In this document: positions 1 through 40,942 of the stretch, piece after piece
Layout: the number at the start of each line of letters is the position of its first letter
Numbering within the stretch: position 1 is the stretch's first letter
DNA from: Alphaproteobacteria bacterium
GTDB taxonomy: Bacteria; Pseudomonadota; Alphaproteobacteria; Micavibrionales; Micavibrionaceae
Direction: 5' to 3'
Length of the DNA stretch: 40,942 bases
Assembly: GCA_030426925.1 (NCBI GenBank)
Contig: JAUHXT010000010.1
Span: forward strand, 1-40,942
Notes under the pieces: generated by a model
Told to the model about the DNA's origin: nothing
The model's input: the letters and a program-made list of their open reading frames with translations, nothing else
The model's database searches: none
Position numbers and translations under genes: made by a program

Positions 1-220
1 TCTTGGGCGGCTTGCAGGCAGCGGGCGTAACCTGTAGCGAACGGGGCGGGTACTTCTCCCGCAACTCCTTCAGCTTCGTATCGGCGGCCTTGGCTAGGAA
101 TTCGCGGATCTTTACGGCCATGCGGTCGCTCGGCGGAACCGGCTTGGCGGGCGGGTTGCCCTCGGCGTCCGCGTGGCTGGCGCTGTATCCGCGATACAGG
201 ATGTTCAGGTAGGACGGCAC
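1..220 (-). CDS. partial hypothetical protein, cut by left window edge
   Basis: Reading leftward, one frame stays open to the window edge and has the codon bias of a real gene, with most third positions G or C. It encodes a piece that begins PSYLNILYRGYSASHADAEG, then a Pro-rich stretch, then an amphipathic helix rich in Lys, Glu and Leu. The start is uncertain: GTG at 220, TTG at 229 and ATG at 121 are in frame, none has a convincing ribosome binding site, and a stop lies a few codons upstream of the TTG. A second leftward frame is open from an ATG at 254, but its composition (many Arg, Gln and Pro) looks like a shadow. The segment is clearly richer in GC than the intergenic DNA that follows. 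I do not recognise the family. Confidence 0.45.
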   Translation of the reverse strand, partial: MPSYLNILYRGYSASHADAEGNPPAKPVPPSDRMAVKIREFLAKAADTKLKELREKYPPRSLQVTPAACKPPK

Positions 221-508
221 CGCCGCCAAAGAAGCGAAAAATACCCGAAATCATTTAAATTCCCGACAATCTTCATGATTTTTAAATTCATCCCGCACGC
301 CACGGACATGAAAACCCTCTGGCACCGTAAAAACTACAGCAAGCTGGCATAAAAGCCGGTTTGCTCTCCGCAGAACCCGCAGAAAACCGCCGCTTTCCCT
401 TAAACAATAAAATTTAAATAAAATTTTAAGTAATTCCTGTCACCCTGAATATGCACACATGTACCACTGTTGATTGTGGACAATCCGTAACGGGGACTTG
501 AGAAAATC
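221..508. other. AT-rich intergenic region
   Basis: This stretch of almost 290 nt separates the leftward partial gene from the rightward gene at 509. The part around 400-435 is strongly AT-rich. The only structure I could pick out is the short palindrome at 472-485, listed separately. I see no convincing gene on either strand. Confidence 0.6.
472..485. promoter_or_regulatory. 14-bp palindrome, possible operator
   Basis: GATTGT-GG-ACAATC is a perfect inverted repeat with 6-bp arms and a 2-bp centre. It ends 23 nt before the ATG at 509, where a repressor or activator of that gene could bind. No known regulator consensus was recognised, and a palindrome this short can occur by chance. Confidence 0.25.
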
Positions 509-1048
509 ATGCATTCAAATACACTAATACTTATGAAATTGAGCATCGCGCTTCTGTCTTGCGCACTCTTAACCACATTACCGTCTACCGCCTTTGCTGT
601 TGATACGACTTCAACAGGGAAAATGCAGGTCACCCATCTTGGTGATGTCGACTTGGGATGCGGTAAATTATCCGCAGAAGCAGCCTCGATGCGTGATGTC
701 ATTTCGCAGCATGAAGATATGAAAAAAGACGCGAAAATGCAGGGCTACGGCGTTAATGCCGCCGCCGGCATCGGCAGTCTTATTGTCGGCACGGTAACAG
801 GCGGCATCGGCTTTGCAGCAGCAGGTTTCCTGGCATCTGAGGCTATTGACGAAGATGCAGAAGAAGCAGAAGCCGTCAGCGACGTGGCCGCACAGCGCCG
901 CTCCTTCATGATGGGCATATTTAACGCCAAGGGCTGCTATGGCCCTATAGAGCATGTCATGCTGGAGCCGGTAGAAGACAAGACCGAAACGGCCCTGATG
1001 GACATCGAACCGGCCGCCGGCGAGCGCGAACCCCGCTATAACGACTAA
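509..1048 (+). CDS. hypothetical exported protein with glycine-rich hydrophobic segment
   Basis: The 179-residue product starts with a signal-peptide-like region (Lys, then a hydrophobic core from about residue 11 to 28, ending STAFA before VDTT), so it is probably periplasmic or membrane associated. Around residues 78-115 it has a long Gly/Ala-rich segment with GxxxG spacing (GYGVNAAAGIGSLIVGTVTGG), resembling glycine-zipper proteins that insert in membranes. An acidic patch (DEDAEEAEA) follows. Two Cys residues (in LGCGK and KGCYG) could form a disulfide. The ATG at 509 has a loose GGGGACTTGAG upstream; an in-frame ATG at 533 would give a shorter signal peptide (MKLSIALLSC). The gene is preceded by a small palindrome. 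I do not recognise the family, and the function is unknown. Confidence 0.7.
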   Translation: MHSNTLILMKLSIALLSCALLTTLPSTAFAVDTTSTGKMQVTHLGDVDLGCGKLSAEAASMRDVISQHEDMKKDAKMQGYGVNAAAGIGSLIVGTVTGGIGFAAAGFLASEAIDEDAEEAEAVSDVAAQRRSFMMGIFNAKGCYGPIEHVMLEPVEDKTETALMDIEPAAGEREPRYND

Positions 1049-1066
1049 TTTCCCCCTGCTATAAAC

Positions 1067-1310
1067 TTGACAGAAGGCAGCAACTATGGGCATTGTGTCT
1101 CTAGTTTGATTGCTTTTACAAAGAGACCACGACGACGAAACGACTTTTGAAAGACTAAATCCCTCCGCTCATACATGTCGCGCCGGGTCTGGAAGATTCA
1201 AACAAACCAATCTCCCACTTTGCAAAAATCGCTTTTACCAAGGGTATCTGGAACAAGCCAATTGGCAGTCAAACGACTATGACTGACTTGCAAAGAAGAG
1301 GAGACCAACT
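1067..1310 (+). promoter_or_regulatory. promoter candidate and long leader of the cold-shock gene
   Basis: TTGACA at 1067-1072 is a perfect -35 match and is followed after 18 nt by CATTGT (1091-1096), a weak -10. This would give a leader of roughly 200 nt before the cold-shock ATG. Long structured leaders are typical of cspA-type mRNAs, where they control stability and translation with temperature. The leader holds a near-repeat: TGCTTTTACAAAGAG at 1111-1125 and CGCTTTTACCAAGGG at 1230-1244. The gene's ribosome binding site (AAGAGGAG) lies just upstream of the ATG. The promoter assignment is an inference. Confidence 0.4.
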
Positions 1311-1523
1311 ATGGCAACAGGAACAGTTAAATGGTTTAACGAAACCAAGGGTTACGGATTCATCCAGCCTGACGATGGCGGCGCGGACGTATTCGTACAT
1401 ATCAGCGCCGTTGAAAAGGCCGGTATGCGTTCCCTGGCAGAAGGACAAAAAGTATCCTTCGACGTTCAGGAAGACCCGAAAAAAGGCAAAAGCTCTGCAG
1501 CAAATATTTCTGCTGCTGAATAA
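1311..1523 (+). CDS. csp: cold-shock domain protein (CspA family)
   Basis: This 70-residue protein is a single cold-shock domain, the usual length for a bacterial CspA homologue. It opens with [17 protein letters not shown], containing the RNP1 motif (KGYGFI), and carries RNP2 as VFVHIS near residues 26-31; the aromatic residues that stack on single-stranded nucleic acid are present. Such proteins bind RNA and single-stranded DNA, melt secondary structure and act as RNA chaperones in the cytoplasm. The ATG follows a strong AAGAGGAG site. The gene is monocistronic, with a long leader upstream and a strong hairpin terminator 24 nt after the stop. Cold regulation through the leader is likely by analogy. 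Which paralogue of the csp family it is cannot be told from sequence alone. Confidence 0.96.
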
Positions 1524-1547
1524 CCTTTATTCAAAAAGAAAAATACA

Positions 1548-1586
1548 GGGGGCGGTGCATATCAGTATGCGCCGCTCCCTTCTTTT
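1548..1586. terminator. bidirectional rho-independent terminator
   Basis: A 14-bp stem (1548-1561 with 1566-1579, two G-T pairs) closes a 4-nt loop and is followed by TTCTTTT on the plus strand. The minus strand has its own T-rich tail from the A-rich run at 1533-1545. It therefore serves the cold-shock gene and the convergent leftward gene. The TGA stop of the leftward gene (1562-1564) falls in the loop, so one arm of the stem encodes that protein's last residues. Confidence 0.88.
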
Positions 1587-2236
1587 GTGGCGACGATATC
1601 TCCGCTCTCCATATCCACCAGCACATCAAAAAAACCTTTATCGGTTTTAAATCGCACAAGATAGACAGACCGCCCTTCGAACGACCGGGGAAAGACATCA
1701 ATATCACGGGACGGCGGCGCAATGCGCAGGGCAATGCGCTTGGCCAGTTTCTCTGTAATCGGATGCCCGTCGGGGATGGCCACCGGCTGCGGCTGGCTCA
1801 CCACCTTGCCGGGGTTCTCCGGCTTGGGCGGGCTGTAGGGCGCATCATCCGGTCGCGGCTCCCGGCGCTTCGGCGCAGGTTCAGGCGGAGACATCGCTTC
1901 TGTCTTCACGCCAACTTTCTTGATGATCGGTTTTTGCGCATCGGGAACATCGACCGCCGGTTCTTCCGCCACTTCCGGCTCGACCGGGTCAAGGATGGAC
2001 GGCTTTTCCGGCTCTTTAAACACATGCACTTTCGGCTGGTGCGGAGCCGCGGGCTCAATCACCTCATCGGGCTGCACAGGCGCGCCGTAAGTTCCGGGAA
2101 CTTCCAGCTCCTGCGTCGTGCCATCGGCATTCTTCACGATAATTTTCCCCTGCGCCAAAGCAGGCCCGGCGCAGAATAAAACAGCAGCAGTACATAGAAA
2201 TGCGTATCTCATGGATGGCAGTATACCAAAGCGCAT
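1562..2236 (-). CDS. exported proline-rich protein with C-terminal PepSY-like domain
   Basis: The N-terminus is a signal peptide ending GPALA just before QGKIIVKN, so the product is exported. A long Pro/Glu/Lys-rich linker of about 100 residues follows, and then a compact C-terminal part (about residues 155-224) with ITEKLAKRIALRI, VYLVRFKTDKGFFDVLVDMESGDIV. The arrangement 'YLVRF..G..DVLVDMESGDIV' resembles PepSY-type domains, which bind and restrain other periplasmic proteins; this similarity is by eye only. The ATG at 2236 overlaps the stop of the upstream SYLF gene as TAATG, so the two are probably translated together. An in-frame ATG at 2212 (MRYAFLC) would give a tidier signal peptide. 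The gene ends inside a terminator hairpin. Confidence 0.7.
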   Translation of the reverse strand: MRFGILPSMRYAFLCTAAVLFCAGPALAQGKIIVKNADGTTQELEVPGTYGAPVQPDEVIEPAAPHQPKVHVFKEPEKPSILDPVEPEVAEEPAVDVPDAQKPIIKKVGVKTEAMSPPEPAPKRREPRPDDAPYSPPKPENPGKVVSQPQPVAIPDGHPITEKLAKRIALRIAPPSRDIDVFPRSFEGRSVYLVRFKTDKGFFDVLVDMESGDIVATKEGSGAY

Positions 2237-2793
2237 TAGTAGTTCAAATCATCATCCGCCCAGTATTTCGTGCCCTGGATCGTGGCCTGGAGCGCGAGGC
2301 CGTTCTCCGTCAACTGGTATACGGTAGCGCCGTTCACAACCGTCCCGGCTTCCGACAGCTCCCCGCCGTCCTTTCCGGCCTTGGCCGCAGCATCCGCCTG
2401 CCCCGACAAATCCCACCCTTCGGTAACAAAGCGGTCGAATGCCGGCTTGGTGTGGAAAATAAAGACAAGGCGGTAATCCTTCGCCCCAAGGCCGAGGCCG
2501 AGGCCACCGGACGCCATCTCCATATAGGTTTCCTGCCCCGTCAGGTTATTGTGCGCAATGCCGGAACCGTAGGCCAGCGATACAAAAAACGCGTTCACAC
2601 CGCCACTGGCGAACACCGCGTAGCCGTAGGCCCCTTCCAGCCGCGCCTGCGCATCCGGCTCTTCCCGGTACAGGCGCGACAGCGTTTTCGCCCGCATATT
2701 CTGGATCTCCGCCCGGTCTTCGGCGGCATCGGCCCGCGCCGTAACAGGCAGCAAGACACAAATTATCAGGAAAGCGGAAAACAGGCGCAACAT
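2236..2793 (-). CDS. SYLF (Ysc84-like) lipid-binding domain protein
   Basis: This 185-residue protein has a signal peptide (MLRLFSAFLIICVLLPVTARA) and then a SYLF/Ysc84-type domain. The features seen are YGYAVFASGG, a Gly-rich stretch (MASGGLGLGLGAKDYRLVFIF), the helix HTKPAFDRFVTEGWDLSGQADAAAKAG and a final strand region. Members bind phosphoinositides in eukaryotes; the bacterial, exported versions are poorly understood and may act at the envelope. The ATG at 2793 has a good AGAAGGA site. The stop overlaps the start of the next leftward gene (TAATG), which suggests an operon whose two exported products work together. Confidence in the family is good, but the biological role is unknown. Confidence 0.82.
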   Translation of the reverse strand: MLRLFSAFLIICVLLPVTARADAAEDRAEIQNMRAKTLSRLYREEPDAQARLEGAYGYAVFASGGVNAFFVSLAYGSGIAHNNLTGQETYMEMASGGLGLGLGAKDYRLVFIFHTKPAFDRFVTEGWDLSGQADAAAKAGKDGGELSEAGTVVNGATVYQLTENGLALQATIQGTKYWADDDLNY

Positions 2794-2930
2794 GGCAAAA
2801 TCCTTCTCATAGGTGAATCGTATAAATCCGTTATAGCACAGTGTGATAACAAATGCTCTTTCGAAAACCCCTTGCCCTCATACCTCACCATGCTACAGTG
2901 CCCCGGTAATTTCAATAATGGAAGAGAGCT

Positions 2931-3314
2931 ATGACCAGATATATCGCACTGGCCGCGCTGGCGGTCGCATTAAGCCCCGCACCGGCATCCGCGCAGGATT
3001 TCCTGAACCAGGTAAACCGCATGCTGAACACCGTCGACCGGACGGAGCGCACAGTCAACCGCACCACCAACACGGCGGAGCGCATCAACAACAAGATTCC
3101 TGAACAACAGCCCGAACAGGAACAACAGGCAAAAACGCAGCCTGCCCCTGCCCCGCAGCCGGTGAAGGAAGAACCGCAGGCCGTAGCACCCGCCGCTGGC
3201 GATGATGGCGTAACCGAAGAAGAACAGCGTATCCTCGACGAAGCCAAACGCATCGAAGAAGAACGGATTTTGAAGCAGGCCGAAGAAATCCGCAGCCGCC
3301 GCAACCAGCGTTAA
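2931..3314 (+). CDS. small exported coiled-coil protein
   Basis: The 127-residue product has a clear signal peptide (MTRYIALAALAVALSPAPASA, cleavage before QDF). After it come a Thr/Arg/Asn-rich segment with heptad-like spacing (VNRMLNTVDRTERTVNRTTNTAERI), a Gln/Pro/Ala linker and a highly charged C-terminal helix (EEEQRILDEAKRIEEERILKQAEEIRSRRNQR) that should form a coiled coil. It is probably a periplasmic or envelope-associated protein. The ATG at 2931 follows GGAAGAGAG. It is divergent from the SYLF gene across a 137-nt gap that must hold both promoters, and a terminator follows its stop. I do not recognise a family. Confidence 0.75.
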   Translation: MTRYIALAALAVALSPAPASAQDFLNQVNRMLNTVDRTERTVNRTTNTAERINNKIPEQQPEQEQQAKTQPAPAPQPVKEEPQAVAPAAGDDGVTEEEQRILDEAKRIEEERILKQAEEIRSRRNQR

Positions 3315-3342
3315 ACCACGCCGGATATATATCAATGAAAAG

Positions 3343-3369
3343 ACCCCCGGGTGAAAACGCGGGGGTTTT
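3343..3369 (+). terminator. rho-independent terminator
   Basis: ACCCCCG (3343-3349) pairs with CGGGGGT (3360-3366) across a 10-nt loop, and TTTT follows. It lies 28 nt after the stop of the exported coiled-coil gene and also faces the convergent gene ending at 3380. Confidence 0.8.
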
Positions 3370-3379
3370 GCGTTAATGC

Positions 3380-3790
3380 CTAAACGGTAAGGGGCGCAAG
3401 GTTTCTTTGACGGCGCTCACGGTTTACTACCCGCGCTTGTCGCCGCTCATTACGCCGGGCCTCCTGAAACTCGTCCACACTCTCCTTGTCGAAAAAGCCG
3501 TAACCAAACGCCGTCCGCAGACCGTTAGGCACAGTGGCTTTAAAGGCGCGTATGGGGACAATGCTCTCTATATCGCCGGCTATTTCCAGCACTATTACGG
3601 GGTTCTCGCTACACCGGTCATAGAAAACCAGTTTCGCATGCCCGGTATCACCGCCCGTCGCTTCGATAATCCGCCTGCTCGTTTCCTGCGCAATGGTCAT
3701 CAGCCGCTGGCGCGCAACCCCGTCACTGGCAAACAGCCTGGGCTGGGCTACCATAATCTGGAAAAATGATGATGCGTTCGGTCGTGCCAT
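3380..3790 (-). CDS. hypothetical protein with basic C-terminal tail
   Basis: The 136-residue product has no signal peptide or membrane segment. The first 100 residues look like a small globular alpha/beta domain (KLVFYDRCSENPVIVLEIAGDI). The C-terminus is a strongly basic Arg-rich helix (EARRNERRQARVVNRERRQR) that could bind nucleic acid or the ribosome. There is no ribosome binding site before the ATG at 3790. Instead, TTGACA and TATTAG, 17 nt apart, end 6 nt before the ATG, so the mRNA may be leaderless. An internal in-frame Met at residue 13 has no better context. Family and role are unknown. Confidence 0.65.
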   Translation of the reverse strand: MARPNASSFFQIMVAQPRLFASDGVARQRLMTIAQETSRRIIEATGGDTGHAKLVFYDRCSENPVIVLEIAGDIESIVPIRAFKATVPNGLRTAFGYGFFDKESVDEFQEARRNERRQARVVNRERRQRNLAPLTV

Positions 3791-3796
3791 AAAAGT

Positions 3797-3825
3797 CTAA
3801 TATAAAAGAGCGTCCATTATGTCAA
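3797..3825 (-). promoter_or_regulatory. promoter placing transcription start at the ATG at 3790
   Basis: Read leftward, TTGACA (3820-3825, perfect -35) is followed by a 17-nt spacer and TATTAG (3797-3802, 4 of 6 to the -10 consensus). Only 6 nt then separate the -10 from the ATG, so transcription should begin at or next to the start codon. TATATT with a 15-nt spacer is an alternative -10. Confidence 0.5.
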
Positions 3826-3833
3826 TAATAATG

Positions 3834-3935
3834 TCAGCCCGGCCGGGCAAGGGAAATACCGATCAGCAGCGCAATATAGGCCGCAATCTGTATCCCGACG
3901 ATCAGCAGGATTTTGCGCAGCGCGTCCCTGTTCAT
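3834..3935 (-). CDS. 33-residue single-pass membrane peptide next to uvrB
   Basis: Directly after the uvrB stop, as TAG-G-ATG, a 33-codon frame encodes a peptide beginning MNRDALRKILLIVG and ending with TGA at 3834-3836. It has a short charged N-terminus followed by about 20 hydrophobic residues (ILLIVGIQIAAYIALLIGISLA) and a short RPG tail, which is the layout of a single transmembrane helix. With a 1-nt gap and no separate ribosome binding site, translation probably restarts from ribosomes finishing uvrB. I see no promoter between the genes. Function is unknown. It could be a chance frame, but the charge-then-hydrophobic pattern and the exact junction argue for a real small protein. Confidence 0.55.
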   Translation of the reverse strand: MNRDALRKILLIVGIQIAAYIALLIGISLARPG

Positions 3936-3936
3936 C

Positions 3937-6000
3937 CTACCGTAACCCCAGGTCTATGTTTTCCAGCCGCTTGATTTCATCGCGGTATTTCGCGGCTTCT
4001 TCGAATTCGAGGTTCGAAGCGGCATCCTGCATCTTCTTGTCCAGCTTGGCGATATAGGATTTGAGCTTGTCGGGCGAAGACAGTGCTTCCTGCTGCTGGT
4101 CGCTCATCCCGGCAATGGTTCGTTGCACCTCCACCCGGTCCGCGCGCTCGACCACGCTGTTCAGCACATCATTGATATTCTTGCGCACGGATTCCGGCGT
4201 AATGCCGTTTTCCTTGTTATACGCCATCTGTTTGTCACGGCGGCGGGATGTTTCTTCCATCGCGTATTTCATGGAATCCGTGACCTTGTCGGCATACAGG
4301 ATCACACGGCCATCGACATTCCGTGCCGCCCGTCCGATCGTCTGCACCAACGATGTTTTGGAACGCAAATATCCTTCCTTGTCGGCATCCAGAATGGCCA
4401 TCAACATACATTCGGGAATATCCAGCCCCTCACGCAGCAGGTTAATCCCCACCAGAATGTCGTAAACACCGAGCCGCAAATCACGGATCAGCTCAATCCG
4501 CTCCAGCGTGTCGGTATCGGAATGCATGTACCGCACCTTCAGACCGTTCTCGTTCAGGTATTCGGACAGCGCCTCCGCCATTTTCTTGGTGAGTGTCGTC
4601 ACCATGATACGCCCGCCCTGCGCGATCACTTTGTTGCACTCGCTCATCAAATCGTCGATCTGGTGTTCGGTAGGGCGCACCTCCACCGGCGGATCGATAA
4701 GCCCGGTTGGACGCACCACCTGCTCGACAAACACACCGCCCGTTTGTTCCATCTCCCACGGGCCGGGTGTTGCGGATACATAAATTGTTTGCGGCCGGAA
4801 TTGCTGCCACTCTTCAAACTTCAGCGGGCGGTTATCGACCGCAACCGGCAGACGGAACCCGTAATCCACCAGCGTTTGTTTGCGCGCGCGGTCGCCGTTA
4901 TACATCGCCCGCAACTGCGGAACCATCACGTGGCTTTCATCCAGGAACATCAGCGCGTCTTTGGGTAGGTATTCGATCAAGGTCGGCGGTGGCTCCCCCG
5001 GCGCGCGGCCGGTCAGGTAACGCGAATAATTTTCAATCCCCTTGCAAGTCCCTGTCGCTTTCAGCATTTCAATGTCGAATTGCGTGCGTTCCGATATGCG
5101 CTGCGCTTCCAAAAGCTTTCCCTGACTTTCGAACCACGCGATACGTTCTTTCAGGTCTTTTTTCATCTGGCTCACGGCCTGCGTGATCGTCGGCCCCGGT
5201 GTGATATAGTGACTGTTCGCGTAAATCCGAACACCATCCAGCCGCGCATGTTTTTCACCGGTTAGCGCATCGAACTCGACAATCTCTTCCACCTCATCGC
5301 CGAACATGGAAATCCGCCACGCGGAATCCTCCATGTGTGAAGGGAAGATTTCAACCGTATCCCCGCGCACGCGGAACGCCCCGCGCTCAAACGCGATGTC
5401 GTTGCGGTTATATTGCAATTCGATAAACCGTCCGATCAGGTCCTGCCGGTCAATCTGCATCCCCTTATGGATATCGAACGTCATGGCAAGGTAATCTTCC
5501 TTCGACCCGATACCGTAGATGGAGGACACAGACGCAACGATAATACAGTCCTTGCGCTCAAACAGCGCACGTGTGGCCGAGTGGCGCATCCGGTCGATCT
5601 GCTCGTTAATCGAACTGTCCTTTTCAATGAACGTATCCGATCGCGGAACATACGCTTCCGGTTGATAGTAATCGTAATAGGAAACGAAATATTCAACGGC
5701 GTTATTCGGAAAGAACTCCTTGAACTCACCATACAGCTGCGCTGCCAGCGTCTTGTTGGGTGCAAGGATAATGGCCGGACGCTGCGTTTTCTGGATAATA
5801 TGCGCCATGGTGAAGGTCTTGCCCGATCCGGTAACGCCCAGCAAAACCTGGTCGGTTTCGCCGTTCTCCACCCCTTCGGTCAACGCCTTAATCGCCTCCG
5901 GCTGGTCACCGGAGGGCGTAAAATCTGATGTCAGCATAAAAGGCGGTGAGCTTTCTAAAGGTTCCGCCGCCGCCTGATTGAGTTCAACAACGCCGCGCAT
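3937..6000 (-). CDS. uvrB: excinuclease ABC subunit UvrB
   Basis: UvrB is the damage-verifying helicase-like subunit of nucleotide excision repair; it is loaded on DNA by UvrA and recruits UvrC. The 687-residue product is close to the usual length. It has Walker A (GVTGSGKT, residues 55-62), the aromatic beta-hairpin region that inserts between strands ([16 protein letters not shown]), helicase motifs including DESH and the QTIGRAARN motif VI, and a C-terminal UVR motif ([17 protein letters not shown]) that contacts UvrC or UvrA. The annotated ATG at 6000 gives a 21-residue extension compared with [12 protein letters not shown], whose ATG at 5937 is an alternative start. A -35/-10 pair ends 7 nt before the ATG at 6000 and no Shine-Dalgarno site is seen. 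No obvious LexA box was found. A small membrane peptide follows immediately. Confidence 0.98.
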
Positions 6001-6007
6001 GGGAATA

Positions 6008-6036
6008 GATATAGTACAGGATGATGAGTTTTTGAA
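6008..6036 (-). promoter_or_regulatory. possible uvrB promoter
   Basis: Read leftward, TTCAAA (6031-6036) and TATATC (6008-6013), each 4 of 6 to consensus, are 17 nt apart, with 7 nt from the -10 to the uvrB ATG at 6000. The fit is moderate. It would make uvrB mRNA leaderless or nearly so. Confidence 0.3.
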
Positions 6037-6073
6037 GATTTGACTTATTTTTTCAGTTTGGTAGACAAGGGCT

Positions 6074-7081
6074 ATGTTTCGTTATTTACCGCTTTTACTG
6101 GTTTTCCTGACAACCCCTGCCCTGGCCGACACGCTGTACCTGCACAACGGCGATAAGTTCAGCGGTGACATTACAGATGCCAGCAACCCCGGTGTATTAC
6201 AATTTCGGGCGGCTTTCGGCCAAAAGCTGGATGTTCCGTGGGAAACCGTCGCGGGATTATACGATTCCAGCGGCCAGCCTGTCCCCTTCCCTTCAAAACC
6301 ACAGGAAGTAACGCACCAGCAGGCCTCAGCCAGCGCAACGGCCATGACCGCCGCAACAACAGCGGCAACAGAACAAACGGCTGCTACGCAAGAAACGGCG
6401 GAAGCGGAATCCGCGCCCCAAGAACCCAAAGTCTGGTCCGGTCGCGTCAATCTGGGGGCATCCATACAAAGCGGCAACACGGAAAATGAGGCCCTGAATG
6501 CCGATGCAGAATTAAAGGCCAAGTGGAACAAGAAACACCGTTCAACCTTTAAGGCCGAAGTAAACATAGAAGAAGATGACGGCGACACCACCGAAGACAA
6601 CCGTATGATCAGCGGCGAACATGATTATTTTTTCACTGAAAAGTGGTTTTTAAATTCAGGCCTGTCGTTTGAACAAGATGATATTGATCAGGTCGATTTG
6701 CGTTCTGTCGCCAGCCTCGGCCTCGGCCATCAGGTCTATGAGCAGGATGATCTGAACCTGCAATACATTCTTGGTCCCAGTTACCTGCGTGAAGACTTTG
6801 AAAGCGGCGGCACGGAGAACAGCATCGCCGCACGCTGGGCGTTTGACTATGACCAGAAAGTTTTCGATGATTTGTTGCAGTTATTCCACGACCATGAATT
6901 GCTGGTTCCGGCTGACGATACAGATGACTTTTTATTCGACAGCAAAACCGGTGTCCGTGTCCCGTTGAAAGCCGGACTGGTCGGCACGGCGGAAGTTGAT
7001 TTCGATTGGGACAATAAACCGGAACCCGGCACGAAAGAAGACGATACGGAATATTCCGTCAAAATTGGATACGAATGGTAA
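6074..7081 (+). CDS. DUF481 family outer-membrane protein (YdiY-like)
   Basis: The 335-residue product has a signal peptide ([18 protein letters not shown]) and an N-terminal segment [14 protein letters not shown] typical of exported proteins with a small beta domain. An Ala/Thr/Glu-rich linker follows (about residues 75-117). Then comes a beta-barrel-like region of alternating strands beginning [17 protein letters not shown] and ending in an aromatic residue (IGYEW), as outer-membrane proteins do. The SGNT motif and the repeated [10 protein letters not shown]-type strands match the DUF481 family, which includes E. coli YdiY. Function is not established. The ATG follows an AAGGG site. The gene is divergent from uvrB across 73 nt, and its stop abuts the stop of the leftward gene ending at 7082. 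Confidence 0.85.
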
Positions 7082-7579
7082 TCAGCTGTATTTGTTGATG
7101 GCGATTTTCACCATCTGTTTAAGTTCTTCTGCCAGCGCACTTTCGGCATCTTCAATACCTTGCTTGTTCACAACGCTCATCGCATCGACATGCGCCTGAA
7201 TAATAACGCGCTGCGCTTCAAGATTTAGTTCAGTTTCACCGATATAATCACGCAAGGATTCCGCGAAATAAGTCGTCAGTTCGTCTTCGGACAGCGCAGC
7301 AAGGTCCTTGATTTCATGCGCCAGTGTAAAGGCACGTTCTGACAATTTGGCGCGCTGCGGTGTATCCCCCATATCACGCATATCAATCCAGACTTGAATT
7401 AATTCATCGAGAAAACCGGCTATTGCTGCAGGACACTCTTTCTTCATTTTCTCCACCAGCCGGTTGGCTTCCTCAATAGCTTCCGGATCGACTTGGCCTG
7501 CCTGCTTTTCGTCTTCACGTTTACTCAGCCCAAGTTTTTGCAAAAGACGGTTGGGAAGATGGATCAGTTCTACTTTCAT
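7082..7579 (-). CDS. helical protein, possible histidine phosphotransfer partner
   Basis: The 165-residue product appears almost entirely helical and soluble. Its segment AFTLAHEIKDLAAL (His at residue 88) resembles the HPt signature, in which a His on a four-helix bundle carries phosphate between regulators. The neighbouring ESLRDYI also fits what I remember of small HPt-like proteins encoded beside response regulators in alphaproteobacteria. The usual Gly after Lys in HPt domains is Asp here, so the assignment is tentative. The start (ATG at 7579) overlaps the stop of the upstream response regulator as ATGA, which is strong evidence that they are translated together and act in one pathway. 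No kinase gene is in the window. Confidence 0.6.
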   Translation of the reverse strand: MKVELIHLPNRLLQKLGLSKREDEKQAGQVDPEAIEEANRLVEKMKKECPAAIAGFLDELIQVWIDMRDMGDTPQRAKLSERAFTLAHEIKDLAALSEDELTTYFAESLRDYIGETELNLEAQRVIIQAHVDAMSVVNKQGIEDAESALAEELKQMVKIAINKYS

Positions 7580-8169
7580 TTTTTACGCACTACCTTAATT
7601 TCGTCCGCCTTGGTCTTCCGGCGGTCTTCAAAATTGATCGGGCTTTCCTGCCTGCGCCGGTCAGGGCCAAAATACGTATCGACATTCACAAACGGGCGCG
7701 GATGTTCAATGACATTGCATATACGCGACGCCAGTCCCTTGGCGGAAATCGGCTTCACCAGCGTTTCATTGGCACCAAGGTCACGCGCACTGTTAACGAT
7801 TTTCTCGGTCGTAAAACCGCTCACCACAACAACCGGCATGAACCTCACTTCCTCCTTATCGTGGGAACGGATCCAGCGTAGTAATTCCTCCCCCGACCCG
7901 CCAGGCATCAGCCAGTCCATCAGGACAATATCGACATGGGTGATAAAACGGGATTTGGAACGCGCCTGTGTGACGGTCAGCACCTCGATCGCTTCCTTTC
8001 CGTTATGACATTCCATGATATCACCCACGCTGAAAGCTTTCAGCATCGAGCTCATCAACGTCACCATATAGGTGGAATCTTCCACCACCAGTACGGTGAA
8101 ATTGCTCAAATCATAGGGTTGTGGTTGTTTTGGGTCTTGGGCTCCGGGAAACACAGCTTTGGCCTGCAA
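7576..8169 (-). CDS. response regulator, single receiver domain with C-terminal extension
   Basis: A CheY-like receiver domain occupies about residues 22-150 of 197. The acidic pair is at E30-D31 (VLVVEDS), the phospho-accepting Asp at D85 (IVLMDWLMPG), the Ser of the switch at VVVSGFT and the conserved Lys at K139 (LVKPIS). There is no DNA-binding output domain. Instead a 45-residue tail carries FGPDRRRQ, which I recall from other alphaproteobacterial regulators of this type. It probably signals by protein contact. The start is unclear: TTG at 8169 is the first candidate, while GTG at 8154 has AGG at a better distance, and no ATG precedes the domain. The stop overlaps the next gene (ATGA), a possible HPt partner. 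Confidence 0.88.
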   Translation of the reverse strand: MQAKAVFPGAQDPKQPQPYDLSNFTVLVVEDSTYMVTLMSSMLKAFSVGDIMECHNGKEAIEVLTVTQARSKSRFITHVDIVLMDWLMPGGSGEELLRWIRSHDKEEVRFMPVVVVSGFTTEKIVNSARDLGANETLVKPISAKGLASRICNVIEHPRPFVNVDTYFGPDRRRQESPINFEDRRKTKADEIKVVRKK

Positions 8170-8227
8170 AAAATGGTTAATGCGTCACGCACTAGGATAG
8201 CAGTGTCTTCGCATGAGTAAAAGTCTC

Positions 8228-8464
8228 TTACACAGGCATTCTTGCCAATTGTTGACCGCGTGCATCTTGGATAAGGACCTCGGTATGGGTACTGCCTTCC
8301 TGACGTAAAGCAATACCTAGTTGTCTGGCGATAGACAGCGCCTGCGCGTCTTCTGTATCCCCTTCTACATGCAGGCGGAAAGCCTCGGATAACATGGTAT
8401 CGCCAGATGCCAGCTTAAGCCTGCCCTCTGGCCCTTGTCGTGTTCTAAAAACAGCTACGCTCAT
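8228..8464 (-). CDS. small hypothetical protein
   Basis: The 78-residue product begins MSVAVFRTRQGPEGRLKLASG. It has no signal peptide or membrane segment and looks like a small alpha/beta domain, with a strand, a helix (EDAQALSIARQLGIALRQEG) and a strand (HTEVLIQDARGQQLARMPV). The ATG at 8464 is preceded by AGGGGAA at an acceptable distance. It lies upstream of the response regulator in the same direction, 58 nt away, so it may belong to that transcription unit. I do not recognise the family. Confidence 0.55.
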   Translation of the reverse strand: MSVAVFRTRQGPEGRLKLASGDTMLSEAFRLHVEGDTEDAQALSIARQLGIALRQEGSTHTEVLIQDARGQQLARMPV

Positions 8465-8576
8465 ATTTGTATTCCCCTACACATCAAACTTAAGCACCAA
8501 ATACCCGGAAATTCAAACTTTTTATTGAAAATCAATTAATATTATGTTAATTAAGTTCTCGAAATAAAGGATACCA

Positions 8577-10385
8577 ATGACTTACAGGAAGCCCCTTTTT
8601 AATAACAGAGCGCTTTCCGTCCCGCTTGTTGACCTGAAGCGGGGCGACGTCATTGCGTTCAACAGTTTCAGCGGCAACCCGCAGGACAAAGCAACGACCT
8701 CCCCCTATGTCGGTATGATTTTCGGCCTTTCTGTCAGCTATGAGCAGCAAAGCGACGGAAAATATAAGGCCGTCCCGGTAGGCTTTAAAGTCATGATGCT
8801 GACCCCTTACCCGTGGGAAGAACATGTCCCGAATGACCCAAGCCATTTGATGATTAATGACGTCCCGACCAAACAGGAAATGGGACTGAACGCGGCCAAC
8901 AATTACCGGCTCAGTTACACACTTGTGACCGTCCCCTTTGAACGCCTTGATCAAAAATTCAAAAAAACCGGCGATTTCACCGAAGCTTTAAGCGCAACTG
9001 TTTTCAAACATGCCTTAAGGGCGCTCGGACTGGAAACAGAAAAAGGCAACGCCGCAGATGATGCTGACATCGAGGACAGGATCGCCGAAGACCTGTTCAC
9101 GAAAAAGCACAAACGCCATGTGCAGCAATTATTAAAAGCCGATGAAAACCCTACCTTCCAGAACATCCCAGAAGAAGCAATCATAAGCGCGTCAAAACAG
9201 CTGACCGCCTATGAAGAATTATATGATGCAGTCGTCATTGCGTCCGGCAGCACTGTAGATGACAACAAGATGGATGCGTATGAAGAACAGCTGGGCAGAA
9301 GGGATAATGACTCCCGGCTGGAATTCAAAGAGAAACGTAGACAATTGCGTGATTCATACAGAAGCCGTTTTGGCAAGCGCAATACGCCAACCAGAAAAGC
9401 GGAAGAAGCCATTCTCACGGAACGTGAGAGAGTTGAGCGCTCCATCAAAACATTAAAGGCCGCGCAACATATAATTGCCGGAAACCGCGATCATATACCC
9501 TCTCTTATTACTCTGGGAAAACTGCACTCCCCTGACGTATGGCAAAAAATCGCGAGTGATACAGGAATTGAAAATATTCAGGATTTATATTTTCTGGATG
9601 ATGACAAACGCGCCGCACTGCGTACATTCATCCTCTCGCAGCGTCCGGGAGTTCGCCTGGAATTCCTGCGGGTGTGCAATAATTTTGAAATGGATACTAT
9701 CGGACTGGAAACGTCGAACGAATATTCCGTCCTGAATATTGCGATCACCGAAGAACAGGCTGTATCTTTCAGGGAACAATTCCCGCAGGCATTCAAAATA
9801 CTGGAAGACGTCATACCCGGCCAGTCACTGGAAGAAACCATCGCCTTTGTACGGGGATCACAGGTCCCCCAATTACGGAACAACTTTGCCCGCGTCATTC
9901 TTGCGGCCTATTACTTGCAGGCGCAGGCAGACGGATTGGTATCCGAACCACCGGTTCAGGAAGATAAGCCGGAAGCAAAACCCGCATTCAAGACCGCATC
10001 TTACGATATCCGTCTGAAAGATCTTGGTCCGGGCCGCGCAGAAAAACTAAAGAACCTGCCGATTTCTATTATTACTGGTTCGTACGCATCCGACGAAGAC
10101 TCCTTCGATATCGAACTGGACGGAGAGACTGTGACACTGGTAACAGTGCGTGACGCGCATGAGGCATTCAACAGACTGTCTACACAGGAAGGCCCGCGCA
10201 AACGTCAAGCGGAAATCGTTGGTAAAATAGCGAAACTGGAATCCATGACGCTTGAAAACGCAAAACTAGTCTACAGAACAATCAACGAGATGTATCAGGC
10301 GCTGGAAAGCATCGACGAAAAAGGACCGGAACAATCCAGCCTCGCTAGACTGGACAGGCTGGGCTTCCTGCACCTCGCCCCCTAA
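8577..10385 (+). CDS. large hypothetical cytoplasmic protein
   Basis: The 602-residue product has no signal peptide or transmembrane helix. Three parts can be seen. The N-terminus (about 1-130) is rich in beta structure (VDLKRGDVIAFNSFSG, GMIFGLSVSYEQQ, VGFKVMMLTPYPWEE). The middle (about 135-310) is charged and helical, with a likely coiled coil (EFKEKRRQLRDSYRSRFGKR, EERERVERSIKTLKAAQ-like spacing). The C-terminal half has helices and a small beta segment (FDIELDGETVTLVTVRDA). The ATG follows AAGGA. It is a single gene, flanked by a leftward gene on the left and one converging on its stop on the right (4-nt overlap). I find no catalytic motif and do not recognise a family. Confidence 0.75.
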   Translation: MTYRKPLFNNRALSVPLVDLKRGDVIAFNSFSGNPQDKATTSPYVGMIFGLSVSYEQQSDGKYKAVPVGFKVMMLTPYPWEEHVPNDPSHLMINDVPTKQEMGLNAANNYRLSYTLVTVPFERLDQKFKKTGDFTEALSATVFKHALRALGLETEKGNAADDADIEDRIAEDLFTKKHKRHVQQLLKADENPTFQNIPEEAIISASKQLTAYEELYDAVVIASGSTVDDNKMDAYEEQLGRRDNDSRLEFKEKRRQLRDSYRSRFGKRNTPTRKAEEAILTERERVERSIKTLKAAQHIIAGNRDHIPSLITLGKLHSPDVWQKIASDTGIENIQDLYFLDDDKRAALRTFILSQRPGVRLEFLRVCNNFEMDTIGLETSNEYSVLNIAITEEQAVSFREQFPQAFKILEDVIPGQSLEETIAFVRGSQVPQLRNNFARVILAAYYLQAQADGLVSEPPVQEDKPEAKPAFKTASYDIRLKDLGPGRAEKLKNLPISIITGSYASDEDSFDIELDGETVTLVTVRDAHEAFNRLSTQEGPRKRQAEIVGKIAKLESMTLENAKLVYRTINEMYQALESIDEKGPEQSSLARLDRLGFLHLAP

Positions 10386-11095
10386 AACTTGATAAGTTCT
10401 TTTTCCTCAGCGCTAAGTTTCCGGATACCTTTTGTATCTTCGATAAAGGACAGCAAGTTATTCGTATAACGCTTCGGGTCCTCTTTAGTCGCGACAAATT
10501 CTTTAAACCCGCTTATAAAATCGGGTGACAAAGTTCCTTTAATCGTCAGCCGGTCCAGCTCTGCATCATACAGAATATCGCCGTTATAAACTTTCTGCCC
10601 GGCAGCGCACTGCGCAATCAAGCGCGTTTTATACCGGCTAAACAATCGTAACCACGGGTCTTTCCCGACCAATGGATTTTTTACGATCGGGCTGGTATCG
10701 CGCATATCAAAAACCGCGCGAATAAAATGATCGACATGCGGATGCAATCCTTCCTGCGTTTTTTTTGTAACAGGAACATCCAGATCAATCCCCGACCAGA
10801 TCAGTAAAATTTCAACGATTTCCTTATCAGCTGCAGCAGGATCACCAAAAACATACCCCTCATCTTTCGCGCAAAAATCCTTTACCCTGCGACGTAAATC
10901 CGCATTCGTTTTCATCACGACAGTTAGGTTGGGAAGCCGCCCCGCTCCGCGCACTTCGAACGCTTCACGCTGTGGCACACTGACATCCGGCTCACGGGTT
11001 ATAAAAACCACCGCAAGCCCAAGTACAAGAAAAAGCGCAACGCCCGCACCTGGAATTTTCCTGTTCTGCAAAAGCGCGGTGATATTCATCATCAT
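10382..11095 (-). CDS. hypothetical membrane-anchored protein downstream of lysS
   Basis: The 237-residue product has one N-terminal transmembrane helix (GAGVALFLVLGLAVVFIT, about residues 16-33) and then a soluble part that should face the periplasm. The soluble region has a Cys in RRRVKDFCAKDEG and another in RLIAQCAAGQ, which could pair. It contains FIRAVFDMRDTSPIVKNPLVGKDPWLRLF, a compact conserved-looking core. Three ATGs in a row begin the gene, and the ribosome binding site is weak. It follows lysS by 19 nt in the same direction and is probably cotranscribed. Its TAG stop shares bases with the stop of the convergent gene (CTAA at 10382-10385). Family and function are unknown. Confidence 0.68.
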   Translation of the reverse strand: MMMNITALLQNRKIPGAGVALFLVLGLAVVFITREPDVSVPQREAFEVRGAGRLPNLTVVMKTNADLRRRVKDFCAKDEGYVFGDPAAADKEIVEILLIWSGIDLDVPVTKKTQEGLHPHVDHFIRAVFDMRDTSPIVKNPLVGKDPWLRLFSRYKTRLIAQCAAGQKVYNGDILYDAELDRLTIKGTLSPDFISGFKEFVATKEDPKRYTNNLLSFIEDTKGIRKLSAEEKELIKF

Positions 11096-11114
11096 GGTCT
11101 TATTTTATCAGGGC

Positions 11115-12719
11115 TTATGCCGCCTGCGCGAATTTCCCGCTTAAAGCATCACGGATCAGCGCAATCGTCTTGTCCTTGCCGTACAGGGCAATAAAGGAAC
11201 CAAATCGCGGCCCCTGTTCCTGACCAATCAGCACTTCGTAAATGGCTTTGAACCATTCCCGCAGTTCTTTCTGGTCATAGCCGTTTTCCTTGCCCGCGCT
11301 GAACACTTCGGTTTGCAGCGCTTCGCTATCCGCGTTATCCGGCAAAGCCTCCAAACGGTTCGCCATGTCCTCAAGCGCTGCTCGCTCACGGTCATCCGGC
11401 AAACGGTATTGCTTGGTTGGCACAACGAAATCTTCGTAATACTTCACCGCACATTCCACCAAGCGGTCAAGCAGCGGATTATTTTCCGGCGACGCTTCCG
11501 GGCTATACAATTTGATAAAGCCCCACATTGTTTCCTTGTCCTGCGCATTGGATGCAGATGCAAGGTTCAAAAGCAACGCAAAACTAACCGGTGTTTCCGG
11601 CGGCATTTTCCCTTCATGGATATAAAAGGCCGCGTTCTCAAGTTGCTTGTCGGGCTCATTCCCTTGCTGCGGCAACTTTCCGGCAAAGGATAAATACTCA
11701 TCAACCGCTTTCGGTATCACATCGAAATACAGTTTTTTACCCGATGTCGGACGCTGGTACATGTAATAAGACAGTGACTCATTCGGCGCATAAGTCAGCC
11801 ATTCTTCGACCGTAATACCGTTCCCCTTGGATTTGGAAATTTTCTGGTTCTGCTCATCAAGAAACAATTTGTAATGGAACCCGGCAGGCTTTTTGCCGCC
11901 CAGTATCTCCGTGATTTTTCCGGCGATGTCGGCAGAGGCAATAAGGTCTTCGCCCGCCATTTCGTAATCAACGTCCAGCGCATACCAACGCAGCGCCCAA
12001 TCCGGACGCCATTGTGCTTTACAATGACCGCCCGTTACCGGTACTTCAGTTTTCGTTCCGTCCTCGTCTTCAAACACAACCGTTCCGGCATTCGGTTTGA
12101 CCTCCAGGATAGGAACCTGCAGGACTTTGCCTGACTTCGGTGAAATCGGCAGGAACGGCGAATAGGTACCCGCACGTTCTTCTCCCAAAATTGGAATAAC
12201 CGCGCGTTTCACTTCGTCATGCTTTTCCAGCATCTTTAACAGCGCCTCATCAAATTCACCGGACTGGTACGTCACGGTCGATGACTTGAACTCGTAATCA
12301 AAACCGAAACTATCGAGGAATTCATTCAGTTTCGCATTATTATGATGGGCAAAGCTTTCATATTTTTCGAACGGATCTGGCACTTTCGTCAGCGGCTTGC
12401 CAAGGTGCTGCGCCAGCATGTCCTGGTTCGGCACATTGGTCGGCACTTTGCGAAACCCGTCCATGTCATCGGAAAAACAAATCAGCCGTGTCGGGATATC
12501 CGAAATACAATGAAACGCATGACGTACCATCGAAGTCCGCGCGACTTCGCCAAACGTACCGATATGCGGCAGGCCGGATGGCCCGTACCCGGTTTCAAAC
12601 AGAACATATCCCTTCTCCGGTGTCTTTCCCGCCAAACGGCCAAGCACCTTTTTGGCTTCCTCAAACGGCCATGTACGGGCTTCAAGGGCGAGGGAACGGT
12701 CAATTTTTATGTCTGTCAT
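11115..12719 (-). CDS. lysS: lysyl-tRNA synthetase, class I
   Basis: This is the class I (Rossmann-fold) lysyl-tRNA synthetase found in archaea and in some bacteria such as many alphaproteobacteria, not the class II enzyme of E. coli. It charges tRNA-Lys with lysine in the cytoplasm. From the ATG at 12719 it has 534 residues, with the HIGH motif as PHIGT (residues 51-55) and KMSKS as KISKS (293-297, followed by KGNG). The region between them (SDDMDGFRKVP and YGPSGLPHIGTFGE) matches the family. The frame is open to 12776, but that would add 19 residues (MAEFARKQFI...) lying over the divergent gene at 12748, so the internal ATG at 12719 is preferred. AGG lies a little far upstream. Confidence 0.96.
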   Translation of the reverse strand: MTDIKIDRSLALEARTWPFEEAKKVLGRLAGKTPEKGYVLFETGYGPSGLPHIGTFGEVARTSMVRHAFHCISDIPTRLICFSDDMDGFRKVPTNVPNQDMLAQHLGKPLTKVPDPFEKYESFAHHNNAKLNEFLDSFGFDYEFKSSTVTYQSGEFDEALLKMLEKHDEVKRAVIPILGEERAGTYSPFLPISPKSGKVLQVPILEVKPNAGTVVFEDEDGTKTEVPVTGGHCKAQWRPDWALRWYALDVDYEMAGEDLIASADIAGKITEILGGKKPAGFHYKLFLDEQNQKISKSKGNGITVEEWLTYAPNESLSYYMYQRPTSGKKLYFDVIPKAVDEYLSFAGKLPQQGNEPDKQLENAAFYIHEGKMPPETPVSFALLLNLASASNAQDKETMWGFIKLYSPEASPENNPLLDRLVECAVKYYEDFVVPTKQYRLPDDRERAALEDMANRLEALPDNADSEALQTEVFSAGKENGYDQKELREWFKAIYEVLIGQEQGPRFGSFIALYGKDKTIALIRDALSGKFAQAA

Positions 12720-12741
12720 TTGTAAGTACCTGTGATAAAAT
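12713..12741 (+). promoter_or_regulatory. promoter placing transcription start at the ATG at 12748
   Basis: CTGTCA (12713-12718, 4 of 6 to -35) and TAAAAT (12736-12741, 5 of 6 to -10) are 17 nt apart, and 6 nt separate the -10 from the ATG. No Shine-Dalgarno site precedes the gene. The -35 lies over the lysS start codon, so expression of the two divergent genes may interfere. Confidence 0.45.
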
Positions 12742-12747
12742 AGAATT

Positions 12748-13542
12748 ATGAATTGTTTTCGCGCAAATTCCGCCAAAAATCAAGGTAATCCGCAACATAA
12801 GCCTCTTAACAACCAGGCTGGGAACGCCCTTTTTCTGATTTTTCTGGGGATCGCGCTTTTCGCTGCCCTGTCTTTTTCCGCTTCGCAAGGGTTCCGTACC
12901 GGCGCCAGCTCTGTTAGCAAGGAACAGGCAAAGCTTATCGCTTCTGAAATTCTGGATTATAGCCAGACCGTTAAACAAGCTGTGCAGATGTTACAAATCA
13001 ACGGCTGTGGAGACACTGAAATCAGTTTTGAAAACAGCGTTGTTGCCGGATATAACAACCCCAGTGCCCCAACCAATGATACCTGCGATGTTTTCGAGCA
13101 AGAAGGCGCAGGGCTAAGATATAAAGTGCAGGAAAACTGGTTTGATCAAAGCATGTCAGGATCTCATCACGCCTTATGTCAGCATGAAGCAGTAATGTTT
13201 GTCGGAGACAATTCTGTACCAAATGTTGGCACAGATTGTGGAACCGAAGACTGCAAAGAGCTTGTTATGAAAATGCACTTTGTTCCTAAAGAAGTATGTG
13301 TAGCCATCAATGAACAGTTGGGCATAGCGAATGATTATAATGGGAGCTGGCCACCACCGGAAAACGCAACAACAGACCCGGGATCCATGTCCGGAGCTCC
13401 GTTCGTAGGGGTTTATTATAACAATCCCAATGGTATAGATGACGGAATTAGCGGTGCTCAAGCAGCCTGTATAACCGTAGAATGTACGCAGTCGGCATCT
13501 CCCAGCTACACGCTGTTTTATCAAGTCCTGATAGCAAGATAA
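12748..13542 (+). CDS. pilin-like exported protein, first of a tandem pair
   Basis: The 264-residue product has a hydrophobic N-terminal helix after a Gly (NNQAG-NALFLIFLGIALFAALSF), the layout of a prepilin cleaved after Gly by a prepilin-type peptidase. It lacks the Glu at position 5 of classical pilins, so the assignment to that pathway is uncertain. A conserved block follows (ILDYSQTVKQAVQMLQINGC, then ISFEN, NPSAP and VFEQEGAGLRY), then a Cys-rich region with VCVAINEQLGI. The next gene repeats the same blocks in the same order. The ATG at 12748 has no ribosome binding site but a -10 element 6 nt before it. It starts only 28 nt from the divergent lysS start. Function is unknown; I guess a pilus, secretion or surface component. 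Confidence 0.72.
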   Translation: MNCFRANSAKNQGNPQHKPLNNQAGNALFLIFLGIALFAALSFSASQGFRTGASSVSKEQAKLIASEILDYSQTVKQAVQMLQINGCGDTEISFENSVVAGYNNPSAPTNDTCDVFEQEGAGLRYKVQENWFDQSMSGSHHALCQHEAVMFVGDNSVPNVGTDCGTEDCKELVMKMHFVPKEVCVAINEQLGIANDYNGSWPPPENATTDPGSMSGAPFVGVYYNNPNGIDDGISGAQAACITVECTQSASPSYTLFYQVLIAR

Positions 13543-13546
13543 GAGT

Positions 13547-14230
13547 ATGAAAAAAGAATCTGGCAACATACTTATAATCATCCTGATCGCCATTTTCCTG
13601 CTTGGCTCTTTAACGGCCATGCTGTCCCGCTCCGGTGGATCCAGCAACGAAACCGGGGATTTTGAACAGCAGTCTCTCCTAATCAGCAGCATCCTGAACT
13701 ACTCCAGTGGTATTGAACAAGCTGTCTCACTACTTAGACAACGAGGATGCTCGGAAAATCAGATAAGCTTTGAAAACGATATACTTGCAATCGCAAATCC
13801 TAATGCCCCTCTCGATGAAAGCTGTCACGTTTTCAGCGAAGCGGGAGCAGGCAAAACATACGAACTTATCCCGGATGCATTTAATAACGGCGGATCATCA
13901 GGATGGACATTTACAGGAGAAAACGTGTTTTCCGCTATTGAAACAACCTGCCCCGCAGCTAGCTGCGTTGACTTGGCCATGGTAGGAGTAGGTGTTAATG
14001 AAGACGTATGCCTAGCAATCAATACAAAACTAGGCATTGTCAATCCAAGCGGAGACTTGCCAGAGGACACAAATATTTCAACCGGCACACACTTTCAAGG
14101 AACATTTACCCCGGTCCAGGCAGTCGCCGATGAGGCCGGAGGAACGAACATAGCCGGCCAAAAAAGCGGATGCTTCACAGAAACCGTAACAGGACTCCCG
14201 GTTTTCTACCGCGTACTAATCCCCCGCTAA
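13547..14230 (+). CDS. pilin-like exported protein, second of a tandem pair
   Basis: A 227-residue paralogue of the preceding gene, 4 nt after its stop. It starts MKKESG-NILIIILIAIFLLGSL, so the Gly-Asn before the hydrophobic helix is conserved in both. Shared blocks include ILNYSSGIEQAVSLLRQRGC, ISFEN, NPNAP, CHVFSEAGAGKTYEL, a CPAASC pair and VCLAINTKLGI, and both end in YRVLIPR or YQVLIAR. The shorter N-terminus shows that the long basic leader of the first copy is not essential. AAGAG precedes the ATG. The two Cys-containing regions suggest disulfides in the exported domain. The stop shares bases with the convergent dksA-type gene (CTAA at 14227-14230). It likely forms an operon with its paralogue. 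Confidence 0.75.
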   Translation: MKKESGNILIIILIAIFLLGSLTAMLSRSGGSSNETGDFEQQSLLISSILNYSSGIEQAVSLLRQRGCSENQISFENDILAIANPNAPLDESCHVFSEAGAGKTYELIPDAFNNGGSSGWTFTGENVFSAIETTCPAASCVDLAMVGVGVNEDVCLAINTKLGIVNPSGDLPEDTNISTGTHFQGTFTPVQAVADEAGGTNIAGQKSGCFTETVTGLPVFYRVLIPR

Positions 14231-14574
14231 AGCTTCGACGCGCAGGCAATACAGGTCAGCACTGCCGGGTCATTTTCCAGCCGTTTGGCCTCTATCTCCT
14301 CATCACACTGGATACAATAGCCAAAATCTTCGCCGTCCATGCGTTTCAGCGCATTTTCCGCCCGCACGATCTGTGCCTGTCTCCTGCGTTCCGTTTCCTT
14401 CGCCATTTCCTGCTGTAACAGCGCATCCTGCCGTGACAGCCGCCCCTGCGTCGTCTGGTCGAGTTCAACCGGAGCCCGCGATTCCTCGGATATCTCGCTT
14501 AATCTATGGAGTTCGGTAATCCGCTCCTTGAGGTCTTTTTCCAAAGCCTTTATATCTAGGTCTGACCTACTCAT
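14227..14574 (-). CDS. DksA/TraR-type zinc-finger protein
   Basis: From the ATG at 14574 this is a 115-residue protein of the DksA/TraR family, whose members enter the RNA polymerase secondary channel or bind near it to tune transcription. A long N-terminal helix (LDIKALEKDLKERITELHRL) leads to the motif LDQTTQGRLSRQDALLQQEM. A C4 zinc finger follows, with C87, C90 (CIQC) and C108, C111 (CIAC). It is shorter than E. coli DksA and lacks most of that protein's N-terminal coiled coil, so the role in the stringent response is uncertain. The frame is open upstream to 14802, but that part overlaps the MscS gene and looks non-coding. The promoter must lie in the 24 nt before the divergent gene or inside it. 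Confidence 0.9.
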   Translation of the reverse strand: MSRSDLDIKALEKDLKERITELHRLSEISEESRAPVELDQTTQGRLSRQDALLQQEMAKETERRRQAQIVRAENALKRMDGEDFGYCIQCDEEIEAKRLENDPAVLTCIACASKL

Positions 14575-14598
14575 AGCAAACACAGGGTATGACAAACC

Positions 14599-15777
14599 AT
14601 GGCCAAAGAAAAGACCGTTACAATTAAGGATTTTGAAGGAATAGAAAGCCTGAACGATCTCTGGGCGCAAACAGTAGATGTCTGGCAATACGGCTTCATG
14701 GGCATAGATATCGGCAAAATGCTCAGCGCCATTGCTATTTTCGCAGCATTCCTGTTTGTACGCGGCCTGTTCAGTAAATATGTTCTCACCCGCCTGCACC
14801 ACTTTACAGACAAAACCAAGACGCGCATTGATGACAAAGTCATTGATGCATTAATTCCACCCATTAAATTTATCCCGATTATCCTTGGTGTATTTTTTGC
14901 GTTTCAGTATTCAGGACTCGACGAAAAAATGGGCGTGTTTTTCGACAACCTGATGCGCTCGCTCATTACTTTCACGATTTTCTGGGCCCTGCACCGTGCC
15001 ATCACCCCTGTCTCCCACGGTATGAACAAGCTGGAAAAGCTTCTAAGCCGGGCATTGGTTGACTGGTTGTTTAAAGTCGTACGTATCCTTGTGCTGTTCC
15101 TTGGCGGCGCCATCATACTGGAAATCTGGGGCATTAAAGTCGCCCCGCTGCTCGCCGGACTGGGGTTATTTGGCGCCGCTGTCGCGCTGGGCGCACAGGA
15201 CTTATTCAAAAACCTTATTGGCGGAATCACCATCCTCGCCGAAAAACGATTTCACCCCGGCGAATGGATTCTGGTTGATGGGGTGGTCGAGGGAACGGTA
15301 GAGGAAATCGGCTTCCGATCCACAAAAATCCGCCGCTTTGATAAAGCGCCGGTTCATGTCCCGAACGCGCAGCTATCCGATGCAGCCGTCACGAACTTCA
15401 CCCGCATGACCCACCGCCGCATTTACTGGATGATCGGCGTGGAATACCGCACAACCGTCGACCAGTTAAAAATCATCCGCGATGAAATCACAAAAGTTCT
15501 GTACGACGACGACCGCTTTGATACGTCCGATAAAGTTGTCACATTCGTGCGGGTTGACTCGTTCGGCGCGTCTTCCATCGATATCATGGTCTATTGCTTC
15601 ACCAAAACAACTGTCTGGGGCGAATATCTTGAAATCAAGGAAGATCTGGCCATGAAAGTTAAGGAAATCGTCGAAAACAAGGCTGAAACCGGGTTTGCCT
15701 TCCCGTCACAATCCATTTACATCGAAAGCCTGCCCGAAGACGTACCGGAAATTTTTATCCCGCCAGCACAGGCATAA
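14599..15777 (+). CDS. mscS: MscS-family mechanosensitive ion channel
   Basis: This 392-residue protein sits in the inner membrane and opens under membrane tension to release solutes during osmotic downshock. It has several hydrophobic helices in the first 200 residues. The pore helix is well conserved (APLLAGLGLFGAAVALGAQDLFKNLIGGITILAEKRF), with the Gly/Ala pattern of TM3 and the kink before the beta domain. The MscS beta domain begins PGEWILVDGVVEGTVEEIGFRSTKIRRFD and contains VPNAQLSDAAVTNFTR. A cytoplasmic alpha/beta domain completes it. The ATG at 14599 has AGGG at the far end of the usual distance. It is divergent from the dksA-type gene (24 nt apart). Confidence 0.95.
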   Translation: MAKEKTVTIKDFEGIESLNDLWAQTVDVWQYGFMGIDIGKMLSAIAIFAAFLFVRGLFSKYVLTRLHHFTDKTKTRIDDKVIDALIPPIKFIPIILGVFFAFQYSGLDEKMGVFFDNLMRSLITFTIFWALHRAITPVSHGMNKLEKLLSRALVDWLFKVVRILVLFLGGAIILEIWGIKVAPLLAGLGLFGAAVALGAQDLFKNLIGGITILAEKRFHPGEWILVDGVVEGTVEEIGFRSTKIRRFDKAPVHVPNAQLSDAAVTNFTRMTHRRIYWMIGVEYRTTVDQLKIIRDEITKVLYDDDRFDTSDKVVTFVRVDSFGASSIDIMVYCFTKTTVWGEYLEIKEDLAMKVKEIVENKAETGFAFPSQSIYIESLPEDVPEIFIPPAQA

Positions 15778-15926
15778 GCCCTATACGAACCATAGCAAGA
15801 CGCTCAATTTTTTGCCTGTGCTGATCGATTATGCCTGATCGCGTTTCACCAGTCATAGGGATTTTAAAAGCTTCAAGAGTGTCACGATCCATGCTTGTTT
15901 CAAACACGGCATGTGACAAAAAGAAA

Positions 15927-16304
15927 TTACGGTTTGGGATTGTCCAGAAGAAACTGGATAACGGCTTGCCTGTCATCACTATCGCGGATACCAGGGAAAG
16001 CCATGCGGTTCCCTGGAACCGTGCCACGAGGGTCTTCCAGAAACTTGTCCAAGGCTTCCTCGGTCCACGGACCGTTCGCTTCGCCATAACCATTCATGGC
16101 ATCGGAAGCACGGCCAAAATCACCCGGCATACGTCCGATAACACCTTGAAGGTCTGGCCCTATACGACCCTTACCGCCATCGACAGTATGGCATGCCTGG
16201 CATTTGAGGAACACTTTTTCACCGCTTACATCCGCACCGGCCGCTGTTATTGGCAGTGCAATTGTTAACGATGTTGCTAAAAAAGCTGCAATTCTGGCAT
16301 TCAT
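15927..16304 (-). CDS. cytochrome c, class I
   Basis: The 125-residue product has a signal peptide (MNARIAAFLATSLTIALPITAAGA) and a class I cytochrome c domain. Haem attachment is at CQACH (C35, C38, H39), and Met at about residue 101 (GNRMAFPGI) is the likely sixth ligand. RIGPDLQGVIGR and the C-terminal helix region DRQAVIQFLL are the usual c-type segments, and the length fits cytochrome c-550 or c2-like electron carriers. It acts in the periplasm, shuttling electrons to terminal oxidases. AGGAACAGG precedes the ATG. It is divergent from the helicase gene across 84 nt. No oxidase genes are nearby, so its partner is unknown. Confidence 0.95.
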   Translation of the reverse strand: MNARIAAFLATSLTIALPITAAGADVSGEKVFLKCQACHTVDGGKGRIGPDLQGVIGRMPGDFGRASDAMNGYGEANGPWTEEALDKFLEDPRGTVPGNRMAFPGIRDSDDRQAVIQFLLDNPKP

Positions 16305-16388
16305 AACAAAACCTGTTCCTGTATTCTGAAGGTATAGTAATAAATAATTTTCATAATTTTGTCAAATATTGTCTGCCAATAACGCAGT

Positions 16389-19175
16389 ATGATACAGAGA
16401 TATATGAATCAGATTCAGCCTGCCGCAAACAGCACCACCCTTATTCCGGACGCACCCGTTCTCTGGGCGACAACGAAAAAAGCGTTCATCCTGACCACGG
16501 ACGGGGAGCTGCAAACGCCGCCAAAGCATAAGGCGCAACAGCTGCTCCACAAAAAACCAGTCCTGGCCTGCCACATGCCCTATACGTGCAAACGGCTGGG
16601 CGCGCAGGATTTGTTCGGCTTTGATATCCTAGAACTCTTTGCGTTCGTTCATCCGGGCGCGTTTTGCGTTCCCACCCCTGCGGGACTGGCGAAGGCGTTA
16701 GGGCTGCCCGCACCGACGGCGCAGGACGACTACCCTTTCACCCTTCTGGAATGTGTAAAGGCGCTGCTGAGTGACCTCGCAAACGACCCGTTAAAGGATA
16801 AAGCCAATCCGCTGGAAATCGCCTCCGCCATGGGACAAAACGGTCAGGGGTGGAGCTGGGCTCCGTTTATTTACGCCGCGCTCGGCAAACAATATAATCC
16901 CGATGAAATCGTGATGAGCAAAACCGCGCTCAACGTCTGGAAACATTTACCGGAATGGAGCGAGGATGCACCGCCTCCCCCGCCGTCCCACCACCCGGTA
17001 ACGGGTGAGGAAGCGCGGGCGAAACTACAGGAACTGTTAGGGCAGGAATCCGAAACCCGCGAACAGCAAAAGGAATACGCCAGCAAAATGACCGCCGCCT
17101 TCGCCCCGATGCAGGACGGTGACGAAGGCCCGAACACGGTACTGCTGGAAGCCGGAACGGGGACCGGAAAGACGCTCGGCTACCTCGCCCCCGCATCCGT
17201 CTGGGCGGAAAAGAACCAGGGCGCGGTGTGGATTTCCACGTACACAAAAAACCTGCAGCGCCAGATAGAACAGGAACTGGACAGCGTCTATCCCGACCCG
17301 GATATCAAGGACGCAAAAACCGCCATCCGCAAGGGGCGTGAAAACTATCTGTGCCTTTTAAACCTTGAGGATACGGCAGCCGGCGCGGCATTGTCCCGCC
17401 ATCCCGGCCACGCCATAGCAGCGGGCATCATGGCGCGCTGGGTTGCCGCCACACCTGATGGTGATTTAACGGGTGCATCCTTCCCCGGCTGGCTGACCGG
17501 ATTGCTGGGGCATCAACACACCGCCGGACTGGCCGACAAGCGCGGGGAATGCATCTATTCCGCCTGTGACCATTACCACCGCTGTTTCGTTGAACGGGCA
17601 GTCCGCAAGTCGGCGCGTTCGCGCATCGTCGTTGCCAACCACGCGCTGGTCATGATTCAAACCGCCCTGTCCGGTGAAGGGGACGAACTGCCCAAACGCT
17701 ACATTTTCGATGAGGGGCATCACTTGTTCGATGCCGCCGACAGCGCCTTTGCCGGACACTTAACCGCGCAGGAAACACGCGACCTGCGCCGCTGGATTTT
17801 GGGCGCGGAGGGCGGCAAGCGTTCCCGTGCACGCGGCCTCAAGCGTCGCGCTGAAGACCTCGTATCCGGCAACACCGATGCCGAAGCCATGCTGGCCGAC
17901 ATCTTCCATCATGCCCGTGCACTCACCAGCGATGGATGGACAACACGGTTAAAGGACGGACAGCCCAAAGGCCCGACAGAAAAATTTATATTTGGCGTAT
18001 ACCAGCAGGTTTACGCCCGCGCGAATGGCCGTGACGGCCCCTACTCGCTTGAAACCGAAACATACCCGCTCAATGACGGGATGGAAGACATCGCAAAGGA
18101 ATTAAGCGATGCGCTAAAAGCCCTACAAAAACCCATGCAGGATTTATCCGTATGGATGCGCGGCCATTTGAACGAACACGCTGACACGCTGGACAGCGAT
18201 ACGCGCAAGCGCATGGAAGCCGTGATAGCTGCATTGGAACGCCGCGGCCGCATGACCTTAAGCGCATGGATATCCATGCTGGAATCCTTACGCGAACAAA
18301 GCATAAGTGAAGGATTCGTCGACTGGATGGAAATTGAACGCGGCGATGGCCGCACGGTGGATATCGGCCTGTACCGTCACTGGCTCGACCCCATGCGCCC
18401 CTTTACCGCCGCCATTAAACCCCACGCGCACGGAATCGCCGTCACCTCCGCAACTCTACGCGATGGCACAGGCGACGAAGCACACGACTGGGAAGTCGCC
18501 ATGCAGCGCACAGGCCTGGAGCGCCTCAACCCCTCCTGCGTTAAGGAACAATTCTCCTCTCCCTTCGATTACGGCGAACAAACACGCGTCTTTATTGTCA
18601 CCGATGTCCGCAAGGATGATCTGGACCAGGTATCTTCCGCCTACCGCGAACTGTTCAAAGCATCGGGCGGCGGCGGCCTTGGCCTCTTCACCGCCATATC
18701 GCGTGTGCGCGGCATCCATCAGCGTATCGCCAATGACATGGAAGACGCGGGCATCCCGCTATATGCACAGCACGTCGATGAAATGGATACCGGCACACTG
18801 GTCGATATCTTCCGCGATGACAAACACGCCTGCCTGCTCGGCACCGATGCCATCCGCGACGGTGTGGACGTACCCGGTGACTCGCTGCGCCTGATTGTCT
18901 TTGACCGTGTGCCGTGGCCGCGGCCGACCATCCTGCACAAATCCCGCCGCGAAGCGTTCGGCAAAAAACGCTACGACGAAATGATGACACGCTTAAAGAT
19001 TAAGCAAGCCTATGGCCGCCTGATACGCCGGGCGGACGACCGCGGCGTTTTCGTTATGCTCGATTCCATGCTCCCCACCCGCCTGCTCGGCGCTTTTCCT
19101 GAAAATGTGGATATCCAGCGCATAGGACTAAAAGAAGTCATTGAAAAAACACGATTTTTCTTGAAAGATGAATAA
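16389..19175 (+). CDS. DinG/XPD-like ATP-dependent DNA helicase
   Basis: The 928-residue product is a superfamily 2 helicase of the DinG/XPD iron-sulfur type, with Walker A AGTGTGKT (residues 255-262) and the Walker B box as DEGH (441-444) rather than DEAH. Four Cys (322, 388, 393, 399) between the nucleotide-binding motifs can hold a 4Fe-4S cluster. Motif VI is QAYGRLIRRADDRG. An N-terminal part of about 250 residues (LFGFDILELFAFVHPGAFCVPTPAGLAKALGL) precedes the helicase. Similar segments occur in alphaproteobacterial helicases and may be a degenerate exonuclease domain. It likely unwinds DNA during repair or replication conflicts. Start choice is between ATG at 16389 and ATG at 16404; neither has a clear ribosome binding site. 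pabB follows after 24 nt. Confidence 0.93.
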   Translation: MIQRYMNQIQPAANSTTLIPDAPVLWATTKKAFILTTDGELQTPPKHKAQQLLHKKPVLACHMPYTCKRLGAQDLFGFDILELFAFVHPGAFCVPTPAGLAKALGLPAPTAQDDYPFTLLECVKALLSDLANDPLKDKANPLEIASAMGQNGQGWSWAPFIYAALGKQYNPDEIVMSKTALNVWKHLPEWSEDAPPPPPSHHPVTGEEARAKLQELLGQESETREQQKEYASKMTAAFAPMQDGDEGPNTVLLEAGTGTGKTLGYLAPASVWAEKNQGAVWISTYTKNLQRQIEQELDSVYPDPDIKDAKTAIRKGRENYLCLLNLEDTAAGAALSRHPGHAIAAGIMARWVAATPDGDLTGASFPGWLTGLLGHQHTAGLADKRGECIYSACDHYHRCFVERAVRKSARSRIVVANHALVMIQTALSGEGDELPKRYIFDEGHHLFDAADSAFAGHLTAQETRDLRRWILGAEGGKRSRARGLKRRAEDLVSGNTDAEAMLADIFHHARALTSDGWTTRLKDGQPKGPTEKFIFGVYQQVYARANGRDGPYSLETETYPLNDGMEDIAKELSDALKALQKPMQDLSVWMRGHLNEHADTLDSDTRKRMEAVIAALERRGRMTLSAWISMLESLREQSISEGFVDWMEIERGDGRTVDIGLYRHWLDPMRPFTAAIKPHAHGIAVTSATLRDGTGDEAHDWEVAMQRTGLERLNPSCVKEQFSSPFDYGEQTRVFIVTDVRKDDLDQVSSAYRELFKASGGGGLGLFTAISRVRGIHQRIANDMEDAGIPLYAQHVDEMDTGTLVDIFRDDKHACLLGTDAIRDGVDVPGDSLRLIVFDRVPWPRPTILHKSRREAFGKKRYDEMMTRLKIKQAYGRLIRRADDRGVFVMLDSMLPTRLLGAFPENVDIQRIGLKEVIEKTRFFLKDE

Positions 19176-19199
19176 CCTTTTGCCTATATCCATTCAGCT

Positions 19200-20567
19200 A
19201 TGACGTTTTATGTAGAAAATTGGCCTTATTTCGACCCCGCCGTTGATTTCGAACGGCTGGAAAGCCAGCGCTACGCCCTGTTATTCGACAGCAACTGCCC
19301 CGGCTCTCCCCAAAACCGCTACAGCTATATCTGCTGGGACCCGGTGGAAATAATAGAATCTAAAAACGGGCTGGTCAGCATCACCAATAGCGAACAGGTC
19401 TCCAGCTTCACCGCCAACCCGTTCGATATCCTGCGCCACCGTATCGAACTCTACGGCATGGACAAGGCGTACGATCCCGACCTGCCTCCGTTTCAGGGCG
19501 GCGCAGCCGGATGCTTCGGCTACGATCTGGGACGTCAGCTGGAAGAGCTCCCGGCAACGGCCATAGACGACCTCGACATGCCCGATATGATGGTCGGCAT
19601 TTACGATCAGCTCATCGCCTATGACCATGAACTAAAAAAAGCGTGGCTGATCATCCACGCTAAAAACCGGCGGGAATTTGACCGCCGTAAATTCATGCTG
19701 ATGAGTATGACCGGGGAACTTGAATCTTATGATCCTGCAAACCTGACATGGTATTCCGACAAGAACGAGGAAGATTACCAGGACGATATCCAGATAGTAA
19801 TCGATGAAATCTATGCCGGGGAAGTGTTTCAGGTAAACCTGTCCCGCAGGCTGCAGGCCGAAATCCCTTCCGGCTTTTCTTCCTTCGGGCATTACCAGTA
19901 TTTGCGCGATATCAACCCCGCGCCCTTTTCCGCCTACATGAATTTCGGCGATATCCGTATTGCCTCCGCTTCACCGGAACAGTTTTTACATGTCGAGGAC
20001 GGAATCATCACCACCCGCCCGATCAAGGGCACAATGCCGTCATCCAAAGACCCGCTGGAATTGTACAACAGCGAAAAGGACCGCGCCGAAAACCTGATGA
20101 TCGTCGACCTGATGCGCAACGATATCTCCAAGGTAAGCGACTACCTGTCCGTCCGCGTGCCGAAGCTCTTCGACATCGAAACCTACGAAGGCATACACCA
20201 TATGGTATCAACAATTCAGGGATTGTTGCGTCCCGGTAAAACGTCCGTTGATCTTCTCAAAGCCTGCTTCCCCGGCGGATCTGTTACCGGCGCGCCAAAA
20301 ATCCGCGCCATGGAAATTATTGAGGATTTAGAGCCATACCGCCGCGGCCCTTATTGCGGATCGCTGGGCATGATCGGCTATGATGGATATATGAACACGT
20401 CAATCACAATCCGGACATTAATTTACCGCAATGATGCAGTGTATTTGCAAACAGGTGGCGGCATCGTCGCAGATTCCGTCCCTGAAAAAGAACTGGAAGA
20501 AACACTGGACAAGGCCGATGCCATCCTGCGCAGCTTCGATGCACGGCCATGGAGGAAATACGCATGA
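19200..20567 (+). CDS. pabB: aminodeoxychorismate synthase component I
   Basis: PabB converts chorismate plus ammonia to 4-amino-4-deoxychorismate in folate synthesis. The 455-residue protein has the N-terminal and chorismate-binding domains, including IDEIYAGEVFQVNLSRR, the motif PIKGT (residues 274-278; Lys276 is typical of PabB, where TrpE has Ala), DLMRNDISKV, and the C-terminal GSVTGAPKIRAMEII and GPYCGSLGMIGYDG segments. It probably uses glutamine-derived ammonia from a PabA partner not seen here. The stop overlaps the pabC start (ATGA at 20564-20567), so the two enzymes are made together. The ATG at 19200 has no clear ribosome binding site. It follows the helicase by 24 nt. Confidence 0.95.
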   Translation: MTFYVENWPYFDPAVDFERLESQRYALLFDSNCPGSPQNRYSYICWDPVEIIESKNGLVSITNSEQVSSFTANPFDILRHRIELYGMDKAYDPDLPPFQGGAAGCFGYDLGRQLEELPATAIDDLDMPDMMVGIYDQLIAYDHELKKAWLIIHAKNRREFDRRKFMLMSMTGELESYDPANLTWYSDKNEEDYQDDIQIVIDEIYAGEVFQVNLSRRLQAEIPSGFSSFGHYQYLRDINPAPFSAYMNFGDIRIASASPEQFLHVEDGIITTRPIKGTMPSSKDPLELYNSEKDRAENLMIVDLMRNDISKVSDYLSVRVPKLFDIETYEGIHHMVSTIQGLLRPGKTSVDLLKACFPGGSVTGAPKIRAMEIIEDLEPYRRGPYCGSLGMIGYDGYMNTSITIRTLIYRNDAVYLQTGGGIVADSVPEKELEETLDKADAILRSFDARPWRKYA

Positions 20568-21394
20568 TAACGACCCTCTGGCTCAACGGTACATTTGTGA
20601 AAAAGGACAAACCGCTTATCAACCATGATGACAGCGGTTTCCTGCGCGGCGCGGGCGTGTTTGATTCCATGCTGGCCGTCAACGGCGTACCGGTAAACGC
20701 GCAGGAACATTACCTGCGTCTGATCCATGATTGTGAAACCGTGCTGCGTATCACCCCGGACATCAGCTTCGAACAATTCCACGATACCGTACAAAACCTG
20801 CTGCGTAAAAACGGCATTGATAAAGACCACTACGCCCGCATCCGCACGCAAATTACCGGCGGCATATTAAAGGAATTTCTGGGTAAACCCGACACGCCAA
20901 CCATTTCCATGAGCTGTTCGCGCACCCGCACACCGGACAACCAGGAAAAGGTCAAAGCGTGGATTGTATCCGACTATCCGAAAATCGCCGGATGCATCCT
21001 CGAAAACTGCAAGAAGCTGGACTACACAAAAAGCTATTGCGCCATGCAGGATGCCCGCGCCCATGGCTGCAACGAACCGATTTTAACAAACACTGACGGC
21101 AATATTGCCTGCGCCTCCACCTCGTCCCTGTTCATCGTCGAAGGTGGAAACGCCATTACGCCAAAACTGTCCGATGGAATACTGGACAGCCTGTCCCGCC
21201 GCGAACTCATCCGCACTTATGGCGCGAAAGAAGAAAGCATTTCGGTCGAACGGTTCAAGGCCGCCGACCACATCTTCCTCACCAACACCATCCGCGGCGT
21301 GCGTCCGGTTATCGAACTAAACGGTAGCGCAAAAGAAGAAGGGACGATTGATATCGTCCCTGCCCTCAATAACCGGATATTTAAAGCGGCTTAA
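20564..21394 (+). CDS. pabC: aminotransferase class IV, likely 4-amino-4-deoxychorismate lyase
   Basis: The product is a fold-type IV PLP enzyme of 276 residues. In this position, overlapping pabB by 4 nt (ATGA), it is most likely aminodeoxychorismate lyase, which releases 4-aminobenzoate and pyruvate. The N-terminal signature HDDSGFLRGAGVFDSM and the segment ENCKKLDYTKSYCAMQDARAHGCNE are typical, with Lys150 or 151 the probable PLP lysine. TNTDGNIACASTSSLFIV follows, as in the family. The fold also covers D-amino-acid and branched-chain aminotransferases, so the specific activity rests on the pabB neighbour. An earlier ATG at 20549 is inside pabB; the overlap start at 20564 is preferred. The stop shares bases with atpC (TTAA at 21391-21394). 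Confidence 0.88.
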   Translation: MITTLWLNGTFVKKDKPLINHDDSGFLRGAGVFDSMLAVNGVPVNAQEHYLRLIHDCETVLRITPDISFEQFHDTVQNLLRKNGIDKDHYARIRTQITGGILKEFLGKPDTPTISMSCSRTRTPDNQEKVKAWIVSDYPKIAGCILENCKKLDYTKSYCAMQDARAHGCNEPILTNTDGNIACASTSSLFIVEGGNAITPKLSDGILDSLSRRELIRTYGAKEESISVERFKAADHIFLTNTIRGVRPVIELNGSAKEEGTIDIVPALNNRIFKAA

Positions 21395-21804
21395 GCGGCC
21401 AGCGCGGCTTTCTTGATTTCTGCAAAAGAAATCTGCTTTTCAAGACGTGCCTTGGCCATATCGTCCTGCGCAAGCGACAACTCGTCCGTTAGATTCTGGA
21501 TGTCTTTATCAAGATCAGCGGCGTTCAGGTCGGCGATATTCACCGCTTCTTCCGCCAGAACAGTCAGGTTATCAGCCGTAATATCGGCAAATCCGCCCGC
21601 GATAAAAATCTTTTGCGGCTTGTCACCTTCGGATTTCCAGATTTCAACGATACCCGGCTTTACAGTCGCCACGATCGGTGAGTGACCGGCACGCACGCCC
21701 ATCGCCCCTTCTTCGGCCGGCACCTGGACCTGCCATGCAGGTTCGGACATCAGCTTCGCTTCCGGGGAAACAAGTTCAAAATCGAATGTCTTTGCGTCGT
21801 TCAT
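21391..21804 (-). CDS. atpC: ATP synthase epsilon subunit
   Basis: The epsilon subunit sits on the central stalk of F1 and inhibits ATP hydrolysis. The 137-residue protein has the N-terminal beta sandwich (FDFELVSPEAKLM, EEGAMGVRAGHSPIVATVKPGIVEI, FIAGGFADITADNLTVLAEEA) and a C-terminal helical hairpin (DLDKDIQNLTDELSLAQDDMAKARLEKQI). It is the last gene of the leftward operon atpH-A-G-D-C. A 73-nt gap with a double palindromic repeat separates it from atpD, so its message could be processed or expressed at a different level. It converges on pabC, with which it shares a 4-nt overlap. Confidence 0.96.
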   Translation of the reverse strand: MNDAKTFDFELVSPEAKLMSEPAWQVQVPAEEGAMGVRAGHSPIVATVKPGIVEIWKSEGDKPQKIFIAGGFADITADNLTVLAEEAVNIADLNAADLDKDIQNLTDELSLAQDDMAKARLEKQISFAEIKKAALAA

Positions 21805-21816
21805 TTTTTCCTCATT

Positions 21817-21869
21817 GTCATGCCCGCTTTATGCGGGCATCCGGATCCCCGCCTTCGCGCGGGGATGAC
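21817..21869. repeat. double-hairpin palindromic repeat between atpD and atpC
   Basis: The 53-bp element is bounded by GTCAT and its complement ATGAC. Inside are two perfect hairpins: ATGCCCGC and GCGGGCAT (21820-21840, loop of 5) and CCCCGC with GCGGGG (21847-21864, loop of 6). The consensus resembles the small mobile palindromes scattered in many alphaproteobacterial genomes. It lies in the operon between two genes, without interrupting either. Confidence 0.88.
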
Positions 21870-21877
21870 GGGAATGG

Positions 21878-24237
<2,360 letters not shown>

Positions 24238-24251
24238 AAAGCACGTTTCCT

Positions 24252-25802
24252 TTAGGCAGCTTTCTTAACGTTACCGGCAAAACCATTCGTGAATTTCTCC
24301 AGGAACGCTTTCATCTTGTCTTCCAACCCGTCATCCAACTTTTGTTGGTCACGGATAGTATCCAGGATGTCTTTACCGTTCGCACGAACATCTTCCAGCA
24401 AGCGGGATTCATAAGCCGACACCTGGTCAACCGGAATACTGTCGAGATACCCTTTCGTACCTGCGTAAATCACGAACACCTGCTCTTCCACGGCCAGCGG
24501 AGAATATTGCGGCTGTTTCAAAAGCTGTGTCAGGCGCGCACCGCGTGCCAGCAATTTCTGCGTCGATGGGTCAAGGTCGGATGCGAACTGTGCGAACGCT
24601 TCCATTTCACGGTACTGCGCCAGCTCCAGCTTGATCGTACCCGCAACCTGTTTCATCGCCTTGATCTGCGCGGCGGATCCCACACGGGAAACGGACAGAC
24701 CAACGTTAATCGCCGGACGGATACCTTTAAAGAACAAGCCTGTTTCAAGGAAAATCTGGCCGTCCGTAATGGAAATCACGTTCGTCGGAATATACGCCGA
24801 CACGTCACCGGCCTGTGTTTCAATGATCGGCAGCGCCGTCAGGGAACCTGAACCATGCTCCTCGTTCATCTTTGCGGAACGCTCCAGCAGACGGGAGTGA
24901 ATATAGAACACGTCACCAGGGTACGCTTCACGGCCCGGAGGACGACGCAAAAGTAAGGACATCTGGCGGTATGCCACAGCTTGCTTGGATAAGTCATCGT
25001 AAATCGCCAAGGCGTGCAGGCCGTTATCACGGAACCATTCACCCATCGCACACCCTGTATAAGCGGCCAGGAACTGAAGCGGCGCAGGGTCAGATGCCGT
25101 AGCGGCAACAACAATGGAATATTCCATCGCGCCGTTTTCTTCCAACTCACGAACCAGCTGCGCAACAGTCGAACGTTTTTGCCCGATCGCAACATAAACA
25201 CAGTAAAGGTGTTTCTTCTCGTCTTTGTTTGAATTCACGCTTTTCTGGTTGATGATCGTGTCAACACAAACGGCTGTTTTACCTGTCTGACGGTCACCAA
25301 TCACAAGCTCCCGCTGGCCACGGCCAACCGGCACCAGCGCGTCAATCGCTTTCAGGCCTGATTGCATCGGCTCATGCACGGATTTACGCGGGATAATACC
25401 CGGCGCTTTCACTTCCACGCGGGTAAATTCGGCGTCCTTGATCGGGCCCTTACCGTCGATCGGCTCACCCAGACCGTTAACAACACGGCCCAGCAATCCC
25501 CTGCCGACAGGAACCTGAACAATCTCACCGGTACGGCGCACGATGTCGCCTTCTTTAATATCGCGGTCTTCCCCGAAGATCACTGCACCGACATTGTCCA
25601 TTTCCAGGTTCAGCGCCATGCCTTTAATGCCGCCCGGGAATTCCAGCAATTCACCGGCCTGCACGTTATCAAGACCGTAGATACGCGCAACACCGTCCCC
25701 AACGGACAGAACCTGGCCGATTTCGGCCACATCTGCCTGCGCACTAAAATCAGCAATTTGCTTTTTCAGGATTTCTGAAATTTCAGCTGCTTTGATTTCC
25801 AT
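24252..25802 (-). CDS. atpA: ATP synthase alpha subunit
   Basis: The alpha subunit of F1 alternates with beta and binds nucleotide without catalysing. The 516-residue protein has the P-loop GDRQTGKT (169-176), the arginine-finger segment [15 protein letters not shown], and an N-terminal helix ([16 protein letters not shown]) that contacts the delta subunit. It is full length and sits between atpH (54-nt gap) and atpG (14-nt gap) in the leftward operon. Confidence 0.99.
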
Positions 25803-25856
25803 TTCTCTCTCTTCTCTTCTCTTCGTTTAACTTTATAAATTCAATATACGGCTTAT

Positions 25857-26447
25857 CTAAGAGGCTTTTGCCTTGCTCGCATTCTGGTTCGCGCCGGATT
25901 TCATGGCTTGCTTCATACGTTCTAACTTCCGCTTGACTGAATCATCAATCATGCGTGACCCGACAGTCACAACCATGCCGCCGATCAGGTCCTTGTTCAC
26001 GGACACATCCAGCGTCACATTCTGCCCCATCGCATCGGACAGGGATTTTTGCAGGGCTTTGGTTTCAGCGTCACTTAACGCGGCTGCGCTCTGAACCGAT
26101 GCATTCACTTCACCGCGGCGTGCCGCGACTTCGTTTTTGAACGCACCCGCGACCCCTTCCAGAATCGGCAGGCGGCGGTTTTCAGCCAGCAATGACAGGA
26201 AATTCTTGGTCAGATTATGGAACTTCGCCTTGTCCGCAAGTGCGGCCAGCGCGGCCTTCTGTTCCGCCCGCTTGAACAACGGAGAATAAAGCACGCTCTG
26301 CAAATCCACTGAATCTGCGATCATCGCGGACAGGTCGTTCAGGTCTTTTTCTACGGAATCGAGGGCCTTTGCCTCAAGTGCGGTTTCAATCAGCGCTGTT
26401 GCATAGCGTCTGGCGGCTGCGCCGGAAGATGCGTTTTTCGTTGCCAC
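25857..26447 (-). CDS. atpH: ATP synthase delta subunit
   Basis: The delta subunit joins F1 to the peripheral stalk of the F0 part. The 196-residue protein has an N-terminal helical bundle (ARRYATALIETALEAKALDSVEKDLNDL) and the C-terminal domain VNKDLIGGMVVTVGSRMIDDSVKRKLERMKQ. It begins with GTG at 26447, preceded by AAGGG at a good distance. It is the first gene of the leftward F1 operon. No F0 genes (a, b, c) are present in the window, consistent with a separate F0 operon as in alphaproteobacteria. Confidence 0.95.
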   Translation of the reverse strand: MATKNASSGAAARRYATALIETALEAKALDSVEKDLNDLSAMIADSVDLQSVLYSPLFKRAEQKAALAALADKAKFHNLTKNFLSLLAENRRLPILEGVAGAFKNEVAARRGEVNASVQSAAALSDAETKALQKSLSDAMGQNVTLDVSVNKDLIGGMVVTVGSRMIDDSVKRKLERMKQAMKSGANQNASKAKAS

Positions 26448-26495
26448 GCGTTTAACCCTTGTTCTTCGTTAATATATTAATCAAAGTTTGGTGTT

Positions 26496-26524
26496 GAATT
26501 AGCATACGAAACACGGCAGCGCAA
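26496..26524 (-). promoter_or_regulatory. possible promoter of the F1-ATPase operon
   Basis: Read leftward, TTGCGC (26519-26524) and TAATTC (26496-26501) are 17 nt apart, about 50 nt before the atpH GTG. Both hexamers are imperfect. It is the best match in the 118-nt gap between the TraX-like gene and atpH, but the operon could also be read from further upstream. Confidence 0.3.
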
Positions 26525-26565
26525 GCGCCTTTGACCAAGTTTTTTCGTTATTTTGGGATTCAAAT

Positions 26566-27390
26566 TTAAATGACGAAAAGCTGCCAGTTCAGGAACGAAA
26601 AACGCTCCGGATCGAGGTACATTCCCAGCGCCTTGAAAAGCAACAAATGAAGCACGTAAATTTCCAGAGTCCTGCGCCCCAAAAGCTGGAAAAACCAGAC
26701 AATAATACCCGGCAGCGCCTTGGTCAGTTTAGGGTATGTTTTAGGCTTGAACAACCAGACAAACCCAAACGACAGGAACGTGCCGATCGCCAGCACAAAG
26801 GCCTGCTGGTTATCCAGCCCGAAAAACAGGGTCTGGAACCCGATAAACACCATAATATTGGCGATCAGGAAAAACTCGACCGTGTCCTTTTGCAGCGAAC
26901 GCGATTCCTGCTGGTGACGCACCATCCACCCGAACATTGCGATCATCAGCGCCTGTGTTCCGTATTCAAACAGGAAAGCGGTGGGAATGATCAGCACCGT
27001 CAGCACAAAAGTCGTTGCCGCCAGCGACCGCAGGCTGGTCAGCGCCACACGCATGGTGTTATCCAGCAACATCCGGCAAAACAGTATGGTGAACAGGATA
27101 TTGAGCGGCATAATATACATACCGCTTATAATATTGGCGACGACAAGAATCGTTCCGCCGATCCATAGTTTGGGGCCTAAATCACGGCTTCGTGCATATC
27201 CTCCCAGGAAAAACCATATCGGCACGCACATGCGACCAAAGGTTCGCCACCATTCCTCATTTTCCGGAAAGAAGTAATAGCCGACATGGTCGACGATCAT
27301 CAGGATCACCGCCACAGCTTTGAAAAAATCATAAGAAGTCAGGTCTTTAGGCAGGAGTTTGCCCGATGACGCAGAATTTATTTGTAACAC
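26566..27390 (-). CDS. TraX-like multi-pass membrane protein
   Basis: The 274-residue protein is strongly hydrophobic, with eight or more transmembrane segments. Its N-terminal pattern (LTSYDFFKAVAVILMIVDHVGYYFFPENEEWWRTFGRMCVPIWFFLGGYA) matches TraX, the family of the F-pilin acetylase, and related membrane acyltransferases. The His in VDHVG and the FGR-x-CVPIWFFLGGY segment are the expected markers. In chromosomes, TraX homologues are of unknown function and may acylate envelope molecules. It starts with GTG at 27390 with AGG nearby. It lies upstream of the ATP synthase operon in the same direction, separated by 118 nt. Confidence 0.82.
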   Translation of the reverse strand: MLQINSASSGKLLPKDLTSYDFFKAVAVILMIVDHVGYYFFPENEEWWRTFGRMCVPIWFFLGGYARSRDLGPKLWIGGTILVVANIISGMYIMPLNILFTILFCRMLLDNTMRVALTSLRSLAATTFVLTVLIIPTAFLFEYGTQALMIAMFGWMVRHQQESRSLQKDTVEFFLIANIMVFIGFQTLFFGLDNQQAFVLAIGTFLSFGFVWLFKPKTYPKLTKALPGIIVWFFQLLGRRTLEIYVLHLLLFKALGMYLDPERFSFLNWQLFVI

Positions 27391-27464
27391 GCCCGTTAAC
27401 CTTTTAATTTTGTCCTGCCTTGCATCATAACAGGTTTTCTACCCCGTCTAAAAGAAAGAGTGTC

Positions 27465-28904
27465 ATGCATCCCCCGCCCCAGTGGATTTTATTACTGATT
27501 GTATTTCTGGAAGGATTCGCCGTACTGGCCGCAGAATTGCTGGCCATCCGCCAGATTATCCCGCGCACAGGCAGCGGCACCGACACTGTTTCCATCATCA
27601 TTGCCGCTGTTTTGCTGCCTTTGGCCGTCGGCAATTACCGCGGCGGGCAATTTTCTGCCGCCAAATCGCGTTTTTTCCGTTCCGTACGCGCAAAACTGCT
27701 GTTCAACGTCATTGTTGCGATGGTTTTCCTCACGCTTGGCCTGTCTTTTGTCACAATGCAGGCATTTTTTCAGGAATTAACCTTCCGCGGCATCACCAAC
27801 AGACATCTTGTATGCACATTATATGCAGCCGTCTTTCTGGTTGTGCCCGTCTACCTGCTGGGACAGACATTGCCGCTGGTCAGCCATTACTTCCGCGGTG
27901 AAACCAAACAGGCCACGACCGGCAAAATCCTGTTCCTGTCCACCAGCGGTTCGTTCATGGGGTCGGTCTTCTGTACGCTCGTACTGATGGCAATAATAGG
28001 CGTGCATTATACGGTGGTTGTTCTGATCGCAAGCCTTGCCGTTCTGACCCTGATTATAGCCAGAAAAACGCTCAGCCCCGGCCCCGCCACAGCCCTGCTC
28101 GTACTGCTGGCCGCTCTGGCAATGAACAACGGAACCGTCATGGCAAAAAACAACGTCGTAAAAAACAACGAATACCATATGGTTCAACTGGTTCCCGAAC
28201 CGACCAGCGAACGTATTGTCGATATGCGCCTGAACGGAAATTTATCCGCCCGCTACGCCGCCGATGAAAACAAACTGCTGGATTATCAGCTGTACCTGAA
28301 CAAGGTGTTCTTTGATCCCATCAGCATCAAATCCGATACGCCCAAGGACGTTTTGGTCATCGGCGCAGGCGGGTTTATCGTGGGATTAAAAGACCGTTTC
28401 AGCACAATCACTTACATAGACATTGATGAGGATTTACTAAAAATATCGGAAGAACGTTTCTTAAACGAAAAACTCAGCAAGAATAAAACCTTCGTTGCCA
28501 TGCCTGCCCGCGCCTTTTTGTCCAGAGCAATTCAGGACGGACACCAATACGACATGATCGTCATTGATATTTTTCAGGGGCAGACATCCCTGCCCGAACA
28601 CCTCGCCACACAGGAATTTTTTCAGCAGATCTATGACGCACTGAAACCGGGCGGCATCATGGCCGGGAACTTTTACCTGTCCCCGCACTTTTCCGATGCG
28701 CTCAGCCGCCGGCTCGATAATACGATACACTCGGTTTTCGACAATGTCGGCCGCCATGTCCTGAACTTGTATGACGGGTGGAACAACAATCCCGGCGCAT
28801 ACCGCAACATTATCTACAGCGCCTATAAGCTGAAAGACGATAAAAAGGTTTATACAGACAATATAAACCCTTCGTTCTACGACAAAAACCGCAAGACCAG
28901 ATAA
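27465..28904 (+). CDS. membrane protein fused to spermidine-synthase-like domain
   Basis: The 479-residue protein has an N-terminal half with about seven transmembrane segments and a C-terminal SAM-dependent methyltransferase-like domain of the spermidine-synthase type. The nucleotide motif is VLVIGAGGF (residues 296-304), with the acidic DIDED at 319-323 and the catalytic-region acid in IVIDIFQGQTSLPEHLAT. The N-terminal membrane part is like those of fused 'spermidine synthase' membrane proteins. Actual aminopropyltransferase activity is unproven, since the usual substrate-binding residues were not all recognised. The ATG at 27465 with AAGAAAGAG upstream is preferred over TTG at 27420. A palindromic repeat follows the stop, between this gene and convergent priA. 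Confidence 0.8.
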   Translation: MHPPPQWILLLIVFLEGFAVLAAELLAIRQIIPRTGSGTDTVSIIIAAVLLPLAVGNYRGGQFSAAKSRFFRSVRAKLLFNVIVAMVFLTLGLSFVTMQAFFQELTFRGITNRHLVCTLYAAVFLVVPVYLLGQTLPLVSHYFRGETKQATTGKILFLSTSGSFMGSVFCTLVLMAIIGVHYTVVVLIASLAVLTLIIARKTLSPGPATALLVLLAALAMNNGTVMAKNNVVKNNEYHMVQLVPEPTSERIVDMRLNGNLSARYAADENKLLDYQLYLNKVFFDPISIKSDTPKDVLVIGAGGFIVGLKDRFSTITYIDIDEDLLKISEERFLNEKLSKNKTFVAMPARAFLSRAIQDGHQYDMIVIDIFQGQTSLPEHLATQEFFQQIYDALKPGGIMAGNFYLSPHFSDALSRRLDNTIHSVFDNVGRHVLNLYDGWNNNPGAYRNIIYSAYKLKDDKKVYTDNINPSFYDKNRKTR

Positions 28905-28911
28905 ACGAACC

Positions 28912-28988
28912 CGTCATTGCGAGCGCAGCGAAGCAATCCATACAAGACTGGATTGCCGCGTCGGCCTGAAGGCCTCCTCGCAATGACG
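28912..28988. repeat. cloverleaf-like palindromic repeat between convergent genes
   Basis: The 77-bp element is bounded by a perfect 12-bp inverted repeat (CGTCATTGCGAG at 28912-28923 and CTCGCAATGACG at 28977-28988). Inside are GCAATCCA and TGGATTGC (28933-28940, 28949-28956) and a GGCC-TGAA-GGCC hairpin. The outer sequence is one of the commonest intergenic repeats of alphaproteobacteria. It could act as a bidirectional terminator or mRNA stabiliser. Confidence 0.9.
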
Positions 28989-28998
28989 TCGGAATTAT

Positions 28999-31206
28999 TT
29001 ACAAAAAGGATTGCGGATCGATATCCACCTGTACCCGTACAGCGGACGGCAGCTTGATACCGGATAACCAATGCCCAATGCTTTTCTGGATATCGATTTT
29101 CTTGTCGGCGCGCACCAGCAGGCGGCGGCGGTATTTCCCGCGCAAACGGTAAATCGGCGCTTCTGCAGGGCCAAGCGTTTGTATCCCCGCCCCGTTCGGC
29201 GCACTTAAACCCAGCGCGCGAGCCACCTGCACCACCTGTTCTTCGTCCCGGCCCGATACGATAATCCCGGCCAGCCGCGAAAACGGCGGCATGTTCGCGG
29301 CCTGCCGCTCCTCTTCCTCCACCTGCAAAAACGCATCGCGCTCCCCTGCCGCCAGCGCCTGCATCACGCGGGATTCAGGAGCAAAACTTTGCAGGTAGAC
29401 ATGCCCCGGATCGTCCGCGCGACCCGCGCGACCCGCCACCTGGTGCAATAACTGGTACGTGCGTTCCGTCGCCCGTAAATCCCCGCCCGATAACCCCAGG
29501 TCGGCGTCGATCACACCCACACAGGTCAGCTTGGGAAAGTGATGCCCCTTCGCGATAATCTGCGTGCCGATAATAATGTCGATATCCTGTGAATGAATCT
29601 CTTCCAGTATCGCCTTTAGCTTGTCATGCGTATCCGCCGTATCGCTGGACAGCACGGCGGTCTTCGCATCCGGAAACCGCTCTTTCACTTCTTCCAGTAT
29701 CCGCTCCACGCCGGGACCACAGGCAACAATGCTGTCCTCCTCCCCGCACGCAGGGCAGCTTTTCGGTACGGCCATGAAGTGATCGCAGTGATGGCAATGC
29801 AGCTTGCCCGTGCGCCGGTGTTCGACCATCCACGCGGTGCAGCGCGGACATTCAAACCTGTGACCGCAACTGCGGCATAACGTCAGCGGCGCATATCCCC
29901 GGCGGTTCAGGAACAACAAAGCCTGCTCCCCCCGCCCGATAGTCTCTTCCACCGCCTGAACCAGCGACGGCGCAATGAAATGCTGCCGGTCTTCTGGCGC
30001 ATCGCGCTTCAGGTCGATTAAATGCACCTCCGGCAAACGCGCGCCGCCATGCCGATCGGGCAGTTGCAGATGCGTATACCGCCCCTCCCACGCATTATGC
30101 ATGGTTTCCAGCGACGGCGTGGCAGACACCAGGACAATCGGGATATTCCCCAGATGCGCACGCACCACCGCCATATCACGCGCGTTGTAAATCACGCCGT
30201 CTTCCTGCTTATAGGCCGGGTCGTGTTCTTCATCGACGACAATCAGCCCCAGATCAGCAAACGGTAAAAACAGTGCCGACCGAGCACCGATCACGACCTT
30301 GCTCTCCCCCATCGCGACACCGCGCCATGTCCGCTTGCGCACACCGGGCGATAAGGAAGAATGCCACAGCGCAGGCGAACAACCGAACCGGTCTTTAAAC
30401 CGGTCGAGGAACGCATTAGATAACGCAATCTCCGGCACTAAAATCAGAATTTGTTTGTCATTCGAAAGAGCTTCAGCAACGACTTCAAAATATACTTCCG
30501 TTTTTCCCGCGCCCGTCACCCCGTCTAACAGACTGGTTGAAAACCCACCCGTTTTTACCTTGTCTTTAAGGGTGTTAGCAGCATAGTCCTGATCCTTCGA
30601 CAAAACCGGGCCGCCGCGTTTCGGATCGGGCGCACGGCACGGCGCAGCGCTGTGAATCTCCACACTGTCCAAAAGTCCCGCTTTCGCCATACCGGATACG
30701 ACACCGGGCGTGCACGCGGCAAGCTCCGCTATCTCCGCCGCACGTAACGGCGGCATACCGGTCATCGCCTCCACCACCCGCCTGCGCTGGGGTGTCAGGC
30801 CATTCATATCGGTATCGGCAGGCAGCCTGTATCCGGTGGCAGGCGCTGGCGGCTCCAGAGCACCGGGAACACTGAGCGTCAGTTTTAAAACGGAACCCTT
30901 GGGCGCCATCGTGTATTGTGCAACCCAGTCCAGAAATTTGCGGTGGACATCGGGAAGCGGCGGCAAGTCGTAATTGGATGTAATCCCCTTCAGCTTCGCC
31001 GGATCGACCCCGCCCTCTCCCTCGCCCCAAATGACAGCAGACACCGTACGGTTCCCCAGCGGCACAGTGACATACGCGCCCGGATGCAACACGCCCCCGG
31101 TGAAAGCATAATCATATGCTTTATCAACCGGGTAAGGCACCAGGATGCTGACACTATCCCGATTTCCACTAATGGGGTCAGGTTCATCTTGAAAAAGACT
31201 TTGCAT
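28999..31206 (-). CDS. priA: primosomal helicase PriA
   Basis: PriA recognises stalled forks and D-loops and reloads the replisome. The 735-residue protein is the usual length. It has an N-terminal DNA-binding region (VLVPYPVDKAYDYAF-like start, VPLGNRTVSAVIWG), Walker A GVTGAGKT (229-236), DEEH (VVDEEHD), and the zinc-binding Cys of the insertion (CRSCGHRFECPRC, CHHC, CPAC). Helicase motif VI is QVAGRAGRADDPG. The ATG at 31206 has AGGA upstream, a little far. It is divergent from fsa across 54 nt, so both promoters must lie there or inside the genes. Confidence 0.97.
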   Translation of the reverse strand: MQSLFQDEPDPISGNRDSVSILVPYPVDKAYDYAFTGGVLHPGAYVTVPLGNRTVSAVIWGEGEGGVDPAKLKGITSNYDLPPLPDVHRKFLDWVAQYTMAPKGSVLKLTLSVPGALEPPAPATGYRLPADTDMNGLTPQRRRVVEAMTGMPPLRAAEIAELAACTPGVVSGMAKAGLLDSVEIHSAAPCRAPDPKRGGPVLSKDQDYAANTLKDKVKTGGFSTSLLDGVTGAGKTEVYFEVVAEALSNDKQILILVPEIALSNAFLDRFKDRFGCSPALWHSSLSPGVRKRTWRGVAMGESKVVIGARSALFLPFADLGLIVVDEEHDPAYKQEDGVIYNARDMAVVRAHLGNIPIVLVSATPSLETMHNAWEGRYTHLQLPDRHGGARLPEVHLIDLKRDAPEDRQHFIAPSLVQAVEETIGRGEQALLFLNRRGYAPLTLCRSCGHRFECPRCTAWMVEHRRTGKLHCHHCDHFMAVPKSCPACGEEDSIVACGPGVERILEEVKERFPDAKTAVLSSDTADTHDKLKAILEEIHSQDIDIIIGTQIIAKGHHFPKLTCVGVIDADLGLSGGDLRATERTYQLLHQVAGRAGRADDPGHVYLQSFAPESRVMQALAAGERDAFLQVEEEERQAANMPPFSRLAGIIVSGRDEEQVVQVARALGLSAPNGAGIQTLGPAEAPIYRLRGKYRRRLLVRADKKIDIQKSIGHWLSGIKLPSAVRVQVDIDPQSFL

Positions 31207-31260
31207 ATGTTCAGTATGGTGTCCTGATAAAGACTTGAAAAGCGTGAAAGGGTAAAACGG

Positions 31261-31917
31261 ATGAAATTCTTTGTAGATACAGCTGATCTGGACGAAATTA
31301 AGGACCTGGCAAGCACAGGCATGCTGGACGGCGTCACCACAAACCCGTCCCTGATTAAAAAAGCCGGAAAGGAATTCATTCCGCTGATCGAGGATATCTG
31401 CAAAATCATCGACGGTCCGGTTAGCGCCGAAGTCGCCTCAACCGACTACGAAACCATGCTGAAAGAAGGTAAAAAGCTGGCCAAGATTGCCGACAACATC
31501 GCGGTAAAAGTGCCATTGACCGAAGCAGGTTTGAAAGTCTGTAAGGAGCTGTCCGATGCAGGAACCATGGTCAACGTTACGCTGTGCTTTTCCGCATCAC
31601 AGGCAATCCTCGCTGCCAAAGCCGGCGCGACCTTTATCTCCCCGTTTGTTGGACGACTGGATGATTTGTCACAGGACGGCCTGCAGCTGATCTCCGACAT
31701 TTGCCGCATCTACGAAAATTTCCCAGACTTCCATACGCAAGTTCTGGTTGCATCGATCCGCAACGCTCTCCATATCGTTGAAAGCGCAAAAATGGGCGCG
31801 CACGTCGCAACCATACCGCCAGCGGTCATCAGGCAGCTTTACCACCACCCTTTAACCGATAAAGGTCTGGCCGCTTTCGTCGATGACTGGGCAAAAACCG
31901 GTCAAAGCATCCTGTAA
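31261..31917 (+). CDS. fsa: fructose-6-phosphate aldolase / small transaldolase
   Basis: This is a 218-residue TalC/FSA-type enzyme of the transaldolase family, which cleaves or transfers dihydroxyacetone units in sugar phosphates. It has MKFFVDTADLDEI, GVTTNPSLI (residues 24-32) and the Schiff-base Lys at K83 in NIAVKVPLT, and then VNVTLCFSASQAILAAKAGA and FISPFVGRLDD. The C-terminus is TGQSIL. Whether it acts as aldolase or as transaldolase cannot be read from the sequence alone. AAAGGG precedes the ATG. It stands alone, divergent from priA. Confidence 0.95.
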   Translation: MKFFVDTADLDEIKDLASTGMLDGVTTNPSLIKKAGKEFIPLIEDICKIIDGPVSAEVASTDYETMLKEGKKLAKIADNIAVKVPLTEAGLKVCKELSDAGTMVNVTLCFSASQAILAAKAGATFISPFVGRLDDLSQDGLQLISDICRIYENFPDFHTQVLVASIRNALHIVESAKMGAHVATIPPAVIRQLYHHPLTDKGLAAFVDDWAKTGQSIL

Positions 31918-32091
31918 AAAAACCTTCTTTAAACCTTTTATTAAAAAAGTGGAAAATGGTTAACATTTGTTAATCATATTTTGTTATATTCTAAACATCT
32001 GATATCATTTGAAAAAAGAGTATTGCTTGAGTGATTTTAAGTATGAGTACCGCTGGTTTTGGTAGAAACCCTAACCACGCAAGGAGACTAT

Positions 32092-32508
32092 ATGCGCAGG
32101 ATGCGCTTGATGATTTTGGCATTGTCCTTTGCACTTGCTTTAACAACGGGGGAAGCGGGTGCTTCGTTGTGGGTGGAATGCATGTTCGCCGCCAATGTCA
32201 GCAGCGCATCCAATAACGGCGATGATAAAGACTTACGCGCCACGCTGAAACTTGATGTCAAGATCGTCACAATCCGCCGCGGCACAACGAACAACAACGG
32301 TTGTGGCTTCCGCAAAGGCGATACAATCGAAATATCCAACTTCACGGACAACCCGGCCGAACGCCGGACCTTCATTGCAAAATCGCTCGACCTGAAATCA
32401 ATACGCAGCGGCGATCACGTCACCATCATGTACGGTCTGCTGGATAATGAAAAAGGCAAACAGGAAATCTGGGAATTCCTGCGCGTAAAGCATAACGCCG
32501 ATAATTAA
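32092..32508 (+). CDS. small exported hypothetical protein
   Basis: The 138-residue product begins at ATG 32092, after a strong AAGGAG; an earlier frame start at 32059 is inferior. The N-terminus MRRMRLMILALSFALALTTGEAGA is a signal peptide. The mature part has two Cys (ECMF, GCGF), which may pair, and strand-rich segments such as ATLKLDVKIVTIRRG and DHVTIMYGLLDNEKGKQEIWEFLRV. It looks like a small beta-domain periplasmic protein. An AT-rich 170-nt gap lies upstream, after fsa. Family unknown. Confidence 0.68.
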   Translation: MRRMRLMILALSFALALTTGEAGASLWVECMFAANVSSASNNGDDKDLRATLKLDVKIVTIRRGTTNNNGCGFRKGDTIEISNFTDNPAERRTFIAKSLDLKSIRSGDHVTIMYGLLDNEKGKQEIWEFLRVKHNADN

Positions 32509-32547
32509 CTTGCGGCTCTCCGCTATCCTTATGATACACTTTTAGGA

Positions 32548-33261
32548 ATGAGTGATTCACAAATATCAGAAGCCATGGATGAAGCAGACATTACGCCCGA
32601 AGATGTCCTGGCGTTTTTAAAAGACAATCCGAATTTCCTGCAACGCCACCCCGAAGCGTGTGATTTGCTGATCCCGCCGCAGGCAGGCGACGGCAAAAAA
32701 GTCGCAGATTTCCAGTCCTTCATGATCAAACGGCTGAAGGACGACAAAAAATCGGTTGAGGACATGACGGCCGAACTGGTTCAGAACGCCCGCAACAATA
32801 TGAACAACCAGCAACGCATCCACACTGCCATCCTGCGCCTGCTGGAAGCGCGCAGCTTTGATGAATTCATCCAGATTATTACGATGGATTTATCGGCCAT
32901 GCTGGATACAGACATTTCGGTACTGGTTGTTGAAAGCAACGGCAACGACATCCCGCATATCCATACATCCGGCATACGCGTTATCCCATCCGGCACAATC
33001 GACAAATGGATGGGCAGCGAAAGCGTGCTCCTGCAATCCGATATTTCCGGCATCGAAGCCATATATGGCGGCGGCGCTACATTGGTGCAATCACAGGCAC
33101 TGCTGCGCGTTGACATTTCCATGGACACGCCGCCGGCAATTCTCGCCTTCGGCTCCCGCGACCCCAAAATGTTCGAAGAAGGACAAGGGATCGAACAAGT
33201 CTCATTTCTCGCCCGTGTGGTAGAACGGACATTCAGACAATGGCTAAACCTTCCGGTATAA
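32548..33261 (+). CDS. DUF484 family protein
   Basis: DUF484 proteins have a GAF-like fold and are usually encoded beside xerC; their role is not established. This 237-residue protein has the N-terminal signature DVLAFLKDNPNFLQRHPE and the GAF-like part ITMDLSAMLDTDISVLVVESNG, ending in SFLARVVERTFRQWLNLPV. AGGA is very close to the ATG. The final 22 nt overlap the next gene. In many genomes xerC follows directly; here two genes of unknown role separate them. Confidence 0.9.
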   Translation: MSDSQISEAMDEADITPEDVLAFLKDNPNFLQRHPEACDLLIPPQAGDGKKVADFQSFMIKRLKDDKKSVEDMTAELVQNARNNMNNQQRIHTAILRLLEARSFDEFIQIITMDLSAMLDTDISVLVVESNGNDIPHIHTSGIRVIPSGTIDKWMGSESVLLQSDISGIEAIYGGGATLVQSQALLRVDISMDTPPAILAFGSRDPKMFEEGQGIEQVSFLARVVERTFRQWLNLPV

Positions 33262-33779
33262 CCGGCACATCATCGACAGGCATCTTATACAAACCCAAAC
33301 CATATATGGGCATAAACCTCTGGACCCTGTTCATCATCCCGATCTGGGTGGAAGGAATTTTACGGTTCCTGAATTTATACCTCGATAAATTTCCCAACCT
33401 TTTTCATTTTATCGGCCAGTCGGAACTGTTCCCCTTCGGCAGCATCGCGCTATTCGTTGTCTTTATATTCCTCGCACTGGAAATCATCCATGATTTTTCC
33501 TACTCCAGCTCTTATACAGTACAGATTAGCGAGCGCGGCATTTCCGGTCCGCAAAAGCGTCCGGCTAAAAAAGGAGGACTGTTCCAACGCGCACAGTATG
33601 ATATTGAAATCATCCCGTTTGACCGGATCGACACGGAAAAATCGTTCAAGGAAGCAAAGCTCGGATACCACTATATTTACGCTTTGGACGGACGGATGAT
33701 CTTCCTTCACCCCCGCCTCGGCCCGACACAGATCGCCGATATTGAAACCCAGTGTCTGGAGGCCGTTAGCAATCTGTAA
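33240..33779 (+). CDS. two-pass membrane protein with PH-like domain
   Basis: The 179-residue product has two hydrophobic helices (about residues 26-47 and 66-83). Its C-terminal cytoplasmic part is beta-rich and PH-like (YTVQISERGISGPQKR, IIPFDRIDTEKS, HYIYALDGRMIFLHPR), ending in a short helix. Its ATG lies within the last codons of DUF484 (22-nt overlap), so translation is probably coupled. I do not recognise a named family. It could anchor the neighbouring gene products to the membrane, but this is a guess. Confidence 0.65.
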   Translation: MAKPSGITGTSSTGILYKPKPYMGINLWTLFIIPIWVEGILRFLNLYLDKFPNLFHFIGQSELFPFGSIALFVVFIFLALEIIHDFSYSSSYTVQISERGISGPQKRPAKKGGLFQRAQYDIEIIPFDRIDTEKSFKEAKLGYHYIYALDGRMIFLHPRLGPTQIADIETQCLEAVSNL

Positions 33780-33857
33780 AAAAAGATTGAACTTCCTGGA
33801 AAAGAGGTATAAATCGACCCCTTCCATAATAAAAAACAATAATGAGAGTGGTGTGAA

Positions 33858-34880
33858 ATGGTTAATACTGCCTACCAAACCCCTATTGAGGGCAAACCGC
33901 AAGACCCTGCCAGGCTTCTGTCGGCCTTCTTTCAAATTAAAGCCGCATCCAATCAAAACGTCACAATACCAGAATTCTTTGGCTTAAAGAGCAGACAAAC
34001 CATTGGTAGCCTGTCAAAACTCGATATAAGAAGCGGCCGACTGACAGTTACAAAATCAAAAGAAACTACCAGCGTACGCCTGCTGTTCTCCGGTGACCGG
34101 GACATTACGGTAGTTCTGGGCAATGATTCAAACGGCACCCCTGCCCGGATAGAAAAATTTACATCGAACCTGTGCCGCCTTGATGTCACTGATCCAAAAG
34201 TTTTCGATGCCGTCAAAACACTTTTCAGCAACACCATAAGGCACCAATCTCTGGAAAACCGTTTTCTGGCTCCCGTCATGAAAATATACGAAGACCAGAA
34301 AATAAAAGCCGAGCTGTATAAAGCAATCGAAAAAGGCGCCATGGCCACAATAGCAAGACGGAAAACATTTACCGACTCTGCTGCAAACGACCCTGCCGTA
34401 AAGACAGAAGAAGAAATCATGAAGTTTTTAGGTATCAGGGGAAGAAGAGTGCTGGATCGCCTTCACGACAAATATCACAGCACTGAAAGAGACGCAAAAT
34501 TGGGACTTCCTATCTCCGTCTGGGGATTGGACGGCAAAAATGTCAGCATCACGTTAAGAGGCCCGGGCGAAAGCAACCTGCATCTGGAAATAACATTGCC
34601 GCAAAAACACGCGCACGGAAGAATAAATGGTATTGCGACTGATAACGTTAATCTAATGGTATCCAGCCAAACATTAGGTCTGGCAAGCGACGCTTTACGC
34701 ATCGCATATAACGGTAGAAAATTAAAAGGCAGCGAGGCCGCAGAAGTAAAAGAAAGCATCCGTGCTATTATCGACCATCTGGAAACCATGCCGAAAAAAC
34801 CGAATATCCTCATGCGACTGGCAGCCACGTTTACACGTAGCCCTGCACTAAAATTGGCAAATCCCGTGCCGGGCGAATGA
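33858..34880 (+). CDS. hypothetical protein between DUF484 and xerC
   Basis: The 340-residue product has no signal peptide or membrane helix. The first 100 residues look beta-rich (LDIRSGRLTVTKSKETTSVRLLFSG, ITVVLGNDSNG). The middle is helical with a charged segment (TIARRKTFTDSAANDPAVKTEEEIMKFL), and the C-terminal part again mixes strands and helices. GAGAGTGG precedes the ATG. It is flanked by DUF484-operon genes on the left and xerC on the right, all in the same direction. Its codons are more AT-rich than those of xerC, which may point to a later insertion. Family unknown. Confidence 0.65.
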   Translation: MVNTAYQTPIEGKPQDPARLLSAFFQIKAASNQNVTIPEFFGLKSRQTIGSLSKLDIRSGRLTVTKSKETTSVRLLFSGDRDITVVLGNDSNGTPARIEKFTSNLCRLDVTDPKVFDAVKTLFSNTIRHQSLENRFLAPVMKIYEDQKIKAELYKAIEKGAMATIARRKTFTDSAANDPAVKTEEEIMKFLGIRGRRVLDRLHDKYHSTERDAKLGLPISVWGLDGKNVSITLRGPGESNLHLEITLPQKHAHGRINGIATDNVNLMVSSQTLGLASDALRIAYNGRKLKGSEAAEVKESIRAIIDHLETMPKKPNILMRLAATFTRSPALKLANPVPGE

Positions 34881-34922
34881 AATCCTGTGGCCTGAACAGA
34901 CTACATCCGTTAGAATTCTTAT

Positions 34923-35855
34923 GTGATTGATAATGAATTTCTTGAACGCTGCGCCCCCGACCTTGCCGAACAGCTATTGCAATGGCATCGCTGGCTGACG
35001 ACCGAAAAAAACTATTCGCGCCATACGGTCCGCGCCTATACCCACGATGTCAACGAATTCATATCCTTCCTTGCTCATCACAATAGTGATGCGGTATCTA
35101 TCAACCATATCTCCGCCGCCGCCATTTCCGACTTCCGCGCGTGGATGTCGAAACAAGCGGTACAGGGTAAGGGCAACGCATCGCGCGCGCGGTCCTTATC
35201 CGGCATCAAAAATTTCCTGACATGGATGGACAAGCAGGGCATCGCCCACAACGCGGCATTACAGGCGGTGCGCAGCCCGAAAATCCCGCGCAAACTCCCC
35301 CGCCCGCTGGAGGAAGTGCAGGCCTTCCGCCTTTTGGAACAACTGCCCACAGACGACTGGGTAGGCCAGCGCGACAAGGCGCTGTTTACCCTGCTATACG
35401 GCTGCGGCCTGCGGATTGATGAAGCCCTGTCCCTGAATATTGCCGACCTGCCGCGTGATGGTTTCCTGCGGGTAAGGGGAAAAGGCAATAAGGAACGCCA
35501 GGTCCCGGTGCTAAAACAGGTCACACAAACGGTAGAAGATTATATTGCCGCCCGCCCCTTTGCCGCCACGCCGGACAGCCCGGTTTTTATCGGTGAACGC
35601 GGCAAGCGTTTGAACCAGGGCATCGCCCAAAAATCCATGCGGGATTTACGCCTGCTTTTAAATCTGCCGGAAACGGCAACCCCGCACGCGTTGCGCCACT
35701 CCTTCGCCACCCATTTGTTGCAGAACGGTGCAAACTTGCGGGAAATTCAGGACCTTCTCGGCCACGCGTCTTTAAGCACTACCCAGCGCTATACGGATAT
35801 CAACGCTGATGAACTGTTGAAGGTTTACAAGGCCGCGCACCCGCGCTCCTCTTAA
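34923..35855 (+). CDS. xerC: tyrosine recombinase XerC
   Basis: The 310-residue protein is a XerC-type recombinase that, with XerD, resolves chromosome dimers at dif. The catalytic set is complete: Arg164 (GLRIDEA), Lys187 (GKGNKER), His255 and Arg258 (HALRHSFATH), His281 (LLGHASL) and Tyr290 (TQRYTDI). The N-terminal SAM-like core (SRHTVRAYTHDVNEFISFL) is typical. It starts with GTG at 34923, with no ribosome binding site, but TAGAAT ends 6 nt before it, so a leaderless message is possible although no good -35 was found. Identification of XerC rather than XerD rests on the DUF484 neighbour. Confidence 0.94.
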   Translation: MIDNEFLERCAPDLAEQLLQWHRWLTTEKNYSRHTVRAYTHDVNEFISFLAHHNSDAVSINHISAAAISDFRAWMSKQAVQGKGNASRARSLSGIKNFLTWMDKQGIAHNAALQAVRSPKIPRKLPRPLEEVQAFRLLEQLPTDDWVGQRDKALFTLLYGCGLRIDEALSLNIADLPRDGFLRVRGKGNKERQVPVLKQVTQTVEDYIAARPFAATPDSPVFIGERGKRLNQGIAQKSMRDLRLLLNLPETATPHALRHSFATHLLQNGANLREIQDLLGHASLSTTQRYTDINADELLKVYKAAHPRSS

Positions 35856-35898
35856 TTCATTGACAGTCACCACAAAACCTCTTAATGATTTCCATATT

Positions 35899-36228
35899 AT
35901 GAAGGTGTGTCTTGTAACATCCGTGTTTAAATTAGTCGGCGATGTCCTAGGCCGCTGGGCCGACAGCAGGCTGCCCGGCGAATATAACGATGCCGCAGAA
36001 TTAAGACCTTCTAGTGGATTCCGCCCCAAATTCCTTGGAGGCTCGCCGCGCATTGAAGAACACCCCTGGCCATTCGAAGACAAGGTAGAACCCGGTCAGA
36101 TAAAACCGATGACACGGGTTACAAGGGGCAGGGACGGAGAACTGTTACCGCCCGGCGTCTCCAATCTGGCCACGAAAAAACGCCTGCGCCGTAACGACCC
36201 CCGCTATACAAAGCGCCGCCCCTTTTAA
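35899..36228 (+). CDS. small hypothetical basic protein
   Basis: From ATG 35899 the product is 109 residues. It starts MKVCLVTSVFKLVGDVLGRW and is followed by a Pro/Arg-rich region (ELRPSSGFRPKFLGGSPRIEEHPWPFEDK) and a basic tail ending KKRLRRNDPRYTKRRPF. No clear domain is seen. An in-frame TTG at 35860, 5 nt after the xerC stop, would add 13 residues; neither start has a ribosome binding site. Family unknown. Confidence 0.5.
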   Translation: MKVCLVTSVFKLVGDVLGRWADSRLPGEYNDAAELRPSSGFRPKFLGGSPRIEEHPWPFEDKVEPGQIKPMTRVTRGRDGELLPPGVSNLATKKRLRRNDPRYTKRRPF

Positions 36229-36279
36229 TCTTTAACATAATAATTGACCAGATTTGGTCTCTCTGATACACCATCCCGC

Positions 36280-37866
36280 ATGAGAAAAGTCGTAAAAGAC
36301 GTCAAGCGCGGTAACTGGCGCTATATTCAAACGGTAAAGGATAAGCCCGAGTACCGGGGTGAATCTCTGTCCAGAGACACCATTACCTTCATGGGGGTAT
36401 TTAATATATCTGATAGCGGCCTGATGAGCCGCCTGATCGACGCTATAAAAAGAGATAATACCCTGGGCCGTGAAGAAAGAAGACTGATTGAACGGGACTT
36501 AAAAACCGTTTTCCCCCCGTCCTTAATCGGCGAAGCTTTAACTTCACTGGACTGCAAGGCTGAATGGTATGTCCACGAAGGCAAAGATCAACCGCACCCG
36601 CATACTGTAACAAAGCCTGTAAGGCCCTATTCCGGCGGATCTGCTTCGCAGGCATTTACAAATAGCCAGCCAAAACAAAAAAAGAAAAAGACCAGAGCAA
36701 AACCCCAAAACCCTGCCGACAAGCCCAAAAGGGTCCGTGCAGCATTTACTGCAAGCACCCACAACTTACCGGAAAGAGATATAGAAATAGGCCCTTGGGC
36801 ATACGACGCACAATCAGATAAGATTAGTTTTACAGATACGAACAACAATGAATCTGAAGTCTTATTAACGCCTGCATGCCGTACATTATTTCTGAAAATC
36901 ATGTCCTCTCACCCACGGCCCGTTCCGATTACGCAGATGTCCGACCACTTATACGGTGCCAGGACAAAAGCAAAAATCAGTTCGACTAGCAGCACTTACG
37001 AGCGCATGATCGAAAGCCTGGAAGAACAATACCCCGGGTCCAGCATGCACTTTGCAAACCGTGACCTGAACGGCTTTCGCATATCCGCTGCAATCGGAAG
37101 ACCCAAACCTGACCTTACAAAAAAAACAACCATTGCTCATGGCCCCTGGGCATATGACAGCGATAAAGAATATTTGTTTTTAAATGAAAGGGTCATCGAC
37201 CCACAGCCAAAGACCAGGGCTGCCCTCATTGCCCTAATCAACGCTTTTCCGGAAGGAATAGAAGCAAAACCATTGGCAGATATTGTATATGGCGAAGACC
37301 AGCAAAAACGCCGGGATGGATCTGACACAAATCAAAATCTTGATCATGTCATAAGAAGTTATAACACCATCACAACAAAGAAGAACAAGGGAACACCTCC
37401 TCCTTTCTGGTACAGCGCCCCTTTGGGAGCCTATATGTTGAATGTGCCATTGGATAACATCGGACCGGTTCAGGCTGCCGCTATGAAATTGATAGAAATA
37501 GATGACATCACTGTCTCACTGGCACAGGCAAGAATTTGGCACAAAGGAAATCCTTTACAAAAGCTGGGAAAGAAAACATGGCTGGCGTTTTCAAAACTGC
37601 TTGAAAAGCAAGGACAGTTTGTAACATCGCGGGAACTGGGCGCTGCCATTTATGGTGAAGTAAGTGATAAAAACACCACAAACGCCAAACAGGTTATGAG
37701 TGAATTGAGAAAAGGGTTAAACAGCCTGGAACCGGATCTGGGCAAGCGGCTTCTGCGTGCGGACGGCCAGCTTGGCTATATTCTGTGCCCTGACGACTTT
37801 AATTACGATGCGGCCTTCAGACGCGCCAAACTGGCCCGAAAAGCAAACAAAGAGCCCCATCCGTAA
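36280..37866 (+). CDS. protein with three tandem winged-helix (OmpR/PhoB-like) modules
   Basis: The product is 528 residues from ATG 36280; TTG at 36244 in the same frame would add 12, and neither has a clear ribosome binding site. After an N-terminal region and a basic linker (KQKKKKTRAK), three repeated modules follow at about residues 169-271, 286-390 and 411-504. Each has a beta strand with GPWAYD or RIWHKG, a helix at a position like TPACRTLFLKIM, TRAALIALINAF and TWLAFSKLLEK, a turn and helix with SDHLYG, ADIVYG or LGAAIYG, a recognition-type helix, and a wing ending FRIS, YMLN or GYIL. This is the pattern of OmpR/PhoB DNA-binding domains. There is no receiver or membrane part. It probably binds DNA at repeated sites. 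Confidence 0.72.
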   Translation: MRKVVKDVKRGNWRYIQTVKDKPEYRGESLSRDTITFMGVFNISDSGLMSRLIDAIKRDNTLGREERRLIERDLKTVFPPSLIGEALTSLDCKAEWYVHEGKDQPHPHTVTKPVRPYSGGSASQAFTNSQPKQKKKKTRAKPQNPADKPKRVRAAFTASTHNLPERDIEIGPWAYDAQSDKISFTDTNNNESEVLLTPACRTLFLKIMSSHPRPVPITQMSDHLYGARTKAKISSTSSTYERMIESLEEQYPGSSMHFANRDLNGFRISAAIGRPKPDLTKKTTIAHGPWAYDSDKEYLFLNERVIDPQPKTRAALIALINAFPEGIEAKPLADIVYGEDQQKRRDGSDTNQNLDHVIRSYNTITTKKNKGTPPPFWYSAPLGAYMLNVPLDNIGPVQAAAMKLIEIDDITVSLAQARIWHKGNPLQKLGKKTWLAFSKLLEKQGQFVTSRELGAAIYGEVSDKNTTNAKQVMSELRKGLNSLEPDLGKRLLRADGQLGYILCPDDFNYDAAFRRAKLARKANKEPHP

Positions 37867-37904
37867 GTCCGCCCCCCTGCCTCCACCTGTTTCATAAAGA
37901 TTTC

Positions 37905-37932
37905 TTGACGAATTTCTTATTTTTCATATATA
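37905..37932 (+). promoter_or_regulatory. promoter placing transcription start at the ATG at 37939
   Basis: TTGACG (37905-37910, 5 of 6) and TATATA (37927-37932, 4 of 6) are 16 nt apart, and 6 nt separate the -10 from the ATG at 37939. No ribosome binding site is seen. The spacing matches two other genes in this window, at 3790 and 12748. Confidence 0.5.
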
Positions 37933-37938
37933 TAAAAC

Positions 37939-38470
37939 ATGGGCAATATTATCGATTTAAACCAGCACAGGCCGAAAACACACGATGCGACATCATCGGT
38001 CGGAGCAGGGCTACAAAAACTTCTATCAGAGGTTTTTGACCTGATAAGCCCAAAGCCCACCAGATTTGATCAAATGGTCGAACGCGAGTTCCGCAGAGCG
38101 CAGCAAAACCCCAGAAACGCTTTATTTGTTGTCGCACGTGCTTCTTCGCCGGATTTCCAGGGACGCCATCATCAATGTTTTGCGGTAAAAATTTCTGCGC
38201 CGGGATGAAGTCCTGCAGGAAATTGCCGATACATGCGGGCCGATTATTGCAGCGCTTCCCTTGCGCGATGAAAAAGGACACAACAAAGAATTCTATGCAC
38301 GTGATATGTGGGGCCCGATGGGAAAAATTGGAAGATCCATGCCTATGCTGGATGCCCCGAAAATCCATTCCAGTGTTAAATTCGTGCCGCTACCGCCACT
38401 CCCCGGCAGGGACAGGATACGTTCGAACACTCCGCCACCGCCAAGACCCGGCGGCGGATGGGCGGCATAA
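37939..38470 (+). pseudogene. hypothetical gene with a frameshift in an A run
   Basis: The first frame runs from ATG 37939 and stops at 38208 after 89 residues (MGNIIDLNQHRPKTHDATSS...). A second frame, one base ahead, is open from about 38187 to 38470 and continues with KFLRRDEVLQEIADTCG and IIAALPLRDEKGHNKEFYARD, ending in a Pro-rich tail. Removing one base from the A5 run at 38187-38191 joins them into one protein of 176 residues. The gene could be broken, the base could be a sequencing error, or a ribosome could slip there. The intermediate region also has a plausible second-frame translation, so the exact point is not certain. No known family. Confidence 0.55.
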
Positions 38471-38486
38471 AACCAATCGAAATGAA

Positions 38487-39875
38487 TTAAATATGTATCG
38501 GGCGGCCATGTACGGCCAGCGCCGCTTCCTTGATCACTTCTTCCAGTGTCGGGTGCGCATGACATGTGCGGGCAATGTCTTCGGCTGATCCGCCAAATTC
38601 CATGACGGCCGCAACTTCGGCAATCAACGTACCCGCTTCTGGCCCGATAATATGACAGCCCAGAACGCGATCGGTTTTGGCATCCGCAAGAATTTTCACA
38701 AACCCTTCCGTATCACCCATCGCGCGCGCGCGGCCATTGGCCATGAACGGAAATTTTCCAGCCTTGTACGCAACACCTTCTTCTTTCAGCTGCGCTTCGG
38801 TCTTGCCGATATTCGCGACTTCCGGCCATGTGTAAACCACGCCGGGGATCAGGTTGTAATCAATGTGACCGGATTGCCCGGCCAGCATTTCCGCAAGCAC
38901 CACGCCTTCTTCTTCCGCTTTGTGTGCCAGCATCGGTCCGGCGATCACGTCGCCAATCGCATACACGCCGTCAACATTGGTTTTGAAATGCGCATCGGTT
39001 TTAATACGGCCGCGATCGTCGGTTTCAACGCCCGCTTTGTCGAGGCCCAGCGCATCCGTATACGGCTTGCGCCCGACAGCAACCAGCAGGATATCAACGG
39101 ACAGCTTTTCTTCGGCGCCGCCTTTGGCTGGCTCCATCGTAATGTCCACGCCCTTTGCGCTTGATTTCGCACTGGTGACTTTCGTGCTGACTTTAAAGTC
39201 CATGCCCTGCTTGCTGAAAATCTTGCGGCTCTCTTTGCGCACTTCATCATCCATGCCCGGCAGGATTTCATCCATAAATTCAATAACGCTGACCTTCGCA
39301 CCAAGACGCGACCACACGGACGCCATCTCAAGGCCGATCACACCGCCGCCGATGACCGCCATACTGCCGGGAACTTTGTCCAGCTCCAGCGCACCTGTGG
39401 AGGATACAATTTTCTTTTCGTCAATTTCGATACCCGGAAGGGAAATTACATCGGAACCCGTGGCAATAATGATGTTCTTGGCATCGTATGCTTTGCCGTC
39501 TACATCGACTTTGCCGCCGCCCAGCAATTTGCCGGCGCCTTTCAGCCAGTCGACCTTGTTCTTCTTGAACAGGAACTCAATCCCCTTGGTGTTATCACCG
39601 ACAACACCGTCCTTGAATTTCATCATGGCCTTCAGGTCAAGCTTCACACCCGTCATCTTGATGCCCATCGTTTCCATCTTGCCATGCGCTTCATGATATT
39701 TTTCAGAAGCGGACAACAAGGCCTTGGAAGGAATACAGCCGATATTCAGGCACGTACCGCCCAGCGTCTCACGCTTTTCAACACAGGCCACCTTCATGCC
39801 CAGCTGGGCCGCACGAATCGCGCAAACATAGCCGCCAGGGCCGGAACCGATAACAATCACATCGTAGGATGACAT
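38487..39875 (-). CDS. lpdA: dihydrolipoamide dehydrogenase
   Basis: E3 of the pyruvate and 2-oxoglutarate dehydrogenase complexes and of the glycine cleavage system; it reoxidises dihydrolipoamide with FAD and NAD. The 462-residue protein has the FAD motif GSGPGGY (residues 10-16), the redox Cys pair C42 and C47 (GGTCLNIGCIPSK), a second Rossmann motif GGGVIGLEMA, and the C-terminal His441-Glu446 pair (HAHPTLEE) supplied to the partner subunit. AAGGAG precedes the ATG. It stands alone, convergent with the frameshifted gene, so the specific complex it serves cannot be told. Confidence 0.98.
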   Translation of the reverse strand: MSSYDVIVIGSGPGGYVCAIRAAQLGMKVACVEKRETLGGTCLNIGCIPSKALLSASEKYHEAHGKMETMGIKMTGVKLDLKAMMKFKDGVVGDNTKGIEFLFKKNKVDWLKGAGKLLGGGKVDVDGKAYDAKNIIIATGSDVISLPGIEIDEKKIVSSTGALELDKVPGSMAVIGGGVIGLEMASVWSRLGAKVSVIEFMDEILPGMDDEVRKESRKIFSKQGMDFKVSTKVTSAKSSAKGVDITMEPAKGGAEEKLSVDILLVAVGRKPYTDALGLDKAGVETDDRGRIKTDAHFKTNVDGVYAIGDVIAGPMLAHKAEEEGVVLAEMLAGQSGHIDYNLIPGVVYTWPEVANIGKTEAQLKEEGVAYKAGKFPFMANGRARAMGDTEGFVKILADAKTDRVLGCHIIGPEAGTLIAEVAAVMEFGGSAEDIARTCHAHPTLEEVIKEAALAVHGRPIHI

Positions 39876-39990
39876 AAAATTTTCTCCTTATATCCTGCGC
39901 GAAAAAAGCTAAAGGAAACAGGGAAAAAAGCAAGGGCGAAAAGCACTTAGTCTTGGTAAATACCCTTAGATAAAACCTTTAAAATCAGGA

Positions 39991-40942
39991 TTATGGACCA
40001 TCGTAACGCATAACAGCAGGGCGTTGTCTTTCTAGCTGAACACTCTTCAGATAAGATTGATGCTTCTGATTAATAATATCACAGGCATGACGTGCAGTTG
40101 GCACAACGATGATATCCTCTTCCAGTATATGCTTGGGCAGGATTTCCAAAAACGGATCCATCAGGCACCTTTGACCTTCCGGACCTGGCTGCACGCTATT
40201 AACAATAATGAGTTTTTGCCCCTGCAGGTGAGGAGCGTCTGCATGTTTTGCACGCAGCCAGCGCACGATTTCCTGATACGTTCCAATCCCCGGTGCCATA
40301 GCGACAGAAATATTGGAACGAAAAATGCTGGTCATACGGTCATCAAAATCACGTTCCACCGCCATAAACTTATTTGATTGTTTTTGTATGTCTTTCGGGT
40401 CGAGGCAGGAACCTTCGAACTGCAACGTCCGTGGCATCTGAATTGCTGAAAGATGACAATAATCTGGCTCGTGAGAATGCTGCCCCATAAAACGCAACAC
40501 ACCACGGCTCACAGCCCCCATAATACCATAATTGCCTCCGCCGGTACGCACATGCATTCCTTTGCTGGCACACCAATAGCCTAACTCTTCGGCTTCACGG
40601 ATGTATGCATCTACACGTGTTCCGGCAGATCCTAAAACAGATACCTCGAACATATCTGTCCGGTCGGCCCCATAAGATTCTGCTTCGTATTTCGGTATTG
40701 CAATGCGCTCGTCACGTCCCGCTTCCGCTTTTTTTCGAATGTGCTCCACCAGATTTTCATCATCTGGAGAAAATTGGCTATAAAGAAAGTCCGGCTCTTG
40801 CTTTACAAAATTCTTTTCGTGAAGATATTTCGTCAGCATAATAAACTTTAGCCACGGATCCTCGGCTGGATCGATCTCTTTGAGAAACTGGATAAAGGCC
40901 TCTTCAACATTCGGATCATCCCAGTCAAGATCGCCATTGGAA
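39991..40942 (-). CDS. LOG-family Rossmann-fold nucleotide-binding protein, partial
   Basis: The reading frame runs through the right window edge; an ATG at 40839 is internal, since the upstream codons (LDWDDPNVEEAFIQFLKEID and beyond) continue without a stop. The visible part of 317 residues has a Rossmann core with VSVLGSAGTRVDAYI, the phosphate-loop GGGNYGIMGAVSRG and PGIGTYQE, a variant of the PGGxGTxxE motif of LOG or lysine-decarboxylase-like proteins. Such proteins often release free cytokinin bases or act on nucleoside monophosphates, but the activity of this one is not established. The C-terminal helices end in RPAVMRYDGP. Confidence 0.8.
   Translation of the reverse strand, partial: SNGDLDWDDPNVEEAFIQFLKEIDPAEDPWLKFIMLTKYLHEKNFVKQEPDFLYSQFSPDDENLVEHIRKKAEAGRDERIAIPKYEAESYGADRTDMFEVSVLGSAGTRVDAYIREAEELGYWCASKGMHVRTGGGNYGIMGAVSRGVLRFMGQHSHEPDYCHLSAIQMPRTLQFEGSCLDPKDIQKQSNKFMAVERDFDDRMTSIFRSNISVAMAPGIGTYQEIVRWLRAKHADAPHLQGQKLIIVNSVQPGPEGQRCLMDPFLEILPKHILEEDIIVVPTARHACDIINQKHQSYLKSVQLERQRPAVMRYDGP

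Follow-up and report, generated by a model that had tools for sequence, protein, structure and literature searches.

P0001, a putative soluble regulator with three chained OmpR/PhoB-type winged-helix modules from a Micavibrio-like alphaproteobacterium

Regulators of the OmpR family are among the commonest response regulators of bacteria and normally pair on DNA via their phosphorylated receivers. Members such as PhoB and OmpR bind direct repeats head-to-tail once the receiver is phosphorylated, and their winged helix-turn-helix (wHTH) domain usually occurs once per protein, beside this phosphate-operated switch. The locus described here raises the question of what a protein may do that carries several such domains in one chain and no recognizable switch. 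It lies in a window of 40,942 nucleotides (the whole stretch of DNA that was analysed) from a member of the Micavibrionaceae, a relative of the predator Micavibrio, and it is a single locus in the host genome (a 2.14-Mb assembly of 111 contigs). A preliminary description of its product, hereafter P0001, had proposed three degenerate OmpR/PhoB-like modules with neither a receiver nor a membrane part. The features of the locus are the following.

36280-37866, forward strand: coding sequence of P0001, 528 aa, a three-wHTH protein (read as an ORF)
36244, forward strand: alternative TTG start of P0001, adding 12 residues
36280-36579, forward strand: N-terminal part, residues 1-100, not wHTH, used as negative control in the shuffle and hhalign tests
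36580-36765, forward strand: basic K/P-rich linker, residues 101-162, net charge +12, pI 11.2
36766-37107, forward strand: module 1, predicted OmpR-type wHTH, residues 163-276, with an acidic recognition-helix segment (HMM, shuffles, hhalign; weak fold evidence)
37114-37452, forward strand: module 2, predicted OmpR-type wHTH, residues 279-391, apparent duplicate of module 1, the weakest when taken alone (HMM, shuffles, hhalign)
37474-37803, forward strand: module 3, predicted OmpR-type wHTH, residues 399-508, the most canonical (Pfam, HMM, shuffles, hhalign)
37804-37866, forward strand: basic C-terminal tail, residues 509-528, net charge +4, and stop codon
35856-38486, no strand assigned: the variable xerC-lpd slot, which houses the P0001 gene

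The frame of P0001 runs uninterrupted through 528 codons, and the longest stop-free run in the 2631-bp slot reaches 540 codons, whereas none of 500 base shuffles exceeded 220. An intact frame so much longer than in shuffled DNA argues against the view that P0001 is a decaying, functionless duplicate of a response regulator, as does module 3, which retains its helix and wing residues. The degeneracy of the modules, the frameshift in the neighbouring gene (37939-38208) and the lack of orthologues among the genomes searched all fit decay, which we nevertheless regard as very improbable.

Searches of Pfam, NCBIfam, PHROGs and PDB sequences with residues 1-124 returned nothing. The net charges of modules 1, 2 and 3 are -1, +1 and +3, and about 10-12 residues (counted) lie between the wing end of one module and the first strand of the following one. 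The absence of receiver and membrane part stood up to examination, with no match to a receiver (Response_reg) at E≤1 in Pfam and a best 19-residue Kyte-Doolittle mean of only 1.02, and so did the basic linker that had been noted ahead of the first module. P0001 is thus classed, on its domain matches, as a wHTH-containing protein and not as a response regulator, the receiver being absent by Pfam. The idea of a known defence protein was rejected, since none of the PADLOC families matched at E≤1.

The evidence that the modules are winged helices comes mainly from profile comparisons. On P0001, Pfam reports Trans_reg_C at module 3 alone (E 2.9e-4, 21.3 bits, under the cut-off of 26.2), and modules 1 and 2, scanned singly, have no Trans_reg_C match. 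A wHTH HMM was seeded with the host's seven above-cut-off Trans_reg_C domains and extended by one search round over the ORFs of the fetched loci, which gave a profile of 49 rows, mostly CtrA-like, with P0001 excluded and about ten rows stemming from the multi-wHTH proteins of relatives; a cleaned profile of 39 rows was obtained by dropping ten rows from multi-wHTH proteins. The HMM matches P0001 in register at residues 167-250, 282-342 and 404-484, with a whole-protein E of 8e-9 (Z set to 1000). Module 3 scores highest, followed by module 1 and then module 2, the single-module i-E values being 7.1e-5, 0.53 and 14, of which the latter two are individually not significant. The real HMM score was reached by none of 3000 shuffles for each of the three modules, compared with 480 for the N-terminal part and 1583 for the linker (shuffles without a reported match, 429 to 882 per module, were scored as lower). 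Repeated with the 39-row profile and 2000 shuffles each, the test gave 0 for module 1, 1 for module 2, 0 for module 3 and 469 for the N-terminal part.

Comparison of profiles with hhalign against the 49 wHTH rows gave probabilities of 94.3% for modules 1 and 2 together (columns 2-96), 80.9% for module 1, 92.2% for module 3 and 21.3% for module 2, and in each of these cases none of 200 column shuffles reached the real score, whereas the N-terminal part of P0001, as negative control, gave 0.2% with 122 of 200 shuffles at or above the real score. Searched against the PDB, the three-module profile A3 found KdpE at E 4.1e-4, and all 13 chains at E≤10 are OmpR-family proteins or AfsR; these matches owe at least part of their strength to module 3. 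Whole P0001 against PDB sequences likewise yielded six matches, all of them of module 3 to OmpR-type regulators (E 0.097 to 0.65), and no OmpR protein was found in that set by module 1, by module 2 or by the profile of both together. Over 385 genomes of the class, the profile of modules 1 and 2 matched four non-self genomes at E≤0.05. Two of the matched proteins are OmpR-family response regulators, aligned at their wHTH (0.009 and 0.017); the others, named by eye from their sequence, are RNase D-like (0.0019) and cupin-like (0.038). The best of these matches, to the RNase D-like protein, is a chance one. HMM, shuffle and hhalign tests agree with the three degenerate OmpR/PhoB-like modules first described, weakly so for module 2, and on this basis three predicted wHTH modules are supported, module 2 being the least supported of them.

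Structure prediction adds comparatively little. Predicted whole and without an alignment, P0001 reached a pLDDT of 36.6, a confidence too low to read, and no wHTH was found in the best 10 rows of the PDB search. Module 1, predicted with modules 2 and 3 as alignment, reached a pLDDT of 46.5, with four strands followed by three helices and no C-terminal hairpin. With Foldseek, the best 8 of 258 rows for this low-confidence model are OmpR/CadC/ToxR-type wHTH domains at E≥0.11 and a TM of about 0.3, the top row being the DNA-binding domain of CadC (E 0.11, not significant). With VIA-align, the best 7 of 123 rows at Z≥2 are also OmpR/CadC/ToxR-type wHTH domains (best Z 4.6); six of these seven cover 43-46 residues and lie within model residues 3-51 at most, and since the rows end at residue 51, the recognition helix is barely tested by them. 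A match of at least two modules to the winged-helix fold is supported by the sequence profiles, but the Foldseek result for the module 1 model (E 0.11) falls short of significance.

The three modules do not share one history. Modules 1 and 2, which have GPWAYD in common, are clearly similar to each other (Smith-Waterman score 75, z 9.5, 0 of 500 shuffles; 0 of 2000 in a second test), whereas module 3 is near chance against both module 1 (z 0.7, 122 of 500 shuffles) and module 2 (z 2.1, 19 of 500). Its resemblance is instead to two proteins from other bacteria of the order, with z 10.2 against the C-terminal wHTH of G116 and z 10.6 against the first wHTH of G003. Because modules 1 and 2 pair with each other and module 3 is nearer to the wHTH domains of other proteins, the array looks like a duplicated pair plus a third wHTH and not like a triplication. 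To judge by these scores, modules 1 and 2 arose by internal duplication and module 3 has a different source, so that of the three copies in the preliminary description the shared wHTH type stands, while a single triplication does not.

The reading that we favour, and to which we would give about an even chance, is that P0001 is a lineage-specific soluble regulator, predicted to bind DNA and to act independently of phosphorylation, in which three OmpR/PhoB-type modules are covalently chained. The covalent linkage would replace receiver-driven dimerization. As the modules are joined by about ten residues, the head-to-tail arrangement, which ordinary OmpR-family regulators reach after receiver phosphorylation, would be built into P0001, so that the protein could act without a kinase and would be controlled by its amount. 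Module 3, whose canonical recognition helix and wing are kept, would be the main sequence-specific reader of DNA, modules 1 and 2 would supply extra DNA contacts or a surface for protein interaction, and the basic linker and tail would supply unspecific DNA affinity. P0001 would then occupy a composite site made up of two or three half-sites, or vie for such sites with an ordinary OmpR-family regulator, CtrA for instance.

The recognition-helix segments bear directly on how many of the modules may touch DNA. In the module alignment, this segment reads ELRKGL in module 3, whose wing reads GQLGYIL. The segment of module 1, ERMIESLEEQY, is acidic and lacks the usual LRxK pattern, and the wing of this module reads NGFRIS; module 2 has HVIRSYNT, also without the LRxK pattern, and LGAYML at the wing (helix and wing were assigned by eye, from general knowledge of the OmpR fold and a weak alignment). 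Given an acidic segment without LRxK, the recognition helix of module 1 may be unfit for DNA binding, and the module may not bind DNA at all. The copies may differ in their targets, as first suggested, or module 1 may have none. These residues lead to a possible, though doubtful, alternative, in which module 3 alone would read DNA and modules 1 and 2 would be protein-interaction modules, making P0001 a DNA-tethered adaptor or anti-regulator, with module 3 and the basic linker as tether and an OmpR-family protein, RNA polymerase or a sigma factor as candidate partner. The LRxK pattern kept in module 3 alone (alignment by eye) and the descending HMM scores from module 3 to module 1 to module 2 fit such an adaptor, and so does G116, in which a module-3-like wHTH is joined to an RpoH-like sigma factor in one chain, making a contact with the transcription machinery thinkable. 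However, a wing-like end, again read by eye, is kept in all three modules of P0001, no partner is indicated, and the helix residues of such degenerate domains are possibly misaligned.

The preliminary description proposed that P0001 could bind a repeated operator array or loop DNA. DNA repeats near the gene had been suggested as something to look for, and no operator-like array was found in 35840-38520. A perfect palindrome, GACCA-GATT-TGGTC, lies at 36246-36259, 20 bp upstream of the ATG, and is present in a single copy in the genome. The general form GACCA-N4-TGGTC occurs once, compared with about two occurrences expected by base count, and the reversed control also occurs once. The palindrome is thus possibly an operator or a hairpin, or else a product of chance; as an operator it was set aside, the count being at chance level. 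Nor is it of the direct-repeat type expected for OmpR proteins. A scan for promoters and terminators was near chance (3 observed versus 3.1 expected, and 5 observed versus 3.6 expected).

The exact layout of P0001 is so far a singleton. Homologues with the same triple layout were sought, and the collections searched yielded no full-length relative: at E≤1e-3 a search of 193 relatives returned P0001 itself only, and none was confirmed in the genome contigs, viral contigs or phages searched. Viral scans with profile A3 and with the C-terminus of G116 likewise confirmed nothing, and the plasmids gave one weak match to module 3 (E 0.5). Among 142 genomes of the order, 15 partial matches at E≤1 were found in 14 genomes besides its own. 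Two of these (L061 and L063) led to multi-wHTH proteins; L062, L067 and L070 hold one wHTH each in the HMM scan, and L066, L073 and L074 were discarded as relatives since they looked like chance in the ORF lists. That no family with this layout has been described is consistent with the titles and opening lines of abstracts in the open-access literature, where no chained OmpR-type wHTH architecture was found. Nothing was found there on Micavibrio together with CtrA. The host genome also encodes, on contig C32 (L078 5453-5866, reverse strand), a 138-aa protein with a single wHTH, with no receiver match and with Trans_reg_C under the cut-off.

The gene had also been noted to lie next to xerC and beside a frameshifted gene, and both are indeed its neighbours. 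The small gene at 37939-38470 (forward strand) changes frame near 38190, which may reflect a sequencing error, decay or a real frameshift, and neither its first part (37939-38208) nor the other neighbour (35860-36228) has a confident Pfam match. As for xerC, it is convergent with lpd in 15 of 20 pieces of related genomes (75 to 5046 bp apart) and in 26 of 35 named loci (3 to 3422 bp apart); the two sets overlap in some genomes, and elsewhere xerC or lpd was not found within the piece. Since this order is kept in most related loci where both genes are seen, the nearness of xerC is uninformative, and xerC as the integrase of a mobile element was rejected because it belongs to the conserved gene order. 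What lies between the two genes varies from genome to genome, with different ORFs in different slots and a gap of only 3-24 bp in 8 of the 26 named loci. In the slot of L039, for instance, one ORF reads by eye as PEP-utilizing-enzyme-like and another as adenosine-deaminase-like. A tblastn search with P0001 of the related xerC-lpd loci (L032-L051 and L141-L174) gave no match, and the 50 proteins obtained in the wHTH HMM scan (E≤10, default filters) include no ORF from L032-L051 or L141-L175.

Such a variable slot invites the view that P0001 is the regulator of a mobile element (a plasmid, satellite or phage remnant) that landed there and is now cargo or a relic, its targets lying inside the element or its action subverting host regulators. 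The lack of a full-length relative in the genomes searched goes in the same direction, as do two other multi-wHTH genes of the order that lie beside an integrase-like gene or a D5/DUF5906 protein. The GC3 of P0001 is 0.474, lower than that of 22 long ORFs of the window, which average 0.578 (sd 0.073), but the difference is within 1.5 sd and is no strong sign of transfer. Moreover, the XerC-like gene, part of the conserved order, is the only integrase nearby, no tRNA is present in the window, and phages, viral contigs and plasmids (the single match at E 0.5 included) gave no significant match. We consider an origin of this kind distinctly unlikely.

P0001 is not the only protein of its order with more than one OmpR-type wHTH per chain. 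Following weak matches led to at least four others (G003, G023, G071 and G116), so that at least 5 of 142 order genomes, P0001 included, encode multi-wHTH proteins, a lower bound obtained from followed matches and not a census. These proteins cannot be aligned with each other over their full length, and their similarity to P0001 is confined to the wHTH parts. G003 (865 aa, L076 4349-6946, reverse strand) has three Trans_reg_C stretches and no Response_reg match, and lies near fliP with one ORF between; among its segments, d1, d3 and d4 were reached by none of 2000 shuffles and d6 by one, while d2 (51) and d5 (96) are unsupported. G023 (361 aa, L221 4457-5542, reverse strand) lies between ctrA and fliI and has one Trans_reg_C stretch, no Pfam receiver match and two wHTH segments (0 of 2000 shuffles each). 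Both differ from P0001 in an N-terminal part of their own without Pfam assignment. Unlike P0001, G071 (455 aa, L140 2345-3712, forward strand) has a receiver, being CtrA-like in its receiver and wHTH but extended by a further wHTH at the C-terminus (two Trans_reg_C stretches); its gene adjoins a D5/DUF5906 protein and a 702-aa ORF (L140 3666-5774, forward strand) with a weak Sigma70_r4 match. In this ORF, segments resembling sigma region 4 appear by eye to be repeated, one of them with the weak Pfam match. G116 (966 aa, L077 2961-5861, forward strand), also unlike P0001, has a sigma-factor part, with RpoH-like sigma-70 regions 2 and 4 followed by a long C-terminal part ending in a wHTH. This C-terminal Trans_reg_C (E 0.03 in Pfam) and a second segment were each reached by 0 of 2000 shuffles, and two middle segments are unsupported (143 and 1514 of 2000); its gene adjoins the integrase-like gene. 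Two of the four thus lie near flagellar genes or ctrA (G003 and G023) and two beside mobile-element genes (G071 and G116). The former pair, with no Pfam receiver match, speaks in favour of our preferred reading of P0001. In 135 order genomes, the non-self matches listed for G003 and G116 are confined to the sigma part or the region of the first wHTH; nothing but self was found for G023 at E≤1e-13, nor for the C-terminal half of G071 when searched at E≤1e-3.

Bacteria of this order thus seem to invent wHTH chains repeatedly. A wider conjecture, which we put forward as speculative and rather unlikely, is that Micavibrio-like bacteria repeatedly build covalent arrays of wHTH domains, often with lost or decayed receivers, which would be kinase-independent, pre-assembled oligomers on long composite sites, overriding or competing with CtrA-type regulators, perhaps in the motile attack phase, P0001 being one of several such independent inventions. 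The attack phase of Micavibrio aeruginosavorus sees an upregulation of flagellar, chemotaxis and two-component genes, and also of sigma 32, one of few characterized genes to behave in this way (PMC3189940). Such data are background to the idea that multi-wHTH proteins could act in that phase, and not evidence for it. Should P0001 chain its modules in place of receivers, it would illustrate how a regulator can become free of its kinase, and would bear on whether longer site readers can arise from chained wHTH modules, for which the multi-wHTH proteins of the order form a testable set.

Compared with known systems, P0001 shares features with several types of regulators. Regulators of the AfsR/SARP type have a receiver-less OmpR-type DNA-binding domain, and AfsR is among the PDB matches of profile A3 (E 0.52), but the only Pfam match of P0001 at E≤1 is Trans_reg_C, and neither BTAD nor ATPase/TPR was seen. 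One-component regulators of the CadC/ToxR type also have an OmpR-type wHTH without a receiver, as does P0001; in the latter, however, there are three modules, the wHTH is not N-terminal, and no membrane segment is seen by Kyte-Doolittle analysis. Finally, the response regulators of the OmpR/PhoB family (CtrA, KdpE, PmrA and PhoB) have a DNA-binding domain of the same type as the predicted modules of P0001, which differs from them in its number of modules (three, not one), its long basic linker and its lack of a detectable receiver.
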